DNA of 64,000 nucleotides, taken from positions 124,001 through 188,000 of the forward strand of contig CALKFG010000004.1 of assembly GCA_938084575.1 (NCBI GenBank), given 5' to 3'. Positions 1 to 64,000 of this stretch are shown one piece after another. Position numbers and translations under genes: made by a program. The notes below the pieces were generated by a model, which ran no database searches, was not told the DNA's origin, and saw only the letters and a program-made list of their open reading frames with translations. The first letter of the stretch is position 1. Each line of letters starts with the position of its first letter. Origin of the DNA: an uncultured Hyphomonadaceae bacterium (GTDB lineage: Bacteria > Pseudomonadota > Alphaproteobacteria > Caulobacterales > Hyphomonadaceae).

Positions 1-717
1 GTCACGGGTAATCGCCCGGTCGCGAAGCCCCTCATCCAGCCATTTTAAGGCGATGGAGCGGGCCAGCGGCGGCCAGTCGGTGGCGCCCTCGACCCAGTCG
101 CGAAGGGTGTCCTGCAGCTCTGACTGACGCAGGAACAGGTGGGCGGTGTCGCGGATCTCGATCTGTGTGCCGCCGGACACGGCCGAATAGGGATTCTTCA
201 GGTCCACCGGGTCAAGCAGGCGGCCGCACTGATCGCACTGGTCACCCCGGGCCTTGTCATAATCGCAATGCGGACAGGTGCCCTCGACATAGCGGTCAGG
301 CAGGAAGCGGCCATCATCATGGCTGTAGACCTGTTTGGAGATCCGTTCCTCGATCAGGCCCCGGGCCTCGAGCGCATTGGCAAAATGCTGGGTCAGGCGG
401 GCATTCTGAGGGCTGGAGGAGCGCCCGAACCAGTCATAGGACAGATCAAAGCCGGCGCCCGCGGCCCGCTGAATGTCATGCTGCTGGTCACAATAGGCGC
501 GCACATCCATGCCCGCCTGCTGGGCGGCGAGCTCGGCCGGCGTGCCATGTTCGTCGGTGGCGCAGATATACAGAACGTCATGGCCGCGCAGGCGCTGAAA
601 CCGGGCGAAGACATCAGCCGGCAGCATCGAGCCGGCAAGATTGCCGAGATGCTTGATGCCATTAATATAGGGCAGGGCTGACGTAATCAGGATCCGGCGC
701 TTGGGGGTCTGGGCCAT
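1..717 (-). CDS. metG: Methionyl-tRNA synthetase, N-terminal part (cut by window edge)
   Basis: Charges tRNA-Met in the cytoplasm. The visible 239 codons begin [20 protein letters not shown], followed by [18 protein letters not shown] (the HIGH-type ATP site of class I synthetases) and [12 protein letters not shown], all typical of MetRS. A zinc-knuckle region with CPHC and CDQC pairs lies near residues 165-185, as in MetG1-type enzymes. The KMSKS loop and anticodon-binding domain lie outside the window. I chose the ATG at 717 because GGAAG sits a few bases upstream; an in-frame ATG at 729 is possible. In many alphaproteobacteria metG lies between holB and tatD; here it stands apart from that cluster. 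Confidence 0.95.
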
Positions 718-820
718 GACTTCTTCCATAGTTTGCTATCAGGAGGCAGACTGCCCCTTCGCGGTCTGAGGGTTCTGATAACGATCAGCGCGAAAAATGG
801 AACCATTTCGGGAGGAAACA

Positions 821-1267
821 ATGTTGCGGATTTCAGGAATAAACATTCTCGGCGTTCTGCTGAGTGCCATCTGTATCTGGCTTTTGGGGTTTCTCTGGTA
901 CGGGCTGGCGTTTGAGCGCGTTTGGATGGCGGAGATGAAGTATACTGAGGACATGGTGGCCGGCGCGATGGAGCCTGTCCTGTTCTTTGTCGGCGGCGGC
1001 CTGATCTCCCTGTCGCTGGCCCTGGCCCAGGCCCTGGCGATGCGGGCGTTTGACGCGACCGACTGGCCCCGCGCGACCCGGCTGGGGGCGCTGATCGGGG
1101 TCTATATCGGATTGCCCATGGCGGGGTTTGATCTGGTGTACAATGTTGATCACAGCTGGACGCTGTTTGCGCTGCATGGCGGTTATAACATCGTGCTGTT
1201 CAGTCTGGCCGGGCTTGTCATGGCATTGTTCTGGGGCAAGGACACCGAGGCCGAGCCGGCCGGCTAG
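821..1267 (+). CDS. DUF1761-like small membrane protein
   Basis: A 148-residue integral membrane protein of unknown function. It shows four hydrophobic segments (about residues 5-25, 50-70, 85-105 and 118-138). The pattern of a Trp/Tyr-rich LGFLWYG stretch after the first segment resembles the DUF1761 family, which is known only as a membrane domain. The start at 821 is preceded by a strong GGGAGG at 810-815; an upstream in-frame ATG at 797 lacks a ribosome site. It is divergent from metG and followed by tRNA-Thr. No substrate can be inferred. Confidence 0.7.
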   Translation: MLRISGINILGVLLSAICIWLLGFLWYGLAFERVWMAEMKYTEDMVAGAMEPVLFFVGGGLISLSLALAQALAMRAFDATDWPRATRLGALIGVYIGLPMAGFDLVYNVDHSWTLFALHGGYNIVLFSLAGLVMALFWGKDTEAEPAG

Positions 1268-1355
1268 GGATCCGGCAGGGGCACAGAGTGCCGGGCGGAT
1301 CATCCTGACAAGGGTTCTTGCGCTCCCCGGCAAGGCGACGTAAAGGAGCCGCTGT

Positions 1356-1431
1356 GCCCCTATAGCTCAGCTGGTAGAGCAACTGATTTGTAATCAGTAG
1401 GTCCGCGGTTCGAGTCCGTGTGGGGGCACCA
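1356..1431 (+). tRNA. tRNA-Thr (anticodon TGT)
   Basis: A 76-nt cloverleaf with 7-bp acceptor stem GCCCCTA/TGGGGGC, D-loop TAGCTCAGCTGGTAGAGCA, anticodon stem ACTGA/TCAGT around loop TTTGTAA (anticodon TGT), T-arm with GGTTCGAGTCC, and an encoded CCA at 1429-1431. An integrase relic lies on its 3' side. Confidence 0.97.
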
Positions 1432-1551
1432 TCAACCCGTCCGGCGTGATCCGGGGTGCTCAGAAAAACCAATCAAAAACAGTTTACTAAAGGTTTCTGG
1501 ATGTCGGACTGTCGGGGTCTGTCCAAGGGTAAACAGTGTTGTCCGTGCAAA

Positions 1552-1570
1552 TTGTGGGTGTATTTGTGGG
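1552..1570 (+). repeat. Two TTGTGGG repeats, possible integrase arm sites
   Basis: TTGTGGG occurs at 1552-1558 and 1564-1570, twelve bases apart, between the tRNA-Thr 3' end and the integrase relic. Repeats of this type often precede P4-like integrase genes at tRNA sites; assignment as arm-binding sites is inference. Confidence 0.4.
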
Positions 1571-1628
1571 CCTGTTTCGGGGGTGTTTTGCGAGCCTCTG
1601 AGTGATCCCCAACGCCCATGGATGTGCC

Positions 1629-1766
1629 ATGACGCTTGCCGATTCCCAGATCAGGAAGGTCCGACCGGGCGCGAAGACGATGACACAGGCCGACGGCGGG
1701 GGCACACCCCTGACCTCGCCGGCGGGGTCGCAGCCGCCATGGCCCGGGCATGTGTCCTCCCCCTGA
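1629..1766 (+). pseudogene. Relic of a P4-type tyrosine integrase (N-terminal arm-binding domain)
   Basis: A 45-codon reading frame starts MTLADSQIRKVRPGAK and continues ADGGGTPLTSPAGSQPPW. This follows the DUF4102 arm-binding domain of P4-like integrases, whose N-terminus runs roughly 'L-TD..IR..KPGAK....DG-GL-L.V.PAGSK.W'. It stops at 1764-1766, far short of the roughly 400 residues of a working integrase, and no catalytic R-H-R-Y region follows before the next gene at 1807. It lies 200 bases from the tRNA-Thr 3' end, a usual integration site. I read this as the scar of a lost island. The family match is from memory of its consensus, not a search. Confidence 0.6.
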
Positions 1767-1806
1767 CATCCCGGCCACAAGCATGGGCGAGTGGAAAAGG
1801 CAGAGG

Positions 1807-3072
1807 CTAAAAGGCGCGGCTGACAGACGCGTTTGAGCTGGGGACGGGCTCTGGCTCAATCTCTCCGAACTGGGTGACGATCGTAATGTCCCCATTGCGC
1901 TGCACCTGACCGAGGGCAATGTGCTTTGTCAGGTGCTGGTTTGCCAGCAGGCTGACTGGGCCGGCCGGGCTGTCATAGGACAGTCCGGACATGGCTGCCG
2001 ACACGGCCGCCGGCTCCAGACTGTTGGCGGCCGTCACGGCGCGGGCCCACATATGCACCATGGTATAGGCGGTGGCAGAAGGTTCGCCAATGGGCCGGTC
2101 GTCACCAAACCGGGCCTTGAATTTCTCAACAAACTCGACAGCACCGAGGGCTTCGAGGCACTGAAAGAAGCCCTGGCTGACATAGGAGCCGACAAAGTAA
2201 CGGCTGCCAAATTGCGAGATGGTGGCTTCGTCAATTGAGAAACTCACCGCGAGAAACCCGTTTTCAACGGTCATGTAACGGCGTGACAAGGCGCGGAACA
2301 GGGCCTCATTGTCATCCCCATTGACGGTGTTCAGTATTGCCCCGCCGTCTGGAAGGGCCTGGGCCATCGCGTCAATTTCTGATGCGGTCACGGCGGTTCC
2401 AAGCGGGAGATAGACTTCGCCGACCACGCGCCCGCCCGATTGCTGGATTTGCTGGGTCATGATGGCATTGGCGGTACGGGGATAGACATAGTCCGAGCCG
2501 ATCAGGAAAAAGTCTGTGATTCCCTGTTCAAACAGCCAGTTTATGGCCGGTTCGGACTGCTGGTTCGGGGTGGCGCCGAAATAAAGGACATTGTCGGCCG
2601 GCGCCTCGCCTTCATACTGGATGGGGTAGAATAACAGGCTGTCGCTGTCCTTGAAGACCGGCAGCATGGCCTTTCGGCTGGACGAGGTCCATCCGCCGAA
2701 GACGACGCTGACCTGGTCCTGTTCGACCAGGCGCTGGGCCTCCTGCGCAAACACGGCCGGATCTGACCGGCCGTCGCGTAAAAGCGGAACGAGCTTAAGC
2801 CGTTTGGAGCCAAATTGCAGACCGCCAAGGGCATTGATTTCTTCAATGGCGAGAACCTCGCCGGTTATCACGGTATCTTCAGACACCGCCATGGTGCCAC
2901 TGAGGGAATGTAACAGCCCGACGGGAATTTCACCCTGGAAGGTGTAGCGGGGTTGTTCCTCGGCTCTGGTGCACGCGGCCAGAGTCAGGCTGGCGGTGGC
3001 GAACACCGCCAGACTCTGGATCACGGTCCGGGTCATATATCGCAGGACGGAAGGGTTCTTGGCAGGTGTCAT
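1807..3072 (-). CDS. UrtA/AmiC-like periplasmic ligand-binding lipoprotein
   Basis: A 421-residue type I periplasmic binding protein. The N-terminus has a lipoprotein signal ending LTLAAC (lipidated Cys about residue 34), then the start of the ligand-binding fold, IPVGLLHSLSGTMAVSED, EEINALGG, and VVFGGWTSSSRKAMLPV, all as in urea/short-amide binding proteins (UrtA, AmiC). The usual partners, permease and ATPase genes of a urea or branched-chain ABC transporter, are absent. Instead its start codon shares one base with the stop of the ion-channel gene upstream (TAATG at 3074-3070), so the two are almost surely translated together. I infer it is a sensor that presents a ligand to, or modulates, the channel. 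The ligand is unknown; an amide, urea or amino acid would fit the family. An alternative start is ATG at 3036. Confidence 0.85.
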   Translation of the reverse strand: MTPAKNPSVLRYMTRTVIQSLAVFATASLTLAACTRAEEQPRYTFQGEIPVGLLHSLSGTMAVSEDTVITGEVLAIEEINALGGLQFGSKRLKLVPLLRDGRSDPAVFAQEAQRLVEQDQVSVVFGGWTSSSRKAMLPVFKDSDSLLFYPIQYEGEAPADNVLYFGATPNQQSEPAINWLFEQGITDFFLIGSDYVYPRTANAIMTQQIQQSGGRVVGEVYLPLGTAVTASEIDAMAQALPDGGAILNTVNGDDNEALFRALSRRYMTVENGFLAVSFSIDEATISQFGSRYFVGSYVSQGFFQCLEALGAVEFVEKFKARFGDDRPIGEPSATAYTMVHMWARAVTAANSLEPAAVSAAMSGLSYDSPAGPVSLLANQHLTKHIALGQVQRNGDITIVTQFGEIEPEPVPSSNASVSRAF

Positions 3073-4193
3073 TATGCAGTTCCCCGCATCAGGGCCCAAA
3101 TCACGGTCGCGAGGATGGCAGACGACAGGACTGCCAGGCCACGATCCAGTTTTATAATGGTTTTTTCGTTACCATAGGACTGAAAGTGCAAATGGGTGAA
3201 CAGGGATTCCACGGTCGCAACGGAAATATAGAACAGGATGGCGATGTGAATCTTGTCGGTCAGGGTGACGGTGGTCAACTCGCCGAAGGTTTCAGTCGAC
3301 TGGCGCATGCTCAACACGACCGCGAACACCGAACCCGCGATCAGACCGAATCTCGGGCTGAGGGCTGAGCCGTTGTTCAGAGGAAGAAAATAGGCTGTGC
3401 AGGCCAGCCCTGCAGCCGCCAGCGCTGTGGCCATCATTTTCCAGAAGCCGGAAGTCGAAGTGCGCCGTGCGGTAATGGTCAGTTCCAGCTCCGGGACTTC
3501 CAGCTCGTTGAACTCTGCGCCCGCGGGATGTCCCAGGCTGGACGGGTAAATCTTCCGGGTGGCATAGGCTGCCGCGCCGGTAATGTCCCAGCCGGGAATG
3601 ACGATGTCGGGATCGATCACCTTCTGGACGCTGCTGCCAATGAACCGCACAGAGCGGTATTCGGTGTCTTTCAGGTCGAGATTCACGTTCAGGGTTTGCT
3701 GGTCATAGGGATAATTCTGGACCTCCCAGACATGACTTAGCCGGGCTTCGATGAACCGCCGGTGGATGATGCGTTCATTGGCCTGGGGAAAGGACCGGTC
3801 CTCCTGGAGCAGGATTTCCTTGGAGCCGAGGACCCGCATCGCCTCGAGATGATTGGGCTTGTCGACGTCTGTCTCATACCAGACATAGAAGGAGATACGG
3901 AAACTCTGCTCAATATCATCAAACTCACCAAGATCGGAGATCAGGACATTGGCGGTGAGATATTCCGGTCCGGTTGACGCGGCGGCCAGCATCGGACCGG
4001 CGCCCAGTGCGGCAAGGCTGGCCAGTGCGGCAAGGCTGGCCAGTGCGCGCCGAACCAGACGGTCTCGGAAGCCAAATCGGCCAATCGTCAGGCCTGCGCG
4101 CCTCATTTGACGTCCCATCCAGGTCAGAGGGGCCCGCCCGACTGCCTGAAGTCTCACGCCGCGCGCGACGTGTCGTTGCCTGTTCGATCGCAT
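3072..4193 (-). CDS. Pentameric ligand-gated ion channel (prokaryotic Cys-loop receptor)
   Basis: 373 residues from the first ATG. After a signal peptide (about residues 46-72) comes the extracellular beta-sandwich: ISDLGEFDDIEQSFRISFYV and VWYET match the beta1-beta2 region, and YPYDQQTL at 161-168 is the Cys-loop hallmark (prokaryotic form without the cysteines). Four membrane helices follow at about 250-271, 281-297, 312-334 and 349-370, the arrangement seen in GLIC and ELIC. Pentameric channels of this family gate ions across the inner membrane on ligand or proton binding; the ligand and ion selectivity here are unknown. Translation is coupled to the binding-protein gene downstream. ATGs at 4118 and 4106 are alternative starts; none has a strong ribosome site. 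The signal peptide is encoded partly by an 18-bp tandem repeat. Confidence 0.85.
   Translation of the reverse strand: MRSNRQRHVARGVRLQAVGRAPLTWMGRQMRRAGLTIGRFGFRDRLVRRALASLAALASLAALGAGPMLAAASTGPEYLTANVLISDLGEFDDIEQSFRISFYVWYETDVDKPNHLEAMRVLGSKEILLQEDRSFPQANERIIHRRFIEARLSHVWEVQNYPYDQQTLNVNLDLKDTEYRSVRFIGSSVQKVIDPDIVIPGWDITGAAAYATRKIYPSSLGHPAGAEFNELEVPELELTITARRTSTSGFWKMMATALAAAGLACTAYFLPLNNGSALSPRFGLIAGSVFAVVLSMRQSTETFGELTTVTLTDKIHIAILFYISVATVESLFTHLHFQSYGNEKTIIKLDRGLAVLSSAILATVIWALMRGTA
4005..4047. repeat. 18-bp tandem repeat inside the channel signal peptide
   Basis: CAGTGCGGCAAGGCTGGC occurs at 4005-4022 and again at 4023-4040, with a third partial copy to 4047. In the channel protein it encodes the repeated hydrophobic ALASLA units. 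Copy-number change by slippage would keep the frame and alter only signal-peptide length. Confidence 0.85.
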
Positions 4194-4250
4194 ATCACTC
4201 TGCCCACCCCGGCGGAGACCGCCAATCTCCTGCTTTTAACCCTACGGGAT

Positions 4251-4279
4251 CAGGTGACAAGAAAAATACGCGTCACCTG
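4251..4279. promoter_or_regulatory. Perfect inverted repeat, candidate operator
   Basis: CAGGTGAC at 4251-4258 and GTCACCTG at 4272-4279 form a perfect 8-bp dyad with a 13-bp AT-rich spacer. Half-site centres are 21 bp apart, two helical turns, as for a dimeric repressor or activator. It lies between the divergent channel operon and rhodanese gene, so could control either. Confidence 0.5.
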
Positions 4280-4363
4280 TCGGGTCGCTGAGAGACGCCC
4301 GGACCCGGTGGCGCTTGGCGTTCAGGACCGAACCGGGTTAGGTGTCCGGGAAGGAGAGCGCTG

Positions 4364-4798
4364 ATGTTAAAACCGATTGTCCTGAGTTTTTTCGCAGTCC
4401 TGCTGGCCCTGGACTCCAGGGCGGGCGAGACGATTGCCGCCGATAAAGCCTACCGGTCCGCTCAAAGCGGGGATCTGGTTCTGGTGGATGTCCGCACCGA
4501 GGCCGAGTGGCGCGCAACCGGCTTACCCGCCGGCAGTCTCGGCATTCCGCTTCAGGACGATGATTTCGTTCAGCAGGTTCTCGTCGCGGTCAAGGGCGAC
4601 AGGACGCAGCCGGTTGCCGTGATTTGCCGGACCGGCGGGCGTTCGGAGCACGCGATGAACCGTCTGGAAGCGGCGGGGTTCAGCCAGGTTTACAATGTCG
4701 CCGAAGGTCTGTTCGGACGCCCGGGCGCCGGTCCGGGATGGCGGGCGCGCGCGCTTCCTCTGGGGTCCCCCGGCCGGCCTAACCGAGGGTCTGAATGA
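4364..4798 (+). CDS. Secreted single-domain rhodanese
   Basis: A 144-residue protein with a signal peptide (residues 1-20, ending DSRAGETIA) and one rhodanese domain. DVRTEAEW near residue 42 and the active-site loop CRTGGRS near residue 86 are the family signature; the Cys carries the transferred sulfur. Rhodaneses move sulfane sulfur to acceptors such as cyanide or thiols; this one would work in the periplasm. The start at 4364 has GGAAGGAGAG just upstream. Its last 20 bases overlap a small gene on the other strand. It is divergent from the ion-channel operon and shares the intergenic palindrome. Confidence 0.85.
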   Translation: MLKPIVLSFFAVLLALDSRAGETIAADKAYRSAQSGDLVLVDVRTEAEWRATGLPAGSLGIPLQDDDFVQQVLVAVKGDRTQPVAVICRTGGRSEHAMNRLEAAGFSQVYNVAEGLFGRPGAGPGWRARALPLGSPGRPNRGSE

Positions 4799-4874
4799 TA
4801 TAAATCCCTAACAGGATCAGGATTGCCGATCCTGACAGGGCAAACCCCCACAATATGCGTTTGAACTTTGTCAT
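4779..4874 (-). CDS. Small single-pass membrane peptide (31 residues)
   Basis: A 31-codon frame beginning MTKFKRILWGFALSG and ending GIYIIQTLG. It has a positively charged start (K, K, R) followed by one membrane-length hydrophobic stretch, the design of a small inner-membrane protein. A purine-rich GAGAGAGACGGG lies directly upstream of the ATG at 4874. It overlaps the last codons of the rhodanese gene on the opposite strand. Function unknown. Confidence is limited because nothing but layout supports it. Confidence 0.45.
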   Translation of the reverse strand: MTKFKRILWGFALSGSAILILLGIYIIQTLG

Positions 4875-5131
4875 CCCGTCTCTCTCTGGACCAAGCGCCG
4901 GGCCATGCCCGCCCTGCCGGACGATGCCCGACAGGCGCTTCGCTCCGGGTCCTAATGCCTTTTTCAGATTACACCAGAACGCTGCCGGCTCATGCGGCTA
5001 TGAGAAGCACCCGGCCGGCAGGGTCAGGCGGAACACCCGGCTCCTGTCTGGACTTCTCATGCGCGGTGCTATCAGACTATCTCCATCCCGTGCCGGACGG
5101 GTGGGGTCGAGCGCGGAGCAGGGGAGGCGGC

Positions 5132-6337
5132 ATGAGACTGACATTCGGACCCGGCGTGCTCACAGTGGCCGCGTTCATCGGGCCGGGCACGGTAACAGCG
5201 TGCACGCTGGCGGGTGCTGAGTTCGGCTTTGCCCTGATCTGGACACTGGTCTTCGCAACGCTTGCGACGATGATCCTGCAGGACATGACGGCCCGGCTGG
5301 GTGCCGGCGCCCAAACCGGGCTCGGCCAGGCCCTGATGCAGGACATGCAGGGCCGGCTCGGCAAAGCCGGCTTCGGGCTTCTGATTTTTGGGGCGCTGTT
5401 TATCGGCAACAGTGCCTATGAGGGCGGTAATCTGACCGGCGCTGCGCTGGGTCTGGACGCCATATTCGCCGGACAGGGTCCCGGGCAGGGCGGCTGGGTG
5501 CTTCTGGTGGCCCTGCTCTCCGGACTTGTCGTGCTGGTCGGGCGCTATGCCGTTCTTGAAAAGATCCTGATTGGCCTTGTGGTCATCATGAGTGCGTCTT
5601 TCCTGATCAGCGCAGCGGTTATTCGTCCCGATCCTGGCCTGTTCCTGTCCGGCCTCCAGCCCCGTCTCCCCGCGGGTGCGACGCTGACGGCCATGGCGCT
5701 GATCGGAACCACCATTGTCCCCTATAATCTGTTCCTGCATGCCGCTGCCGCGAAACAGAAGTGGCCGGGTGAAGGGGGCGTGAGGCAGGCGCGGCAGGAC
5801 TCTGCTCTGTCCATAGGCCTTGGCGGACTGCTCTCCATCCTGATCCTGTCGACGGCGGCCACCGCCCTGTTCGGGCGGGAGCTGAGCGTCCGGTCCGCCG
5901 CCGACATGGCCCTGGCCATTGAGCCGGTGTTCGGGGTCTCTGCCCGTTACCTTCTGGGTATCGGGCTTTTTGCCGCCGGGCTGACCTCTGCAATTACCGC
6001 CCCGATGGCGACGGCCTTTGCTATGTCAGAGGTGTTGGGGGTGGGCGCCGCGCGACAGAGACTCGCATTCAGGGCGACCGCGCTGAGCGTTGTGCTGATC
6101 GGGGCCGTCATTGGCCTGTCAGGCATCCGGCCGGTGCATCTGATCCTGATCGCCCAGATTGCCAACGGTCTGCTGCTTCCGATCATCGCGGTATTCTTGC
6201 TGCGGCTCATGAACCGGGCGACGGTGCTCGGGGCACACCGCAACCGGTGGCGGGCCAATCTGGCAGGGGTCGGTGTGATACTTCTGACAGTCGGGCTTGG
6301 GGCCCGAAGTGTGCTCAGCGCAGTCGGTATTGTATAA
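5132..6337 (+). CDS. NRAMP-family transporter with altered metal-site motif
   Basis: A 401-residue polytopic inner-membrane protein of the NRAMP (MntH) fold with about eleven hydrophobic segments. Canonical NRAMP transporters bind Mn2+ or Fe2+ with a DPGN motif in helix 1. Here the same place reads FIGPGTVTACTLAG, so the metal-binding Asp and Asn are missing; helix 6 reads GTTIVPYNLFLHAAA in place of the usual Met-containing motif. The substrate is therefore open: another divalent ion, Mg2+ or something else. The start at 5132 follows GGGGAGG at 5121-5127; the open frame extends upstream to 4868 but that part is low-complexity and unlike NRAMP. A terminator lies downstream at 6568-6602. Confidence 0.8.
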   Translation: MRLTFGPGVLTVAAFIGPGTVTACTLAGAEFGFALIWTLVFATLATMILQDMTARLGAGAQTGLGQALMQDMQGRLGKAGFGLLIFGALFIGNSAYEGGNLTGAALGLDAIFAGQGPGQGGWVLLVALLSGLVVLVGRYAVLEKILIGLVVIMSASFLISAAVIRPDPGLFLSGLQPRLPAGATLTAMALIGTTIVPYNLFLHAAAAKQKWPGEGGVRQARQDSALSIGLGGLLSILILSTAATALFGRELSVRSAADMALAIEPVFGVSARYLLGIGLFAAGLTSAITAPMATAFAMSEVLGVGAARQRLAFRATALSVVLIGAVIGLSGIRPVHLILIAQIANGLLLPIIAVFLLRLMNRATVLGAHRNRWRANLAGVGVILLTVGLGARSVLSAVGIV

Positions 6338-6413
6338 CAAACCGACCCGTACGTCTCGTACGCTCGAGCCGGCCTTCGGGGTGACGGTGTCGCCTTTGGC
6401 GCATGAGATCGTT

Positions 6414-6485
6414 TTACTGTGATGTTTGTCCCATCAGCAGCGCTGCAACCAGAAACGCTCCGATACAGGCAAAGAATTTTTCCAT
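6414..6485 (-). CDS. Possible 23-residue hydrophobic peptide
   Basis: A 23-codon frame starting MEKFFACIGAFLVAALL. It has a short charged start and one hydrophobic run, and an AGAAAGAG stretch about eight bases before the ATG. It resembles other tiny membrane peptides in layout only; no family is recognised. It lies in the 430-base interval between the NRAMP gene and the hydrolase-monooxygenase gene, which otherwise holds a terminator and no other gene I can support. Confidence 0.25.
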   Translation of the reverse strand: MEKFFACIGAFLVAALLMGQTSQ

Positions 6486-6567
6486 TCGGCACTCTTTCTT
6501 CCACAAAAGCGGCATCCGTCCTACCCCGTCGGGCACCGGCCAGCTGTCGCAGCTCACCCCTTTAGGG

Positions 6568-6602
6568 GCGGCCCGGACGGGATTGTCCCGGCCGCATTTT
6601 TT
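6568..6602 (+). terminator. Rho-independent terminator after the NRAMP gene
   Basis: GCGGCC at 6568-6573 pairs with GGCCGC at 6590-6595; an inner GGAC/GTCC adds four pairs after one mismatch, with a six-base loop. A T-run at 6597-6602 follows on the plus strand. Confidence 0.7.
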
Positions 6603-6768
6603 ATCCCACAAATGTGTAACAATTTTATGCCAGGACCCGCCCCTTGCAAGACAGGTCCCGGGGCCAGCTGACCGGCCAGCGCCGCTGCAATGACCGCGCG
6701 TCAGGTGGGATTGTCAGTCGGTGCAGACCCGGCAATAGTGTGCCCAAAGGTGACGGAGGAACAGGCGG

Positions 6769-9318
6769 ATGAATCTCGATATTGCAAGCACAGCGCTCTT
6801 GGCCCAGATGGCTGCCGCTGAAGGGCCGGCCCTGACCGATCTGCCGGTGGAGGAAGCCCGTCTGGTCGGCGCCGCCATGGCCGAGGCCTATCCTGAAGGG
6901 CCGGACATGGCGGAAGTGCGGGACGTCCGGATTCCGGCACGGGATGGTGACACCATCAGAGCCCGGCTGCTTCGCCCGAGAGATGAGATTACCGGTGTCC
7001 TTGTTTTTTATCATGGCGGTGGCTGGGTTCTGTCGGACATCGACCAGTATGACACGGTCGGCCGTCAACTGGCGGCACGGACCGGATGCAGCGTCCTGAT
7101 GGTCGATTATCGCAAGGCCCCGGAACACCGTTTCCCAAAGGCCGTTCATGATGCCTGGGATGCTCTGGTCTGGGCACAGGAGACTCTGGTTGCAGATACC
7201 GGCTGCCCGCTTTTGGTCGCGGGCGACAGCGCCGGCGGCAATCTTGCGGCTGTGATGTGCCTTAAGGCCAAAGCCGCCTCTGGGCCCGACATTGCCTTGC
7301 AGGTCCTGATTTATCCGGTGTGCGACGGCGCCATGGATACGCCGGGCTATGCCGATCCGAACAACCAGCTGTTGCTGAACACGCCGGTGATGCAGTGGTT
7401 CTGGGATCAATATGCCCCCGAGGCCGCCGACAGGCTTCACCCGGATGCCGCGCCGTTGCGTGCGGACGATTTGTCCGGCCTGCCGCCGGCCCTCGTGATC
7501 ACAGCGGAGTTCGACATTCTGCGCGACGAAGTTGAGGCCTATGCTGATCGGCTGCGGGCGGCTGGCGTTGAGGTGACCTACAAGCAGTTTGACCGGCAGA
7601 TGCACAATTTCTTCGCCATGCCGGGACTGTTGCCCGCTCAGGAAAAGGCGATCGACTATATTGGGAGCCAAATTGACCGCCGCCTTGCCCGTGGATCGGT
7701 TATGGATGTGGTCATCGTCGGCGCCGGGTTCGCCGGCCTGTACCAGCTGCACAAGCTGCGCAAGATGGGGTTAAAAGTCCGCGTCATTGAAGCCGGAGAC
7801 GGGGTCGGCGGAACCTGGTACTGGAACCGTTATCCGGGGGCCCGCTGCGACATTGAAAGCATGGCCTATTCGTTTGGGTTTTCGCCGGAACTTGAGCAGG
7901 ACTGGGTGTGGTCAGAGAAATATGCCACGCAGCCGGAAATTCTTCGCTATGCCGAACACGTGGCCGACCGGTTTGACCTGCGCAAGGACATCACCTTCGA
8001 GGCGCGTGTCACGCGGGCAATCTTCGATGAGGATGAAACCCGGTGGCAGGTCTATACCGACCGCGGGGAGGTCATCACCGCGCAGCATGTGATCATGGCC
8101 ACCGGCTGCCTGTCCGCGCCGAAGACACCGGACATTGAAGGGGCAGACTCGTTTCAGGGTCCGACTTATGTCACCGGGCTCTGGCCGAAAGACGGGGTGG
8201 ATTTCAGCGGCCAACGCGTTGCCGTCATCGGAACCGGCTCATCGGCGATCCAGTCAGTTCCGCTGATTGCGGAACAGGCGGCAGAACTGACCGTCTATCA
8301 AAGAACACCGGCCTATTCCCTGCCGGCTGGAAACCGGCCGCTGACAAATTCCGAAGTGGTGGAGATGAAGGCGCAATACCCGTCTTTCCGAGAAGCCCAG
8401 AAATATCACCCGGCGGGCATCCCGAACCCGCCCCGCGTCATGCAGTCTGCGCATGAGGCGACGGAGGAGGAACGCCTGGCCAAATATGAGGCCGGCTGGG
8501 ACACCGGCATTCTGACGGCCCTGTCAGCGGCCTATTCCGACACCCTGTCGGATCAGCAGGCCAATGACTGGGTATCCGACTTTATCCGCGACAAGATCCG
8601 GGCGCGTGTCGATGATCCCGATCTGGCCGAGCTGCTTGTTCCCACATCCTATCCCTTCGGGACCAAGCGGCCCTGCCTCGATACGAATTACTTTGAAACC
8701 TTCAATCAGGACCATGTCAGCCTGGTGAATCTGAAAAAGACGCCCATCGCGTGCATCACCCCGCAGGGCGTCCGCACGTCGGAAGGTGAAAAGCCCTATG
8801 ACGCGATTGTTTTTGCCACAGGGTTCGACGCGATGACCGGGGCGATCATGCGAGTCGATATCCGCGGCAAGGGTGGCCAGGCTCTGAAAGACAAATGGGT
8901 CGACGGACCCCACACCTATCTCGGCGTGGCGATTGCCGGCTTCCCGAACTTCTTCACCATTACCGGACCGTCCAGCCCATCGGTCCTGTCAAATATGATG
9001 GTCTCGATCGAGCAGCATGTTGACTGGGTGAGCGATTGTATTGGCTGGATGCAGGCGCAGGGTCTGCAGACCATTGAGGCCACAGCCGAGGCTGAGGATG
9101 AATGGGCCGCCCACAATGAGGCCATGGCCAATATGACCTTGTTCCCGCAGGCTGACAGCTGGTATATCGGTGCAAATGTTCCCGGCAAGCCACGGACCTT
9201 TATGGCCTATATTGGTGGGGTGGATGTCTATCGGGTGATCTGCGACCAGATCGCGGCGTCGGGATATGATGGATTTCGGGTGTCTGCCCCCGCCATCGCC
9301 GAGAGCCACGCAGCCTGA
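6769..9318 (+). CDS. Fusion: HSL-type esterase + Baeyer-Villiger monooxygenase-like flavoprotein
   Basis: One 849-residue frame joins two enzymes. Residues 1-305 are an HSL-family alpha/beta hydrolase: oxyanion motif HGGG at 82-85, nucleophile GDSAGG (Ser154), and likely Asp249 (EFDILRDE) and His279 (MHNF). Residues 312-840 match phenylacetone/cyclohexanone monooxygenase throughout: FAD site GAGFAG at 318-323, GTWYWNRYPGARCD, NADPH site GTGSSAIQ, and C-terminal SWYIGANVPGKPR. Baeyer-Villiger enzymes insert oxygen next to a ketone to give an ester, and the fused esterase could hydrolyse that product. The fingerprint F-x-G-x3-H-x3-W reads FQGPTYVTGLWP: the conserved His is Val468 (codon GTC at 8170-8172), so classic activity is doubtful. 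The start has GGAGG upstream. Cytoplasmic; no signal peptide. Confidence 0.9.
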   Translation: MNLDIASTALLAQMAAAEGPALTDLPVEEARLVGAAMAEAYPEGPDMAEVRDVRIPARDGDTIRARLLRPRDEITGVLVFYHGGGWVLSDIDQYDTVGRQLAARTGCSVLMVDYRKAPEHRFPKAVHDAWDALVWAQETLVADTGCPLLVAGDSAGGNLAAVMCLKAKAASGPDIALQVLIYPVCDGAMDTPGYADPNNQLLLNTPVMQWFWDQYAPEAADRLHPDAAPLRADDLSGLPPALVITAEFDILRDEVEAYADRLRAAGVEVTYKQFDRQMHNFFAMPGLLPAQEKAIDYIGSQIDRRLARGSVMDVVIVGAGFAGLYQLHKLRKMGLKVRVIEAGDGVGGTWYWNRYPGARCDIESMAYSFGFSPELEQDWVWSEKYATQPEILRYAEHVADRFDLRKDITFEARVTRAIFDEDETRWQVYTDRGEVITAQHVIMATGCLSAPKTPDIEGADSFQGPTYVTGLWPKDGVDFSGQRVAVIGTGSSAIQSVPLIAEQAAELTVYQRTPAYSLPAGNRPLTNSEVVEMKAQYPSFREAQKYHPAGIPNPPRVMQSAHEATEEERLAKYEAGWDTGILTALSAAYSDTLSDQQANDWVSDFIRDKIRARVDDPDLAELLVPTSYPFGTKRPCLDTNYFETFNQDHVSLVNLKKTPIACITPQGVRTSEGEKPYDAIVFATGFDAMTGAIMRVDIRGKGGQALKDKWVDGPHTYLGVAIAGFPNFFTITGPSSPSVLSNMMVSIEQHVDWVSDCIGWMQAQGLQTIEATAEAEDEWAAHNEAMANMTLFPQADSWYIGANVPGKPRTFMAYIGGVDVYRVICDQIAASGYDGFRVSAPAIAESHAA

Positions 9319-9386
9319 CATCACCCGACGCTGCCGCAGTCCTTACGCGGCGCTATGCGGTCGGCACTGCACCTTAACGGATCAGG

Positions 9387-9412
9387 CCCGCCGGGTTTTT
9401 CAAGCCGGCGGG
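9387..9412. other. Stem-loop between convergent genes
   Basis: CCCGCCGG (9387-9394) pairs with CCGGCGGG (9405-9412) around a ten-base loop. It lies at the 3' ends of the monooxygenase and CoA-transferase genes and may act as a shared terminator, although no T-run follows on either strand. Confidence 0.4.
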
Positions 9413-9554
9413 GGGGCGTTCCGGCTCGGGCCGGGCCAGCTCGCGCCGGGCCCTCAGGCGAAAGGCACATCACACCGGCGCCGGGCTTAAGCCGGCCGTG
9501 GGAACCCCGCTCAGGAGACCCGGCGGAGGGGTGATGTTCTGCTGACCTGGCCTG

Positions 9555-10766
9555 TCAGTGTCCGGCCACGACCTTGTCGTCATAGAGGCGCGCAATCTCG
9601 GTGCCGGTATAACCAATCTCGGTCAGGATCTCCTCGGTGTTTTCGCCCAGACTTGGCGCCCGCCGGGGTTCAACCCGGTCGGTGCCGGAAAAGGAGATCG
9701 GATTTCCGGGCGTCAGGAAGGACCCGATTCCGGGGTGATGCAGCATGGAAAACATTGGGTTCTCGAGGGACAAATCCGGATCCTTGTGAACCGCCTCTTT
9801 GAAGGTCCGGTACTGGCTCCAGGTCACGCCGGCCTTGTCCAGTGCCTTTATGACCGTCGCGCTGGGGCGGGTGGCAAAGAAGGGTTTCAGAATATCGGTG
9901 ATGGCGTGCCTGTGTTCGAACCGGGCGCCTTCATGTTCGAGATCATTTCCGACCTTGCTGGCCAGCTGGTCGATCTCCGCGTCGGTCTGTGTCGCGGTTC
10001 TCAGATTGCGCCACTGGCGGTTGGTCAGGGCAACCACCATGATCTGGACGCCGTCCCTGCACTGGAAATTCTGCGCATAGGCGCCGAACAGGGCATTCCC
10101 CATTTTCGGCCGATCCGCACCATTGATCATGACCTCACCGATGATGCCAAGATTGCCGAGCATGGCGAGTGCCATGTCCTTGAGCGCCAGCTCGACGAGC
10201 TGCCCCTCGCCGGTCAGCCGGCGATGGCGTTCGGCGGCAAGGATGCCGAGGGCGGCCTGTTGTCCGGTGATACAGTCCCAGGCGGGCAGGACATGCCCGA
10301 CCGGCTCGTCGGACCCTTCCGGACCCGTGGCCATGGGAAAGCCCACTGCCGGGTTCACAGTGTAATCCACCTGGGGACCGCCATGCCGGTCTCCCTTGAC
10401 CTGAAGCATGATCAGATCCTTGCGGTGCTCGGTCAGGCCCTCATAGGACATCCAGCCCCGGACCCGGAGATTGGTGAGAAAAATTCCATTCTGCTCACCT
10501 GGCGCGCAAATCAGGCGGGTCAGAACTTCCTGGCCCTTTGGCGTCGACATATCCACGGCGATCGACCGCTTGCCCTTATTCAGCCCGGCCCAGAACAGGC
10601 TGCGCCCATGTTCGGTCAAAGGCCAGCGATCATAATCAAGGCCGCCCTTGATGCGGTCGAACCGGATCACATCGGCCCCCATCTGGGCCAGCGTCATGCT
10701 CGCCAGCGGCGCGGCGACAAAGGCGGATCCTTCTATGATCCGCATACCTTCCAAGATCTTGACCAT
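9555..10766 (-). CDS. Family III (CaiB/BaiF) CoA transferase, Mct-like
   Basis: A 403-residue CoA transferase that moves CoA between carboxylates, or within one dicarboxylate. The N-terminus LEGMRIIEGSAFVAAPLASM, ADVIRFDRI and the block GDRHGGPQVDYTVNPAVG are typical; Asp164 in LPAWDCITG is at the place of the catalytic Asp of the family. The DYTVNPAVG block and length resemble mesaconyl-CoA C1-C4 transferase (2-methylfumaryl-CoA isomerase) of the 3-hydroxypropionate bicycle. It is the third gene of an operon with a CoA-ester lyase (20 bases away) and a mesaconyl/itaconyl-CoA-type hydratase. A succinyl-CoA:itaconate transferase is an equal alternative. GGGAG precedes the ATG. Confidence 0.8.
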   Translation of the reverse strand: MVKILEGMRIIEGSAFVAAPLASMTLAQMGADVIRFDRIKGGLDYDRWPLTEHGRSLFWAGLNKGKRSIAVDMSTPKGQEVLTRLICAPGEQNGIFLTNLRVRGWMSYEGLTEHRKDLIMLQVKGDRHGGPQVDYTVNPAVGFPMATGPEGSDEPVGHVLPAWDCITGQQAALGILAAERHRRLTGEGQLVELALKDMALAMLGNLGIIGEVMINGADRPKMGNALFGAYAQNFQCRDGVQIMVVALTNRQWRNLRTATQTDAEIDQLASKVGNDLEHEGARFEHRHAITDILKPFFATRPSATVIKALDKAGVTWSQYRTFKEAVHKDPDLSLENPMFSMLHHPGIGSFLTPGNPISFSGTDRVEPRRAPSLGENTEEILTEIGYTGTEIARLYDDKVVAGH

Positions 10767-10786
10767 GTATTCTCCCTGTTTGTGCC

Positions 10787-11719
10787 TTAGTGGCTGCGTT
10801 CAGCTGCGTCGGCTTTGGCCAGAACGTGCTGGCACATTTTAAGATTGGCGGCGTCCACCATTTTGCCATCGACGGTGATGGCCCCGATGCCGTCGGCTTG
10901 CGCCTGATGATAGGCGTCGACGACCCGCTGGGCATAGGCCCGCTCGGTCTCTGTCGGGGAATAGACGGCATTGACGGTTTCCGGCTGGGCCGGGTGGATG
11001 CACCATTTTCCGTCGAAGCCCAGCGCCCGCCCGATCCGGGCGAACCGGTCCAGACCAGATGTATCCCTGATGCCGGCATAGGGTCCGTCTATGGCCCGCA
11101 GCCCGTGAACCCGCGCGGCGATGGCGATGGCCTGAAGGGCGTAATGCCAGCGATGCCCCGGATAGAGCGCATCATGCGCATCCGCCCCGCCAATCGTATC
11201 CAGCGGCATCTGCATTGATGCGGCAAAGTCCCCGGATCCGAAAATCAGGGATTCCAGACGCGGGCTGGCGCCGGCAATGTCCTGGATCGCCGCCAGACCT
11301 GCGGCCGTTTCGATCAGGGCCGCAATCCCGATGCGGCGGGTCAGACCGGTGGCCGCTTCAATCTGCGTCAGAAGCGTGTCGACGAAGCGGATATCCTCCC
11401 GGCTGCCGGCTTTGGGCAATACGACGAGGTCAATGTTCTGGCCGGCCTCTTCCACGATGTCCACGAGATCACGATACGCGAACGGTGTATCAAGGCCGTT
11501 GATCCGGACCTGGCGCAGCTTGCCGCCAAAGTCATGGGTGTTGAGCGCCTCGATGACATTGGCCCGGGCCGCGACCTTCATATCCGGTGCGACAGCGTCC
11601 TCGCAGTCGATACAGACGGCATCTGCCCGCGCCGCTGCGGCCTTGGCGATCATGGCCGGTTTCGACGCAGGAACAAGCAGGGTTGACCGCTCCATGCGAA
11701 AGGTCTGGCGGGGAGTCAC
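10787..11719 (-). CDS. CoA-ester lyase, HpcH/HpaI (citrate lyase beta) family
   Basis: A 310-residue TIM-barrel Mg2+ enzyme. RSTLLVPASKPAMIAKA at the start, CIDCEDAV, RINGLDTPF, VVLPKAGS, and IETAAGLAAI mark the family that cleaves beta-hydroxyacyl-CoA thioesters. Members include malyl-CoA/beta-methylmalyl-CoA lyase and citramalyl-CoA lyase. Here a hydratase and CoA transferase on either side point to citramalyl-CoA cleavage to pyruvate and acetyl-CoA, or glyoxylate plus propionyl-CoA condensation. GTG at 11719 overlaps the hydratase stop in GTGA, so I chose it; GTG at 11728 and ATG at 11695 also lie in frame. Confidence 0.8.
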   Translation of the reverse strand: MTPRQTFRMERSTLLVPASKPAMIAKAAAARADAVCIDCEDAVAPDMKVAARANVIEALNTHDFGGKLRQVRINGLDTPFAYRDLVDIVEEAGQNIDLVVLPKAGSREDIRFVDTLLTQIEAATGLTRRIGIAALIETAAGLAAIQDIAGASPRLESLIFGSGDFAASMQMPLDTIGGADAHDALYPGHRWHYALQAIAIAARVHGLRAIDGPYAGIRDTSGLDRFARIGRALGFDGKWCIHPAQPETVNAVYSPTETERAYAQRVVDAYHQAQADGIGAITVDGKMVDAANLKMCQHVLAKADAAERSH

Positions 11720-12573
11720 GACGCCCACTCCAGAGTCGCCGTCATGGAGATGGTCCCCTCCGCATTCGCCGTGAACAGATCCAGACCACCGGTGTCATTC
11801 TGGCGCGCGTTCAGACGGGTCTGGTCAAAGTCGAACAATGGACGCACACCGCGAAACCGGAAGGCAGAGGCCACCCGGTCAGGAAACAGCCGCGTGCCAT
11901 AGTCGAACAGCATAATGGCCTGCAGCGGGCCATGTACGACGAGACCAGGATAGTTCTCGACCTCCATCGCATAAGGGCGATCATAATGGATCCTGTGCCC
12001 GTTAAAGGTCAGGGCCGAGAACCGGAACAGGAGCACCGGGTCAATGTCCACCGCTTCGCTGTGGGCACAGTCAGGCAGGGGCTGGGCCGGCGGCGGGCTG
12101 AACACCTCCGGAATGTCCATATAGACGATATCCTGTTCCTCTCGGAACGCGACCATACCGTCCGATTCAACCTCATGGGCGACTGTGACAAAGGTGATCA
12201 GGCCAGACCGCGCCTGCTTTTCAGTGACGGAGAGAATTTTCGATGTCTTGCGGGCCGGCCGGTCAAGCCGAAGTGGCCCGTGCAGTGTACATCGACTGCC
12301 GGCCCACATGCGGCGCGGATTGGCAACCGGCGGAAGAAAGCCGCCCCGTTTTGGATGGCCATCTGCACCGATGTCCGCCTTCCGGGCGGGATCCAGAAAG
12401 TACAGCCAGGACCAGAGATGGGGCAGGGCATCACCGGGGTTGAAAGGGATGCTTTCCGAGCCGCCTAGCGTCGCATTCAGGGCGCGGGCCGGTCCAGGGT
12501 GAAGCGTGTCACCGCGGGTTTCCGACCGACCAATCCAATCATTCCATTGATGATCTGCCAAGGCGTTCTCCAT
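11716..12573 (-). CDS. Acyl-CoA hydratase, FAS1/MaoC hot-dog type (mesaconyl-C4-CoA/itaconyl-CoA hydratase-like)
   Basis: A 285-residue double hot-dog protein. The N-terminal half has HLWSWLYFLDP, DGHPKRGGFLPP and PRRMWAGS, features of the HTD2/FAS1-like dehydratase family; the C-terminal half carries LLFRFSALTFNGHRIHYDRPYA, the hot-dog hydratase motif with catalytic Asn/His. Such enzymes hydrate mesaconyl-C4-CoA or itaconyl-CoA to citramalyl-CoA. It heads the operon; its stop overlaps the lyase start. I chose ATG at 12573; a TTG at 12612 would add 13 residues without a better site. The leader region upstream contains a run of palindromes. Confidence 0.75.
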   Translation of the reverse strand: MENALADHQWNDWIGRSETRGDTLHPGPARALNATLGGSESIPFNPGDALPHLWSWLYFLDPARKADIGADGHPKRGGFLPPVANPRRMWAGSRCTLHGPLRLDRPARKTSKILSVTEKQARSGLITFVTVAHEVESDGMVAFREEQDIVYMDIPEVFSPPPAQPLPDCAHSEAVDIDPVLLFRFSALTFNGHRIHYDRPYAMEVENYPGLVVHGPLQAIMLFDYGTRLFPDRVASAFRFRGVRPLFDFDQTRLNARQNDTGGLDLFTANAEGTISMTATLEWAS

Positions 12574-12640
12574 TGAAAACGAGATCTCCCGGAGGGAGGA
12601 TGTACAAATCAACTAGGTTAAACGTGCGCGAGAGCGAATC

Positions 12641-12779
12641 TCCTCATTTGAGGATGCACGCTTTAGCGTGAGGGACCCGGCGCCGCCGGATCACTTTGAT
12701 GCGCCAGCCTCCGGCAAAATGCCGGCTGTTGCGGACCAGACGCCCTGGCGTCTGAGGCCTCACGCCTCAGGTCTGAGGC
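12641..12779. repeat. Cluster of six adjacent short palindromes
   Basis: Six inverted repeats follow one another in 139 bases: TCCTCA/TGAGGA (12641-12654), CACGCT/AGCGTG (12657-12670), CCGGC/GCCGG (12677-12689), CCGGC/GCCGG (12711-12725), CAGACGCC/GGCGTCTG (12737-12754) and GCCTCAG/CTGAGGC (12764-12779). Four have only two bases at the centre. The sequences of the stems differ, so this is not a repeat family copied in tandem. The rest of the 335-base interval up to 12908 shows no gene. Function unknown. Confidence 0.8.
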
Positions 12780-12908
12780 AGGGGGTACGCGACAGCAGGA
12801 TCAAATGAAGCAAATTTAATCTATCGCGGCTAACAATCTTTAAGCTTGTTGAGCTAAGCAGGCCCCAATTGTGTAAAGTTCATCATTGTGATGGCAGGGG
12901 ACGTCGAA

Positions 12909-14831
12909 ATGAAAATCCGGATCATGAATTCTGTTGCTGTGGCCACCTTGTTTGCCGGGCTGAGTGCCTGCGGTGGCGGTGGCGGCTCCAGCGCGCCAAA
13001 TCTCGGCGGAGACGGCGGTTCCCCGCCACCACCGCCACCACCACAGGGCGTTTCGGTTTCAGCCATAGGCGTCGTCACGGGTTTCGGCAGCGTCTTCGTC
13101 AATGGCGTCAAATACGAAGTCGAAGACGGCACCATCATTGCCATCGAAGGCGAGGACGATGTTACCGGTGATGACAGTGTACTGGGCGTCGGTATGAAAG
13201 TTGCCGTGAACGGCACCGAAGAAGGTGGCGTTCGAAAAGCAGAGCGGATCGAGTTCGACGAAGATTTGAAGGGGCCCGCAACAAACATCGTGCCGGATGC
13301 GGCGGATCCGACAACGGGTACATTTGAAGTGGTCGGACAGATTGTGACGGTCGACAGCAACACGCTGTTTGATTCCGACATTGGCAACAATGACGGGATT
13401 GGCGGCATCGACATTCGCGATCTTGATCCGATCAATCTGGCTGGCGGTGAACCCATGGTGGTGGAAGTCAGCGGCTATCCGACCGAAACCGGGCTGCTTG
13501 CCACCCGTGTCGACCGGGATGATCTGCTGGTCTCAAACCTTGGACAGGCCGGCGTCGACGGTGATGAAATTGAAGTCAAAGGATTTGTCGACGCCGTCGC
13601 AACTGATGGCAGTACGATCACGGTCAATGGCGCTGTTTTCCTCGTCAATTCGGCCACCTTCTTTGATCCCGGGCTGGCGGCAGATGCCGATCTCGTTGGC
13701 GTTTTTGTCGAGATCAAGGCCGATATTGACGGCACCGGGGATTATGTTGCCCGTCGGGTTGAGAAAGAAGATGGCGTAACCGCAGGGGGGGCGTCCGGCT
13801 CGTTCGAGATTGAGGGCGTGCTGCAGTCCGTCGATACGCTGTCCGACCCGCAGCAAGTCATTATTAATGGCATTACGCTTGACGTGTCAGACGCGTCTCA
13901 GCTTGTCGGCCGGGTCGGTCAACGCGTTGAAGTCTATGGTGATTTTGACGCCAATGGCGTTCTGGTCATCAGTAATGTCAAAATCGAGGTCGAGAATTCG
14001 GTTGAAATCGAGGACCGGGTTGTTGCCGTCGATACCGAGGCCGGGACCATTACAACACGTCTTGGCATTGACGTTGTGCCGACCGGAGCCAGCCGCGTGC
14101 GCGACAATGTCGGGCTGAACGGCGATAATCTGACGGTGCCGGAATTCCTCAGCCGGGTTGCAATTGGCGACTTCGTCGAAGCCCGAGGTGTCCCGACAGA
14201 GGCAGGGTCCGTCGAATGGACCCGGGTCGAGCGGGACGCTGAAGACGAACAGCAGTGCAGCCTGCGGGGGCCTGTAGACGCGGACTCCATCGCCGATCCT
14301 GAATTCAGCATTCTGGGTGTTTCAGTCGATACGACGGGCCTGCCGGATGGCAGCTTTGAAGATGAAAATGACCTGGCCATCGGCCGCGTTGCCTTCTTCG
14401 AAGGTCTGTCGGCCGGAAAAGTCGTCGAGGCCGAAAGCGACGAAGCGGGCCTGGGCTGTACCACGGGACGCCTGTCCACCAGCAGTGACGGCGAGGTGTC
14501 CTATGAGCCGGAAGATGGTCTTGTTGGAACTGGCGGCGCCGGCAATGGCGGGGGTACCGGCGGTACGCCGACCGTCGAAATCCAGGGACCTGTTCGGAAC
14601 CTTGATGCCGTGGCAAACACGTTCACGATTGTCGGACAGACGATCAGCGTAACGCCCGATACATTGATTGATTCCTCGCTGGTCGAAGCGGCTCGCGGCG
14701 TCGAACTTGGCGACCAGGATTTCCGGTTCGGGGATTTGCCCGAAACGCTTGACCAGCTGATTTCGGACGGCGACCTGCTGGGCGTCGACACCGATGGTCA
14801 GGGCAATGCGGTGAAAATCGAAGACGTCTGA
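12909..14831 (+). CDS. Large DUF5666 repeat lipoprotein
   Basis: A 640-residue lipoprotein: signal peptide with lipobox GLSAC (Cys about 21), a Gly/Ser and poly-Pro linker, then about seven beta-rich repeats of the DUF5666 type. Each repeat has the pattern 'G-x-V-x-x-[VI]-x(4)-F-x-[VIL]-x-G-x-x-[VI]-x-V-x-x-x-T' (for example GVVTGFGSVFVNGVKYEVED and GFVDAVATDGSTITVNGAVF). It is acidic and Arg/Lys-poor. The family occurs in cell-envelope proteins of unknown role; an outer-membrane-anchored surface protein is likely. I chose ATG 12909 because AGGGGA lies seven bases upstream and the signal peptide starts there; ATG at 12891 is upstream. A strong terminator follows, so it is probably monocistronic. 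Confidence 0.8.
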   Translation: MKIRIMNSVAVATLFAGLSACGGGGGSSAPNLGGDGGSPPPPPPPQGVSVSAIGVVTGFGSVFVNGVKYEVEDGTIIAIEGEDDVTGDDSVLGVGMKVAVNGTEEGGVRKAERIEFDEDLKGPATNIVPDAADPTTGTFEVVGQIVTVDSNTLFDSDIGNNDGIGGIDIRDLDPINLAGGEPMVVEVSGYPTETGLLATRVDRDDLLVSNLGQAGVDGDEIEVKGFVDAVATDGSTITVNGAVFLVNSATFFDPGLAADADLVGVFVEIKADIDGTGDYVARRVEKEDGVTAGGASGSFEIEGVLQSVDTLSDPQQVIINGITLDVSDASQLVGRVGQRVEVYGDFDANGVLVISNVKIEVENSVEIEDRVVAVDTEAGTITTRLGIDVVPTGASRVRDNVGLNGDNLTVPEFLSRVAIGDFVEARGVPTEAGSVEWTRVERDAEDEQQCSLRGPVDADSIADPEFSILGVSVDTTGLPDGSFEDENDLAIGRVAFFEGLSAGKVVEAESDEAGLGCTTGRLSTSSDGEVSYEPEDGLVGTGGAGNGGGTGGTPTVEIQGPVRNLDAVANTFTIVGQTISVTPDTLIDSSLVEAARGVELGDQDFRFGDLPETLDQLISDGDLLGVDTDGQGNAVKIEDV

Positions 14832-14909
14832 TCGCCAGCCATCTGAATCGGGTCGGCGCATATCCTGTGCCGCGTCGACCCGACTTAAAGGACTCATATG
14901 TTGAGTTCA

Positions 14910-14943
14910 CCCCGCCTGGCCTTTGCCGGTGCGGGGTTTTTTT
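14910..14943 (+). terminator. Rho-independent terminator of the DUF5666 gene
   Basis: CCCCGC at 14910-14915 pairs with GCGGGG at 14931-14936, with further inner pairing, and seven T follow at 14937-14943. Confidence 0.85.
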
Positions 14944-15070
14944 ACCGGCACCACGAGTGCTCCGGAAATGGGCGGATATGCGTAGTTTCACGGATTGCTG
15001 GCGGCTGAACCGAGCCGCACCATGGGTGTGACACTGGATCAGGTGTGGGCTGCAGGAGCCGTCACAACAA

Positions 15071-15796
15071 ATGTCTGACACCCGTTACATTTGCCCGCAC
15101 TCGTCCCGGCCGACCTGGCGCCGGGACAGGCGAAAAAATGATGCGCTTGCCGATCTGTTTTCGCGAAGGCCGCTGCACTACCGCGCCAGAGAACACCTTT
15201 TTCTTGAAGGGGACAGTTGTGAAGGTGTCTTCCTGATCCTGTCAGGCACCGTCATTGTCTACACCATGACCCTGAACGGTCAGCGCCAGATCCAGAATTT
15301 CGCCGGGGCAGGGGAGCTTCTGGCTCTGAATTTCTCCGGCAATCACACCACAAGCGCGCAAGCCCTCACTGATGTGACAGTCGGCATCCTGCCCCGTCTG
15401 GCCTTCAATCAGGCCCTGCAAACCTCCGACCGTTTCCGGCCCACGATTTTTGAGCGCATCGACGAAATGCTCGACGCGGCCCGACGGCAGGCGATGTTAT
15501 TGGGGTGCAAGGGAGCCCTGGAAAAAACAGCGACCTTTCTCCTCGATCTTGAGAATGGCGGGGAGGGGTCGCAGGGCCAGTTCATTCCGATCCCGATGAG
15601 TCGCTGTGATATCGCTGATTTTCTGGGGCTGACCCTCGAAACCGTCAGCCGGATGCTTGGCCGGCTGAAGCGACAGGACATCATAGACCTGCCGCGTGCA
15701 GACTGTTTCAGGATAAAAGACCCTAAGCGCCTGGCTCAGATCGCAGGCCTGGAAACGGATTTCGGCCATATGTGCGGAAATCCGGATCGGTTCTGA
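15071..15796 (+). CDS. Crp/Fnr-family transcription regulator, FixK/DNR-like
   Basis: A 241-residue regulator with a cyclic-nucleotide-type beta barrel (about 35-145; LFLEGDSCEGVFLILSGTV) and a winged helix at the C-terminus. The recognition helix reads LGLTLETVSRMLGRLKRQ; the E-x-x-S-R pattern is that of FNR-type proteins which bind TTGAT-N4-ATCAA. The N-terminus has only one Cys (YICPHSS), so the oxygen-sensing 4Fe-4S cluster of true FNR is absent; a FixK or DNR type is likely. Nearby, a TTGACCGGAATCAA site lies between the host-attachment and BON genes, suggesting a local target. No strong ribosome site precedes the ATG. Confidence 0.85.
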   Translation: MSDTRYICPHSSRPTWRRDRRKNDALADLFSRRPLHYRAREHLFLEGDSCEGVFLILSGTVIVYTMTLNGQRQIQNFAGAGELLALNFSGNHTTSAQALTDVTVGILPRLAFNQALQTSDRFRPTIFERIDEMLDAARRQAMLLGCKGALEKTATFLLDLENGGEGSQGQFIPIPMSRCDIADFLGLTLETVSRMLGRLKRQDIIDLPRADCFRIKDPKRLAQIAGLETDFGHMCGNPDRF

Positions 15797-15812
15797 TCGT
15801 CCGGAAACCCGC

Positions 15813-16490
15813 TCAGGCAAAGTGACGACTCCTTTCGATGAAGACGAGGATCGACAGGCTGGCCACGGCGGCGAAGAAGCACCAAACGGAAACAAGCGTG
15901 CTGCGATAGAAGATCAGTGTGACAAGCAGGCTCAGCGCAACCAGACCTCCAAACCGCTGCAGGTCCCGCCAGGTCGACATCAGGAAAGGCCCCAGCGTCG
16001 CCAGCGTGTAGGGCATGACCGTCCATGTCAGCACATCCGGCGACAGGCGCCCCCGCCAGACCGGCCGGACCTCGCAGTCGGTGACGGCGTAATGAATATG
16101 GCCTTCAACGACCACCGGCGCATAACAGCTGCTTGCGATCTGAACCCCATAGGCCGTGCTGAGACAGGCACCTGCGATCCCGAAGCTAAGGAGGACCCGG
16201 CGCCGATAGAAGGACGGTTCTGCCAGCCCGACAGATACAGGAACGTAGAGTGGCCAGACCGCCAGCCCAAATAACAGAAAGGCTTTGCTCAAAAGACCGG
16301 CCTGGACATCCGACCCCTGCGTGGCCAGGCCCAACCAAATCAGGCCCTCTAAACCCTGCTGCACGCCGAGGAAGACGGGAAGGGCCGCCAGGCCGGCAAA
16401 AGCGGGTTGTGGCGCCCGGTAAAGGCACCACAGGCCGACACCGCCGGCCAGAGCCGCTGTGGTGAAACTGGCGGTCGCCGAAAAGCAGAT
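15813..16490 (-). CDS. DUF6629-type membrane protein with apparent ATC start
   Basis: An integral membrane protein with about seven hydrophobic segments. Reading upstream of the first ordinary start (GTG at 16364) the same frame continues and encodes ICFSATASFTTAALAGGVG followed by PVFLGVQQGLEGLIWLGL. This is the conserved N-terminus of DUF6629, which normally begins M-CFSATASF. The codon in the Met position is ATC (16490-16488), preceded by another ATC, with AGGGAG five to eight bases before and a stop just upstream at this frame. I therefore extend the gene to 16490. Either ATC is used as a rare start, or one base changed and the gene is weakly or not expressed. Function unknown. Confidence 0.65.
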   Translation of the reverse strand: MCFSATASFTTAALAGGVGLWCLYRAPQPAFAGLAALPVFLGVQQGLEGLIWLGLATQGSDVQAGLLSKAFLLFGLAVWPLYVPVSVGLAEPSFYRRRVLLSFGIAGACLSTAYGVQIASSCYAPVVVEGHIHYAVTDCEVRPVWRGRLSPDVLTWTVMPYTLATLGPFLMSTWRDLQRFGGLVALSLLVTLIFYRSTLVSVWCFFAAVASLSILVFIERSRHFA

Positions 16491-16549
16491 GATGGGGGCT
16501 CCCTGTCAGTCTGGGGTGGCGGGCGTCTTGGTGGTTATATCGGCCGGAC

Positions 16550-16987
16550 TCAGGCCATGCGGATAAGGGTTTCGATACATCTGAGGTCATGCCGGGTCAG
16601 GTCTTTGTTCAGTTCAGCGCAGATATTCAGACCCGGGACCTTCACCAGATACGGCCGGATCATGCCGAGTGTTTTTGGATCGGCCACCAGAAGCAGGTCG
16701 CGATGACTGTCATTCAGAACCATGTCGAGAACCTGTTCAACAACCTTTATCGCGAACCGATTTTCGAGCCGAGTGTGGGCATCCTTGGCGACAGATGTCG
16801 CCACACCCCCCCGAGGAATGGGAAACCGACCCGGCCGGTCCCGCACCAGATCACGGTTTGGCGGGGTTCCTTGCTGAAGAACTCTTCGGACCTCCAGATT
16901 GAGGATATCCTCATCCCCGTGATTGCGCAGGAACAGCGCTTTGGCGCCATCCATCACAAGGACCCAGCACCCGTGTGAAAGCCTCAT
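16550..16987 (-). CDS. Host-attachment-family protein (baeRF-like)
   Basis: A 145-residue soluble protein matching the family annotated as 'protein required for attachment to host cells': WVLVMDGAKALFLRNHGDED at the start, then ENRFAIKVVEQVLDMVL and DLLLVADPKTLGMIRPYL toward the end. These short proteins resemble the RNase/release-factor baeRF fold; their biochemical role is not established, and the name comes from a plant pathogen mutant. A strong GGAGGAGAGG lies upstream of the ATG. It is divergent from the BON gene, with an FNR/FixK box between them, so expression under low oxygen or stress is likely. Confidence 0.75.
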   Translation of the reverse strand: MRLSHGCWVLVMDGAKALFLRNHGDEDILNLEVRRVLQQGTPPNRDLVRDRPGRFPIPRGGVATSVAKDAHTRLENRFAIKVVEQVLDMVLNDSHRDLLLVADPKTLGMIRPYLVKVPGLNICAELNKDLTRHDLRCIETLIRMA

Positions 16988-17041
16988 CCTGCCTCTCCTC
17001 CGACGCAGGAAAGATCGTCGGACAATTTGGTGCCGAAGGGG

Positions 17042-17055
17042 TTGACCGGAATCAA
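17042..17055. promoter_or_regulatory. FNR/FixK box
   Basis: TTGACCGGAATCAA differs from TTGAT-N4-ATCAA at one position. It is centred 61 bases before the host-attachment ATG (minus strand) and 75 bases before the BON ATG (plus strand), and could serve both divergent genes. The Crp/Fnr gene at 15071 is an obvious candidate regulator. Confidence 0.6.
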
Positions 17056-17123
17056 GGCGATCCGGTTTCCTTGCGTCAAACTCTGCCCACTCGGTTTCCG
17101 GGTCTCAGACAATGGAGATGACA

Positions 17124-17771
17124 ATGGATGACCTGACACTCAAACGGCATGTTGAGGAAGAATTGGAATGGGAGCCCAGTATTGATGCAGCCGACATCGG
17201 TATTGGCGTGGACAATGGCGTCGTGACCTTGATGGGTCATGTGTCCAGCTTTGCGGAAAAAATCGCGGCGGAGCGGGCCGTCAAACGGGTTAAAGGGGTG
17301 CGGGCCATCGCTCAGAATATAGAGGTGCGCCTGTCCGGAATGGCCCGGACCGACGATGATGAACTGGCCCGGCGAGCGGCCGACATATTAGACTGGGATG
17401 TGTCTATTCCGAAAGGTGCCATTCAGGCCAAGGTTGAGGATGGGCATGTCAGTCTGAACGGAGAAGTGGCCTGGAAGTATCAGAGCGATGCGGCGAAGTT
17501 TCGGATCAGCAATCTTCCGGGGGTCAAGGGCGTCGTCAATCTGGTCAAGGTCAAGGCCAGGCCGGCACCAGGCGACATTCGCGCCAGGATTGAAAAGGCG
17601 CTGATGCGCAGCGCCCAGACCGAAGCGAAGGGCATCAAGGTCTCTGTCAACGATGGGCGTGTCGTGCTGGAAGGCAAGGTTGATGCCTGGCATGATCGGG
17701 AGATCGCTGAACAGGCCGCCTGGTCAGCGCCCGGCGTTGTTGCGGTTCAGGACCACCTCAAATTGACCTGA
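17124..17771 (+). CDS. Triple BON-domain protein
   Basis: A 215-residue protein of three BON domains (about residues 3-70, 75-145 and 150-215), each with the pattern 'I-x-V-x-x-G-x-V-x-L-x-G-x-V', for example IGVDNGVVTLMGHV and VSVNDGRVVLEGKV. BON domains bind phospholipid or other envelope surfaces; OsmY is the known osmotic-stress member. No signal peptide is visible, so this copy is probably cytoplasmic. ATG at 17124 has GGAG six bases upstream and was chosen over ATGs at 17112 and 17118. An FNR-type box lies upstream. Confidence 0.85.
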   Translation: MDDLTLKRHVEEELEWEPSIDAADIGIGVDNGVVTLMGHVSSFAEKIAAERAVKRVKGVRAIAQNIEVRLSGMARTDDDELARRAADILDWDVSIPKGAIQAKVEDGHVSLNGEVAWKYQSDAAKFRISNLPGVKGVVNLVKVKARPAPGDIRARIEKALMRSAQTEAKGIKVSVNDGRVVLEGKVDAWHDREIAEQAAWSAPGVVAVQDHLKLT

Positions 17772-17851
17772 GACAGGCCGCCACCCCGGACTGCCACGGC
17801 GCAACGACAGGACCGAGGTTCCGATCATTAGGACGGGAGCGGCGGGTGCGA

Positions 17852-17865
17852 TTGTTCGGCGTCAG
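17852..17865 (+). promoter_or_regulatory. Weak FNR-like site before the CBS gene
   Basis: TTGTTCGGCGTCAG keeps seven of ten consensus positions of TTGAT-N4-ATCAA and has the right spacing. It lies 80 bases before the CBS gene. Weak on its own; listed because of the better site at 17042. Confidence 0.25.
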
Positions 17866-17874
17866 GTCCACATG

Positions 17875-17934
17875 TTTTAAATCGCGCAACACAGCAAACA
17901 GCACAGCAGATTTTAAATCGAGCAACACAGCAAA
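17875..17934 (+). repeat. 24-bp direct repeat upstream of the CBS gene
   Basis: TTTTAAATCG-x-GCAACACAGCAAA occurs at 17875-17898 and 17911-17934, 23 of 24 bases identical, with a 12-base spacer (36-bp period). The second copy ends 11 bases before the chosen start codon, so it lies in the leader of the mRNA. Confidence 0.85.
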
Positions 17935-17945
17935 TGGAGTCACTC

Positions 17946-18368
17946 ATGAAAGTAAGAGACGCAATGCATGCACAGGCGACCTGGTGCGCCCCGGACAAAG
18001 CACTTGCCGATATCGCGAAGGTAATGCGGGACGAGGATATTGGCGCCGTTCCGATCGGGGAGAATGATCGCCTTGTGGGCATGGTAACTGACCGCGATAT
18101 CGCCCTGAATGGTGTTGGACGCGGCCTCGATCCGGTCAAGGCCAAAGCCAGTGATGTCATGAGCAAAGGCGTGATCTACTGCACCGAAAATCAGGATCTT
18201 GAGGATGCCGTTCGTCTGATGGAGGACCGGCGAATCCGACGGCTACCCGTTATCAATGATCAGAAACGCCTGGTCGGCATGCTCAGCCTGGGGGACGTTT
18301 CCCATGCGGGCAGCCGTGAGCTGGCCGGCGAGCTGCTTCAGTCCGTGACGGCGCACCATGGCGGCTAG
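17946..18368 (+). CDS. CBS-pair protein
   Basis: A 140-residue protein made of two CBS motifs in tandem (about 8-60 and 72-128): IGAVPIGENDRLVGMVTDRD and RRIRRLPVINDQKRLVGMLS. CBS pairs bind adenosine nucleotides or NAD and sense energy state; stand-alone ones are common in low-oxygen regulons. ATG at 17946 has GGAG six bases upstream; ATG at 17934 falls in the direct repeat and is less likely. Its neighbours (BON, host-attachment, Crp/Fnr) suggest a stress or anaerobic role, which is inference. Confidence 0.85.
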   Translation: MKVRDAMHAQATWCAPDKALADIAKVMRDEDIGAVPIGENDRLVGMVTDRDIALNGVGRGLDPVKAKASDVMSKGVIYCTENQDLEDAVRLMEDRRIRRLPVINDQKRLVGMLSLGDVSHAGSRELAGELLQSVTAHHGG

Positions 18369-18471
18369 GGGGGCGAGGGTGTCATTGATGCAGATCTGGG
18401 TGGGGGCATCCTTCTGACCCTGCATTGAGTGCGCTCAGTTCCTCTGCGGTCACAATGGCAGAAGGGAAGGC

Positions 18472-19485
18472 TCAAGCGGCAATGGAGTCCAGACGTTTGT
18501 AGGTGGTCAACACATTATCCGCGTCCCATGTACCGGCTTTTCTGTCGTACGCTTGTCCGAGCCTGCCGATTTGCTTCGGCGTCGCACCGAAATGTTGCTT
18601 GAAGCGATGGGTGAAGTGGGCCGGGTCATAATACCCCAGAGCTTGGGAGATGGTGCCAACCGCGCCGGCGACCCCTCGGGATTGAACCAGGGCCGCATAG
18701 CTTGCATCCAGTCTCCGGACAGCGATGTGATTGGCGATACCGCCATAATCGCGAAATATACGGTAAAGTGTGGCGCGGGACACCGCGAACCGCTTTGCCA
18801 GGCTGGAGGGGTTCAGGTCCCTGCTCAGGATATTTTGCTCAATAAAGGCGACAATCGCCGCCCGTTTGAAGAAAAATCGGTCCATCTGTTGCGTCTGCAA
18901 ATCGCCGGGGCGCAGCAGGCCTTCTATAAGGTTACCCAAACCCTTGGCCAGAAGGACCGCGGATGAGTACTCCCGTGCGAACAGGGACTCGCACAGGGTT
19001 TTGATATGGTAGTGAAGGACTTTAGCCTGCGGTGTTTCTGTGGCGATCTTTTCGAGAACAACCGGGTCCTGCACAAAAAAGTCTGTGTCACGGGCGGGTA
19101 TGGTCGCGACCACCATGCTGTGGGTCGAAAACGCATTCAGGTGGAAAGGCAATTCCGGATTATAAATCAGGATGTCCCCGGTTTTAAATCCGTAGGATTT
19201 ATTGCCGACGACCACCTGTCCGTGTCCGGAGGTAATTACCGCCACCGAGAGGCCCGTCGCGTATTGGCCTTTGCGCGCACCTGGACGTTCGCAATTATAG
19301 GCTGATCCGCGGTACTGGATTAAACCGATATCACCGAGAATATCCAGCCGGCCCTTCCAGAGAATGGCTTCCGCAGCAACGGATGTGGCGAGAATGGTGG
19401 CTTTCTTTCCCCAAAATGCCGCCAATGCGTCCCGGCGGACCTCAGCCGGGTGATCTTCGATGTTAAACCGGATGGTCTTGATCAT
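18472..19485 (-). CDS. AraC-family transcription regulator
   Basis: A 337-residue regulator. The N-terminal half resembles the AraC-binding-like domain of XylS/FeaR-type activators (GLSVAVITSGHGQVVVGNKS, then FKTGDILIYNPELPFHL). The C-terminal 100 residues hold two helix-turn-helix motifs: SLAKRFAVSRATLYRIFRDYG and ISQALGYYDPAHFTHRFKQHFGATP, the standard AraC signature. It probably senses a small aromatic or lipid-like molecule, but the ligand is unknown. No catabolic operon is next to it, so the target is not evident. About 290 bases without a clear gene lie upstream. Confidence 0.9.
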   Translation of the reverse strand: MIKTIRFNIEDHPAEVRRDALAAFWGKKATILATSVAAEAILWKGRLDILGDIGLIQYRGSAYNCERPGARKGQYATGLSVAVITSGHGQVVVGNKSYGFKTGDILIYNPELPFHLNAFSTHSMVVATIPARDTDFFVQDPVVLEKIATETPQAKVLHYHIKTLCESLFAREYSSAVLLAKGLGNLIEGLLRPGDLQTQQMDRFFFKRAAIVAFIEQNILSRDLNPSSLAKRFAVSRATLYRIFRDYGGIANHIAVRRLDASYAALVQSRGVAGAVGTISQALGYYDPAHFTHRFKQHFGATPKQIGRLGQAYDRKAGTWDADNVLTTYKRLDSIAA

Positions 19486-19773
19486 GTTCTGCCCTCCCCC
19501 CTCGAACGCTGACGTCCGGCGAATTTCGGCGGTTTAACCGGTGGCCGGCCAAACATTTCCTGTGTCCAATACCGCCATAACAGCGTCAGGGTTTGTCTAT
19601 AATAGGTCGATCATTGCATGCCTTCAGCATAGCAAAAGGGTCAGGGTAGACGTCAAGCAACAAAGATGGAGTGAGCTATATTAGAGATTCTGGTGCAAGT
19701 TGACGCAGGCAGACCCGGGCGTCCTGCGCAAAAATAACTGGCAAGCAACCGTAATCTGCGCTGAAAGAGGCTG

Positions 19774-20025
19774 ATGCAAACGCTGTCCTACAGGGTTGAA
19801 TATCTTGACGCGGCCGACGACCCCCGAAGTGTCCGGGCGGTTTATTTCGCGCATGATCAGCGCCAAGCCCTGCAGCGGGCGCGCCAGTTGTCGGCCGGGC
19901 TGGGCGAGACGGATGTTTACCTTATACGGGCTGAAATTGATACAAGTCGGGCCGATTTCCGCGACACGGGCCATGCCATTTTCCGGAATGGGCGTCTTAG
20001 CCGGACCAAAGGGCAGTATCGTTAA
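19774..20025 (+). CDS. Hypothetical small protein
   Basis: An 83-residue soluble protein, not recognised. It starts MQTLSYRVEYLDAADDPRSV and contains AVYFAHDQRQALQRARQL, which looks like a short alpha/beta fold with an amphipathic helix. AAAGAGG lies just before the ATG. Its last four bases overlap the end of the convergent yqgE-like gene. Real coding is likely from start context and lack of rare codons, but there is no family support. Confidence 0.5.
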   Translation: MQTLSYRVEYLDAADDPRSVRAVYFAHDQRQALQRARQLSAGLGETDVYLIRAEIDTSRADFRDTGHAIFRNGRLSRTKGQYR

Positions 20026-20576
20026 GCTTCACCTCCATGGTGAAGCAAAGCCGGTGTGACGCCCATTTTCTTCAGAGACCGGTTCCACTTGGTGGCATAA
20101 CCATGATCGAAGATCAGCGCCTCGTCAGGATCGGAAACGATCCAGCAATTGCCCGCGATTTCCGTCTCTAATTGCCGCGGTCCCCATCCCGCATAACCCA
20201 GCGTCAGCAGAGCCATTCGGGGCGCGCCACCCTGAGCCAGTGCCCGCAGGACATCGCGGGTTGCCGTCATGCACAATGTTTCGCCAACCTCGATCGTTGC
20301 GCCATCGCAGAAATAATCTCCGCTATGCACAACAAAACCCCGGTCGGTTCCAACCGGCCCCCCATTCAGGACAGCCTGCTCGGGAAGGTGAATATCCTGT
20401 GCGATATCAAGCTGATCCAATAATTGCGACACGCTCAACCGTTCGATCGGATTGTTCAGGACCAGGCCCATCGCATAATCATCGCTGTGCGCGCAAACCA
20501 GCACCACCGCCCGGTGGAATCTGGGATCCCCCATGGCGGGCATGGCAATTAAGATCCGGCCAGCAAGTGAGGTCAT
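20022..20576 (-). CDS. YqgE/AlgH family protein (DUF179)
   Basis: A 184-residue protein of the conserved YqgE/AlgH family: LAGRILIAMPAMGDPRFHRA, VLNNPIERLS, NGGPVGTDRGFVVHSGDY and GYAGWGPRQLETEIAGNCW. The family is widespread in Proteobacteria, with known structures but no proven biochemical role; in Pseudomonas it was linked to alginate regulation. The ATG follows a very strong GGAGGAGGA. It is divergent from the peroxiredoxin gene (115 bases between starts). Confidence 0.93.
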   Translation of the reverse strand: MTSLAGRILIAMPAMGDPRFHRAVVLVCAHSDDYAMGLVLNNPIERLSVSQLLDQLDIAQDIHLPEQAVLNGGPVGTDRGFVVHSGDYFCDGATIEVGETLCMTATRDVLRALAQGGAPRMALLTLGYAGWGPRQLETEIAGNCWIVSDPDEALIFDHGYATKWNRSLKKMGVTPALLHHGGEA

Positions 20577-20691
20577 CGTCCTCCTCCTCTCTGAAAAATG
20601 GAGGATGGGCGGCGTTTTTACAAGTTACCGGTTGGAAAGGCAGGCGTGATGCCGTAGCAAATGGCAGTCCCGAATGAACAGGAGAATGGCG

Positions 20692-21174
20692 ATGGCGATC
20701 AAGGTTGGAGACACTCTGCCCGAAGCAGTGTTTATGGAACTGACGGAAAATGGTCCGCAGCCCGTCGCGACAAAAGACGTATTTGCCGGAAGAACAGTGG
20801 CTCTGTTTGCTGTGCCGGGGGCTTACACCCCGACCTGTTCGGCCAAGCACCTTCCGGGGTTCATCGAAAAGGCCGAAGAGCTGGCCGCCCATGGCGTCGA
20901 CGACATTATCTGCACATCGGTCAATGATGTGTTCGTCATGGGCGCCTGGGGCCAGTCCTCCGGGGCGCCCGGAAAGGTGCGGATGCTGGCCGATGGGAAC
21001 GGCGCGTTTGCGTCGGCTCTGGGACTCGATATGGATGCGTCCGGCTTCGGCATGGGCCAGCGGTCCCAGCGTTATTCCATGCTTGTGGTCGATGGCGTCG
21101 TGAAAGAGCTGAATGTCGAAAAGGGCGGCAGCTTCGAAGTCTCCAGCGCAGACTATTTGCTGGGACAGTTCTGA
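20692..21174 (+). CDS. Peroxiredoxin, Prx5 type
   Basis: A 160-residue thiol peroxidase that reduces hydrogen peroxide and alkyl hydroperoxides. The peroxidatic Cys lies in PGAYTPTCSAKHLPGF (about residue 49), with the active-site Thr and conserved Arg (QRSQRYSMLV). The layout matches the Prx5/AhpE-like glutaredoxin- or glutathione-dependent class. ATG 20692 was chosen because AGGAG (20680-20684) is seven bases upstream; ATGs at 20674 and 20686 are in frame. No resolving Cys is evident, so it is probably a one-Cys enzyme. Confidence 0.93.
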   Translation: MAIKVGDTLPEAVFMELTENGPQPVATKDVFAGRTVALFAVPGAYTPTCSAKHLPGFIEKAEELAAHGVDDIICTSVNDVFVMGAWGQSSGAPGKVRMLADGNGAFASALGLDMDASGFGMGQRSQRYSMLVVDGVVKELNVEKGGSFEVSSADYLLGQF

Positions 21175-21191
21175 ACCCCCGGTTCGCCGCT

Positions 21192-22607
21192 TTAAAACAG
21201 TCTGCCCTGGTCGTCCGGCTTAGAGGGTGTCGGTGCAGGCTTTCTGGCGGGTGTTTTGACGGGGGGCGTGTTGCGCTCAATCGGCGCTGCATCGACTTCA
21301 CCGTCATGAAATCGCACGGACCAGATAGAGAGGTCCCGCGCATCGCGGGATGACCGGACAATGCCGCCGTCTGCGCTGCGGACAAGTGCGTAGCCCCTTG
21401 CCAGCGTGGCCGCATAGGAGAGGGAATCCAGCAGCGTGCCCAGAGGCGTGAGCCGGTCCCGGCGTACCCTCAACAGACGCTGAAGGGCCGGGCGGACACG
21501 GCCCGCCGTCTCCTGAAGTCTCTGGCGGGCCCGGCGAAGGTCGGCCCGGAGAAGCTCCGGCCGCAGGGCTCCGGCCTTCTGGGCCAGGGCCAGGCGTTTA
21601 AGTGACGCCGTTCTGGCCAGGCTGTTGTCCAGCCGATTGGCCAGGAAATCCAGCGACTGGCGCTTTGCATCCAGCATCCGCTCGGGCCTTGGCAGGCGGG
21701 CGCTGCCGAACCGTTCGCCCCGGATCCGGACCAGACGGAGAAGGGCACGTTTCTGACGCTGTCCGACATCTTGCAGCGTGAGGGCCAGATCGCTGCGCAC
21801 AGGGACCGCAAATTCCGCTGCACCCGTCGGCGTCGGCGCTCGGCGGTCGGACACATAATCAATCAAGGTCGTATCGGTCTCATGGCCGACCGCGGAAATC
21901 ACAGGAATGACACTTTCAAATGTCGCGCGGACAACGTTTTCTTCGTTAAAGGGCCAGAGGTCTTCAATTGAGCCGCCGCCACGCCCAACAATCAGAACAT
22001 CCGGGCGGTCGTGTTCGGCGATGGCGTTAAACCCACGGATCGCAGCCGTGATCTGCTCCGCAGCTCTGTCACCCTGAACCAGGACAGGCCAGAGAATGAC
22101 CCGTACGGGAAAGCGCTCTTCGATGCGGTGCAGAATGTCGCGAAAAACCGCACCTGTCGGTGACGTGACGACGCCGATCGTCTTGGGCAGGTAGGGCAGG
22201 GCTTTCTTATGGCTCGGATCGAACAGGCCTTCGGCTGCCAGCTTCTTTTTCCGGTCTTCCAGCAGCGCCATCAGCGCTCCAATGCCGGCCGGTCGCATCT
22301 CAGAGGCAATCAGCTGATAGGCCGATCGCCCCGGATAGGTGGACAGCCGGCCAGTGGCGATAACCTCCAGCCCTTCTTCGGGTCTGAACGGCAGGCTGGC
22401 GGCTTGCCCTTTCCACATGATCGTATTGAGAACCGCCTTATCGTCCTTGATATCGGCATATAGATGCCCCGACCGGGCAACGGTCACCCGCCCCAGCTCT
22501 CCCCGCACGCGAACGTGATCATAGGTGGTTTCGACAGTCCGCTTCAGAGCGGCAGACAGCTCTGATACAGTCCATTCCGGTTGATTGGTGACATTATCGC
22601 TGCTCAT
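21192..22607 (-). CDS. xseA: Exodeoxyribonuclease VII large subunit
   Basis: A 471-residue nuclease subunit that degrades single-stranded DNA to oligonucleotides with XseB. It has an N-terminal OB-fold (WTVSELSAALKRTVETTYDH, VRVRGELGRVTVARSGHLY), then the catalytic domain with VVTSPTGAVFRDI, RFPVRVILWPVLVQGDRAA, GRGGGSIEDLWPFNEE, SAVGHETD and DRRAPTPTGAAE, and a long coiled-coil region (about 300-390). Length is usual. TAGGAG precedes the ATG. It is divergent from purD with 100 bases between. The small subunit gene xseB is not in the window. Confidence 0.97.
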   Translation of the reverse strand: MSSDNVTNQPEWTVSELSAALKRTVETTYDHVRVRGELGRVTVARSGHLYADIKDDKAVLNTIMWKGQAASLPFRPEEGLEVIATGRLSTYPGRSAYQLIASEMRPAGIGALMALLEDRKKKLAAEGLFDPSHKKALPYLPKTIGVVTSPTGAVFRDILHRIEERFPVRVILWPVLVQGDRAAEQITAAIRGFNAIAEHDRPDVLIVGRGGGSIEDLWPFNEENVVRATFESVIPVISAVGHETDTTLIDYVSDRRAPTPTGAAEFAVPVRSDLALTLQDVGQRQKRALLRLVRIRGERFGSARLPRPERMLDAKRQSLDFLANRLDNSLARTASLKRLALAQKAGALRPELLRADLRRARQRLQETAGRVRPALQRLLRVRRDRLTPLGTLLDSLSYAATLARGYALVRSADGGIVRSSRDARDLSIWSVRFHDGEVDAAPIERNTPPVKTPARKPAPTPSKPDDQGRLF

Positions 22608-22707
22608 TGGATACTCCTATCCTGGTCCGTCCAGATCGTCACCTGCCTGCCTTGAAAAGACCGCAGGCTCTTGCATCCAGCCCGCGTCCGGTCCATGTGC
22701 TGAGCGC

Positions 22708-23997
22708 ATGAAAATACTTGTTATCGGCTCCGGCGGGCGTGAGCATGCGCTGGCCTGGAAAATTCGCCAGTCGCCGCTCGTCGACGACGTTTTTTGCGCC
22801 CCAGGCAATCCAGGTATGGACGCGATCGGTCCATGTTTTGATGTCGACCCGACGGATCTGCACACCATGCAGGAGCTTGTCCTTCAGGTCTCTCCGGATC
22901 TGGTCGTGATTGGACCAGAGGCTCCGCTCGCTGCGGGATTGTCGGATGCTCTCAGGGCGCGTGGCTTTGATGTGTTCGGTCCAAGCCAGCAGGCTGCGCA
23001 GCTGGAAAGTTCCAAAGGGTTCGCGAAAGATCTGATGACGAAGTATCAGATCCCGACCGCGGCCTATGGGCGTTTCACCGATCTCACTGAGGCGCTTGAT
23101 TATCTCGAGACCCTGGCTCCGCCTTACGTCATCAAGGCCGATGGACTGGCAGCGGGCAAAGGGGTTGTGATTTGCGATTCCCTCGAAACGGCGGAAAACG
23201 AAGTCGAAGCCATGATGACCGGAAAATTCGGACCAGCTTCCAGCGAAATCGTCATTGAAGAATTTATGCAGGGTGAGGAAGCGTCCATCTTTGTTCTCAC
23301 CGACGGTGACGGCGCCCTTTATCTGCCCAGTGTGCAGGACCATAAGCGGGTCGGCGAAGGTGATACGGGCCCAAATACCGGTGGAATGGGCGCTTATGCC
23401 CCGGCACCGGTTGTGACGCCCAGAATATTGGAACTGGTTCAGACCCTCATCGCTGAACCCCTGATTGCCGGCATGGCGGAAGACGGGATGCCGTATCAGG
23501 GCGTGCTCTATATCGGGATCATGGTGACGGAGAGCGGCCCCCGAGTTGTTGAATTCAATGCCCGCTTCGGAGACCCGGAATGTCAGGCCCTTATGGCCGG
23601 AATGTCCGGCGATATTGTTCCCGCACTGCTGATCTGCGCAACCGGCGGACTGGCCCTTGCCCATCGCCAGATCGCTGAGATGATGGGATTGCAGGATTTC
23701 CGACCTGCAGCGACGGTTGTGATGGCGTCTAAGGGATATCCCGAGGCCTATGAAAAGGGCAGCCCGATCAAGGGGATCGAAACGGCTGAAAAGGTTGACG
23801 GTGTGACCGTGTTTCAGGCTGGCACCTCAGTCGATGCAGCAGGGCAATTGGTCTCAAATGGTGGTCGGGTTCTCGCTGTCACTTCGACGGGGGAAACCCT
23901 GGAGGCTGCCTTTACCAATGCCTATGCCGGTATTGGCCATATTGACTGGCCCGGTGGGTTCTACCGGCAGGATATTGGCTGGCGCGTCCGTGGATGA
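22708..23997 (+). CDS. purD: Phosphoribosylamine-glycine ligase
   Basis: A 429-residue ATP-grasp enzyme of purine synthesis, joining glycine to phosphoribosylamine. It begins MKILVIGSGGREHALAWKI, the family hallmark, followed by GPEAPLAAGLSDALR, YVIKADGLAAGKGVVIC, GEEASIFVLTDG, GEGDTGPNTGGMGAYAPAP and EFNARFGDPECQAL. I chose the ATG at 22708, which fits all homologues; the frame is open upstream to 22585 but that part is not PurD. Its stop overlaps the next gene's start (ATGA). Confidence 0.97.
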   Translation: MKILVIGSGGREHALAWKIRQSPLVDDVFCAPGNPGMDAIGPCFDVDPTDLHTMQELVLQVSPDLVVIGPEAPLAAGLSDALRARGFDVFGPSQQAAQLESSKGFAKDLMTKYQIPTAAYGRFTDLTEALDYLETLAPPYVIKADGLAAGKGVVICDSLETAENEVEAMMTGKFGPASSEIVIEEFMQGEEASIFVLTDGDGALYLPSVQDHKRVGEGDTGPNTGGMGAYAPAPVVTPRILELVQTLIAEPLIAGMAEDGMPYQGVLYIGIMVTESGPRVVEFNARFGDPECQALMAGMSGDIVPALLICATGGLALAHRQIAEMMGLQDFRPAATVVMASKGYPEAYEKGSPIKGIETAEKVDGVTVFQAGTSVDAAGQLVSNGGRVLAVTSTGETLEAAFTNAYAGIGHIDWPGGFYRQDIGWRVRG

Positions 23998-24377
23998 GTC
24001 GACCTGAAAGGGATCTGGATCGGCTTTTCGTGAAGTTGCAGGTCTTTCGGCATGAAGGGCTGTGGGTGTATGACATGACCTCGGACGATGCGCCCTTGCC
24101 GGGGCGTATTTTCCAGTTCCGCGAACGGGAAGGGTGGAGCCAGCTCCGTCCCGCTCTGGCGGAAGATCAGCTTGAAGACCGATGGGTATGGCTGGAACTG
24201 TCAGTCCATTCCGATCTCCACGCGGTCGGGTTCATGGCCCGGATCTCTGCGGCCCTTACTGCGGCCGGCGTGCCCTGCAATGTTGTCGCCGCCCTGAACC
24301 ACGATCACCTGTTCGTGCCAGAAGCTTTGTGCGAAAGAGCCATGGTGACCTTGTCGGCACTCCGGACAGAAGGCTGA
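23994..24377 (+). CDS. ACT-domain protein (ACT_3/DUF2241 type)
   Basis: A 127-residue protein with a C-terminal ACT-like domain: WVWLELSVHSDLHAVGFMAR, then AGVPCNVVAALNHDHLFVP. The FQFREREGW segment before it is also typical of these small stand-alone ACT proteins. ACT domains bind amino acids or purines for feedback control. The start overlaps the purD stop by four bases, so it is translated with purD, perhaps to modulate it or a related step; that link is inference. Confidence 0.8.
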   Translation: MSRPERDLDRLFVKLQVFRHEGLWVYDMTSDDAPLPGRIFQFREREGWSQLRPALAEDQLEDRWVWLELSVHSDLHAVGFMARISAALTAAGVPCNVVAALNHDHLFVPEALCERAMVTLSALRTEG

Positions 24378-24449
24378 CGTTAGGGCCGGTATTGTCGCCC
24401 CCCGCCGCTACCGTTAGCCTGCTTTTTTAATCAGATAGGGGAGGTGCGC

Positions 24450-25538
24450 ATGGATACAGACACCAGTGCTCAGGAGCTGTTCACCGGCACAAAGCCTGTT
24501 GCGGAATCGCATATGTTTGACGAGGCCCGGCTTGCGGCCTGGATGGTTGAGAATGTCGAGGGCTATCAAGGGCCTCTGGAGGTGCGTCAATTCAAAGGCG
24601 GCCAGTCAAACCCAACCTATCAACTTGTCACACCCGAACAGAAATATGTCCTGCGGCGCAAGCCGCCTGGAAAATTGCTTCCCTCTGCCCACGCGGTTGA
24701 TCGCGAGTTTCGCGTGATCTCGGCGCTATATCCTCTTGGATACCCGGTCGCCCGTCCTTTCGGACTGTGTGAGGACGACTCTGTTATCGGCACGATGTTT
24801 TATGTCATGGACATGGTCGAAGGTCGGATTCTCTGGGACGGGACGCTGCCCGGCATGGCGCCTGATCAGAGGCGCGCGATTTACGAAGCGAAAGTCAAGA
24901 CATTTGCCGACCTTCATAATGTCGACTGGCGTCAGGCCGGCCTCGAAGGCTTTGGTAAGGAAGGGGACTATGTTGCCCGCCAGATCCACCGTTGGACGAA
25001 ACAATACCAGCTGTCGGAAACGCGAACCCTGGAGGACATGAACCGGCTGATTGACTGGTTGCCAAAGAACATTCCCACCGATGACACTACGACAATCGTG
25101 CATGGAGATTATCGGCTCGATAATATGGTCCTGCATCCGACCGAGCCCCGTGTTATTGCGGTTCTGGACTGGGAATTGTGTACGCTTGGCGATCCGCTGG
25201 CTGATTTTTCCTATCACTTGATGAACTGGGTGATGCCGAGCAGTGATCCGGGCCGGGGCGCGCTGGTCGATATAGAAGACCTGTCATCCTATGGAATCCC
25301 GACCCTTGAGGACTATGTCGAGCTCTATTGCCAGCATACCGGACGCTCCGGTCTGCCCGACCTAAACTACTATTTTGCCTATAATGGGTTCCGTCTTGCG
25401 GGGATTCTACAGGGCATTATCGGGCGGGTCCGAGATGGTACGGCGTCGAATGCCAATGCGGCGGCGATGGAAGCCCGTGTCGAACCGCTGGCGGCTTTTG
25501 CGGCAGACTTTGCACGACGGGCGGGCATGCAAGGCTAA
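24450..25538 (+). CDS. Phosphotransferase, acyl-CoA dehydrogenase-associated (ACAD10/FadE36-like)
   Basis: A 362-residue protein of the aminoglycoside phosphotransferase (APH) kinase-like fold. It shows QFKGGQSNPTYQL and YVLRRKPPGKLLPSAH (ATP-binding part), VHGDYRLDNMVLHP (catalytic loop with HGD and N) and VLDWELCTLGDPLADF (Mg-binding D). In other bacteria such kinases sit with acyl-CoA dehydrogenases and phosphorylate 4-hydroxyacyl-CoA in 4-hydroxy acid degradation; here no dehydrogenase is adjacent. GGGGAGG at 24438-24444 supports ATG 24450. Confidence 0.88.
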   Translation: MDTDTSAQELFTGTKPVAESHMFDEARLAAWMVENVEGYQGPLEVRQFKGGQSNPTYQLVTPEQKYVLRRKPPGKLLPSAHAVDREFRVISALYPLGYPVARPFGLCEDDSVIGTMFYVMDMVEGRILWDGTLPGMAPDQRRAIYEAKVKTFADLHNVDWRQAGLEGFGKEGDYVARQIHRWTKQYQLSETRTLEDMNRLIDWLPKNIPTDDTTTIVHGDYRLDNMVLHPTEPRVIAVLDWELCTLGDPLADFSYHLMNWVMPSSDPGRGALVDIEDLSSYGIPTLEDYVELYCQHTGRSGLPDLNYYFAYNGFRLAGILQGIIGRVRDGTASNANAAAMEARVEPLAAFAADFARRAGMQG

Positions 25539-25544
25539 TACCGG

Positions 25545-26399
25545 TTACCGGCATCCGGCAGAGACCAGATCTCTCTTAAAAACATAGGTCTGGTCACTAA
25601 TCGGCAAGGTGACATCCTTGTATGCCGTATTTTCCGGGGCACTCCAGGTCCCGGCGAAGGCCTCCAGCCGGGTTAGCCGGTCTCCCAGAAACGCCCGCAA
25701 ATGGTCTGCGTCCAACATGCCCCAATATGCCTTGGGGGCGAGGCGACAGGTCCAGCCACTGGCGTCCCGATACATGCGGTCGCTCACCGACTGAATAAAC
25801 CCGATATCCACCGCCTGGCCCTCGAGGTGGTCGCGCATGTGTGTGCGACCACTCTGATGAAGAACATAGTCGAAGTCATACCCGAGCTGCGCCGCCATAA
25901 TCTCGGCGCGGTTGGGCTCCTGACCGTCACGGCGCCAGCCGAACCATGTCCGGTAGTCCATCATGGTTATGCCATGCACCGCGATGTGAGCCGTTCTGTG
26001 AATGCCGACTTCGTTCAGGCCCGGCAACAGCACCATAGCACAGGCAGACATACAGGGTCCCGCGATGATGGCGGGTTCATCACGCGTATCCAGAATCGTG
26101 CTCATCAGGCGCGCGGTAGCGACATTCCCACCGGGTGAGGTAAGAATGATGTGCCGCGCCGCAGGGATCTCATTGAGTTTAAAAAATTGCTCAGGAAAAA
26201 TTGGGGCATTGTAGCAAAGCGTCTGATCCGATTCGAAGAAGGTTACCCCTGGCGTGGCCAGGCACCGCTCAACCTGGCGATCGAGTACCGGATCAGACGG
26301 ATCAAAGAGCGGTTCAGCTGAGGCTGCCAAACATGACAGGCCAAGGCCGAACAAGGCAGCCCGAAGACGAACCGCCCCGAGGGCGCCGCGCTTAAGCAT
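25545..26399 (-). CDS. Secreted protein with ClpP-like fold
   Basis: A 284-residue exported protein. The start MLKRGALGAVRLRAALFG to CLAASAEP is a signal peptide. The middle has ILTSPGGNVATARLMSTIL followed by GPCMSACAMVLLPG and IHRTAHIAVHGITMMD. This is the pattern of ClpP/SppA-fold proteins: SPGG holds the oxyanion site, the Ser of CxSAC is in nucleophile position, and H of AVHG in the base position. It may be a periplasmic serine protease, or a non-catalytic relative. The start at 26399 has GGAAG eight bases upstream; two further ATGs (26417 and 26540) lie in frame. Substrate unknown. Confidence 0.75.
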   Translation of the reverse strand: MLKRGALGAVRLRAALFGLGLSCLAASAEPLFDPSDPVLDRQVERCLATPGVTFFESDQTLCYNAPIFPEQFFKLNEIPAARHIILTSPGGNVATARLMSTILDTRDEPAIIAGPCMSACAMVLLPGLNEVGIHRTAHIAVHGITMMDYRTWFGWRRDGQEPNRAEIMAAQLGYDFDYVLHQSGRTHMRDHLEGQAVDIGFIQSVSDRMYRDASGWTCRLAPKAYWGMLDADHLRAFLGDRLTRLEAFAGTWSAPENTAYKDVTLPISDQTYVFKRDLVSAGCR

Positions 26400-26569
26400 G
26401 ATTTTTCTTCCCGGCATGGTGCATTCCAAATTGGTTCGCGAGGGGGCCAGTTTCTTTGACCCTTGTATCAGGACGATACTGGACTGTCCGACGCAAGAGG
26501 GGCTAGCTGCAGGACTGTGATTTGTTGTCTGATCCGGCACTTAATTTGAAGTCAAGATAAGGAACCAGT

Positions 26570-27757
26570 ATGAAGGCCTTGATTGCCGGAGCCGGAATTG
26601 GCGGGCTGACCACTGCATTGGCCTTTGATCGACTGGGCATGGAGGCACAGGTCATCGAGCGTGCACCCGTGCTGAGCGAGGTCGGTGCCGGCATCCAGCT
26701 GAGCCCCAATGCGATGAAGGTGTTGAATCTGCTGGGATTGGAACACGCGATCAGGGCCAAAGCGTTTGAACCGGAGGCGCTGGAAATGCGGCTCGGCCGA
26801 TCGGGGCACCGCCTGTTTCGAATTCCGGTTGGGCGACAGGCCCGTCACAATTGGGGTGCGCCCTATCTGCATATCCATCGCAGTGACTTACTGGAGGTGC
26901 TGTTGGCTGCGGTTTCGCGAACCGACAGGGTTAAGCTTTGTCTTGGGCGGGGCGTGCTCGGGTATGAAACCGGCCTGGATGAGGTCTCGGTCTATCTGGA
27001 TAGTGGCGACCGAGCGGTGGGTGACCTCCTGATCGGTGCGGACGGGCTTCATTCCACGGTACGCACCCAGATGCTTGGCCCGGAATCGCCCGTTTTTACG
27101 GGGAACCTTGCCTGGCGGGCTGTTGTGCCGACGGCCCGCCTTGGCGCGCTTGTTCCACCGCCCACAGCGTGTGTCTGGGTCGGCCCAAATCGTCACGCCG
27201 TGACTTATCTTTTGCGGCAAGGCGAATTGGCTAACTTTGTTGGGGTGGTTGAAGCCGGCCTTGACGGGATCGAGTCGTGGACCGCCCCTGGGTCAAGCGC
27301 TCAGGCTTTGGCGGATTTTGAAGGCTGGTCGCCTGTTTTGGAAACGCTCATCCGTAAGGCGGGAACACTTTATCGCTGGCCACTTTTTGATCGCCCCGAC
27401 CTCCCGCACTGGCATGATGGCCGGACAGTACTGCTGGGCGATGCGGCCCATCCGACGTTGCCCTTTATGGCGCAGGGCGCCGCCATGGCCATTGAGGACT
27501 CCCATGTCCTGGCCGAGCTTTGTCGGGACGTTGGCCCATCCAAAGCCGTCGCAGGCTTGCATAAGCTTCGGTCAAAACGCACCGGTCGTATCAGAAACGC
27601 ATCCCGCGCCAATATGAAGACGTTTCACCGAGCAACCGCCCTGTCACGTGTGGCAACCTATGGCCCGATGTGGGTTGCAGGCCATGTCCTGCCCGATATG
27701 GTCCGGGCACGTCAGGATTGGATCTATGGCCACGATGTGACCTCGCAGGGCGGATGA
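26570..27757 (+). CDS. FAD-dependent aromatic-type monooxygenase
   Basis: A 395-residue class A flavoprotein hydroxylase, like salicylate or 6-hydroxynicotinate hydroxylase. It has GAGIGGLTTALAFDRLGMEA (FAD-binding), GADGLHSTVR (the DG motif), and GDAAHPTLPFMAQGAAMAIED (second FAD motif). NAD(P)H reduces FAD and one oxygen atom goes to the ring of an aromatic substrate. AAGGAA precedes the ATG. It is alone, without ring-cleavage genes, so the substrate is open; a ubiquinone-type hydroxylase is less likely given the sequence pattern. Confidence 0.88.
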   Translation: MKALIAGAGIGGLTTALAFDRLGMEAQVIERAPVLSEVGAGIQLSPNAMKVLNLLGLEHAIRAKAFEPEALEMRLGRSGHRLFRIPVGRQARHNWGAPYLHIHRSDLLEVLLAAVSRTDRVKLCLGRGVLGYETGLDEVSVYLDSGDRAVGDLLIGADGLHSTVRTQMLGPESPVFTGNLAWRAVVPTARLGALVPPPTACVWVGPNRHAVTYLLRQGELANFVGVVEAGLDGIESWTAPGSSAQALADFEGWSPVLETLIRKAGTLYRWPLFDRPDLPHWHDGRTVLLGDAAHPTLPFMAQGAAMAIEDSHVLAELCRDVGPSKAVAGLHKLRSKRTGRIRNASRANMKTFHRATALSRVATYGPMWVAGHVLPDMVRARQDWIYGHDVTSQGG

Positions 27758-27871
27758 ATATCGTTTAGCGCCTCTGCCGGTATTGTTCCGGCATACATAT
27801 CGGGCTTTAGTCTCGTCAATCTGTAACCCTGCTGTCGGCGTGTCTGACGCTCAGTATCGCGGAGACCTTTC

Positions 27872-28297
27872 ATGGCCCAATCACGCTCTATCCTTCTTGG
27901 CCGCTTCTTGCTCGGTCTCTATTTTCTGCTTCCCGGTATCGCAAAATTCGCTGATCCCTCCCTTCATCTTGAGATGATGGACGCACATGGTGTAGCGCCT
28001 GCACTCTGGCTGCTCTGGATTGCTGGCGCAGCAAATCTTGTGGCCGGAGTGTCGCTGATCACCGGTCGGCATGTGCGCTTGGTCGCTTATGGCTGCATTC
28101 TGTATATTCTGCTGGTCAACCTGATGCTTCACGATTTTTGGAACTTTGAAGGCGCAACAGCCGAACGGGAACTGCAGAATTTCGTAAAGAATCTGGGGAT
28201 TCTGGCCGGTCTTCTGGTGTTGGCAGGGAGCAGTCCAAAAAGACGCCTGGCGCTGCAGACCTGGTGGCAGCGTGACAGCAGAGTGGCGTCCGGCTAA
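27872..28297 (+). CDS. DoxX-family membrane protein
   Basis: A 141-residue inner-membrane protein with four hydrophobic segments. RFLLGLYFLLPGIAKFADPS is the DoxX start; ANLVAGVSLITGRHVRLVAYG and LVNLMLHDFWNFEG follow. DoxX proteins are linked to thiosulfate-quinone oxidation in archaea and to redox or membrane homeostasis in bacteria; the specific role is unknown here. GGAGA sits upstream of the ATG. Confidence 0.85.
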   Translation: MAQSRSILLGRFLLGLYFLLPGIAKFADPSLHLEMMDAHGVAPALWLLWIAGAANLVAGVSLITGRHVRLVAYGCILYILLVNLMLHDFWNFEGATAERELQNFVKNLGILAGLLVLAGSSPKRRLALQTWWQRDSRVASG

Positions 28298-28394
28298 CCC
28301 GGCCGCCCTATCCGGACTGGCAGCTTCAGAAGCCCGTGGTTCTTGACACGTGACCTGTCGAGCATTTGTTTGGAGCCAGCTGGAGGGGGACACG

Positions 28395-29030
28395 ATGGCC
28401 GACACGAACTTTAAAATTGAGCCACTTTTCGCAGAGCCGGTATTCCGGATGAATGTTGCCTCGTCGATATCGCAGGAACAGGTGGTGGCGCTTCAGCAGC
28501 TCGCTATGGTCCAGAACCAGACCAATCTTATTTCTGACGACCTGTATATATTCCGTCGACCGGAATTCGCCTCTCTCGCAGAGGCGGTCCAGACGGCCCT
28601 GGATATTTATGCGAGGGAGGTTTTGGGCATACCACAGAGCCTTTATGTGACCCAGTCCTGGGCGCTGACCAATCCCCCGGGGGCCGGCATGCATGGCCAT
28701 ACGCATTCAAACTCGGTGGTCTCAGGGTCGCTTTACTATGCGCCTCTTCCCAACCCCACGGCGAATATGATTTTTGACCGGCATAAAACCTATCAGCAGA
28801 TACAGCTCAGGCCCGACGCCGCCCGAACGAATATCTTCAATGCGCCCTATCGGGTGGTGAAACCTGAACAGGGAGATATTATCCTTTTTGCGTCTGACAT
28901 GCAGCATCTGGTGGAACCCAATGCGAGCCAACAGCATCGCCATTCCATAGCCTTTAATTCCTTCATCAAGGGAGCCTTGGGTGACTATCGGAACGTGTCG
29001 GAACTAAAGCTTTCCGGGGAACCCAGCTAA
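28395..29030 (+). CDS. Putative 2-oxoglutarate/Fe(II) oxygenase (TIGR02466-like)
   Basis: A 211-residue protein. MHGHTHSNSVVSGSLYYAP carries two His of a possible HxH iron site, and HRHSIAFNSFIKG near the C-terminus supplies the distal His and Arg, in the arrangement of small cupin-like 2OG oxygenases. The family is known mainly from cyanophages and marine bacteria; its substrate is unknown. GGAGGGGG precedes the ATG at 28395. It lies after DoxX but 97 bases apart. Confidence 0.65.
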   Translation: MADTNFKIEPLFAEPVFRMNVASSISQEQVVALQQLAMVQNQTNLISDDLYIFRRPEFASLAEAVQTALDIYAREVLGIPQSLYVTQSWALTNPPGAGMHGHTHSNSVVSGSLYYAPLPNPTANMIFDRHKTYQQIQLRPDAARTNIFNAPYRVVKPEQGDIILFASDMQHLVEPNASQQHRHSIAFNSFIKGALGDYRNVSELKLSGEPS

Positions 29031-29056
29031 GCTTCACCGGCCTGTTACGGAAGGGG

Positions 29057-29794
29057 TCAGCTTTGTCCGATCCGTTTTTCTGCAAGTTTGGTGTAGATGT
29101 TGATTGCGGCGTCGAAAATATCGCGATCCGCGTCGGACACGGCCGGAAGGGCAGGGACAGTGTCGGCAAAGCCGGTGGACAGATTGACCCGGTCATACCA
29201 GTGCCTGGCCCAGATGCCGTCCTCAGGTTTTGGCCCCGGAGACCAGGCCAGCATTGCCCGGTCGAAGGGAATGCTCAGACCGGCGCACAGGTCCCGCAGA
29301 ACTCTGTCCGGCCGGGCCAGAACATCGTCGCTGTCAAGCACGACCGGGTCCTGACCGGTCAGTGCCCTGGCATGGTGATACAGCGCCAGCTGCCGCGGAT
29401 AGCCGAGCGCGTCGAGCGACACATTGTCCATTTTCCGCCGATAGGACGCGATCACGCGTGCCGGGTGCCGGATCAGAAAGGCATGCCGGGTTGCCGCCAT
29501 CCAGTCGAGCGGCATGTCCGGGATCATGTGGTGGGTCATATGCTTCTGATAGACGATCGGCGTGGCGCTCGGACCGGAGCTGAGCGCCACGCTGACCCGG
29601 GCCGGATCGCTGTCATGCACCCGCAGAATATCGTCGACGCAGGGATGGTCCAGACCCGTCATCGCCAGATAGGCGGCGTAAAAAGGTTCATCAATGCAGC
29701 GGGTATCCTGGCGTGACCCAAAGCTGCGCATCATGGCGGTCGACAGGTTGCGGGGGCCCGACCACATGGCAATGCGGATAATGTCGGTGCTCAT
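29057..29794 (-). CDS. Sulfotransferase-like protein
   Basis: A 245-residue protein with the PAPS-binding loop SGPRNLSTAMMRSFGSR near the start and the RHPARVIASYRRK block in the middle, both typical of sulfotransferases. Members of this type are often found beside branched-chain aminotransferase-like genes. The start overlaps the stop of the aminotransferase gene (ATGA), so the two are co-translated. What is sulfated, if anything, is unknown. Confidence 0.8.
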   Translation of the reverse strand: MSTDIIRIAMWSGPRNLSTAMMRSFGSRQDTRCIDEPFYAAYLAMTGLDHPCVDDILRVHDSDPARVSVALSSGPSATPIVYQKHMTHHMIPDMPLDWMAATRHAFLIRHPARVIASYRRKMDNVSLDALGYPRQLALYHHARALTGQDPVVLDSDDVLARPDRVLRDLCAGLSIPFDRAMLAWSPGPKPEDGIWARHWYDRVNLSTGFADTVPALPAVSDADRDIFDAAINIYTKLAEKRIGQS

Positions 29795-30717
29795 GCAATC
29801 GCCGTCAGGTTTTCCCCGACCAGCTCACTGTACAGCGCCGCGACCCGGCGGGTCAGCGGCCCGTCCAGCGTGGCGATGATGCGGCCGTCCACCTCCTTGA
29901 CCGGGCTGACGCCGGCAAAGGTGCCGGTCAGGAACACCTCGTCGGCGGCATAGACGTCGACCAGCGAAAAGCGTTTCTCATATACCGGGATCCCGGCACG
30001 TCGACAGACCGTCAGGATATTGCCCCTTGTAATGCCACCAAGGCAATATTCCGGCGGAGAGGTCCAGACCTCCCCGTCCCGCACAATGAAAAAGTGGGTC
30101 GAGTTGCACGTCGCGACGAAGCCGAGCGGGTCAAGCATGAGCGCCTCATCATAGCCGGCCTTCTCCGCCTGAATGCAGGCGAGAATGCAATTCAGCTTGG
30201 AATGGGAATTCAGCTTCTGGTCCTGTTCGGCCGGACCGGTGCGTCGGACGTGAACCGTGAACAGCCGGGCCCCCCTGGCGCGCACCGCGTCGAGCGGGAT
30301 CTTATATTCCGGTATAATTACCAGAGTTGGATCCGACTGGGTGAACCGGGGCGCCTGATAGGGGCTTTTCTTGTTGCCGCGCGTCAGCATCAGCCGGACG
30401 TGAACCCCATCATGCATCCCGTTGGCCTTGAGACAGTCCATAAGCTGTGTCCGGATGTCGGTGCGGGTCCATTTCGTGTCCATATCGAGTGCCTTTGCCC
30501 CGGCAAACAAACGATCAAGGTGGGCATCGAGAAAAGCAACGCCCCCCGCCCTGACGCGAAAGCCTTCCCATACGCCGTCACCGAACAGAAAGCCGGAATC
30601 AAAGACGGATACCGTCGCTTCATTGCGGTGGCACAAGTGCCCGTTCACCGACACCTGGACGTCGGCATTGCGGGCGTCTTCGATGTAATCATGGATTCCC
30701 TGTGGCGCGTCGGTCAT
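29791..30717 (-). CDS. Class IV PLP aminotransferase (branched-chain or D-amino acid type)
   Basis: A 308-residue pyridoxal-phosphate enzyme. FDSGFLFGDGVWEGFRVRAG, DAHLDRLFAGAKAL, and KLNSHSKLNCILACI (catalytic Lys) with EVFLTGTFAGVSPVKEVDGR are the class IV (IlvE/Dat/PabC) signature. GGAGG lies before the ATG. It forms a two-gene operon with the sulfotransferase. It may act on a branched-chain or D-amino acid; exact substrate cannot be told. Confidence 0.88.
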   Translation of the reverse strand: MTDAPQGIHDYIEDARNADVQVSVNGHLCHRNEATVSVFDSGFLFGDGVWEGFRVRAGGVAFLDAHLDRLFAGAKALDMDTKWTRTDIRTQLMDCLKANGMHDGVHVRLMLTRGNKKSPYQAPRFTQSDPTLVIIPEYKIPLDAVRARGARLFTVHVRRTGPAEQDQKLNSHSKLNCILACIQAEKAGYDEALMLDPLGFVATCNSTHFFIVRDGEVWTSPPEYCLGGITRGNILTVCRRAGIPVYEKRFSLVDVYAADEVFLTGTFAGVSPVKEVDGRIIATLDGPLTRRVAALYSELVGENLTAIA

Positions 30718-30863
30718 GGACAGTCCTCCTGGTCAGTTCAGGCCGCGCATCCCGACCGGCCCAGCGGCCGCGGCGCGGCGGAATAACGGGCAGTGTGGGC
30801 TGGAATCGGCCATGTGGAAAGGGCCGACATCACAGGCGGCCAGCCGGTCTCCCCCCGCCTAAA

Positions 30864-32027
30864 TCAGGCCGAGGAGGCCAAATGGGCCAGTAGTTTTGTG
30901 AAGATATCAACGCCCTGTGAAAGTTGGCCCTGGTCAAGATACTCGTTCGGCATGTGCGCCTGGTCAATTGATCCGGGACCGCAAATGATCGCCGGCATAC
31001 CGGCGTTCTGAAACTGTCCGGCTTCGGTTGTATAGGGGACGGCGCGCCGCGCATTGTCACCGGTCAGGGCACGCACAAGCGCCTCGGCCGGATTTCCGGG
31101 CACAACCGACAGGGCCGGGACATCGGTCACACAGTGAACGGCCACGCCACATCCGGGAAACTGGCCCTTTAACCGGGCATCAAGGGCCGATGCGGCCTGC
31201 AGGAACGGCGCCAGAATCCGATCTGGATCGACCCCGTCCGGGCACCTCAGATCGAACTGAAACCGGCACTCGCGTGCCAGAATATTGACCGCCGTTCCTC
31301 CCTGCAGGGTTCCGATACTCAGGGTCGGATAGGGCGGATTCATGTCGGCATCCAGGTACCGTGTTTCCGGCAAAGCCTTCTGAATCTCACGCAGCAGCGC
31401 CAGCAGCTCTATGGCCTCGCCAATCGCTGAAACACCCAGATGGGACAGACTCGAATGGGCTTCCTGCCCGGTCACAACAACCTCGGTCAGACGAAGTCCC
31501 TTATGAGCGGACACCACCTTCCAGAGCGTCGGCTCACCGACCCAGACGGCGTCGGGGCGCGCCCCTGCGGCGACAATCTGGTCAATCATGGCCGGTGCGC
31601 CCTGACATCCCACTTCTTCATCATATGAAAACGCGAAATGGACCGGTCGGTCGAGGTCCATCCTCGCCAGGCTCGGCGCAAAGGCCAGGCAAAGGGCAAT
31701 AAAGGCCTTCATATCGCTGGTGCCGCGGCCGTAAAAACGTCCCTCACGCAAGGTCAGAACAAAGGGGTCAGTTTGCCAGTCCTGGCCGTCCACAGGCACG
31801 ACATCGGTGTGCCCGGACAACACCAGTCCACCCTGCCGGTCGGGTCCAAAGCGAACCCAGAGATTGGCCTTGTCGCCCTGCGCATTTGGGATCCGCGTGC
31901 ATTTGGCCCCCAGCCCGGACAGATGGCTTTCAATCCAGCCGATCAGGTCGAGGTTCGACTGGCGCGACACCGTATCAAAACGGATCAGTTTCTCAAGAAG
32001 TCCGGTCACGATGGGAAGTGAGGTCAT
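30864..32027 (-). CDS. argE: Acetylornithine deacetylase
   Basis: A 387-residue zinc deacetylase of the M20A family that frees ornithine from N-acetylornithine in arginine synthesis. It has LEKLIRFDTVSRQSN, LSGHTDVVPVDGQDWQTDPF (metal ligand HTD), GRGTSDMKAFIALCLAF, DEEVGCQGAPAM, and CGPGSIDQAHMPNEY (C-terminal His ligand). The ATG at 32027 fits homologues; the frame is open upstream but unlike ArgE. Related succinyl-diaminopimelate desuccinylase is an alternative, but the CGPGSIDQAHMPNEY ending is ArgE-like. Confidence 0.9.
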   Translation of the reverse strand: MTSLPIVTGLLEKLIRFDTVSRQSNLDLIGWIESHLSGLGAKCTRIPNAQGDKANLWVRFGPDRQGGLVLSGHTDVVPVDGQDWQTDPFVLTLREGRFYGRGTSDMKAFIALCLAFAPSLARMDLDRPVHFAFSYDEEVGCQGAPAMIDQIVAAGARPDAVWVGEPTLWKVVSAHKGLRLTEVVVTGQEAHSSLSHLGVSAIGEAIELLALLREIQKALPETRYLDADMNPPYPTLSIGTLQGGTAVNILARECRFQFDLRCPDGVDPDRILAPFLQAASALDARLKGQFPGCGVAVHCVTDVPALSVVPGNPAEALVRALTGDNARRAVPYTTEAGQFQNAGMPAIICGPGSIDQAHMPNEYLDQGQLSQGVDIFTKLLAHLASSA

Positions 32028-32539
32028 GATGGACTCTATCCACCACAGGGGCCCGTATGACAAGCAGCCGGGCCATGACGGGCGCTGTTGCATTTGGGAA
32101 TAGCCTTCATCTGTCAATGCGGAGCAGGCGCATTGGCCGTCCGGACTCTGGGCCCGGCCTGCGGGTTGCCGAGCGCACCTGGCTGAACGGCACAGACGTG
32201 ACGGCCAAATCAGCGATGGCATTCAGGCCGAATCCCCGGCTGAGACTGGCATGATGGCCGCTGCAGGGCGACGTGAACAGACCCCCGGCAAACCCGCTTT
32301 CACCCCCGAAGCCGTGGGTTCAATCCGCGTCAAGGATGGTAAGCGCCGTGAGCGGGCTTTCTGCTTCAGGTTGATTATGGCATCCAGATGCGCCAAAGCA
32401 ATCGTAACCCCGCCAATGTCTAAGGCGGCTTTTCAGATCAACCCGGGCTCCGCGACGGCCATTGAAAAATCCTGCTACATTTCGCTCGCCACCCTCCCAT
32501 ACAACTTCACAACCCCATCCCCCTTTCAGGAGCACACCC
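32028..32539. other. 512-base interval without a supported gene
   Basis: I find no credible coding frame, RNA or repeat here apart from the AGGAG site for the next gene. Part of the gene-poor stretch on the 3' side of tRNA-Ser. Confidence 0.5.
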
Positions 32540-33679
32540 ATGACCCTCCCCGCAACACATCTTCAAATGTTCTCGACCCTTTCGGCTGACGGTCAACTCA
32601 AGCTGGAATTGGTGGAAACACCCGTCCCTGTGCCGGGCGATGATGACGTGCTCGTGCGGGTCGAAGCCACGCCGATCAATCCATCTGACCTGGGCGTCAT
32701 GTTTGGGATGGCGAGCATGGGCGAGGTGTCCTCAACCGGCTCTGGCACCGCGACAGTGATGACCGCGCCTGTTACGCCGCAAGGCATGGCGGCGATGAAA
32801 GCGCGCATTGGTCAGCCGCTGCAGGTCGGCAATGAGGGTGCCGGCACCGTCGTCGCCGCTGGCTCCAGCCCCGCTGCGCAGGCGCTGATGGGCAAGACGG
32901 TCGCCGTTCTCGGCGGCGGCATGTATGGCCAGTACCGCGCCGCGCCCGCCATGATGGTCATGCCTCTTGGCGACGAGCATACCGCGAAGGATGGCGCCTC
33001 TTGCTTCGTTAATCCCCTCACCGCGCTGAGCTTCCTGGAAACCATGCGCATGGAAGGCCACACCGCCATTGTCCACACCGCCGCCGCGTCTAACCTTGGG
33101 CAAATGCTGGTGCGCATTTGCCAGGCGGACGGCGTCGATCTGGTCAACATCGTTCGCAAGAAGGACCAGGCTGATCTGCTGAAAGGCATGGGCGCGAAAT
33201 ATGTCGTGAATAGCTCGGACGACAGCTTCATGGCTGACCTGACAGACGCCATCCACGCGACCGGCGCGACGCTCGGATTTGATGCAACCGGCGGCGGAAA
33301 ACTTGCATCCAACATCCTCACTGCAATGGAAGCTGCTGCGGCACGCACACCAGGCGCCTACAGCATTTATGGCTCCATCAAACACAAGCAGGTTTACCTC
33401 TATGGTGGACTGGACACCTCGCAAACCGTGCTCAGCCGCGGCTATGGCATGGCGTGGGGCGTGGGAGGATGGTTGTTACCCAACTTCCTCGCCAAGGCCG
33501 GCATGGAGGTCGCAAGCCGCCTGCGCGCACGCGTCGTCGCCGAACTCAAAACCACCTTCGACAGCCACTATACCGCCGAGCTTTCACTGGCGGAAGCGCT
33601 GGAGGCGAACACTGTGAAACGCTATGAAGCGAAAGCAACCGGCGAGAAGTATCTCATCTGTCCTCAGAAGGGGCTGTAA
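32540..33679 (+). CDS. Zinc-free MDR family oxidoreductase (quinone-oxidoreductase-like)
   Basis: A 379-residue medium-chain reductase. LVRVEATPINPSDLGVMFG is the conserved N-terminal block; GNEGAGTVVAAGSSPAAQAL and TAIVHTAAASNLGQMLVRIC (NADPH site) follow, and DATGGGKLASNIL near residue 250. Catalytic zinc ligands are missing, as in quinone reductase-type members. Its Arg codons are CGC in 11 of 12 cases, whereas neighbours mix CGG and CGC, a hint of separate origin. It stands alone between two long non-coding gaps near tRNA-Ser. AGGAG precedes the ATG. Substrate unknown. Confidence 0.85.
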   Translation: MTLPATHLQMFSTLSADGQLKLELVETPVPVPGDDDVLVRVEATPINPSDLGVMFGMASMGEVSSTGSGTATVMTAPVTPQGMAAMKARIGQPLQVGNEGAGTVVAAGSSPAAQALMGKTVAVLGGGMYGQYRAAPAMMVMPLGDEHTAKDGASCFVNPLTALSFLETMRMEGHTAIVHTAAASNLGQMLVRICQADGVDLVNIVRKKDQADLLKGMGAKYVVNSSDDSFMADLTDAIHATGATLGFDATGGGKLASNILTAMEAAAARTPGAYSIYGSIKHKQVYLYGGLDTSQTVLSRGYGMAWGVGGWLLPNFLAKAGMEVASRLRARVVAELKTTFDSHYTAELSLAEALEANTVKRYEAKATGEKYLICPQKGL

Positions 33680-34198
33680 GCTTTCCAAAGTGCGCGGCGC
33701 GATGGGGGCCCAAACCGGGTCGCGCACGATCCCCCTCTCTGTGGAAAGCACCGCACCACCATGCGCCGCGGTCCGGATTCGACAATCGGGCGGTGGCCTT
33801 GAGGGTTGCCCCCATTCGCCAGCCGCGAAGCTCAGGCCTATGACTTAGAACATGTCACCTCTCGCCCGGTTCAGCCGGGCATCTGACCATCTGGTCCAGG
33901 GCGTGGTCCCTTGGACCCTGAGCACCGGCGTATGGAACATGCCGGAAATAGCCCGGTGATGGGCGCCGCCCCGCAAGCGGCTGCCAACGGACATCCCGCT
34001 GACATGTTCGGACCGTCAAAGGTCCTCCTGAGCCTGTCCGTCCCGCATAAATCTGGGCCAAGTCGATCTGGGCAATCGTGGCGGCGGCTGGCCCCCGCGC
34101 GCCACCTTCCCTTCATTTGATTGAACTCTCATCAGAGGTCTGATCATCTGGCGTGAACCGGGTGGGGCGAGACTGAGAGATCAGGAGCCCGGCGGTTG
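33680..34198. other. 519-base interval without a supported gene
   Basis: No convincing coding frame or RNA seen on either strand. It separates the MDR gene from a degenerate lipoprotein gene and lies on the 3' side of tRNA-Ser. Confidence 0.5.
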
Positions 34199-34852
34199 AT
34201 GTTGAAGTCTTCGATAAGCATGGGGCGGGTGCTGTGGGCGTGTGCCCTGCCGGTTCTGGCGGCGCTGAGCCTGGCTGGGTGTCAGTCATCTGGTCGGTTT
34301 GAGTCCGTGGGGGACATGATAGTCGCCATACCGGCCACACCGTCACCGCATTTCTGGCGCACGGCGCCCCTGGTGACCTTCCTGGAGGACAAGGGGGCAC
34401 AGACCTGTCAGCCCAATGGCGCAGCCGATGACTGTTTCATCATCCCGGTGCAGGCCTGCATCTATGATGAGGGGGACCATTCGGGCGGCCGGCATCCAGA
34501 CGTGACGGAGTATTATGGCCATTTCGACATATATAAATGGGCTCGTCGGTTTTTGATGTTGGTGTGTACCGAGACGGCTGGCCCATTGGGGCGCGTCTCG
34601 ATTTCGCCGTTCGGGCCCTGCTTTCAGTCAACAATGAGTTGGCGGCAGTTCGCGAAGAGAGCAGGTCGTCTTCAGACGTTGGCCCTTTAGCGTTAGCCTA
34701 TGGCCAGATTTTCTTTCCGGAGGAGACTGAGGCAGTAGCGACCCCGGAACCGAAGCGCTGGTATGTGGGGTATGAGTTCGGCCCGGACAATCTGCGGGTC
34801 GAGTTTGCATTCGAAAAGCATGACGATCTGATCGATTGCGAGGAGGTTCGCA

Positions 34853-34866
<14 letters not shown>
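34199..34866 (+). pseudogene. Frameshifted lipoprotein gene
   Basis: The first part (34199 to about 34534) encodes a lipoprotein start with lipobox LSLAGC (Cys near 28) and continues through EYYGHFDIY. Then the frame changes: the original frame runs on to a stop at 34690 with odd sequence, while the neighbouring frame (open from 34537 to 34866) gives SVFDVGVYRDGWPIGARLDF and AYGQIFFPEE, which looks like the proper continuation. There is no ribosome site before the second half and a stop codon (34534-34536) immediately precedes it. I infer a one-base change in a single gene of about 220 residues, or a sequencing error. No family is recognised. GC is lower than in nearby genes. Confidence 0.5.
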
Positions 34867-35239
<373 letters not shown>

Positions 35240-35385
35240 AGGAAGGGTAAACAGAACATCACGGAATTTCGAAACGTGTTCACCGGGCGTCCAGCATGTT
35301 GCGTTAAGCATACTGAACTTGAAACAAACCTCCCGAAAGACCGGCAGAGTCTTGGGATGGAACCTTGGCAACGGGAAAAAGACAG

Positions 35386-36624
35386 ATGGTACAGGTACAG
35401 TTGACGCGTTTCGCCCTTGTGGCTGGTCTGGTGTGGGCCTCGGGACAGGCCCTCGCGGTCGCCGAGTCCGGGCGCCCGATCATCTATCGCGGCACCAGCA
35501 CCGAGAGCGCGGCTAAGCCCGCTGCGGCCGGTTCGGAGGCAATTGTGCCGCGGGTGCAGGATCGCGCCTCGAAACGGATCCTGTTCCGTTACCCGGGTAC
35601 AGCACCCGCCGCAGACCAGCCGGCGCCGTTGACGCCCGTCAAGCTCGCCGGGGCCAGACAGCCCTTGGATATTGCTGCCGGCAGCCCGACCGCCGCGGCC
35701 CCATCCGGCCATGTCGCCTCCTTCGACCTGGCTCAGGCCCCCGTGCGGATCGGCACAGCCCTCGGGTCCGCCCCCGCTGCGCCGAGGCGTTATGCCGGAC
35801 TTGGCGCAACGCCCAGCCCCAGTGCCGGGTCGACCGGCCTGGAAACCGGCGGCTTCGGCACAGCGGCGCGGCGGTTCGGGCCGGCGACCGTTGAGACGAC
35901 GCCGACACCAACAGGACCTCTTCTGGCGGGAGCACCGATACAGTTGTCCTCTGTTGCAGCCCGGCCGGGGGCCAGCCTCGAGCAGCAGGAAGGCCTGATC
36001 GGCATTTATCCCGATGGGTTCGACGGTCAGCCAACCGCCAATGGCGAAATTTTCAGATCAGGGGACCTGACAGCTGCGCATCCCAGCCTGCCGCTGCCAA
36101 GCCTGGTTCAGATCGTCAACGACCAGACCGGCGACGAGATCGTTGTCAGGGTGAATGACCGGGGCCCGTTCTATGGTGCGCGGGCCATGGAGGTTTCCCA
36201 GGCCGCGGCGGATGCCCTCGGATATAAGACGGCGAATCTGCTGCATTTGCGCTACCGTTACCTCGGACCGGCACCGGTTGCGCCAGCGACGTCGCCCGTC
36301 CGGCCAGTCCCGGTCGTCGAGGCGTCTTCCATGCCGGAGCCCGTTCGTGAGGACCGCCCGGTGACAGCCCCGACCGCGGGGGCACCGCGGGATACACACC
36401 AGTTCTTTGTCCAGGCCGGCTCCTTCTCAAACATCCGTAACGCACAGCGCCTGTCACAGGGGCTGGACCGCGGGCTTCCGGTCGAGATCACGCAGGTCAG
36501 GGTCAACAACTCCGATTTCTTCCGTGTCATGGTAGGGCCCTTCGACTCCCGGTCGCAGGCCCAGATCCACCGCGACCAGCTCGACTCCGCCGGAATTGCC
36601 AATGGTTACATTCTCACCCGCTAG
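35386..36624 (+). CDS. rlpA: RlpA-like septal protein (DPBB + SPOR) with altered active site
   Basis: A 412-residue exported protein: signal peptide (1-26), long Ala/Pro-rich linker (27-200), DPBB domain (about 203-285) and a C-terminal SPOR domain (about 335-410; FFVQAGSFSNIRNAQRLSQ) that binds denuded peptidoglycan at the septum. RlpA of Pseudomonas is a lytic transglycosylase for naked glycan. The motif TANGE-x-F-D-x(3)-LTAAH reads TANGEIFRSGDLTAAH here (217-232): the catalytic Glu stays but the Asp is Arg224, and DRGPF...IDLS is DRGPF...MEVS. Activity may be lost. It precedes dacA, its normal neighbour. Start: ATG 35386; a TTG at 35365 is in frame. Confidence 0.88.
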   Translation: MVQVQLTRFALVAGLVWASGQALAVAESGRPIIYRGTSTESAAKPAAAGSEAIVPRVQDRASKRILFRYPGTAPAADQPAPLTPVKLAGARQPLDIAAGSPTAAAPSGHVASFDLAQAPVRIGTALGSAPAAPRRYAGLGATPSPSAGSTGLETGGFGTAARRFGPATVETTPTPTGPLLAGAPIQLSSVAARPGASLEQQEGLIGIYPDGFDGQPTANGEIFRSGDLTAAHPSLPLPSLVQIVNDQTGDEIVVRVNDRGPFYGARAMEVSQAAADALGYKTANLLHLRYRYLGPAPVAPATSPVRPVPVVEASSMPEPVREDRPVTAPTAGAPRDTHQFFVQAGSFSNIRNAQRLSQGLDRGLPVEITQVRVNNSDFFRVMVGPFDSRSQAQIHRDQLDSAGIANGYILTR

Positions 36625-36662
36625 GGCGGTGCAGAAAAGTTGACCTTTGCCGCAAACCAGCC

Positions 36663-36686
36663 CCTTTCTGACGCTAGACAGAAAGG
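36663..36686 (+). other. Stem-loop between rlpA and dacA
   Basis: CCTTTCTG (36663-36670) pairs perfectly with CAGAAAGG (36679-36686), loop of eight bases. It lies 30 bases before the dacA start; no T-run follows, so attenuation or mRNA processing is more likely than termination. Confidence 0.5.
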
Positions 36687-36715
36687 CCCCCCCTTTCGGC
36701 AAAGGAGACTGGCTT

Positions 36716-37864
36716 ATGCGACGTGGCCCCCGGTTTTTTCTTATCGGTTTTCTGCTGGCCTGGCCCTTGCTGGCCCATGCCCAGCTGATCCAGACCGAGG
36801 CCGACTATGCGGTGATCCTCGACCATGACTCCGGAGCGGTCCTGTACGAAAAACAGGGCAGTACGGCGATGATTCCGGCATCAATGACGAAAGTCATGAC
36901 GGCATATCTGGTTTTTGACCGGCTCCGGAGCGGCGAGATTTCCCTGACCGACCGGTTCACGGTCAGCGAACGGGCCTGGCGCGAGGGCGGCTGGGCAACC
37001 GGTGGATCGACCATGGGACTTGGCATTGGCGAGACACCAACCATCGAGGATCTGCTGCGCGGCGTGATTATCGTGTCCGGCAATGATGCCTGCATTGTCC
37101 TGGCCGAGGGATTGTCGGGATCCGAGGCGGTCTTTGCGGAGGAGATGACCATGCTGGCGCAGGACATGGGACTGTCCAGTGCCGCCTTTCGGAATGCAAG
37201 CGGTCTGAATGCCGAAGGCCACCGGATTTCGGCGCTGGATCTGGCGCGCCTGGCCCGTGCGACGATCCGGGACTTCCCGGACCTGTACCGGCTCTATGCC
37301 GAGACCAATTTCACCTGGAGCGGGATCAGCCAGGCCAATCGCAACCCGATCCTCGGTAAGCTGAGCGGGGTTGACGGCCTCAAGACCGGGCACCTCAGCG
37401 TCTCCGGCTATGGCCTGGTTGCGTCGGCCGAGCGCGATGGCGTCCGCCGGATCATTGTTATCAACGGCCTCGACTCCATGGCCGACAGGGAACGGGAAGC
37501 CGAACGCCTGATGCGGCTGGCCTTCTCGGCCTTCGAAACGCGCACGGTTGAGACGACCGGCCGGCGTCTGGCCGATCTTGACGTCTGGATGGGGCAGGCG
37601 CGTGAGGTGGGCGCCATGCTGGGCGATCCGATTACAGTGACCGCGCATAAGCGCGCCTTTGTCTCGGGCAGCAGTCATATTGTTTATCAGGCGCCGCTGA
37701 CGGCCCCGATTGCGCGCGGGGATCATATCGCGGACCTGGTCATTCGCTTGCCCGATCAGGCCCCGATTACCGTCCCTTTGCTGGCCATGGAAGATGTTAA
37801 AAAACTGGACTTTATGGGGCGGAGCCTCGAAGGTCTTGCACGCTTGCTGCAGCCAGGGACATAG
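36716..37864 (+). CDS. dacA: D-alanyl-D-alanine carboxypeptidase (PBP5/6 class)
   Basis: A 382-residue penicillin-binding protein of family S11 that trims the terminal D-Ala from peptidoglycan stem peptides in the periplasm. Signal peptide ends LLAHAQ. Active-site motifs: SMTK (Ser near 46, IPASMTKVM), SGN near 108 (VSGNDACIVLAEG) and KTGHLSVSGYG near 222. The C-terminal beta domain (about 280-370) is present. AAAGGAG precedes ATG 36716. It lies in the rlpA-dacA-tmk-holB order typical of alphaproteobacteria. Confidence 0.95.
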   Translation: MRRGPRFFLIGFLLAWPLLAHAQLIQTEADYAVILDHDSGAVLYEKQGSTAMIPASMTKVMTAYLVFDRLRSGEISLTDRFTVSERAWREGGWATGGSTMGLGIGETPTIEDLLRGVIIVSGNDACIVLAEGLSGSEAVFAEEMTMLAQDMGLSSAAFRNASGLNAEGHRISALDLARLARATIRDFPDLYRLYAETNFTWSGISQANRNPILGKLSGVDGLKTGHLSVSGYGLVASAERDGVRRIIVINGLDSMADREREAERLMRLAFSAFETRTVETTGRRLADLDVWMGQAREVGAMLGDPITVTAHKRAFVSGSSHIVYQAPLTAPIARGDHIADLVIRLPDQAPITVPLLAMEDVKKLDFMGRSLEGLARLLQPGT

Positions 37865-37875
37865 GGACACAGGGC

Positions 37876-38505
37876 ATGGATACGGGGCTGTTCCTGACAT
37901 TTGAAGGCGGCGAGGGGTCCGGCAAATCAACCCTGATTGCAGGCCTTGCCGAGACGCTGCGCCAGCGGGGACACGAGGTGCTCGTCACCCGGGAGCCCGG
38001 TGGCACGCCCCTGGCAGAGGCGGCCCGCGACCTGTTGCTGCGTCCGCCCGGGGACGACAGCTGGAGCCCGCTGGCACAGGCGCTCCTGGTCAATGCGGCC
38101 CGTCGGGATCATATTGAGCGGCTGATCGCTCCCGCTTTGCGCGCGGGGCGATGGGTCCTGTGCGACCGCTTCGCCGACTCCACCCGTGTGTATCAGGGGC
38201 AGGGCGGTGTCGCCGACCCGGTCCTCGCCAGTCTCGAAGCCATGGTGGTGGAAGACACCTGGCCGGACCTGACGATTCTGCTTGATGCGGACCCGGCGCA
38301 TCTGATCGCCCGCCGGGATCAGAGAGGCGTGTCAGATACGTTTGAACGCCAGTCGCTGGATTTTCATCGGGGCATCCGGGACCGGTTCCTGGCGCTTGCC
38401 GGACAGGCGCGGGACAGATGGGGGATAATTGACGCCCTGCAGCCGGCCGAGGCCGTGAAACAGGCGGCACTCAGGCTGATTCAAGAGCGATTCGGCGCGG
38501 CATGA
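37876..38505 (+). CDS. tmk: Thymidylate kinase
   Basis: A 209-residue kinase making dTDP from dTMP. FEGGEGSGKSTLIAGL is the P-loop, TREPGGTPLAEAARDLLL the DR/EPGGT block, and DRFADSTRVYQGQGG the substrate-binding DR(Y/F)-D-S-T-x-A/V-Y-Q block; the LID region (RRDQRGVSDTFERQS) follows. Length is normal. It begins 11 bases after dacA and its stop overlaps the holB start (ATGA). Confidence 0.97.
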   Translation: MDTGLFLTFEGGEGSGKSTLIAGLAETLRQRGHEVLVTREPGGTPLAEAARDLLLRPPGDDSWSPLAQALLVNAARRDHIERLIAPALRAGRWVLCDRFADSTRVYQGQGGVADPVLASLEAMVVEDTWPDLTILLDADPAHLIARRDQRGVSDTFERQSLDFHRGIRDRFLALAGQARDRWGIIDALQPAEAVKQAALRLIQERFGAA

Positions 38506-39437
38506 CGGCGGCACGCCCCCTGTATGGGCACGGCACCGCCGAGGCCAGATTCCTCGGCGCCCGGGCGTCGGGGCGTTTGCATCATGGATGGATTGTTGAA
38601 GGGCCCTCCGGCATCGGCAAGGCCGTCTTCGTTCAGCGGCTTGCCGCTGTCCTTCTCGGGGCTGCTGCACCGGATGCGCCCGACACCGACCCGGTCATGC
38701 AGAAAGTCCTGTCGGGTGCGCATCCGGATCTCAAATGGTTGCGCCGTGAAGTCGGCGAGCGCGACCAGCTGCGCCAGAATGTGACGGTCCAGCAGGTCCG
38801 GGACCTGACCGGTTTTTTCGGCCTGCGGCCGGCGCTTGGCGGATGGCGCGTCGGCGTTCTTGATTCTCTCGACGAAACCCATCTGGCCGGGCAGAACGCG
38901 CTCCTGAAAACCCTTGAGGAACCCCCGCGCAACGCGCTGCTTTTCCTGATCAATCATGGCACCACGCCGGTTCTGCCGACCATAAGATCGCGTTGCCAGA
39001 CGCTGCGCCTGTCGCGGCTCGGGCCCGAGGATACCCAGGCCGTTTTGCACCTGGCCGGGGCCGGGGAGGATGATCTTGGCCTGCTGGCCAGGGGCCGGCC
39101 GGGCTATGCGCTCGATCTTAAAGAGACCGGCGGCGTGGCCGCGGCGCGGGCCGCCGATGCCCTGTTGAAAACGATTGAGCGCCCGGCGCCGACACTGGTC
39201 GCCCACACGCTTCTGGCCGCCAGCCGGGATGCCGGGGCGCTGGCCGCTTTTGGCGATGTCCTGCTCGACTGGATTGCGGCACGCGCCCCCGATCAGCCGG
39301 GCTGGGGCAAGGTCTGGCTCGACATTCATGCCGTGCGGGCGGAGGCGGCAGCGCTCGCTCTGACGCCGCTGCAGACCGCGACCAAAATGCTTGCCATCTT
39401 GCAGGATGGCGCCAAATCGCTACTCAGCGCTGACTGA
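38502..39437 (+). CDS. holB: DNA polymerase III delta-prime subunit
   Basis: A 311-residue clamp-loader subunit. GWIVEGPSGIGKAVFVQRL is a P-loop, ETHLAGQNALLKTLEEPPRNALLFLI is the hallmark of DnaX/HolB proteins, and TTPVLPTIRSRCQTLRLSRL the SRC motif of clamp loaders. It helps to open and load the beta clamp. Here holB is followed at once by tatD; metG, which often lies between them in this bacterial class, is absent and found at the window start. Confidence 0.93.
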   Translation: MTAARPLYGHGTAEARFLGARASGRLHHGWIVEGPSGIGKAVFVQRLAAVLLGAAAPDAPDTDPVMQKVLSGAHPDLKWLRREVGERDQLRQNVTVQQVRDLTGFFGLRPALGGWRVGVLDSLDETHLAGQNALLKTLEEPPRNALLFLINHGTTPVLPTIRSRCQTLRLSRLGPEDTQAVLHLAGAGEDDLGLLARGRPGYALDLKETGGVAAARAADALLKTIERPAPTLVAHTLLAASRDAGALAAFGDVLLDWIAARAPDQPGWGKVWLDIHAVRAEAAALALTPLQTATKMLAILQDGAKSLLSAD

Positions 39438-40207
39438 TGTTCGACACCCATGTCAATCTCCACGCCGAAGCGTTTGATCCCGACCTGACTGAGGTTCTGG
39501 CCCGGGCCCGGGCGGGCGGTATCCGCCGCTTCCTGGCGATCTGCGACCGGCTGGACCATTTTCCCCGCGTCCGGGCCATTGCCGGGGCCGCGGACGACAT
39601 CTGGTGCAGCGTTGGGACCCACCCCCACCATGCCAAAACCTTTGCCGATACCCCCGCCGAGACGCTGATCGCGCTGGCCGATGACCCAAAAGTGGTCGCG
39701 ATCGGCGAGACGGGTCTGGACCTGCACTATGGCTACAGTCCGCAGGACCTTCAGGAACGCAGCTTCCGGATGCACATCGCCGCGGCCCGCGAAACCGGCC
39801 TGCCGGTCATCGTTCACACCCGTGACGCCGATATGCTGACCGCGGCCATTCTTGAGGATGAATTCGCCCGCGGGCATTTCGGTATCCTGTTGCATTGCTA
39901 TACCGGGGGCGCCGACCTCGCCCGGCGCGGACTGGCCCTCGGCGCCTATGTGTCGGTGTCGGGCATTCTGTCTTTTCGCAACGCCCATGAGGTCCGCGCG
40001 GTGATCGCCGACGTGCCGCACGACCGGCTGATCCTGGAAACGGACTGTCCGTATCTGGCGCCGGTGCCGTATCGCGGCCGACGCAACGAGCCCGCCTTTC
40101 TGCCGCATGTCGCCGACGCACTGGCCCAGCTGCAGGGGCGCAGCCGGGACGAGGTGGTCGCGCAGTGCGAGACCAACAGCCTGCACCTGTTTGGAAAAGT
40201 CACATGA
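39437..40207 (+). CDS. tatD: TatD-family metal-dependent hydrolase
   Basis: A 256-residue amidohydrolase-fold DNase. FDTHVNLHAEAFDPDL, SVGTHPHHA, AIGETGLDLHYGYSP, PVIVHTRDAD, LLHCYTGG, and LETDCPYLAPVPYRGRRNEPA are the conserved blocks with metal ligands His, Glu, His and Asp. TatD proteins have 3' to 5' exonuclease activity on DNA damaged by oxidation. The first HxH is reduced to HVN, common in this branch. Start and stop overlap neighbours by one and four bases. Confidence 0.93.
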   Translation: MFDTHVNLHAEAFDPDLTEVLARARAGGIRRFLAICDRLDHFPRVRAIAGAADDIWCSVGTHPHHAKTFADTPAETLIALADDPKVVAIGETGLDLHYGYSPQDLQERSFRMHIAAARETGLPVIVHTRDADMLTAAILEDEFARGHFGILLHCYTGGADLARRGLALGAYVSVSGILSFRNAHEVRAVIADVPHDRLILETDCPYLAPVPYRGRRNEPAFLPHVADALAQLQGRSRDEVVAQCETNSLHLFGKVT

Positions 40208-41034
40208 CGGCGCGGACCCTCACGCTCACGCTGCTCGGGACAGGCTCGTCCGGCGGGGTGCCGCGTCTTGGCAATGACTGGGGCGTTTGTGACCCGACCA
40301 ATCCGCTGAACCGGCGGCGGCGCTGTTCGGCCCTGATCGATGTCCATGACCCGGCCACCGGCGGCAAGCCCACCCGGATCCTGATCGATACCTCCCCGGA
40401 CCTGCGGGAACAGCTGCTCGATGCCGAGGTCGACTATCTCGATGCCATCGTGTTCTCGCATGACCATGCCGACCAGACCCACGGCATCGACGATGTTCGC
40501 GCTCTGGCCATCCGGCACCGCCGGCAGATCCGGACCTGGCTGGACGATGCCACAGCTGCGACTCTGGTCCCCAAATTCCGCTATTGTTTTGAAGGACAGG
40601 GGGGCTATCCCGCCATCCTTGATCGCCAGCCCCCGCTGAGAGCCGGGCACAGGTTTACGATCGACGGCGCCGGCGGACCGGTCAGGCTGCTGCCGCTCGA
40701 CCAGGAGCATGGGCGGATCCGGTCACTGGGCTTTCGCATAGGGAACGTTGCGTACTGTAATGATGTCAATGGCCTGCCGGACGCGACGCTGGCAGACCTG
40801 GAGGGGCTCGACCTGCTGGTCCTGGATGCGCTGCGCTATACACCCCATCCGACCCATGCCCATCTCGATCAGGCCCTCGACTGGATCGCGCAGCTGAAGC
40901 CGGCCCGCGCAGTTCTGACCAATCTTCACGTCGATCTCGATTATGCGACGCTGAAAAGCGAGCTGCCGGCGCATGTCGAGCCCGGCTATGATGGCTGGTC
41001 TCTGCGCTTACCGCTGGCGCCTGGCCGTCCCTAG
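40204..41034 (+). CDS. MBL-fold metal hydrolase, PhnP-like
   Basis: A 276-residue beta-lactamase-fold hydrolase. LGTGSSGGVPRLGNDWG at the start, HDHADQTHGIDDVRAL (HxHxDH), and LLPLDQEHGRIRSLGFRIG with TPHPTHAHLDQALDWIAQL fit the phosphodiesterase-like PhnP group. PhnP cleaves cyclic ribose phosphates in phosphonate use, but no phosphonate genes are near; a general phosphodiesterase role is likely. It is the last gene of the rlpA-dacA-tmk-holB-tatD operon and overlaps glpK tail to tail. Confidence 0.88.
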   Translation: MTARTLTLTLLGTGSSGGVPRLGNDWGVCDPTNPLNRRRRCSALIDVHDPATGGKPTRILIDTSPDLREQLLDAEVDYLDAIVFSHDHADQTHGIDDVRALAIRHRRQIRTWLDDATAATLVPKFRYCFEGQGGYPAILDRQPPLRAGHRFTIDGAGGPVRLLPLDQEHGRIRSLGFRIGNVAYCNDVNGLPDATLADLEGLDLLVLDALRYTPHPTHAHLDQALDWIAQLKPARAVLTNLHVDLDYATLKSELPAHVEPGYDGWSLRLPLAPGRP

Positions 41035-42542
41035 GCCTCAGCCTGCAAGGCGGCCCGATAGCGGGTCGTGCGCACGGCAATCGTCCATTCCCGCAACAAT
41101 GCGGCGCGCCGCGCCGGATCCATATTCGGCGCGAAACCGGCATAGGGGCCCGCCAGGTTCCGGACCGTGTCGAGGTCCGGCCAGACGCCGGCTTCAAGTC
41201 CAGCCAGAAGGGCGACACCCAGGGCGGTCGTCTCAAGCGTGCTGGGCCGTTCCAGCGGCAAATTGGCAATATCCGATATGAACTGCATCAGCCATCCATT
41301 CGCTGCCATGCCACCATCGACGCGGATGCGATCCAGCTCAACGCCGTCCGCAGCGAGCGCCTGGAACAGGTCCTGGGTCTGGTAGGCGACGGATTCCAGT
41401 GCGGCCCGAACCAGCTCGGCGCGACCCGACTGGCGGGTCAGGCCATAGATGCCGCCCCGGGCGCCGCTGTCCCAATGGGGCGCGCCCAGACCGGTAAAGG
41501 CGGGCACCAGATAGACCCCGCCATTGTCCTGCAGGCCGGCGGCAAGGGCTTCGGTATCGGCACTGGCGGCCACCAGTCCAACCCCGTCCCGCAGCCACTG
41601 GGCGACGGCGCCGGCAATAAAGATCGATCCCTCCAGCGCGAAGACCGGCCTGTCGCCGGTGCGGCAGGCCCGCGTCGTCAGCAGGCGATGATGCGACGGG
41701 CAGGCGGTTTCGCCCGTATTGACAAGCAGGAAGCATCCCGTGCCATAGGTCGACTTGGCCATGCCCGGATCGATACAGCCCTGACCAAAGGCAGCCGCCT
41801 GCTGATCCCCGGCGACAGCCTGAATCGGCAGGGCCCGCCCGAACAGGGCGGGGTCCGCAGAGCCAAAATCCGACCGGCTTGGCCGGACCTCCGGCAACAG
41901 GCTGGCGGGAACCCGGTAAAGCGCCAGAAGATCGGTATCCCATTCACCGCTATGGATGTTGAACAGGCTGGTTCGGGAGGCGTTGGTTTCATCCGTGAGG
42001 TGCTGGCGTCCCCCGGTCAATTTCCAGATCAGGAAGGTGTCGACGGTGCCAAAGGCCAGGTGCCCGGCCTCTGCGGCGGCGCGCGCGCCGTCAACATGAT
42101 CGAGCAGCCAGGCGATCTTGCTGGCCGAGAAATACGGGTCAATCAGCAGGCCGGTCCGGGACTGGATCAGAGGTTCATGCCCGGCCTCAACAAGCTGACG
42201 ACAGGCCTGGGCCGTGCGCCGATCCTGCCAGACCAGCGCATTGGCGATCGGGGCCCCGCTACGCCGGTCCCAGATCAGGACGGTTTCGCGCTGATTGGTG
42301 ATGCCGATCGAGACAAGCTCACCCTGTCCCTCCCGCGCGACCTGGTCGACAACCGCCCGGGCAGTGGTCAGGCTTGTCTCCCAGATGTCCTCCGGGCGGT
42401 GCTCGACCCAGCCATCATCGGGGAATATCTGCTCAAAATCCTGCTGCGCGCTGGCCACAACGCGCCCCTGCGCATTGAAAGCCAAAGCGCGGCTGGACGT
42501 CGTTCCCTGATCAAGCGCAAGGATAAGGGGCGACGTCGTCAT
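41031..42542 (-). CDS. glpK: Glycerol kinase
   Basis: A 503-residue kinase of the FGGY family that makes glycerol-3-phosphate. LILALDQGTTSSRALAFN is the ATP/substrate motif, ITNQRETVLIWDRRSG, GTVDTFLIWKLTGGRQHLTDETNASRT, KSTYGTGCFLLVNTGE and FTGLGAPHWDSGARG are all hallmarks. It follows an acyl-ACP synthetase gene three bases upstream, so the operon couples glycerol and fatty-acid entry into phospholipids. No glycerol facilitator or regulator is present. Confidence 0.97.
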   Translation of the reverse strand: MTTSPLILALDQGTTSSRALAFNAQGRVVASAQQDFEQIFPDDGWVEHRPEDIWETSLTTARAVVDQVAREGQGELVSIGITNQRETVLIWDRRSGAPIANALVWQDRRTAQACRQLVEAGHEPLIQSRTGLLIDPYFSASKIAWLLDHVDGARAAAEAGHLAFGTVDTFLIWKLTGGRQHLTDETNASRTSLFNIHSGEWDTDLLALYRVPASLLPEVRPSRSDFGSADPALFGRALPIQAVAGDQQAAAFGQGCIDPGMAKSTYGTGCFLLVNTGETACPSHHRLLTTRACRTGDRPVFALEGSIFIAGAVAQWLRDGVGLVAASADTEALAAGLQDNGGVYLVPAFTGLGAPHWDSGARGGIYGLTRQSGRAELVRAALESVAYQTQDLFQALAADGVELDRIRVDGGMAANGWLMQFISDIANLPLERPSTLETTALGVALLAGLEAGVWPDLDTVRNLAGPYAGFAPNMDPARRAALLREWTIAVRTTRYRAALQAEA

Positions 42543-42545
42543 GGC

Positions 42546-44126
42546 TCAGTTGTCCTCAAGCAGCTTGTCGACCGTTTTCTGAACCGTCCCATAATCCACC
42601 TTGCCGGTGCCCAGAACGGGGATCTCGTCGACATGGAAAACCTTTCGGGGCACCGACAGCTCTGACACGCCATGCGACTGGGCCCAGGCCAGCAAATCGG
42701 CGCGGTTGATTGCGCTGGCGGTCGACAGGAGGATGACCTGCTCGCCCTTACGGGGGTCGGGAATGGCCGCCGCGGCATGCATGTCGTCAGGCCACATCGC
42801 ATTGGCACAATTCTCGACCACGGCCAGTGACACCATTTCGCCTCCGATCTTGGCGAAACGTTTGACCCGGCCCATGATCCGGATGCAGCCATCCTCGTCT
42901 ATGGCGACAATGTCGCCGGTATCATGCCAGCCATCGACGGGGGGCTCGATGACGCCCGGTGCACTGGAGCGCATATATCCCATCATGATATTTGGGCCCC
43001 GGATCAGCAGACGCCCCCCTTCGGCGATGCCCTCGACAGGGACCAGGGCGTGTTCAATATCGTGCAGCAGCCGCCCGACGGTCCCGGGCTTGTTCAGCTC
43101 CATGGAATTGGCGGAAACCACCGGCGCGGCCTCGGTCGCGCCATAGCCTTCGAGAATGGCGATGTCGAACTTGCGGCGCACAAACTGGCGGGTCTCATCC
43201 CGCACCCGTTCTGCGCCACAGACCGCCAGTCGGACCGAGTCGAGATCGCCTTCACGGGCGACCCGGGCATACTGAGAGATAAAGGTATCGGTCGCGAGCA
43301 GAAGCGTGGCGCGGGTCTGCCGGATACGGGTGGCGATTTCCCGGGGCTGCAGCGGGCTGGGATGGAGAATGGCGCGGACGCCGGAGACCAGGGGCAGGAC
43401 AGCCCCGACCGTCAGGCCAAAGCAATGAAAGGTGGGCAGCGGGTTGAACACGCTGTCGGTTTCGGCCGACACGCCGATCAGGGACCGGACCTGTTCGACA
43501 TTGGCGACAATGTTCTGGTGCGACAGGACCACGCCTTTGGGTTCGCCCTCCGTGCCGGACGTGAACAGAACCACGCCGGGTTCGCTGTAATGGCGGGATT
43601 TCTGAAACAGGAATGGCAGTTTGGGGCCAAGCAGCGCGGCGATCTTGTCGCGCAGGCCCAGCGATTCCCGAACGTCCTCGAGATAGATCATTTCAGAATG
43701 AGGACTGAGCGCATCGATCAGGGGCTGGAGATTGCCCAATTCTATAAATTTGTGCGCCGTCACGATCTTGGTGACCTGGGCGGCCTTCATGGCTGCTGCG
43801 ATACTGGCCGCGCCGGCGGAGAAATTGAGCATGGCCGGAACACGGCCACTGGCGAGGACGGCACAGAAGGCAACGACGGCGCCAACACCGGTGGGCAGCA
43901 TGATGCCAACGGTCTCATTGCGCTCGAACCGCCGCCCGAGGGCGGATCCCAGACCGAAGGCCCCACGCAGGATGGTGCGGTAATTGACCTCGGTGCCGTC
44001 GCCGTCCACAATAATCGTGTGATCGGCGCCAAAGGTTCTGGCTGCCTTTCGGATCGCGGTGAAGATATCTGACCGGGTTTTGGAAATATGCCACGGCATC
44101 GGGGCCGGAAAGGTTTGCTCGCTCAT
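42546..44126 (-). CDS. Acyl-ACP synthetase-like AMP-binding protein
   Basis: A 526-residue ANL-family ligase. [22 protein letters not shown] is the P-loop-like core, [23 protein letters not shown] and [34 protein letters not shown] match acyl-ACP synthetases and the C-terminal half of Aas. The N-terminal lysophospholipid acyltransferase domain of Aas is absent. It would activate free fatty acid with ATP and load it on acyl carrier protein for phospholipid synthesis or salvage. It is the first gene of an operon with glpK. Confidence 0.87.
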
Positions 44127-44279
44127 GGGGATCTCGACTCGTTTTATGCGGCTCAGCGAAATAGACTGTCAGATTGCCGGGGCTTAGCAAGATTTTTGCT
44201 GCGATTCCGTGCAGCAATGACCGGCAGCCATGCGAGAGTGACGGTTGTAGATTATCGCATTTCAGGCCATGACACGCAG

Positions 44280-45233
44280 ATGGTTAGCCTGATCGACACC
44301 AAGCCCAAATTTCGCCATCCGGAAAAGCGCAACCGTCCGGATACCGCCGTGCTGCGCAAGCCCGACTGGATTCGCGTTAAAGCCCCGACGGGTCCGGGCT
44401 ACAGAGCGACGCGTGCGCTGGTCAAGGACAAGCAGCTTGTTACGGTGTGCGAAGAGGCAGGATGCCCCAATATCGGTGAATGCTGGGAAAAAAAGCACGC
44501 CACCATGATGATTATGGGCGAGACGTGCACCCGGGCCTGCGCCTTCTGCAATGTTTCGACCGGCAAGCCTTTGCCGCTGGACCTGGATGAACCCCGTCGG
44601 GTCGGTGAGGCCGTTGCCGAAATGGGCCTGAACCATGTCGTCATCACATCGGTTGACCGCGACGACCTTGAGGATGGCGGCGCCGACCATTTCGTCCGGA
44701 CCATTGCCGCGATCCGGGCCCAGGCGCCGGGCACCACGATCGAGATCCTGACACCGGACTTCCTGCGCAAGGACGGCAGCGAACTGGCCGTCATCGACGC
44801 CCGGCCCGACGTGTTCAACCACAATCTCGAAACGGTGCCGCGCCTGTATCTCTCCATTCGTCCGGGCGCACGGTATTTTCATTCGCTGCGCCTGCTGCAA
44901 AAGGTCAAGGACCGCGACCCCGCCCAGTTTACCAAATCCGGCCTGATGGTTGGGCTGGGGGAGACCCGCGAAGAGGTCATGCAGGTGATGGATGACATGC
45001 GCAGCGCGGGCGTCGATTTCCTGACCATTGGACAGTATCTGCAGCCGACCCGGAAACATGCCGCGGTTGACCGGTACGTCACGCCGGAGGAGTTCGAGGC
45101 CTATAGCGAGATCGCCCGGGCCAAAGGGTTCCTGATGGTCTCGGCCTCGCCGCTGACGCGGTCGTCGCACCATGCGGGTGAGGATTTTGCCCGCCTGCGG
45201 GCCGCCCGCGCGGCGGCGCTGACCTCCGGCTGA
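44280..45233 (+). CDS. lipA: Lipoyl synthase
   Basis: A 317-residue radical SAM enzyme that inserts two sulfurs into octanoyl chains on E2 and GcvH proteins. [13 protein letters not shown] binds the auxiliary 4Fe-4S cluster and [13 protein letters not shown] the radical SAM cluster; [24 protein letters not shown] and the ending [11 protein letters not shown] are typical. I chose ATG 44280 ([16 protein letters not shown]), which fits the family start; ATG 44217 is in frame. It is followed by the COQ10-like gene, as in related bacteria. Confidence 0.97.
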
Positions 45234-45240
45234 CGCCCCG

Positions 45241-45699
45241 GTGCCGCGTCTGACAGAGCAGCTGCTGGTGCCGCATCCTGCCGATGACCTGTTCCAACTG
45301 GTCCGGGACATCCGGCGCTATCCGGACTTCATCAAGTGGATCTCGCGCATGCGGGTTCTGGACGAGTCCGCCGGGACCGAGCCTTATCATTGCCTCGGTG
45401 AGGCCGCTGTCAGCTTCAAGGGCTTTGAGCAGACATTCTCGACGCATGTCTCGGCCGACCGCGCGGCCCGCCAGATCGAGGTCGAGCTGCATCGTGGCCC
45501 GTTCCGGCGGCTGCGCAATCGCTGGACCTTTATTCCTCAAGGCCCCGACCGCACCCGGATCCATTTCTTTATCGATTACGAATTTCGCAATCCGGTTCTC
45601 GGCATGCTGGCCAGAAGCAATGGACGGACCGCGGTCACCCGCATCATGGCGGCCTTCAGGGCCGAGGCGGATCGGCGCTTCGGCGCGCCGCCGGCCTGA
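45241..45699 (+). CDS. COQ10-like START protein (ubiquinone-binding)
   Basis: A 152-residue START/polyketide-cyclase-fold protein. The start codon is GTG. LLVPHPADDLFQLVRDIRRYPDFIKWI and RPFRRLRNRWTFIPQGPDRTRIHFFIDYEFRNPVLGM-like blocks match the ubiquinone-binding COQ10 family that chaperones coenzyme Q in respiration. It starts seven bases after lipA in the same direction. It runs convergent to the CinA gene. Confidence 0.85.
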   Translation: MPRLTEQLLVPHPADDLFQLVRDIRRYPDFIKWISRMRVLDESAGTEPYHCLGEAAVSFKGFEQTFSTHVSADRAARQIEVELHRGPFRRLRNRWTFIPQGPDRTRIHFFIDYEFRNPVLGMLARSNGRTAVTRIMAAFRAEADRRFGAPPA

Positions 45700-45714
45700 G
45701 CGTCAGATAAGGCC

Positions 45715-46203
45715 TTAAATCTGGGCCCGGATCATGTGCAGCGCGGCCTCCAGCGTCGCCATCCGGATCTCATACCGCCCAATATCCCCGAGCGTCAGCA
45801 TGTCATGCAGCATGGCCCGGTTCTCCCGGGCGCAGGCGAGATGAACCGTGCCGACCGGCTTCATCGGTGTTCCGCCGCCCGGGCCCGCAATGCCCGTGAC
45901 CGCGATGGCCAGATTGGCCCGGCTGTTTTCCAGCGCACCCTCAGCCATCAGGCGTGCCACCGGCTCGGACACGGCGCCATAGTCGGCAAGGACATCGCCG
46001 GCAACGCCGAGCATTTCCGCCTTCGCCGCGTTTGAATAAGAGACAAAGCCCCGCTCCAGCACCTTCGAAGAGCCGGCGAACTCGGTAAACAGGCCCGCCA
46101 GCAGTCCGCCTGTGCAACTTTCCGCCGTGCAGATGCGGACCCGGCGCTGCATCGCTTCGTCCATGATCAGAAGGGCGAGATTGCGTATTCGGTCTGGGAA
46201 CAT
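45715..46203 (-). CDS. pncC: CinA C-terminal-type nicotinamide-nucleotide amidase
   Basis: A 162-residue single-domain CinA protein that deamidates NMN to NaMN in pyridine salvage. RICTAESCTGGLLAGLFTEFAGSSKVLERG, YSNAAKAEMLGV and AVTGIAGPGGGTPMKPVGTVH are hallmarks. The N-terminal molybdopterin-like domain of full-length CinA is absent, as in PncC. It begins four bases after ispDF ends and both belong to one operon. ATG 46203 was chosen; the open frame upstream is not CinA. Confidence 0.9.
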   Translation of the reverse strand: MFPDRIRNLALLIMDEAMQRRVRICTAESCTGGLLAGLFTEFAGSSKVLERGFVSYSNAAKAEMLGVAGDVLADYGAVSEPVARLMAEGALENSRANLAIAVTGIAGPGGGTPMKPVGTVHLACARENRAMLHDMLTLGDIGRYEIRMATLEAALHMIRAQI

Positions 46204-46207
46204 GGGG

Positions 46208-47359
46208 TCAGTCCTGCATGGGGGGATGGGGAGAAAGCATGGCGATGGCCTGCGCGGCGATACCTTCGCGCCGTCCGGTAAAACCGAGGCCTTCGGTCGT
46301 GGTCGCCTTGACCGAGATGCGGTCGGCGGGCAGCCCGGTGACGTCGGCTGTCCGGGCAATCATGGCGGCGCGGTGCGGTTTGACCTTGGGCGCCTCGCAG
46401 ATCAGCGTCAGGTCACAGCTCTCCAGCCGGTAGCCGCGGGCATCAATCAGGCGCAGCGCCTCGGTCAGGAACACTGCCGAATCGGCCCCTTTCCAGCGCG
46501 GGTCGCTGGGCGGGAAATGGTCGCCGAGATCGCCCAGGGCCAGCGCCCCGAAAATTGCGTCGGTCAGGGCATGCCAGGCGACATCCGCATCGGAATGACC
46601 GGCCAGCCCGGCGGTGTGCGGGATGCGGCAGCCACACAGGGTGACGTGATCACCCGCTTCAAAGGCATGCACGTCATAGCCGGTTCCGACCCGCGGCAGC
46701 ATGGGGTGGGGCCGCAAAAGCCTGGTCATGGTCTCGAAATCTCCCGCATAGGTGAGCTTTGACAGGCGCGCCCGGCCCTCGGTCAGATGAACCCGCGCAC
46801 CGAGATGTTCGACCGCCGCCAGATCATCAACCAGGCCGGCCTCGGCCCCGCTCAGTGCCGCCGTGATCTGGCCAAACCGAAACGCCTGCGGCGTCTGGAC
46901 CCGAAACAGCGATTCCCGCGGGACACTTTGCATCGTCCCGCCCGTACACCGCTTCAGGGCATCCGACACGGCGAGACCCGGTGCGGCGGCATCCCAGGTC
47001 TGAAGGGCTTCGAGCAGAGCGTCGATGTCTGCAGCCTGCAGGCCGGGGCGGGCGGCGTCATGGATCAGGACCAGGTCATCCGGGTCAAGCGCCAGCGCAG
47101 CGAGGCCGCGCCGCACCGACTGGCTGCGACTTTTCCCGCCTTCAACCACCCTCAGGGCCGGGTCGGCGGCTACGTCATAGGCCGCGCGGGAGCCAGCCGG
47201 CACCACCAGAACCACCGGTCCAATCCGGGGATGGCCCATCAGGGCGGCCAGAGACCAGCCAAAGACAGCGCGCCCGAGCAGGGGACGCAGCTGTTTCGGC
47301 ACGTCCCCCCCCGCCCGCTGGCCGGATCCCCCGGCAACCAGAACAGCTCCTACAGTCAT
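46208..47359 (-). CDS. ispDF: Bifunctional IspD/IspF of the MEP isoprenoid pathway
   Basis: A 383-residue fusion. The N-terminal 220 residues are IspD (cytidylyltransferase; LVAGGSGQRAGGDVPKQL, VLIHDAARPGLQ, VQTPQAFRF), which makes CDP-methylerythritol; residues from about 224 are IspF (GTGYDVHAFEAGDHVTLCG, AGHSDADVAWHALTDAIFGA, DLGDHFPPSDPRWKGADS, SVKATTTEGLGFTGRREGIA), which cyclises the CDP-ME-phosphate. Such fusions occur in alpha- and epsilonproteobacteria. It is divergent from dusB. Confidence 0.96.
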   Translation of the reverse strand: MTVGAVLVAGGSGQRAGGDVPKQLRPLLGRAVFGWSLAALMGHPRIGPVVLVVPAGSRAAYDVAADPALRVVEGGKSRSQSVRRGLAALALDPDDLVLIHDAARPGLQAADIDALLEALQTWDAAAPGLAVSDALKRCTGGTMQSVPRESLFRVQTPQAFRFGQITAALSGAEAGLVDDLAAVEHLGARVHLTEGRARLSKLTYAGDFETMTRLLRPHPMLPRVGTGYDVHAFEAGDHVTLCGCRIPHTAGLAGHSDADVAWHALTDAIFGALALGDLGDHFPPSDPRWKGADSAVFLTEALRLIDARGYRLESCDLTLICEAPKVKPHRAAMIARTADVTGLPADRISVKATTTEGLGFTGRREGIAAQAIAMLSPHPPMQD

Positions 47360-47479
47360 GCAATAGGGGGTAACGCCTCTGCAGAAAAAAGGCCACAATC
47401 TTCGCGGAATGACTGGATTAGTTGTCCTGCCCGCCTATTGTGCAACTGATCTGAAATACGGGATGGCAGCGTACGCAAC

Positions 47480-48475
47480 ATGCATCAAATCAAGGCAGAG
47501 AAAGTTTGGCTGGCCCCAATGTCGGGCGCGACGGATGCCGCATTCCGCCGACAGGCCGTACGCTTTGGCGCCCCGGCCGTGGTTTCGGAAATGGTGGCCG
47601 GCGAAGCCTTGCGTATCGCCCGGCCAGACGTCGTCCGCCGGATTTGCCGCCATGAGGGGCGGGGCCGGTGGATCGTCCAGCTGGCGGCGCGGCGCCCTGA
47701 AGACATGCGCGAAAGCGCCCGGTTGCTGACAGAGCTGGGCGTCGACATGATCGACATCAATATGGGGTGTCCAGCGCGCCAGGTCACAGGCGGCCGGTCC
47801 GGTTCCGCCCTGATGCGGGAACCCGATCTCGCCCGCCGCATCATGCAGGCGGCCCTGGAGGGGGCAGGGGAGGTCCCGGTCAGCATCAAGATGCGCCTGG
47901 GGTGGGACGATGCCTGTCTGAATGCGCCGGACCTTGCCGCTATGGCCGAGGATCTCGGCCTCGTCATGGTGACCGTGCATGGGCGGACCCGCTGCCAGTT
48001 TTACAAGGGGCAGGCCGACTGGCAGGCCATCGCGGCCACCCGGGACGCGACGACGCTTCCCCTGATCGCAAATGGTGACATTACCAGCCTGGCCGATGCG
48101 CGCCGGGCCCTGCACCTGTCGCGGGCCGACGGCGTCATGATTGGTCGTGCCGCGATGGGGCAGCCCTGGCTGATTGGCGCTATCGCCGATGCACTGGAAG
48201 GGCGGCCTGTGCGCAGACCGGATCGGGCCGAGCAGCTCGACAGTCTGGTTGAGCAGATTGAGGACAGTCAGGCCCTTTATGGACCCGAACCTGGCCTCAA
48301 AATCGTTCGCAAGCATGTCGCCGCCAGCATCGACCAGCTGGATCTGGACATGGACATGGCAGCGCGCCGGCGCCTGCGCGCGGGGCTGTGCCAGATCGAC
48401 AGTCCGGCCGTCCTGATCGACAGGCTTTCCCGTATATATCTGACGGCCTGCGAGCCGGGGGAGCTGGCGGCATGA
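47480..48475 (+). CDS. dusB: tRNA-dihydrouridine synthase B
   Basis: A 331-residue FMN enzyme that reduces uridine in the D-loop of tRNAs. WLAPMSGATDAAFRRQAVRFGA, NMGCPARQVTGGRSGSALM, MRLGWDD, VTVHGRTRCQFYKGQADW, NGDITSLADARRAL, GVMIGRAAMGQPWL are all typical of DusB (NifR3). It heads the ntr operon, as in Rhizobium and Rhodobacter, and its stop overlaps ntrB (ATGA). Confidence 0.96.
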   Translation: MHQIKAEKVWLAPMSGATDAAFRRQAVRFGAPAVVSEMVAGEALRIARPDVVRRICRHEGRGRWIVQLAARRPEDMRESARLLTELGVDMIDINMGCPARQVTGGRSGSALMREPDLARRIMQAALEGAGEVPVSIKMRLGWDDACLNAPDLAAMAEDLGLVMVTVHGRTRCQFYKGQADWQAIAATRDATTLPLIANGDITSLADARRALHLSRADGVMIGRAAMGQPWLIGAIADALEGRPVRRPDRAEQLDSLVEQIEDSQALYGPEPGLKIVRKHVAASIDQLDLDMDMAARRRLRAGLCQIDSPAVLIDRLSRIYLTACEPGELAA

Positions 48476-49521
48476 TTACCGCCGAGGACCTTGCCGGGCT
48501 TGCCCCGTTCGGCCTGTTGCAACTGGACGCCCGCCGGCGGATCGTCGCGGCCAACCCGGAGTGCCAGTCAGTGCTGGGCTTTTCCGAACGGCTGATGCTG
48601 AAGCGCCCGTTGAGCGAGATCCTGTTTTTCGACTCGCCTGTTTTCGACCTGATCGACCGGGCGGTTGAGAAACGCTATGACATGATGGCCCATAGCATCG
48701 CCCTGAATGGGCCGGGATTTCGCGCGCCGATTGAGCTGGATATCAAGCTCCGTCCCACCGATAATGGCGGCATTGTACTGGCCTTCCTTCAGAACACCCA
48801 GAAAGACATCGTTGAAAATTCGGCGGGTATTGCCGCTTTTGGACGTATTCTGGGCCATGAGGTGAAAAACCCCCTGGCCGGAATATCCGGGGCCGCCCAG
48901 CTCTTGCGACGTCAGGCCCGGGATGACCAGACCGGGATGCTCGACATCATTCAAAGTGAAACCCAGCGCATTGAACGTCTGATCTCGCGCCTTTCGGCAT
49001 TTGAACTTTTTTCGGCGCCCCGCCAGGACAGGTTCAACATCCACGAAGTCCTCGACAAGGTGATTGCCGCTGAACAGGTTGCCCATGGCGGCCGGATCCA
49101 GATCGTGCGGGCGTTTGACCCCTCTTTACCGGAGCTGAACGGCGACCGCGACCATCTTCACGAAGCCTTGCAGAACCTTGTCAGAAATGCGGCCGAAGCC
49201 GCCCTGTCCCACGCCGGTGACGCCCGCATCCGTATTGAGACCGCATTTGAAACCAGCTTCGCCTTTGTCGCACTGACCCGGGATGGTCGTCTGGGACGCT
49301 CCCTGAGAGTTAGCATAGAGGACAATGGCCCAGGCATCCCGGCTGAAAAGCGCGAGCGAATGTTCGAGATGTTCAACTCCTCGAAATCCGGAGGACGCGG
49401 GCTCGGCCTCAGCGTGGTCAGCGAAATCGTCAGCGCCCATCGCGGTCGGATCAAGGTTGACAGTCAACCGGGCTGCACCCGTTTTTCCATTTTCCTGCCG
49501 CTTAGTCGAAAGGCACAGTGA
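48472..49521 (+). CDS. ntrB: Nitrogen regulation sensor kinase NtrB
   Basis: A 349-residue cytoplasmic sensor histidine kinase. An N-terminal PAS domain (10-110) precedes the H-box GHEVKNPLAGISGAAQLLRRQ (His near 127), N-box (LVRNAAEAAL), G1 (EDNGPGIP) and G2 (SKSGGRGLGLSVVSEIV). NtrB (NRII) phosphorylates NtrC when PII signals low nitrogen. It starts inside dusB's stop and the next gene ntrC overlaps its stop (TGATG). Confidence 0.95.
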   Translation: MITAEDLAGLAPFGLLQLDARRRIVAANPECQSVLGFSERLMLKRPLSEILFFDSPVFDLIDRAVEKRYDMMAHSIALNGPGFRAPIELDIKLRPTDNGGIVLAFLQNTQKDIVENSAGIAAFGRILGHEVKNPLAGISGAAQLLRRQARDDQTGMLDIIQSETQRIERLISRLSAFELFSAPRQDRFNIHEVLDKVIAAEQVAHGGRIQIVRAFDPSLPELNGDRDHLHEALQNLVRNAAEAALSHAGDARIRIETAFETSFAFVALTRDGRLGRSLRVSIEDNGPGIPAEKRERMFEMFNSSKSGGRGLGLSVVSEIVSAHRGRIKVDSQPGCTRFSIFLPLSRKAQ

Positions 49522-50888
49522 TGAGCCAGAAAACCGTTCTCCTCGCCGAAGATGATGCCAGCATCCGTCTGATCGTGAATCAAACCCTGGTGAGCGCAGG
49601 CTATGCCGTCCGTGCAACAAGCTCTCCCGACGCCCTCGAACGCTGGGTCCGGAATGGCGAGGGCGACGTTATTGTCACGGATGTTTACCTGACCGACACA
49701 CCAATCTTCGAGCTGCTGCCGAGTTTTAAACTGGTCCGGCCCGACCTGCCCATCATCGTGATGAGTGGACAGAATACGATCCTGACCGCGGCCTCGGCGG
49801 CGGAGCATGGCGTGTTCGACTATTTGCCCAAGCCTTTCGATATTGACCAGCTCTCCGACCTGGTGGCCCGCGCCCTGAAAAGTTCAACCCAGCCCAAGCC
49901 TGCCTTGCGTGGCCCCGACAGCGCCAGCGAAACGGCTGAGGGACGGCTGGTCGGACGCTCTGACCCGATGCAGAATGTTTACCGGATCATTTCCCGCGTC
50001 ATGAACACCGATCTGACGGTTCTGATTGAGGGGGAGTCCGGCACCGGCAAAGAGATTGCTGCACGATCGATCCACGAACTCGGCAAACAGAATACGGGTC
50101 GCTTCTATTCGCTCGAACTTGCTGCGATGGCCACCGATCAGGTCAACCGCGAGCTGTTCGGGCAGGGCGACCTTAACGGGCTGGCCTATCAGTCGGATGC
50201 CACAATTTATCTCGATGAGATCGGCGACCTTTCGCCGGAAGCCCAGACCCAGCTGGTCAAGCTCATGCGCGAAGACGGCAGCGCCCGGATCATCGCCTCG
50301 ACGCGCCAGCCACTTTCGACCCTGGTGGATCAGGGTATCTTCCGCGAGGATCTGTATTACCGCATAAATGTGGTCCGGATTGATATGCCACCTCTGCGGT
50401 CCCGCAAAGCCGACATACCGGAACTGGTTCACACCTTCCTCGCCCGGGCCGAACGTCGTGGCCTGCCGGGGAAAGGCATCGACGGCGCTGCTATGGACCT
50501 GCTGATGGCCTATGACTGGCCAGGCAATGTCCGGGAATTGGAAAATCTGATTTTCCGCCTGACCGCACTCAGCCCGGACCCCACCATCAAGCAACGCGAT
50601 ATCGAAAGAGAGTTGCGATCGGAATCCCTCAAGGAGCTCGACAATGATGAGGGCCTCGAAGCCAAGATCGAAACCCTGCTTCACCGGTTCGTGATGGCGG
50701 ATCTCCTGAAGGGGAGTGATGACGGATCCCGCATCTATCAAAACGTTCTGGAACAAGTCGAACGGCCGCTGATCCGGCTCGCCCTGTCGGTCACATCCGG
50801 AAACAAGCTCAAGACCGCGGCCCTGCTTGGCGTCAACCGGAACACCCTGCGGGCAAGAATGAGCACGCTGGGCCTGAACAATGACTGA
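49521..50888 (+). CDS. ntrC: Response regulator NtrC without the sigma-54 contact loop
   Basis: A 455-residue regulator: receiver domain (1-120; phospho-acceptor Asp in VIVTDVYL), AAA+ domain (about 145-370; Walker A EGESGTGKEIAA, Walker B TIYLDEIGD) and a Fis-type helix-turn-helix at the C-terminus (LKTAALLGVNRNTLRARM). Classical NtrC has GAFTGA between ELFGHEK and the Walker B; here ELFGQGDLNGLAYQSDATIYL lacks it, and about ten residues are also missing after the Walker B region. Like the NtrC of Rhodobacter capsulatus it therefore probably activates sigma-70 promoters without sigma-54. Confidence 0.92.
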   Translation: MSQKTVLLAEDDASIRLIVNQTLVSAGYAVRATSSPDALERWVRNGEGDVIVTDVYLTDTPIFELLPSFKLVRPDLPIIVMSGQNTILTAASAAEHGVFDYLPKPFDIDQLSDLVARALKSSTQPKPALRGPDSASETAEGRLVGRSDPMQNVYRIISRVMNTDLTVLIEGESGTGKEIAARSIHELGKQNTGRFYSLELAAMATDQVNRELFGQGDLNGLAYQSDATIYLDEIGDLSPEAQTQLVKLMREDGSARIIASTRQPLSTLVDQGIFREDLYYRINVVRIDMPPLRSRKADIPELVHTFLARAERRGLPGKGIDGAAMDLLMAYDWPGNVRELENLIFRLTALSPDPTIKQRDIERELRSESLKELDNDEGLEAKIETLLHRFVMADLLKGSDDGSRIYQNVLEQVERPLIRLALSVTSGNKLKTAALLGVNRNTLRARMSTLGLNND

Positions 50889-50964
50889 TTGACGCAGACG
50901 GAAAGTGTTGCTTTAAAGCCTCAGTGTTGCCGATGCGCGACAGTGACAGCTTGAGGACGTCCGT

Positions 50965-53154
50965 TTGGTTGGCTTTTTCGCGATGGTGAGACGCTCTGGA
51001 CCGCAATGGTTCCAGTCGCTGTTCATTCTGGCCACGGTCCTGTCGGCAACGGCCACCTTTATCGCCCTGTCGCGGTCGACGCCCACGGCGTCGGTTCCGC
51101 CGGAGGTCCAGCTTCTGCTTCTGGCCAATACCGGCCTTGTCCTGATCCTCGCCTGGATTGTGGTTGCGCGCTATTTCGATCTTCGGAAACGACGTCAGCA
51201 GGAAGGCGGCGGGCGCCTGGCCCAACGCTTTATCATCCTGTTCGGACTGGCCGCCATGGTCCCCGCCCTCATCGTGTCCCTGTTTCTCTGGGCCTCAATT
51301 TCCAATGGTATCGACACCTGGTTTGGTCAGCGGGTGGTGACGCTGGTGGAAGAGACCGCCTCGGTTGCCCGGGAAAATGTCGCCGAGTTCAGTGACATCC
51401 TCGAAGATGACGCCAATCTGATGGCGGTCGACGTGAACAATGCGGCGGAGGGATACCGGACGGACCGGCCGCGCTTTGAATCCTATCTCGGCATCCAGGC
51501 TTATCTGCGCAACATTTCGGCGGCTTTCATCCTGGATGAAACCGGTACCGCCACCGCACGGGCGGAAAACATGGCCGAGCCGGGCTTTTTCCGCCGTCCC
51601 GGACCGGCCACGATCGCCGCGCTGGAAGCGGGTGACATTGTCGTCTCGCTGCAGGAAGAGGCTGGTTTCGCTGCAGCCATGATTAAGCTGAACGCTCTGG
51701 ATAACGCCTATCTCTATCTGGCCAAACCTCTCGACATGGTCGCCATCACGCGACTGAGGCGGGCGGAACGGGCTCTGGTTGACTATCGCCTGGCCGAACA
51801 AAGAAGCGGTGAACTGCAAGTCCTGTTCGTCATTGCCTATTTCCAGATCGTAACGCTTGTTCTTTTGCTGTCGGTTCGGTTTGCGCAGGAAATCGCGGCC
51901 CGTATCTCGGTCCCGATCAGCCGCCTGGCGCGGGCCGCGCAACAGGTCAGCGACGGCATGCGGGGTGTTCAGGTGCCGCTGCCTGAAAGTGATGACGAGG
52001 TCCATGCCCTGTCGCTGAACTTCAACTTGATGACCCAGCAGCTGGATGAACGCCGGTCGGATCTGCTGGCTGCGCGTGAAATTTCCGAGCGGCGGCGACA
52101 ATTCGTGGAGACGCTGCTGGCGGAGCTGAGCGCCGGCGTGATCCGGATCGATCGCGCCGGCACGATTTCGCTGGCCAACCGGTCGGCAGAAACGCTGCTC
52201 AACCGTATCGATTTGACCGGAGAAGCGCTGCAGGACGTGGCCCCCGACCTGGCCGAGATCGCCAACCAGACCCTGCTGAGCGGCACGTCCATCGATGCCG
52301 CCCTCGACCTGTCTGCTGGGCAGGGCTCCAAGCATGTCCGGCTGAAAGTGGCGCAGGACGCCGAGGGGGGCGTGGTTCTGACCTTTGACGATGCAACCCG
52401 GCTCATCAATGCGCAGCGCCAGCTGGCCTGGCGGGATGTGGCCCGGCGCATCGCGCATGAAATCCGCAATCCGCTGACCCCGATCCAGCTGTCCACCGAG
52501 CGGCTGCGCCGGCGCTATTCGGACAAGATCGATGACAGTGACGGCGTGTTCAAACGATGCCTCGACACGATTATGCGGCAGGTTTCCGATATTGGTCGCA
52601 TGGTGCAGGAGTTCTCAGACTTTGCCCGCATGCCGAAACCGAGCATGGAGCCATTTGACCTGGTCGAGCTGATTGAACAAATCTGCTTTGCGCAGGGTGT
52701 CGTACATCCCGAGCTCGAAATTCAGATACGCTCCGACCAGCGCCCGATCGACCTGCTCGGGGACGAACGGCTGCTGGGTCAGGCTTTCACCAATATCATC
52801 AAGAATGCGGCTGAAGCGCTGGCCAACCGGCCTGAAACGGACGAGACGCCCGGGCTGATCCGGGTTGGCCTGGAGGTTGCAACCGGCGACGAGGTGCGGA
52901 TCACGATTGCAGATAATGGCCCCGGTTTTCCAGCCGATGCGCGGGAACGCCTGCTCGAACCCTACGTGACGGCTAAGGAAGGCGGCACCGGTCTCGGCCT
53001 GGCCATTGTGAACCGGGTAATCATGGATCATGGCGGCAGCGTCCAGCTGACCAGCCCGCCCGAAGACGAGGGTGGCGCCGTGGTGCACATAACCTTGCCA
53101 ACGCATCTGGCGACAGAGGCCACGGCGGACAGTGGAGTGGAGTATGCAGAATGA
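50965..53154 (+). CDS. ntrY: Membrane sensor kinase NtrY
   Basis: A 729-residue sensor kinase with four predicted membrane helices (about residues 15-35, 48-70, 88-112 and 284-306), a periplasmic loop, HAMP (about 310-365), PAS, and a kinase core: H-box RRIAHEIRNPLTPIQLSTERL, N-box NIIKNAAEAL, G1 DNGPGFP and G2 GGTGLGLAIVNRV. NtrY works with NtrX in nitrogen and redox control, for example in Azorhizobium and Brucella. TTG at 50965 has GAGG eight bases upstream and is my choice; ATG 50983 is possible but has no clear site. The stop overlaps the ntrX start. Confidence 0.93.
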   Translation: MVGFFAMVRRSGPQWFQSLFILATVLSATATFIALSRSTPTASVPPEVQLLLLANTGLVLILAWIVVARYFDLRKRRQQEGGGRLAQRFIILFGLAAMVPALIVSLFLWASISNGIDTWFGQRVVTLVEETASVARENVAEFSDILEDDANLMAVDVNNAAEGYRTDRPRFESYLGIQAYLRNISAAFILDETGTATARAENMAEPGFFRRPGPATIAALEAGDIVVSLQEEAGFAAAMIKLNALDNAYLYLAKPLDMVAITRLRRAERALVDYRLAEQRSGELQVLFVIAYFQIVTLVLLLSVRFAQEIAARISVPISRLARAAQQVSDGMRGVQVPLPESDDEVHALSLNFNLMTQQLDERRSDLLAAREISERRRQFVETLLAELSAGVIRIDRAGTISLANRSAETLLNRIDLTGEALQDVAPDLAEIANQTLLSGTSIDAALDLSAGQGSKHVRLKVAQDAEGGVVLTFDDATRLINAQRQLAWRDVARRIAHEIRNPLTPIQLSTERLRRRYSDKIDDSDGVFKRCLDTIMRQVSDIGRMVQEFSDFARMPKPSMEPFDLVELIEQICFAQGVVHPELEIQIRSDQRPIDLLGDERLLGQAFTNIIKNAAEALANRPETDETPGLIRVGLEVATGDEVRITIADNGPGFPADARERLLEPYVTAKEGGTGLGLAIVNRVIMDHGGSVQLTSPPEDEGGAVVHITLPTHLATEATADSGVEYAE

Positions 53155-54545
53155 GCGGTGATATTTTAATCGTTGATGATGAACCGGATATCCGCGAGCT
53201 GATTGCCGGTGTTCTCGAGGATGAAGGCTTTGCCGTCCGGTCGGCTGCCACGGCTGAGACCGCGTTAAGCGAGGTGCGCCGGCGGGCGCCGAGCCTTGTC
53301 GTCCTCGACGTCTGGCTTCAGGGCAGCGGCATGGATGGCTTGTCGGTCCTGAAATATCTCAAGACCATGGACCCGCTTTTGCCGGTGATCGTGATCAGCG
53401 GGCATGGCAATATCGAGACCGCCGTGGCCGCCATCCGCCGGGGAGCCTATGATTTTATTGAGAAGCCGTTCCAGGCGACCCGCCTGATCCACCTGATCGA
53501 ACGGGCGATTGAGTCTGCCGATCTCAAGCGTGAAAACCAGTCCCTGCGGTCCAAGAGCTTCGCGGTCACCGACTGGGTTGGTCAAAGCGGGGCGGCGACC
53601 GCACTGCGTCAGGCCGTCGACAAAGTCGCGCCGACCAATTCCCGTGTTCTGGTGACCGGGGAATCGGGTGTTGGAAAAGAATTGTGCGCCAAGCTCATCC
53701 ATGAACATTCCCGCCGGGCCTCCAGCCCGTTTGTGGTCGTCAATGCGGCCAACATCGCCGCGGACCAGATGGAACGGGAACTGTTTGGCGAAGAGGATCC
53801 CTCTGGCATGCCAAGCCGGCTCGGCGTGTTTGAACAGGCTCATGGCGGCACGCTGCTGCTGGATGAAGTCGGCGACATGCCGACCGGGACACAGTCGAAA
53901 ATTCTTCGCGTGCTCACGGAGCAGCGATTCCAGCGGGTCAACGGCACGTCGGACGTTGTCGTCGATGTCCGGGTCATGTCATCCTCGACCCGCGACCTTC
54001 TGGAAGAGGTCGAGGCCGGACGGTTCCGGCGTGATCTCTATTACCGGCTGAATGTCGTCCCGCTGCAGGTGCCGTCGCTGGCGCAGCGCCGGGAGGACAT
54101 TCCCGAACTGATCTCGTTTTTCTCCAGCCGCATCGCGGAATCAAGCGGGCTGAACCCACGCGAATTTTCCAACGAGGCCCTCGCCGTCCTGCAGTCCATG
54201 GTCTGGCCGGGAAACGTGCGGCAATTGCGCAATCTGGTTGAGCGGGTCCTGATCCTGTCGCGCGGCTCTGGCCAGAGCGGCCAGGTCCGGGTTGAAGAGC
54301 TGCCGCTCGATCGCGTTCATGACGGGGAGGAGGATGCAGCAAAGGTCTCTGCCGACCTGGTTGGCCTCAGCCTGCGCGATGCAAGAGAGCATTTCGAACG
54401 CGAATATCTGCGGCTTCAAATCACCCGGTTTGATGGTAATATCTCACGGACCGCCGAGTTCATTGGCATGGAGCGCAGTGCTCTGCACCGAAAATTAAAG
54501 GCGCTGGGGGTACGTATGACCGACACTCGCCCGGATACAAGATAA
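53151..54545 (+). CDS. ntrX: Response regulator NtrX
   Basis: A 464-residue regulator with receiver (1-120; Asp in VVLDVWLQ), AAA+ (145-370; Walker A GESGVGKELCAK, Walker B LLLDEVGD) and C-terminal HTH (ISRTAEFIGMERSALHRKLK). GAFTGA is absent; the place reads ELFGEEDPSGMPSRLGVFEQAHGG. Absence is common in NtrX, which binds directly to promoters of envelope and respiratory genes. Its last codons adjoin trkA (start one base after the stop), so potassium uptake is co-transcribed. Confidence 0.95.
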   Translation: MSGDILIVDDEPDIRELIAGVLEDEGFAVRSAATAETALSEVRRRAPSLVVLDVWLQGSGMDGLSVLKYLKTMDPLLPVIVISGHGNIETAVAAIRRGAYDFIEKPFQATRLIHLIERAIESADLKRENQSLRSKSFAVTDWVGQSGAATALRQAVDKVAPTNSRVLVTGESGVGKELCAKLIHEHSRRASSPFVVVNAANIAADQMERELFGEEDPSGMPSRLGVFEQAHGGTLLLDEVGDMPTGTQSKILRVLTEQRFQRVNGTSDVVVDVRVMSSSTRDLLEEVEAGRFRRDLYYRLNVVPLQVPSLAQRREDIPELISFFSSRIAESSGLNPREFSNEALAVLQSMVWPGNVRQLRNLVERVLILSRGSGQSGQVRVEELPLDRVHDGEEDAAKVSADLVGLSLRDAREHFEREYLRLQITRFDGNISRTAEFIGMERSALHRKLKALGVRMTDTRPDTR

Positions 54546-55919
54546 ATGCGCGTCATCATTTGCGGAGCCGGCCGGGTCGGGCAGGGCATTGCCCGACACC
54601 TGTCGCACGAAAATCACGACATCACCATGATCGACGAGGATGCGACCCTGATCGACCGGGTTCAGACCGATTATGATGTCCGCGCCGTTGTTGGCCATGC
54701 GGCGCATCCCGAGACGCTGCGCGCGGCTGGCGCCGAAGATACCGACATGCTGATCGCGGTGACGCATTTCGATGAAATCAACATGGTCATCTGCCAGATT
54801 GCAGACACGCTGTTTTCGGTTCCGACCAAGATCGCCCGAATTCGCGCCGGCGCCTATCTCGATCGGGACCAGGCGCTCCTCTTTTCCCGGTCGGGGTTCC
54901 CGATCGATCTGGTCATCTCGCCCGAAATCGAGGTTGGGGAGGCCATCCTGCGGCGCTTCCGGAGTCCCAGTTCGGCATCCAGCCTCAGCTTTGAGAATGG
55001 CGACCTGCAATTGCTGGGCATGCGGCTGGAGGAGGACAGCCCGCTGATCGATACCGCGCTCGACCAGATTGCCGGCCTGTTTCCCGACCTGTCGGCGCGG
55101 TTTGTCGGCATCAAGCGGGGCAATGCCGTCTTTGCTCCCCGTTCCAGCGACCAGCTGCAGGTTGACGACACCGCCTATGTCCTGGTCACCCGCGAAGATA
55201 CAAGACGGCTGGGCAAGCTGTTCAACCGCGCGTCGAACGAGCTGCGCCGGGTCGTCATCGTCGGGGGCGGCAATATCGGCATATATGTCGCCGAACAGCT
55301 GGAACGTGACCGGGATGTCCGCGTCCGCCTGATCGAAGCCAGCGCCCTGCAGGCCGACCATGCCGTGTCCCGTCTGAAACAGACCATTGTGATCAATGGC
55401 GATGGCTTAAGCCGCGACATACTGGAGGAGGCCGGAACGCCCAGCGCCGACATCGTCATCGCGGTCACCAATGATGACAAGACGAATATGCTGATCGGGA
55501 AACTGGCCAAGCAGATGGGCGCCAAGCGAACGCACGCCCTGGTCAACTCCTACGAACTGGTCGCGATCTCAGCGGATCTCGACATTGACGCGGTGCTCGA
55601 CCCGCGCGCGCTGTCGGTTTCCCGGATCCTGACCAAGCTGCGTCGGGGTCGAATCCTCGCCGTGCAATCACTGGAAGACGGCGCTGCGGAAATCGCCGAA
55701 GGGATCACCTTACGGTCATCCCCCCTGATCGGAAAACCGGTGGGGTATGATGACCTTCCGGAAGGGGTCACGGCAGCCGCCATCGTCCGTGACGGCCAGG
55801 TCCTGTTCCCAAACCCCGATCTCCGGATTCAGGCGGATGACCGTCTGCTGGTGTTTTATGAAGCCGCCCTGACGCGCACTGTGGAACGATTTTTCCGCGT
55901 CAGCGCTGATTTCTTCTAA
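54546..55919 (+). CDS. trkA: Trk potassium uptake NAD-binding regulator TrkA
   Basis: A 457-residue peripheral membrane protein with two RCK units. Each has a Rossmann fold (IICGAGRVGQGIARHLSHE and VIVGGGNIGIYVAEQLERD) followed by a TrkA-C domain; it gates TrkH by binding NAD(H) or ATP. The start is directly after the ntrX stop, and trkH follows 19 bases later. This ntrYX-trkAH order is conserved in alphaproteobacteria. Confidence 0.96.
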   Translation: MRVIICGAGRVGQGIARHLSHENHDITMIDEDATLIDRVQTDYDVRAVVGHAAHPETLRAAGAEDTDMLIAVTHFDEINMVICQIADTLFSVPTKIARIRAGAYLDRDQALLFSRSGFPIDLVISPEIEVGEAILRRFRSPSSASSLSFENGDLQLLGMRLEEDSPLIDTALDQIAGLFPDLSARFVGIKRGNAVFAPRSSDQLQVDDTAYVLVTREDTRRLGKLFNRASNELRRVVIVGGGNIGIYVAEQLERDRDVRVRLIEASALQADHAVSRLKQTIVINGDGLSRDILEEAGTPSADIVIAVTNDDKTNMLIGKLAKQMGAKRTHALVNSYELVAISADLDIDAVLDPRALSVSRILTKLRRGRILAVQSLEDGAAEIAEGITLRSSPLIGKPVGYDDLPEGVTAAAIVRDGQVLFPNPDLRIQADDRLLVFYEAALTRTVERFFRVSADFF

Positions 55920-55938
55920 GGCGCAGGAACCGGCGCGC

Positions 55939-57342
55939 ATGAACCATCTCGCCATCATCCGAGCCCTCTCCCTGCTGCTGGTCCTGCTCTGTGTCCTGTT
56001 GCTGGGAAGTGGCCTCCTCGCCCTGGCCTTTGGCGAGAACCCGCAGGCGCTGGCCTTCCTCATCGCCGCCTGCATCAGCGGGCCTCTGGGCGCAATCGTC
56101 CTGCTGCTGACCGACAAGCCACGGCAGACGACGCGGGCGGTGGACGGCCTGGCACTGGCTGTCGGCTTCTGGTTTGTCGTCCCGCTGTCTGGTGCCATCC
56201 CTTTTCTGCCTCTGGTGGCGGATCAGAACTTTCTGGTCGCTTATTATGAGGCGGTATCCTGCCTGACGACGACCGGTCAGAGCCTGCTCGACGGCGGCGC
56301 GGGCGACTGGCCGGCCAGCCTGGTCTTCTGGCGGGGCCTGCTGCATCTGCTCGGGGCCATTGCCAGCATTACGATAGCCGCCACGGTCTTTTCCGCGCTC
56401 AATCTCGGTGGCCCCGGCATCCACCGGTCGAGATTTTTCACCATTCCTGAAACCAGCTTCTTTGACGGCATACCCAAGGTCATCCGGGCAAGCAGTGCGA
56501 TCCTTTCGGGCTCCATACTGGTCCTGATTTGCCTTCTGGCTGTGTCCGGCGTCCCGCCTGGTCAGGCCTTCACAGACGCGATCAGCACTGTGACCACGGG
56601 CCTTGTTGACCCGGATGCGGTTTACCGGGGGCCACCGAACACCGCCGCTGTGGTCTGGCTGTCCTGCGGCCTGCTGATTGGAACGCTGGGTCTGATCATT
56701 CTTGATCATGTCGGCCACCAGCAATATCTCAAGGCCTTTCAGGACCCGGAATGGCTGGCCCTGCTGGGCAGTCTCGCTGTTATCACCCTGCTGGTTTTTC
56801 TGGCCGGCGTCCCCGTTCTTCACGGACTTGGCTGGTCCTTGTCTTCCCTGTCGACCAGTGGCATCGCCCTGAGCGAGCCGGCGCGTTTTGACCGTATTCC
56901 GCTGGTCCTGGCGCTGTTTCCAGTGCTGATCGGCGGATCGGCCCTGTCCGCAGCCGGGGGCATCAAACTGGCGCGTCTGATCGTACTGTCTCGCCGGGTC
57001 AGCCTCGAATTCATGCAGCTGGGCTATCGCGGCAGCGTCCAGACGTTCAGCTTCCGGGGGCGCCGTCAGTCCGAAAAGACCATTATGGGTGTCTGGGTCT
57101 ATCTGGTCGCCTATATCATGGCGACGGTGACCGGCATCCTCTTGCTGAGCCTGGCCGGTTTGCCCTTCTATGACGCCCTGCGTGCGACAGTGGGCAGCCT
57201 GACCAATGCCGGACACATTCTGGCCGGGACTGTCTCAGAGATTGGTCCCATCGCTCAAACCGGGCTGATTCTGGGCATGATTTTGGGCCGGCTGGAAGTG
57301 GTTGCCTTGATTCCGGTCCTTTCCCCATCTTTCTGGCGCTGA
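55939..57342 (+). CDS. trkH: Trk potassium transport membrane subunit TrkH
   Basis: A 467-residue potassium transporter subunit with four repeats of a pore-loop unit. VSCLTTTGQSLLD, ISTVTTGLVDP, LSTSGIALSE and VGSLTNAGHILAG show the pore-lining TTG-like and SLTNAG signatures. It takes up K+ with TrkA. Length is close to that of other TrkH proteins (about 480). No terminator is obvious before hfq. Confidence 0.95.
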   Translation: MNHLAIIRALSLLLVLLCVLLLGSGLLALAFGENPQALAFLIAACISGPLGAIVLLLTDKPRQTTRAVDGLALAVGFWFVVPLSGAIPFLPLVADQNFLVAYYEAVSCLTTTGQSLLDGGAGDWPASLVFWRGLLHLLGAIASITIAATVFSALNLGGPGIHRSRFFTIPETSFFDGIPKVIRASSAILSGSILVLICLLAVSGVPPGQAFTDAISTVTTGLVDPDAVYRGPPNTAAVVWLSCGLLIGTLGLIILDHVGHQQYLKAFQDPEWLALLGSLAVITLLVFLAGVPVLHGLGWSLSSLSTSGIALSEPARFDRIPLVLALFPVLIGGSALSAAGGIKLARLIVLSRRVSLEFMQLGYRGSVQTFSFRGRRQSEKTIMGVWVYLVAYIMATVTGILLLSLAGLPFYDALRATVGSLTNAGHILAGTVSEIGPIAQTGLILGMILGRLEVVALIPVLSPSFWR

Positions 57343-57417
57343 AAACCGGGTAGGCTTGCTATTGGGCCCTAATCCGAGTAGCCGCGGAAGAGTATTTAAA
57401 CAAAAGGGCCGTGGACT

Positions 57418-57669
57418 ATGTCTTCCGAAAGAAAGCAGAACCTTCAGGATACCTTTCTGAATGCCGTTCGCAAATCCAAGACCCCTCTGACAATTTTCCT
57501 CGTCAATGGTGTCAAACTCCAGGGCGTTGTCAGCTGGTTTGATAATTTCTGCGTTTTGCTGCGTGGGGATGGCCGGCCGCCACAGCTTGTTTACAAGCAT
57601 GCCATCTCCACCATTGCGCCAAGTGCGCCGGTCAAGCTGTTCGATGATGAAGACAGTGAGTATGACTGA
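57418..57669 (+). CDS. hfq: RNA chaperone Hfq
   Basis: An 83-residue Sm-like hexamer that helps small RNAs pair with mRNAs. [29 protein letters not shown] (Sm1) and [12 protein letters not shown] (Sm2 with YKHA) are hallmarks. The short acidic C-terminal tail (DDEDSEYD) is typical of alphaproteobacterial Hfq. No strong ribosome site is seen before the ATG. It lies between trkH and hflX, the usual order; hflX begins near its stop codon. Confidence 0.97.
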
Positions 57670-58997
57670 TCCCAGCTGATCCTGGCATCGCGCAGCGTCC
57701 CGAAACGACCGGGATCATTATTCCGTGGACCCGCCCGGGAGACCGGCCGAACCGCGACCGCGAAAACGAAACCCGCGGCCTTGTCGAGTCCCTCGGCGGA
57801 GAGCTCGCTTTCATTCGCCCGGAACAGGTCCGTAAGCCGAGCCCGTCGCATTTGCTGTCGGGAGGCCTGCTGCAGCGATTAAAAGAGGATGTCGACGCCC
57901 ACCAGATCAGCCTGGTCGTGATCGATTCTGGCCTCACGCCCATCCAGCAGCGCAACCTTGAACGCGACCTGCAGGCCAAGGTGATTGACCGGACGGGTCT
58001 GATCCTTGAAATTTTCGGCCTTCGGGCGCTGACGCGGGAAGGGCGGCTTCAGGTTGAACTGGCCAGGCTTCTGTATGAGCGGTCCCGCCTGGTCCGGACC
58101 TGGACCCATCTGGAGCGCCAGCGCGGCGGCGGCGGGTTCCTCGGCGGGCCCGGCGAGACCCAGCTCGAGGCGGATAAGAGAATGATTGACCGTCAGCTTG
58201 CGCGGCTTCGCAGCGACCTTGTCGACGTCCGGCGCACGCGCGGTGTCCAGCGGGCCGGCCGGCGCCGGCGTGACACGCCTGTCATCGCGCTCGTCGGATA
58301 TACAAATGCCGGCAAATCCACTCTGTTCAACCATTTGAGCGGTGCGGCAGTGCTTGCGCAGGACATGCCGTTTGCGACGCTTGATCCGACCATCCGCCAG
58401 CTGACCCTGCCGGTCCGAGGCGAGGTCGCGCTGGTCGATACGGTCGGCTTTATCACCGACCTGCCGACACATTTGATCGACAGTTTCCGGGCGACGCTGG
58501 AGGAAACATTGTCTGCAGATCTGATTGTTCATGTCCGGGATCGTTCGAGTGACAGCGATGCCGCTCAGAAAAGGGACGTACTGAAGGTTCTCGACCGCCT
58601 CTCCGCGGCTGCAGGGGAGCCGCTGCCGCCCATGATCGAGGCCTGGAACAAGATCGATATTCTGGATCCCGCCATCCAGGAGCAGATGGTGCGCTCAGCC
58701 GGTCAGCAGGACGAGCTTCCGGCCGTGGCGGTGTCGGCCCTGACGGGGCAGGGGCGAGAGGCCCTGCTGGAGGCGATCGAAACCGCACTCAGCGAGGACC
58801 AGATTCCGTGCCGGATGATCCTGACCCCCGCCGAGGGTGCGGCCAGGGCATGGCTGCATGCCCACGCCCAGATCGAGTCGGAACGCTTTGAAGATAATGG
58901 AGACAGCGTCATCGAAGCGAGGCTGTCCCACAAGCAGCTGGGCCGGTTGCGCGACCAATTCCCAATGATTCGTCTGACCCACCCGGGGAAGCGCTGA
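57666..58997 (+). CDS. hflX: Ribosome-associated GTPase HflX, start codon unclear
   Basis: A GTPase that binds the ribosome and splits stalled 70S under stress. Motifs: G1 [10 protein letters not shown]3 DTVGF, G4 NKID, with the HflX-specific [20 protein letters not shown] and [13 protein letters not shown]. The first ordinary start (TTG 57852) would remove about 60 conserved residues: the frame stays open upstream and encodes [13 protein letters not shown] and [12 protein letters not shown], as expected. It reaches CTG 57666, just inside the hfq stop. An ATG at 57662 overlaps hfq in the usual coupled way but stops after five codons (ATG ACT GAT CCC AGC TGA) and would need a +1 shift. I give the CTG form. 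Confidence 0.85.
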
Positions 58998-59008
58998 CGC
59001 GGGCTCCG

Positions 59009-59824
59009 TCAGGCGTCGCGCTTGACGGCCTGCCACAGCGCCTCCTGTCCCGGCAGATCCAGGGCGGCAAAAGCCTGCCCGGCCTCAGCGGCTTTGACTT
59101 CCATTGCCCGGAACCGCTTTTCAAACTTCACATTCGCTTTGCTCAGCGCAATTTCCGGGTCAACGTTCAGGCGTCGGGCCAGATTGGCCGTGACAAAGAG
59201 TAAATCCCCGATTTCTTCTTCGATATGGTCCTGCGCCCCCTCGGCCATGGCGTCGCGAACTTCCAGCGTCTCCTCATCCAGCTTGGCGAAAATGTCGGCA
59301 GGGTTGGTCCAGTCAAAACCGGTGCGGGCGGCCCGTTTCTGTAATTTCTCTGCCCGCACCAGGGCAGGCAATGCCAGGGCGACTCCATCAAGTGCGCTCG
59401 GCGGTGCCCCCTGCGCGGCCTTTTCGGCTCGTTCCACGGCCTTGATCTGTTCCCAGGCCCGGGTCTGATCTGCGGCATTACGCGGTTCTGTCCCGGCGCC
59501 GAAAACATGGGGGTGTCGGCGCACCATCTTGTCATTGATCGCTGCGACCACATCGCTGACGCTGAATGCCCCCAGTTCCGACGCGATCTGGGCGTGAAAC
59601 ACGACCTGGAGCAGGAGATCGCCAAGTTCCTCGCACAGATCCTGCATGTCCCCCCGGCGGATCGCATCGGCGACCTCATAGGCCTCTTCCAGCGTGTAGG
59701 GCGCAATGGTGTCAAAGGTCTGCTCAAGATCCCAGGGACATCCGGTTTCAGGGGTTCTCAGGGCGTCCATAATGGCGACGAGGCGATCGAAGGGGGCGAC
59801 ATCAGGCGGCAGGGATTCGGGCAT
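59009..59824 (-). CDS. mazG: Nucleoside triphosphate pyrophosphohydrolase MazG
   Basis: A 271-residue all-alpha NTP pyrophosphatase that clears damaged or excess nucleotides. It has two MazG domains: LEEAYEVADAIRRGDMQDLCEELGDLLLQVVFHAQIA (Mg2+-binding EExxE...ExxD) and LDEETLEVRDAMAEGAQDHIEEEIGDLLFVTANLAR. ATG 59824 has GGAG five bases upstream and is preferred over 59881. Convergent with hflX. Confidence 0.95.
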   Translation of the reverse strand: MPESLPPDVAPFDRLVAIMDALRTPETGCPWDLEQTFDTIAPYTLEEAYEVADAIRRGDMQDLCEELGDLLLQVVFHAQIASELGAFSVSDVVAAINDKMVRRHPHVFGAGTEPRNAADQTRAWEQIKAVERAEKAAQGAPPSALDGVALALPALVRAEKLQKRAARTGFDWTNPADIFAKLDEETLEVRDAMAEGAQDHIEEEIGDLLFVTANLARRLNVDPEIALSKANVKFEKRFRAMEVKAAEAGQAFAALDLPGQEALWQAVKRDA

Positions 59825-59934
59825 GCAGGCTCCAGGCGGAAGGTTGGGCAGAAGGTTGGCCAGAAGGCGCTGCATTGACATTCACACTCACGCCACCAAA
59901 ACGCAATCAGGCCAGTACGCTCCGGGGAGTTTCC

Positions 59935-60813
59935 ATGCATGACGTTGACTGCATCGCGCCAACCGGCTGCCTGCTGGGTCAGGCGCCCTTGTGGAGCGCC
60001 AGTGAGGGGTTCGTGTGGTGGGTCGACCGGGCCCGCGCCAAGCTGCACCGATACAATCCGCGAACCGGAAACACCCGTCGGTATGACCTGCCCCTGCATG
60101 CCAGCGCCCTGACCCAGAAGCAGGGCCGACTGGTCATGATCGGGGACCTCGAAGTCGGGTATTATGACCCTGAAACCGAAGCCTATGACGGTTTCATCAC
60201 GCTCGACCAGGAGCCAGCAACGAATCGCACCCATTATGGTGGCGTGGCTCCGGATGGCAGTTTCTGGTTCGGCACCATGGATCGCGACGAGACCCGGCCA
60301 AGCGGCTCCTATTACCGGCTTGGGGCAGACGGCGAGCTGACCTGCCTGGCCTTGCGCCCCATGGTGGTGAGCGGCATGGTTTGTTTCTCCCCCGACCGGA
60401 AGACGTTTTACACCAGCGATCCGTCGGAACAGGACATTCTGGCCTTTGATCATGATCCGGAGACCGGCGCCCTCAGTGACCGCCGCCTGTTTGCGACCAC
60501 GGCGGATGTCGGGGCCTATCCGGCGGGGTCCGCGATGGATGCAGAGGGCTTTCTCTGGAATGCCCAATGGGCCGGATCGCGTCTGGTCCGCTACGCCCCG
60601 GACGGCCGGGTCGACCGGATCGTCCAACTGCCCGTGTCCCGCCCCACCGGTCTTGCCTTTGGCGGCGACGCGCTCAGGACCCTGTTTATAAGTTCAGCCC
60701 GGATCGGGCTAAGCGACCGGATGATGGATCGCCAGCCCATGGCGGGCTGCCTGTTCTCCCTCGAGGTGGAGACGCCCGGACTGGCCCAGCAGGATTGGGG
60801 GACCCCGCGATGA
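59935..60813 (+). CDS. SMP-30/gluconolactonase-type lactonase
   Basis: A 292-residue beta-propeller. [19 protein letters not shown] is the conserved start with the metal-binding Glu, [20 protein letters not shown] contains the substrate-binding Asn/Arg and GxxG block, and [16 protein letters not shown] and [19 protein letters not shown] complete the family signature. It opens sugar lactones such as gluconolactone or galactonolactone. It overlaps the following galactosidase gene, so both belong to an oligosaccharide pathway. GGGGAG precedes the ATG. Confidence 0.9.
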
Positions 60814-62747
60814 GACTTGGCGTGTGTTATTATCCGGAACACTGGCCGGAGTCACAATGGGCGTACGACGCGGCCCGGATGAAGGCGCTGGGCCTATCGC
60901 TGGTGCGGATCGGGGAATTTGCCTGGAGCCGGATTGAGCCCTCGCCGGGCCACTATGAATGGGACTGGCTGGATCGCGCCATCGACACGCTTGCCGGCGC
61001 CGGACTGGAGGTTTGCCTCGGGACGCCCACGGCGACGCCACCGAAATGGCTGATCGATGCCGAACCCGGCATTCTGTGCTGCGACGCCCATGGGCGGCCG
61101 CGTCACTTCGGATCGCGGCGGCATTACAGCTTCAGCTCGCAGGTGTACCAGGCCGAAACCCGCCGCATCTGTGCGGCCCTGGCCGGTCGGTACGCACGGC
61201 ACGAGGCGGTCACGCTTTGGCAAACCGACAATGAATATGGCTGCCATGACACGGTGGAAAGCAATGACCCGGATGCCCGACGGGCCTTTCAGTCCTGGCT
61301 GGCCGCGAAATATGGCCGTATCGGCCATCTTAACACGGCCTGGGGCACGGTGTTCTGGAGCCAGGAATATCGCAGCTTTGACGAAATCGATCCGCCACTG
61401 GCGACGGTGACCGAGGCCCATCCGGCCCATCGCATGGACTGGCGGCGGTTCTCATCCGACCAGCTGATCGCCTATAACCGCCTTCAGACTGAAACGCTGC
61501 GCGGGGCAGGGGTCGCAGCCATCACCCACAATGTTATGGGGCATTTTACGCAGTTTGACCATTTTGCGCTGGGTGAACAGCTCGACCTGACGGTCTGGGA
61601 TTCCTATCCCCTCGGTTTCCTCGAACAGGCCTGGTGGGATGACGCCACCAAGAAAACCTATGCCCGCACGGGCCATCCGGACTTTGCCGGATTTCATCAC
61701 GATCTTTACCGGCGCGTCGGCGCCGGCCGTTTCGGCGTCATGGAACAGCAGCCCGGGCCGGTCAATTGGGGCACCTACAATCCGGCACCGGCGGCGGGCA
61801 TGGTTGCGCTGTGGACACTGGAAGCCTTCGCCCACGGCGCCGAACTGGTGTCCTATTTCCGGTGGCGCCAGGTCCCCTTCGCGCAGGAACAAATGCATGC
61901 CGGGCTGAATCGGCCGGACAATTCTGCGGCCGAGGCCAGTGGCGAGATCGGTCTGGTCCAGGCCTGTCTCGCCGACCTCGACACCCGCCCCTGCACGGAC
62001 ACGGCGCAGGTGGCGGTTCTGTTCGACTATGCCGCCCAGTGGATGCACCAGATCCAGCCGCATGGCCGCAGTTTTAATCCGGATGAACTGAGCCTGGCCT
62101 TCTACACGGCGCTGCGGGAGCTGGGTCTGAATGTCGATATTGTCCGACGGGGTGACACCTTTGATGCCTATGACATGGTGGTTGTGCCCAGCCTGCCGGA
62201 CCTGACGGCGGCCGAGCTTGCCCGCCTCGAGGACAGCGGCGCGCAGATCCTGTTTGGCCCCCGCACCGGGTCAAGAACTGCAGATTTCGCTATTCCCGGG
62301 ACATGCGCTCCCGGGCCGCTGCAACGCGTCCTGCCGATCCGTGTCGACAGTGTCGAAAGCCTTCGGCCGGGGGTCGGCAGCCCGGCCGGGGCGGAGACCG
62401 TGATCCACTGGCGCGAATTCATCAGCGCAGCGATTGCCTGTCATCGACCCGATCTGTTTGGCCCGGATCTGGTCTGGCGACAGGGCCGGTTCACCTATCT
62501 CGGCGCCTGGCTGGCGCCCGCGGCCCTCAAGGTCCTGATCTGCGATGTGGCAGGGCAGGCGGGGCTGGCGCCGATCGACCTGCCGGACGGAGTCCGCCTG
62601 CGCCGGCGCGGAGACACGATCTTTGCCTTCAATTACGGCCCGGATGCCAACGCGCTGGACCAGGTGGCGACACAGCTGCCGCATCCGGCTCTGCCTGGCC
62701 CAGCCGACCCGGATCTGGCGCGCCGGGTCCGGATCTTCCGGCCCTAG
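60810..62747 (+). CDS. Family 42 beta-galactosidase
   Basis: A 645-residue GH42 glycosidase: [37 protein letters not shown] (start), [11 protein letters not shown] (acid/base Glu), [14 protein letters not shown] (nucleophile Glu), and the C-terminal trimerisation and beta domains. GH42 enzymes remove beta-galactose from oligosaccharides in soil and marine bacteria. No signal peptide, so cytoplasmic. It is coupled to the lactonase gene, which could act on galactonolactone after oxidation. Confidence 0.93.
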
Positions 62748-62864
62748 AATACGGCAATGGCATTCTTTACACTCCGTCTCTTCACATTGTGCGCCACACG
62801 CAGTATGACCTTGCCGATCAGCGACCAGCTGACCCAACCCCCCAAAAGTCAGGACTGAGCGAGA

Positions 62865-63077
62865 ATGGCCGAGAAGGACACCAAGAAAAGCATTGACCCG
62901 ATCACCTTCGCTCGCCAGGTCGAGGCGGAAGGCCGGAAAGTGACCTGGACCTCTACGCAGGAGACGATTCAGGCCACGATTATGGTTGTTGTGATGTCGG
63001 TTCTGGTTGCCCTGTTCCTGTTTCTTGCCGATCAGATCATCGCCCTGCTGATCCGTCTCATCACCGGTCTTGGTTGA
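62865..63077 (+). CDS. secE: Preprotein translocase subunit SecE
   Basis: A 70-residue membrane protein with a cytoplasmic amphipathic start, FARQVEAEGRKVTWTSTQET (conserved V-x-W-P/T motif), and one C-terminal membrane helix (about 45-65). It clamps SecY in the translocon. No tRNA-Trp gene lies upstream, as it often does in alphaproteobacteria. nusG follows 28 bases later. Confidence 0.93.
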   Translation: MAEKDTKKSIDPITFARQVEAEGRKVTWTSTQETIQATIMVVVMSVLVALFLFLADQIIALLIRLITGLG

Positions 63078-63105
63078 CCCTATCTTTCAAAGGAGTGCTT
63101 CGCTC

Positions 63106-63651
63106 ATGGCCGAAGCCAAATGGTACATCGTTCACGCTTATTCGAACTTTGAAAAAAAAGTCGCCCAGACGATTCGCGATCAGGCGTCTTTGAAAGGGCT
63201 GGCGGATTTCATCGAGGAGCTCGAAGTCCCCACCGAGGAAGTCGTCGAAGTGGTTCGCGGTAAGAAGCGCACCATCGAAAAAAGCTATTTCCCGGGTTAT
63301 GTGCTGATGAAGGCGCACCTGACCGATGAAATTTACCACCTCGTCAAGGACACGCCGAAGGTGACCGGGTTTCTCGGTGCAGAGGGCGGAAAAAAACCGC
63401 TTCCGGTGCCCAATCGGGAAGTTGACCGGATCCTCGGCACCGCGAAGGAGGATGTGACCGAACGGCCGAAGCCAACGATTGCGTTCGAAGTCGGCGAGGA
63501 AGTGCGCGTCAATGAAGGCGCGTTTCAGGGCTTTGAAGGTGCCGTTGATGAATTCGATCCGGAGAGCGGCCGTCTCAAGGTCAATGTCTCAATCTTCGGG
63601 CGCGCCACGCCAGTTGATCTGGATTACACGCAGGTCGACAAGATTTCCTGA
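63106..63651 (+). CDS. nusG: Transcription elongation factor NusG
   Basis: A 181-residue factor binding RNA polymerase and the ribosome. WYIVHAYSNFEKKVAQTIRD is the NGN start; KKRTIEKSYFPGYVLMKAHL and VTGFLGAEGGKKPLPVP follow, and the KOW domain (FEVGEEVRVNEGAFQGFEGAV) ends the protein. AAAGGAG precedes ATG 63106; upstream residues in frame are not NusG. Normally rplK follows nusG; here the next gene is pgi on the other strand. Confidence 0.97.
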   Translation: MAEAKWYIVHAYSNFEKKVAQTIRDQASLKGLADFIEELEVPTEEVVEVVRGKKRTIEKSYFPGYVLMKAHLTDEIYHLVKDTPKVTGFLGAEGGKKPLPVPNREVDRILGTAKEDVTERPKPTIAFEVGEEVRVNEGAFQGFEGAVDEFDPESGRLKVNVSIFGRATPVDLDYTQVDKIS

Positions 63652-63666
63652 TCAGGCCACCGGCGG

Positions 63667-64000
63667 TCAGCCGCCAACAGCCTGATGTCGAAGCAATTTC
63701 ACCAGATCAGCCGTCACCGCATCGTCGGCCGGCTGGTCGCCGCGAAGGGCCGGTTTAATCAGGCCTGCCATCGATTTTCCGGCCTCGACGCCCCACTGAT
63801 CGAACGAATTCAGGCCCCATAAGCGCCCGGCCAGATAGGTCCGGTGCTCATACAGGGCAATCAGGGCACCCAGCCGCTCCGGTGTCAGACGTTCTGCAAG
63901 GAGCAGGGTCGACGGGCGCCCCCCCGGATGGACTTTCTGGGCTGCGATTTGCGGCGGCAGATCGGGCTCGCTGGCCTGCACGTCATGCAATGACCGACCA
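63667..64000 (-). CDS. pgi: Glucose-6-phosphate isomerase, C-terminal part (cut by window edge)
   Basis: The last 111 codons of Pgi: HPGGRPSTLLLAERLTPERLGALIALYEH and GLNSFDQWGVEAGKSMAG are the well-known C-terminal signatures, with the catalytic Lys in GVEAGK. It converts glucose-6-phosphate to fructose-6-phosphate. The gene continues past the right edge. It is convergent with nusG, with only 15 bases between stop codons. Confidence 0.93.
   Translation of the reverse strand, partial: GRSLHDVQASEPDLPPQIAAQKVHPGGRPSTLLLAERLTPERLGALIALYEHRTYLAGRLWGLNSFDQWGVEAGKSMAGLIKPALRGDQPADDAVTADLVKLLRHQAVGG

Follow-up and report, generated by a model that had tools for sequence, protein, structure and literature searches.

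A pentameric channel gene overlapping a UrtA-like lipoprotein gene in Hyphomonadaceae: a candidate two-gene urea sensor

Does an ion channel gene whose stop codon overlaps the start codon of a periplasmic binding protein gene encode one half of a sensor? This question is raised by a gene pair in a stretch of 64,000 nucleotides from an uncultured Hyphomonadaceae genome, which will be referred to as the window. In ionotropic glutamate receptors a ligand sensor of the periplasmic-binding (PBP) fold controls an ion channel, although within a single chain and with a pore family unrelated to the pentameric channels. The original prediction for this locus drew on that parallel and proposed a two-part sensor as a distinct way of gating. 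The parallel can be kept, but a closer one exists inside the channel's own superfamily, since passages of Tasneem et al. 2004 (PMC549065) describe PBP-I domains fused to such channels in alphaproteobacteria as well as stand-alone PBP-II or Cache genes beside other channels. These partners were proposed there to concentrate or sense the channel ligand in chemotaxis. The theme of a two-part sensor is thus found already in that work, the claim of a distinct way of gating finds no support as worded, and the concept of a PBP-assisted channel is prior art. According to the accessible part of the survey by Jaiteh et al. 2016 (PMC4795631), the in vivo biological roles of the microbial family members are unstudied, and the words periplasmic, operon and PBP are absent from its main text as available to us. 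Apart from the theme set by Tasneem et al., searches of open-licence PMC papers yielded no account of a UrtA-like or urea-type partner beside such a channel.

The overlapping genes and their products

Both genes lie on the minus strand, the gene for the pentameric ligand-gated ion channel subunit (3072..4193; 373 amino acids counted from the first ATG, the true start being uncertain) preceding that of the UrtA-like binding lipoprotein (1807..3072; 421 amino acids). At the coupling junction (3070..3085, minus strand), the channel stop codon TAA (3072-3074) and the lipoprotein ATG (3070-3072) have base 3072 in common, resulting in the sequence TAATG, and a GGGGAA motif (3080-3085) is located 8-13 nt 5′ of the ATG. 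Junction, strand and both reading frames are therefore as originally described. Upstream of the pair a rhodanese gene (4364-4798) is transcribed divergently; on the downstream side lie the gene for tRNA-Thr (1356-1431), one for a DUF1761 protein and a frame read as metG. Beyond the pair no further convincing gene was seen on the minus strand between 1430 and 4363. Scanning 1430-4380 for the sigma-70 consensus yielded no promoter-like site on this strand and two terminator-like sites, one within each gene, though such scans are weakly informative either way.

The channel sequence alone gave no match to Pfam or NCBIfam at 1e-3, and reached an E-value of only 0.007 against GLIC chains. A profile built from 14 rows (the channel and 13 relatives) matched chains of GLIC and ELIC type over the full length with E-values of 1e-25 to 1e-23, the PDB entries concerned being taken as GLIC and ELIC. 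A signal peptide was read from the sequence at approximately residues 44-71. The Pro-loop motif YPYD (3702..3713, minus strand; residues 161-164) contains P162 and D164, both invariant in the 14 rows, as is R244, the arginine before M1; the arginine of M2 is aligned as well. An AlphaFold2 model calculated from 12 sequences, with a low mean pLDDT of 61, shows four long helices next to a half dominated by beta structure. Its best PDB matches were chains of the GABA-A receptor, the glycine receptor and GLIC (E ~1e-15, TM-score only 0.38-0.46), so that the model supports the fold class only. The loop as read from the sequence contains no cysteine, and the disulfide of the animal members is thus absent. 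Of the earlier description as a Cys-loop-type channel, the pentameric channel with a Pro-loop and, in the low-confidence model, four helices stands, whereas the label itself is loose.

The predicted pore helix M2, SPRFGLIAGSVFAVVLSMRQ (3300..3359, minus strand; residues 279-298), has no Glu directly before the 0′ Arg. The best PDB match is a chimera of GLIC and the glycine receptor, and in the profile alignment the start of M2, SPRFGL, is placed on PARVGL of this chain. In animal channels an acidic residue (Glu) at this position is associated with cation selectivity. Judged by this residue, the channel is perhaps anion-permeable or poorly selective.

The second product was confirmed as a UrtA-like binding lipoprotein: it matches Peripla_BP_5 of Pfam with an E-value of 6.5e-108, a lipobox L-A-A-C (2971..2982, minus strand; residues 31-34) was read from the sequence, and its nearest relatives of solved structure bear the name of urea-binding proteins. 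Against the UrtA model of NCBIfam (TIGR03407) it scores 388.1 bits, below the cut-off of 492.75; the binding protein of a second genome of the genus that contains the pair (G024) scores 387.2 bits. The lipid anchor is not a distinctive trait, as the transport-type UrtA of another genome of the family (G033), which is followed by frames read as urtB and urtC, also has one. The stop/start overlap, the same arrangement in the second genome, and the fact that the lipoprotein is the sole Peripla_BP_5 protein found in its assembly together argue that the pairing goes beyond chance.

The urea-type pocket and the host genome

The available text of a study on Prochlorococcus UrtA (JBC 2023, PMC10392092; PDB 8hic) describes a urea site of eight conserved residues, mutation of which abolishes or lowers binding, and terms a ninth residue, F192, not key. 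The window lipoprotein is 45% identical to this UrtA and retains all eight residues (W120, S122, Y141, Q144, E146, Y190, N246 and S274 in the numbering of that study); the position of F192 is occupied by Y, both here and in the G024 protein. The same eight residues are present in the binding proteins of G024 and of two alphaproteobacteria of another order, G415 and G793. Preservation of the complete pocket makes urea, or something very similar, the predicted ligand, which sharpens the earlier guess of a small amide or amino acid.

AmiC of Pseudomonas, a cytoplasmic regulator of AmiR, exemplifies a UrtA-like fold that serves sensing and not transport. Its pocket (PDB 1pea) differs from the urea pocket, and from that of the window lipoprotein, at four of the eight positions, and an AmiC-type amide sensor was rejected on these grounds. 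In a tree of binding proteins (17 rows, midpoint root, four of 14 inner branches well supported, with a long-branch warning), the eight rows with a full urea pocket and one fragment row share one side of the root, a weak grouping (87/92).

The original prediction had stated that no permease accompanies the binding protein, and this extends to the whole assembly (G000; 2.33 Mb, 95.97% complete): no match was obtained to PF02653, the permease family of urea and branched-chain type, which is matched in 12 of 14 control genomes. The assembly contains exactly one PF13433 (Peripla_BP_5) protein, the window lipoprotein. The reading as a urea uptake operon was rejected because the assembly yielded no PF02653 permease. 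Use of urea as food by way of urease or urea carboxylase was rejected as well. No match for urease alpha was found in G000, and the single weak match in G024 is below the cut-off; for urea carboxylase nothing exceeded the cut-off in either genome, the many partial matches to this model being read as shared carboxylase domains. Urease alpha matches are present in G415 and G793. The window lipoprotein therefore differs from UrtA in that it stays below the NCBIfam cut-off, belongs to a genome without a PF02653 permease and is encoded by a gene overlapping that of an ion channel.

Recurrence of the pair and related architectures

A single-sequence search detected the channel in three of 61 genomes near the window, namely G000, G024 and G031, the last with a channel of another kind and no PBP-I gene beside it. 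Among 29 genomes of the genus, channel and UrtA-like protein occur in the same two (G000 and G024), and neither was found in the remaining 27. A channel in a conserved neighbourhood with a stand-alone binding protein, the arrangement known from Tasneem et al., is accordingly seen in 2 of 29 genus genomes, with overlapping genes in both. G024 is an uncultured Hyphomonadaceae MAG with the pair on contig CAJXMY010000044.1, where the overlap reads ATGA instead of TAATG. Conservation beyond its own genome, on which the original prediction had staked its case, was thus observed, and the prediction is not refuted on this point.

Between the two genomes the channels are 61% and the binding proteins 64% identical. 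Nucleotide differences by codon position amount to 124/93/235 and 80/50/157 for the two genes, with an accumulation at third positions, and NG86 estimates for both are dN 0.29-0.30 with saturated dS (>2); judged by this pattern, both genes look to be under selection. At its N-terminus the G024 channel is short of approximately 107 residues; the contig ends there with a folP-like fragment, which is probably a misassembly. Downstream of the pair, G000 and G024 have different genes. G024 retains part of the rhodanese gene, an Nramp gene and the next gene in the order of the window, on another short contig. This shared block indicates a close relationship of the two genomes, so that plain inheritance may account for the pair in both. 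The Nramp gene near the pair is found in 23 of the 29 genus genomes; in seven of these, approximately 6 kb upstream were read and contained neither the tRNA-Thr gene nor the upstream genes of the window, and an empty insertion site was not found.

A second pairing was observed in G415 and G793, in which a Cache-type channel is followed by a UrtA-like protein. The G415 channel carries a dCache-like region below the Pfam cut-off; the channel profile covers the extracellular portion of this protein and reaches no further than the beginning of M1, the later helices being read from the sequence. Its UrtA-like neighbour scores 505 bits against PF13433 and narrowly exceeds the cut-off of TIGR03407 with 493.0 bits, and five further genes around the pair are not transporter parts. 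In G793 the channel part is 78% identical to that of G415 and the two genes are separated by 20 nt. Such a channel is present in two of 15 genomes of this order. The tree places the binding proteins of the two pairings in separate groups (100/100 each); at 41% identity they are roughly as distant from one another as from transport UrtA. Although the tree is weakly supported in its deeper branches, this points to a urea-type binding protein having been coupled independently to two different channel subfamilies.

To place these pairs in a wider frame, 84,980 species genomes were scanned with two narrow patterns, which more distant pairs would escape. This yielded 11 loci, of which the known G024 locus was the only close one; no PBP-I gene lies beside any of the other ten. 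Profile searches matched channels in 14 of 385 genomes of the class and 45 of 398 of the phylum, 58 different genomes with G000 in both sets. In the other 57, neighbourhoods of approximately 5 kb on each side, cut at contig ends and comprising frames of at least 100 codons, were searched with a PBP-I profile made from seven UrtA-like and related proteins. A PBP-I domain fused ahead of a membrane-reaching channel domain was found in 24 of the 58 genomes (27 frames, among them L089, which was called by Pfam, and L159 of G543, a weak case). Frame L155 of G586 was excluded from this count, as the contig end cuts it before the membrane part. Three genomes have a separate PBP-I gene near the channel (G000, G415 and G073, the partner in G073 also having a metallophosphatase domain), and in 31 the search showed no separate PBP-I gene and no PBP-I domain fused to a full channel. 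Single-chain fusions are thus commoner than the two-gene form (24/58 vs 3/58), in counts that are not independent because the genomes crowd in few families. All six fused binding domains scanned with Pfam were assigned to Peripla_BP_6, and the urea pocket is missing from the two whose residues were compared; the fusions therefore support the architecture, not the ligand.

A proposed sensory unit and its alternatives

Taken together, we consider it somewhat probable that the two genes encode one sensory unit in which a urea-binding lipoprotein acts on the channel. The unit would reside at the inner membrane and face the periplasm, a binding protein of the urea-transport type being used as a sensor without a transporter. 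The lipoprotein would close around urea and, in the closed form, either dock on the channel, a homopentamer, at its extracellular domain or hand over its ligand. Channel opening would change, so that periplasmic urea becomes an ion flux or a change in membrane voltage. Urea as the ligand, docking, whether the channel is opened or closed, its ion selectivity and the downstream response are all inferred. Elsewhere, in the fused relatives, a PBP-I domain and a channel act as one chain.

The lipoprotein might merely raise the local concentration of a ligand that is bound by the channel's own site, without any gating between proteins. Such a role was proposed for PBP and Cache partners in the passages of Tasneem et al. 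2004 (PMC549065), and the channel does retain its own extracellular domain; a scavenging protein, by our reasoning, would hold and not supply the ligand at low concentration, and the single-chain fusions fix both domains in contact, which makes this explanation unlikely. Quite unlikely, too, is that the lipoprotein has kept its role in transport, with the permease and ATPases encoded in the 4% that the assembly lacks or with an unrelated transporter being fed, and that the channel is a passenger of the operon. Its pocket is indeed that of transport UrtA and the assembly is only 96% complete, but neither a PF02653 permease nor urease alpha or urea carboxylase over the cut-off was detected, the overlap with the channel gene is kept in the second genome, and searches of the remaining 27 genomes of the genus did not detect the lipoprotein.

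That the gene order arose by chance and was passed on to two relatives without functional meaning appears very unlikely to us. The exact pair is known from two genomes only, near kin that share the block of rhodanese part, Nramp and next gene; against a meaningless neighbourhood, the overlap is kept at 61-64% identity, presence or absence of the two proteins agrees in 29 of 29 genus genomes, and a second pairing as well as many fusions exist elsewhere. We give hardly any credence to a simplified uptake system in which the channel takes the place of the ABC permease and lets urea or its ions pass passively. Its position beside the binding protein matches that of urtB in G033, and a PF02653 permease was not found, but channels of this superfamily conduct ions, and G000 and G024 show no urease alpha or urea carboxylase over the cut-off.

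Returning to the sensory unit, a bolder version of it remains tentative and is, in our estimation, rather doubtful: a urea-gated two-protein conductance, in which the urea-closed, lipid-anchored protein would be a removable agonist of a channel of the neurotransmitter-receptor type. Urea would then be purely a signal in a host without visible urea ABC uptake, urease, urea carboxylase or chemoreceptors, and the same kind of protein would have been coupled independently to a second channel subfamily. If a loaded binding protein does gate the channel, this would represent gating by a protein agonist and provide a model for how sensor domains came to be joined to ion channels.

The observation behind the original prediction was confirmed and its interpretation is partly supported; a useful advance lies in the ligand prediction and in the two-gene arrangement. 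New are the two-gene, urea-type form, the predicted ligand, and a genome without permease, urease or chemoreceptor matches. The overlap of a channel gene with that of a binding protein having a recognisable urea pocket provides a concrete candidate ligand and partner, and the window pair divides between two genes what the fusions carry in a single chain; this suggests that some bacteria open or tune such channels through a detachable sensor. The pair resembles the ART-LGIC or Pro-loop receptors in the consulted passages of Tasneem et al. in that a binding protein, fused or adjacent, serves a channel of the same superfamily. It differs in the partner, as the stand-alone proteins described there are PBP-II or Cache, whereas that of the window is a urea-type PBP-I lipoprotein with an identifiable pocket. 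The bacterial superfamily channel DeCLIC is likewise modulated by extra periplasmic domains, according to the accessible part of PMC9897478, but these are jelly rolls in the same chain, and activation occurs by calcium depletion. A further difference concerns chemotaxis, which the passages of Tasneem et al. predict for their systems. This role was considered and set aside for the window pair, as no match to the MCP signalling domain was found in G000 or G024. G415 and G793 have six and 13 MCPsignal matches, respectively, and a channel gene of Azospirillum sp. B510 has genes for CheW and MCP proteins downstream of it.

Frames weakly resembling a pentameric-channel extracellular domain, five with an MscS domain

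Eight frames of 584-1138 aa (L148, L156, L157, L158, L160, L161, L162 and L163), derived from the Pseudomonadota genomes G571, G525, G543, G466, G475, G501 and G537, matched the extracellular domain of pentameric channels weakly (22-36 bits). A periplasmic-binding-protein type I (PBP-I) domain was present in seven of these eight, and Pfam scans detected an MscS mechanosensitive-channel domain in all five frames scanned (L148, L157, L158, L160 and L163), with an additional cyclic-nucleotide-binding domain in L158. In frame L159, which was scanned by Pfam together with these five, no MscS domain was found. Apparently, sensor parts of one channel family have here been grafted onto another channel family.

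Signalling genes beside channels and binding proteins

On plasmid pAB510b of Azospirillum sp. B510 (L020), a channel of the same superfamily is encoded immediately upstream of genes for CheW, an MCP and a mechanosensitive channel. For that locus, the gene order agrees with the proposal of Tasneem et al. (2004) of a role in chemotaxis. On the Treponema saccharophilum plasmid pTS1 (L166), the gene for a UrtA-like protein that carries the complete set of eight urea-pocket residues has an adenylate/guanylate cyclase gene on one side; on the other lies a gene for a putative permease, followed by a chemoreceptor gene. The UrtA-like protein is possibly another urea-type binding protein serving signalling. 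At locus L100 of genome G073, the channel gene (303-1406) is closely followed by a downstream frame (1313-3607; both delimited from stop to stop) uniting a metallophosphatase domain with a PBP-I domain.

Further features of the G024 locus and the window

The channel frame of G024, the second genus member carrying the channel and UrtA-like pair, lies at a contig end and begins with a folP-like fragment (L002/L009), which is probably a misassembly. In the window, an 849 aa fusion of an alpha/beta hydrolase and a flavin monooxygenase-like domain is encoded at 6769-9318 (+). By-eye reading of the DNA for the predicted signal peptide of the channel revealed a short tandem duplication, ALASLAALASLAAL, at ~4012-4048.
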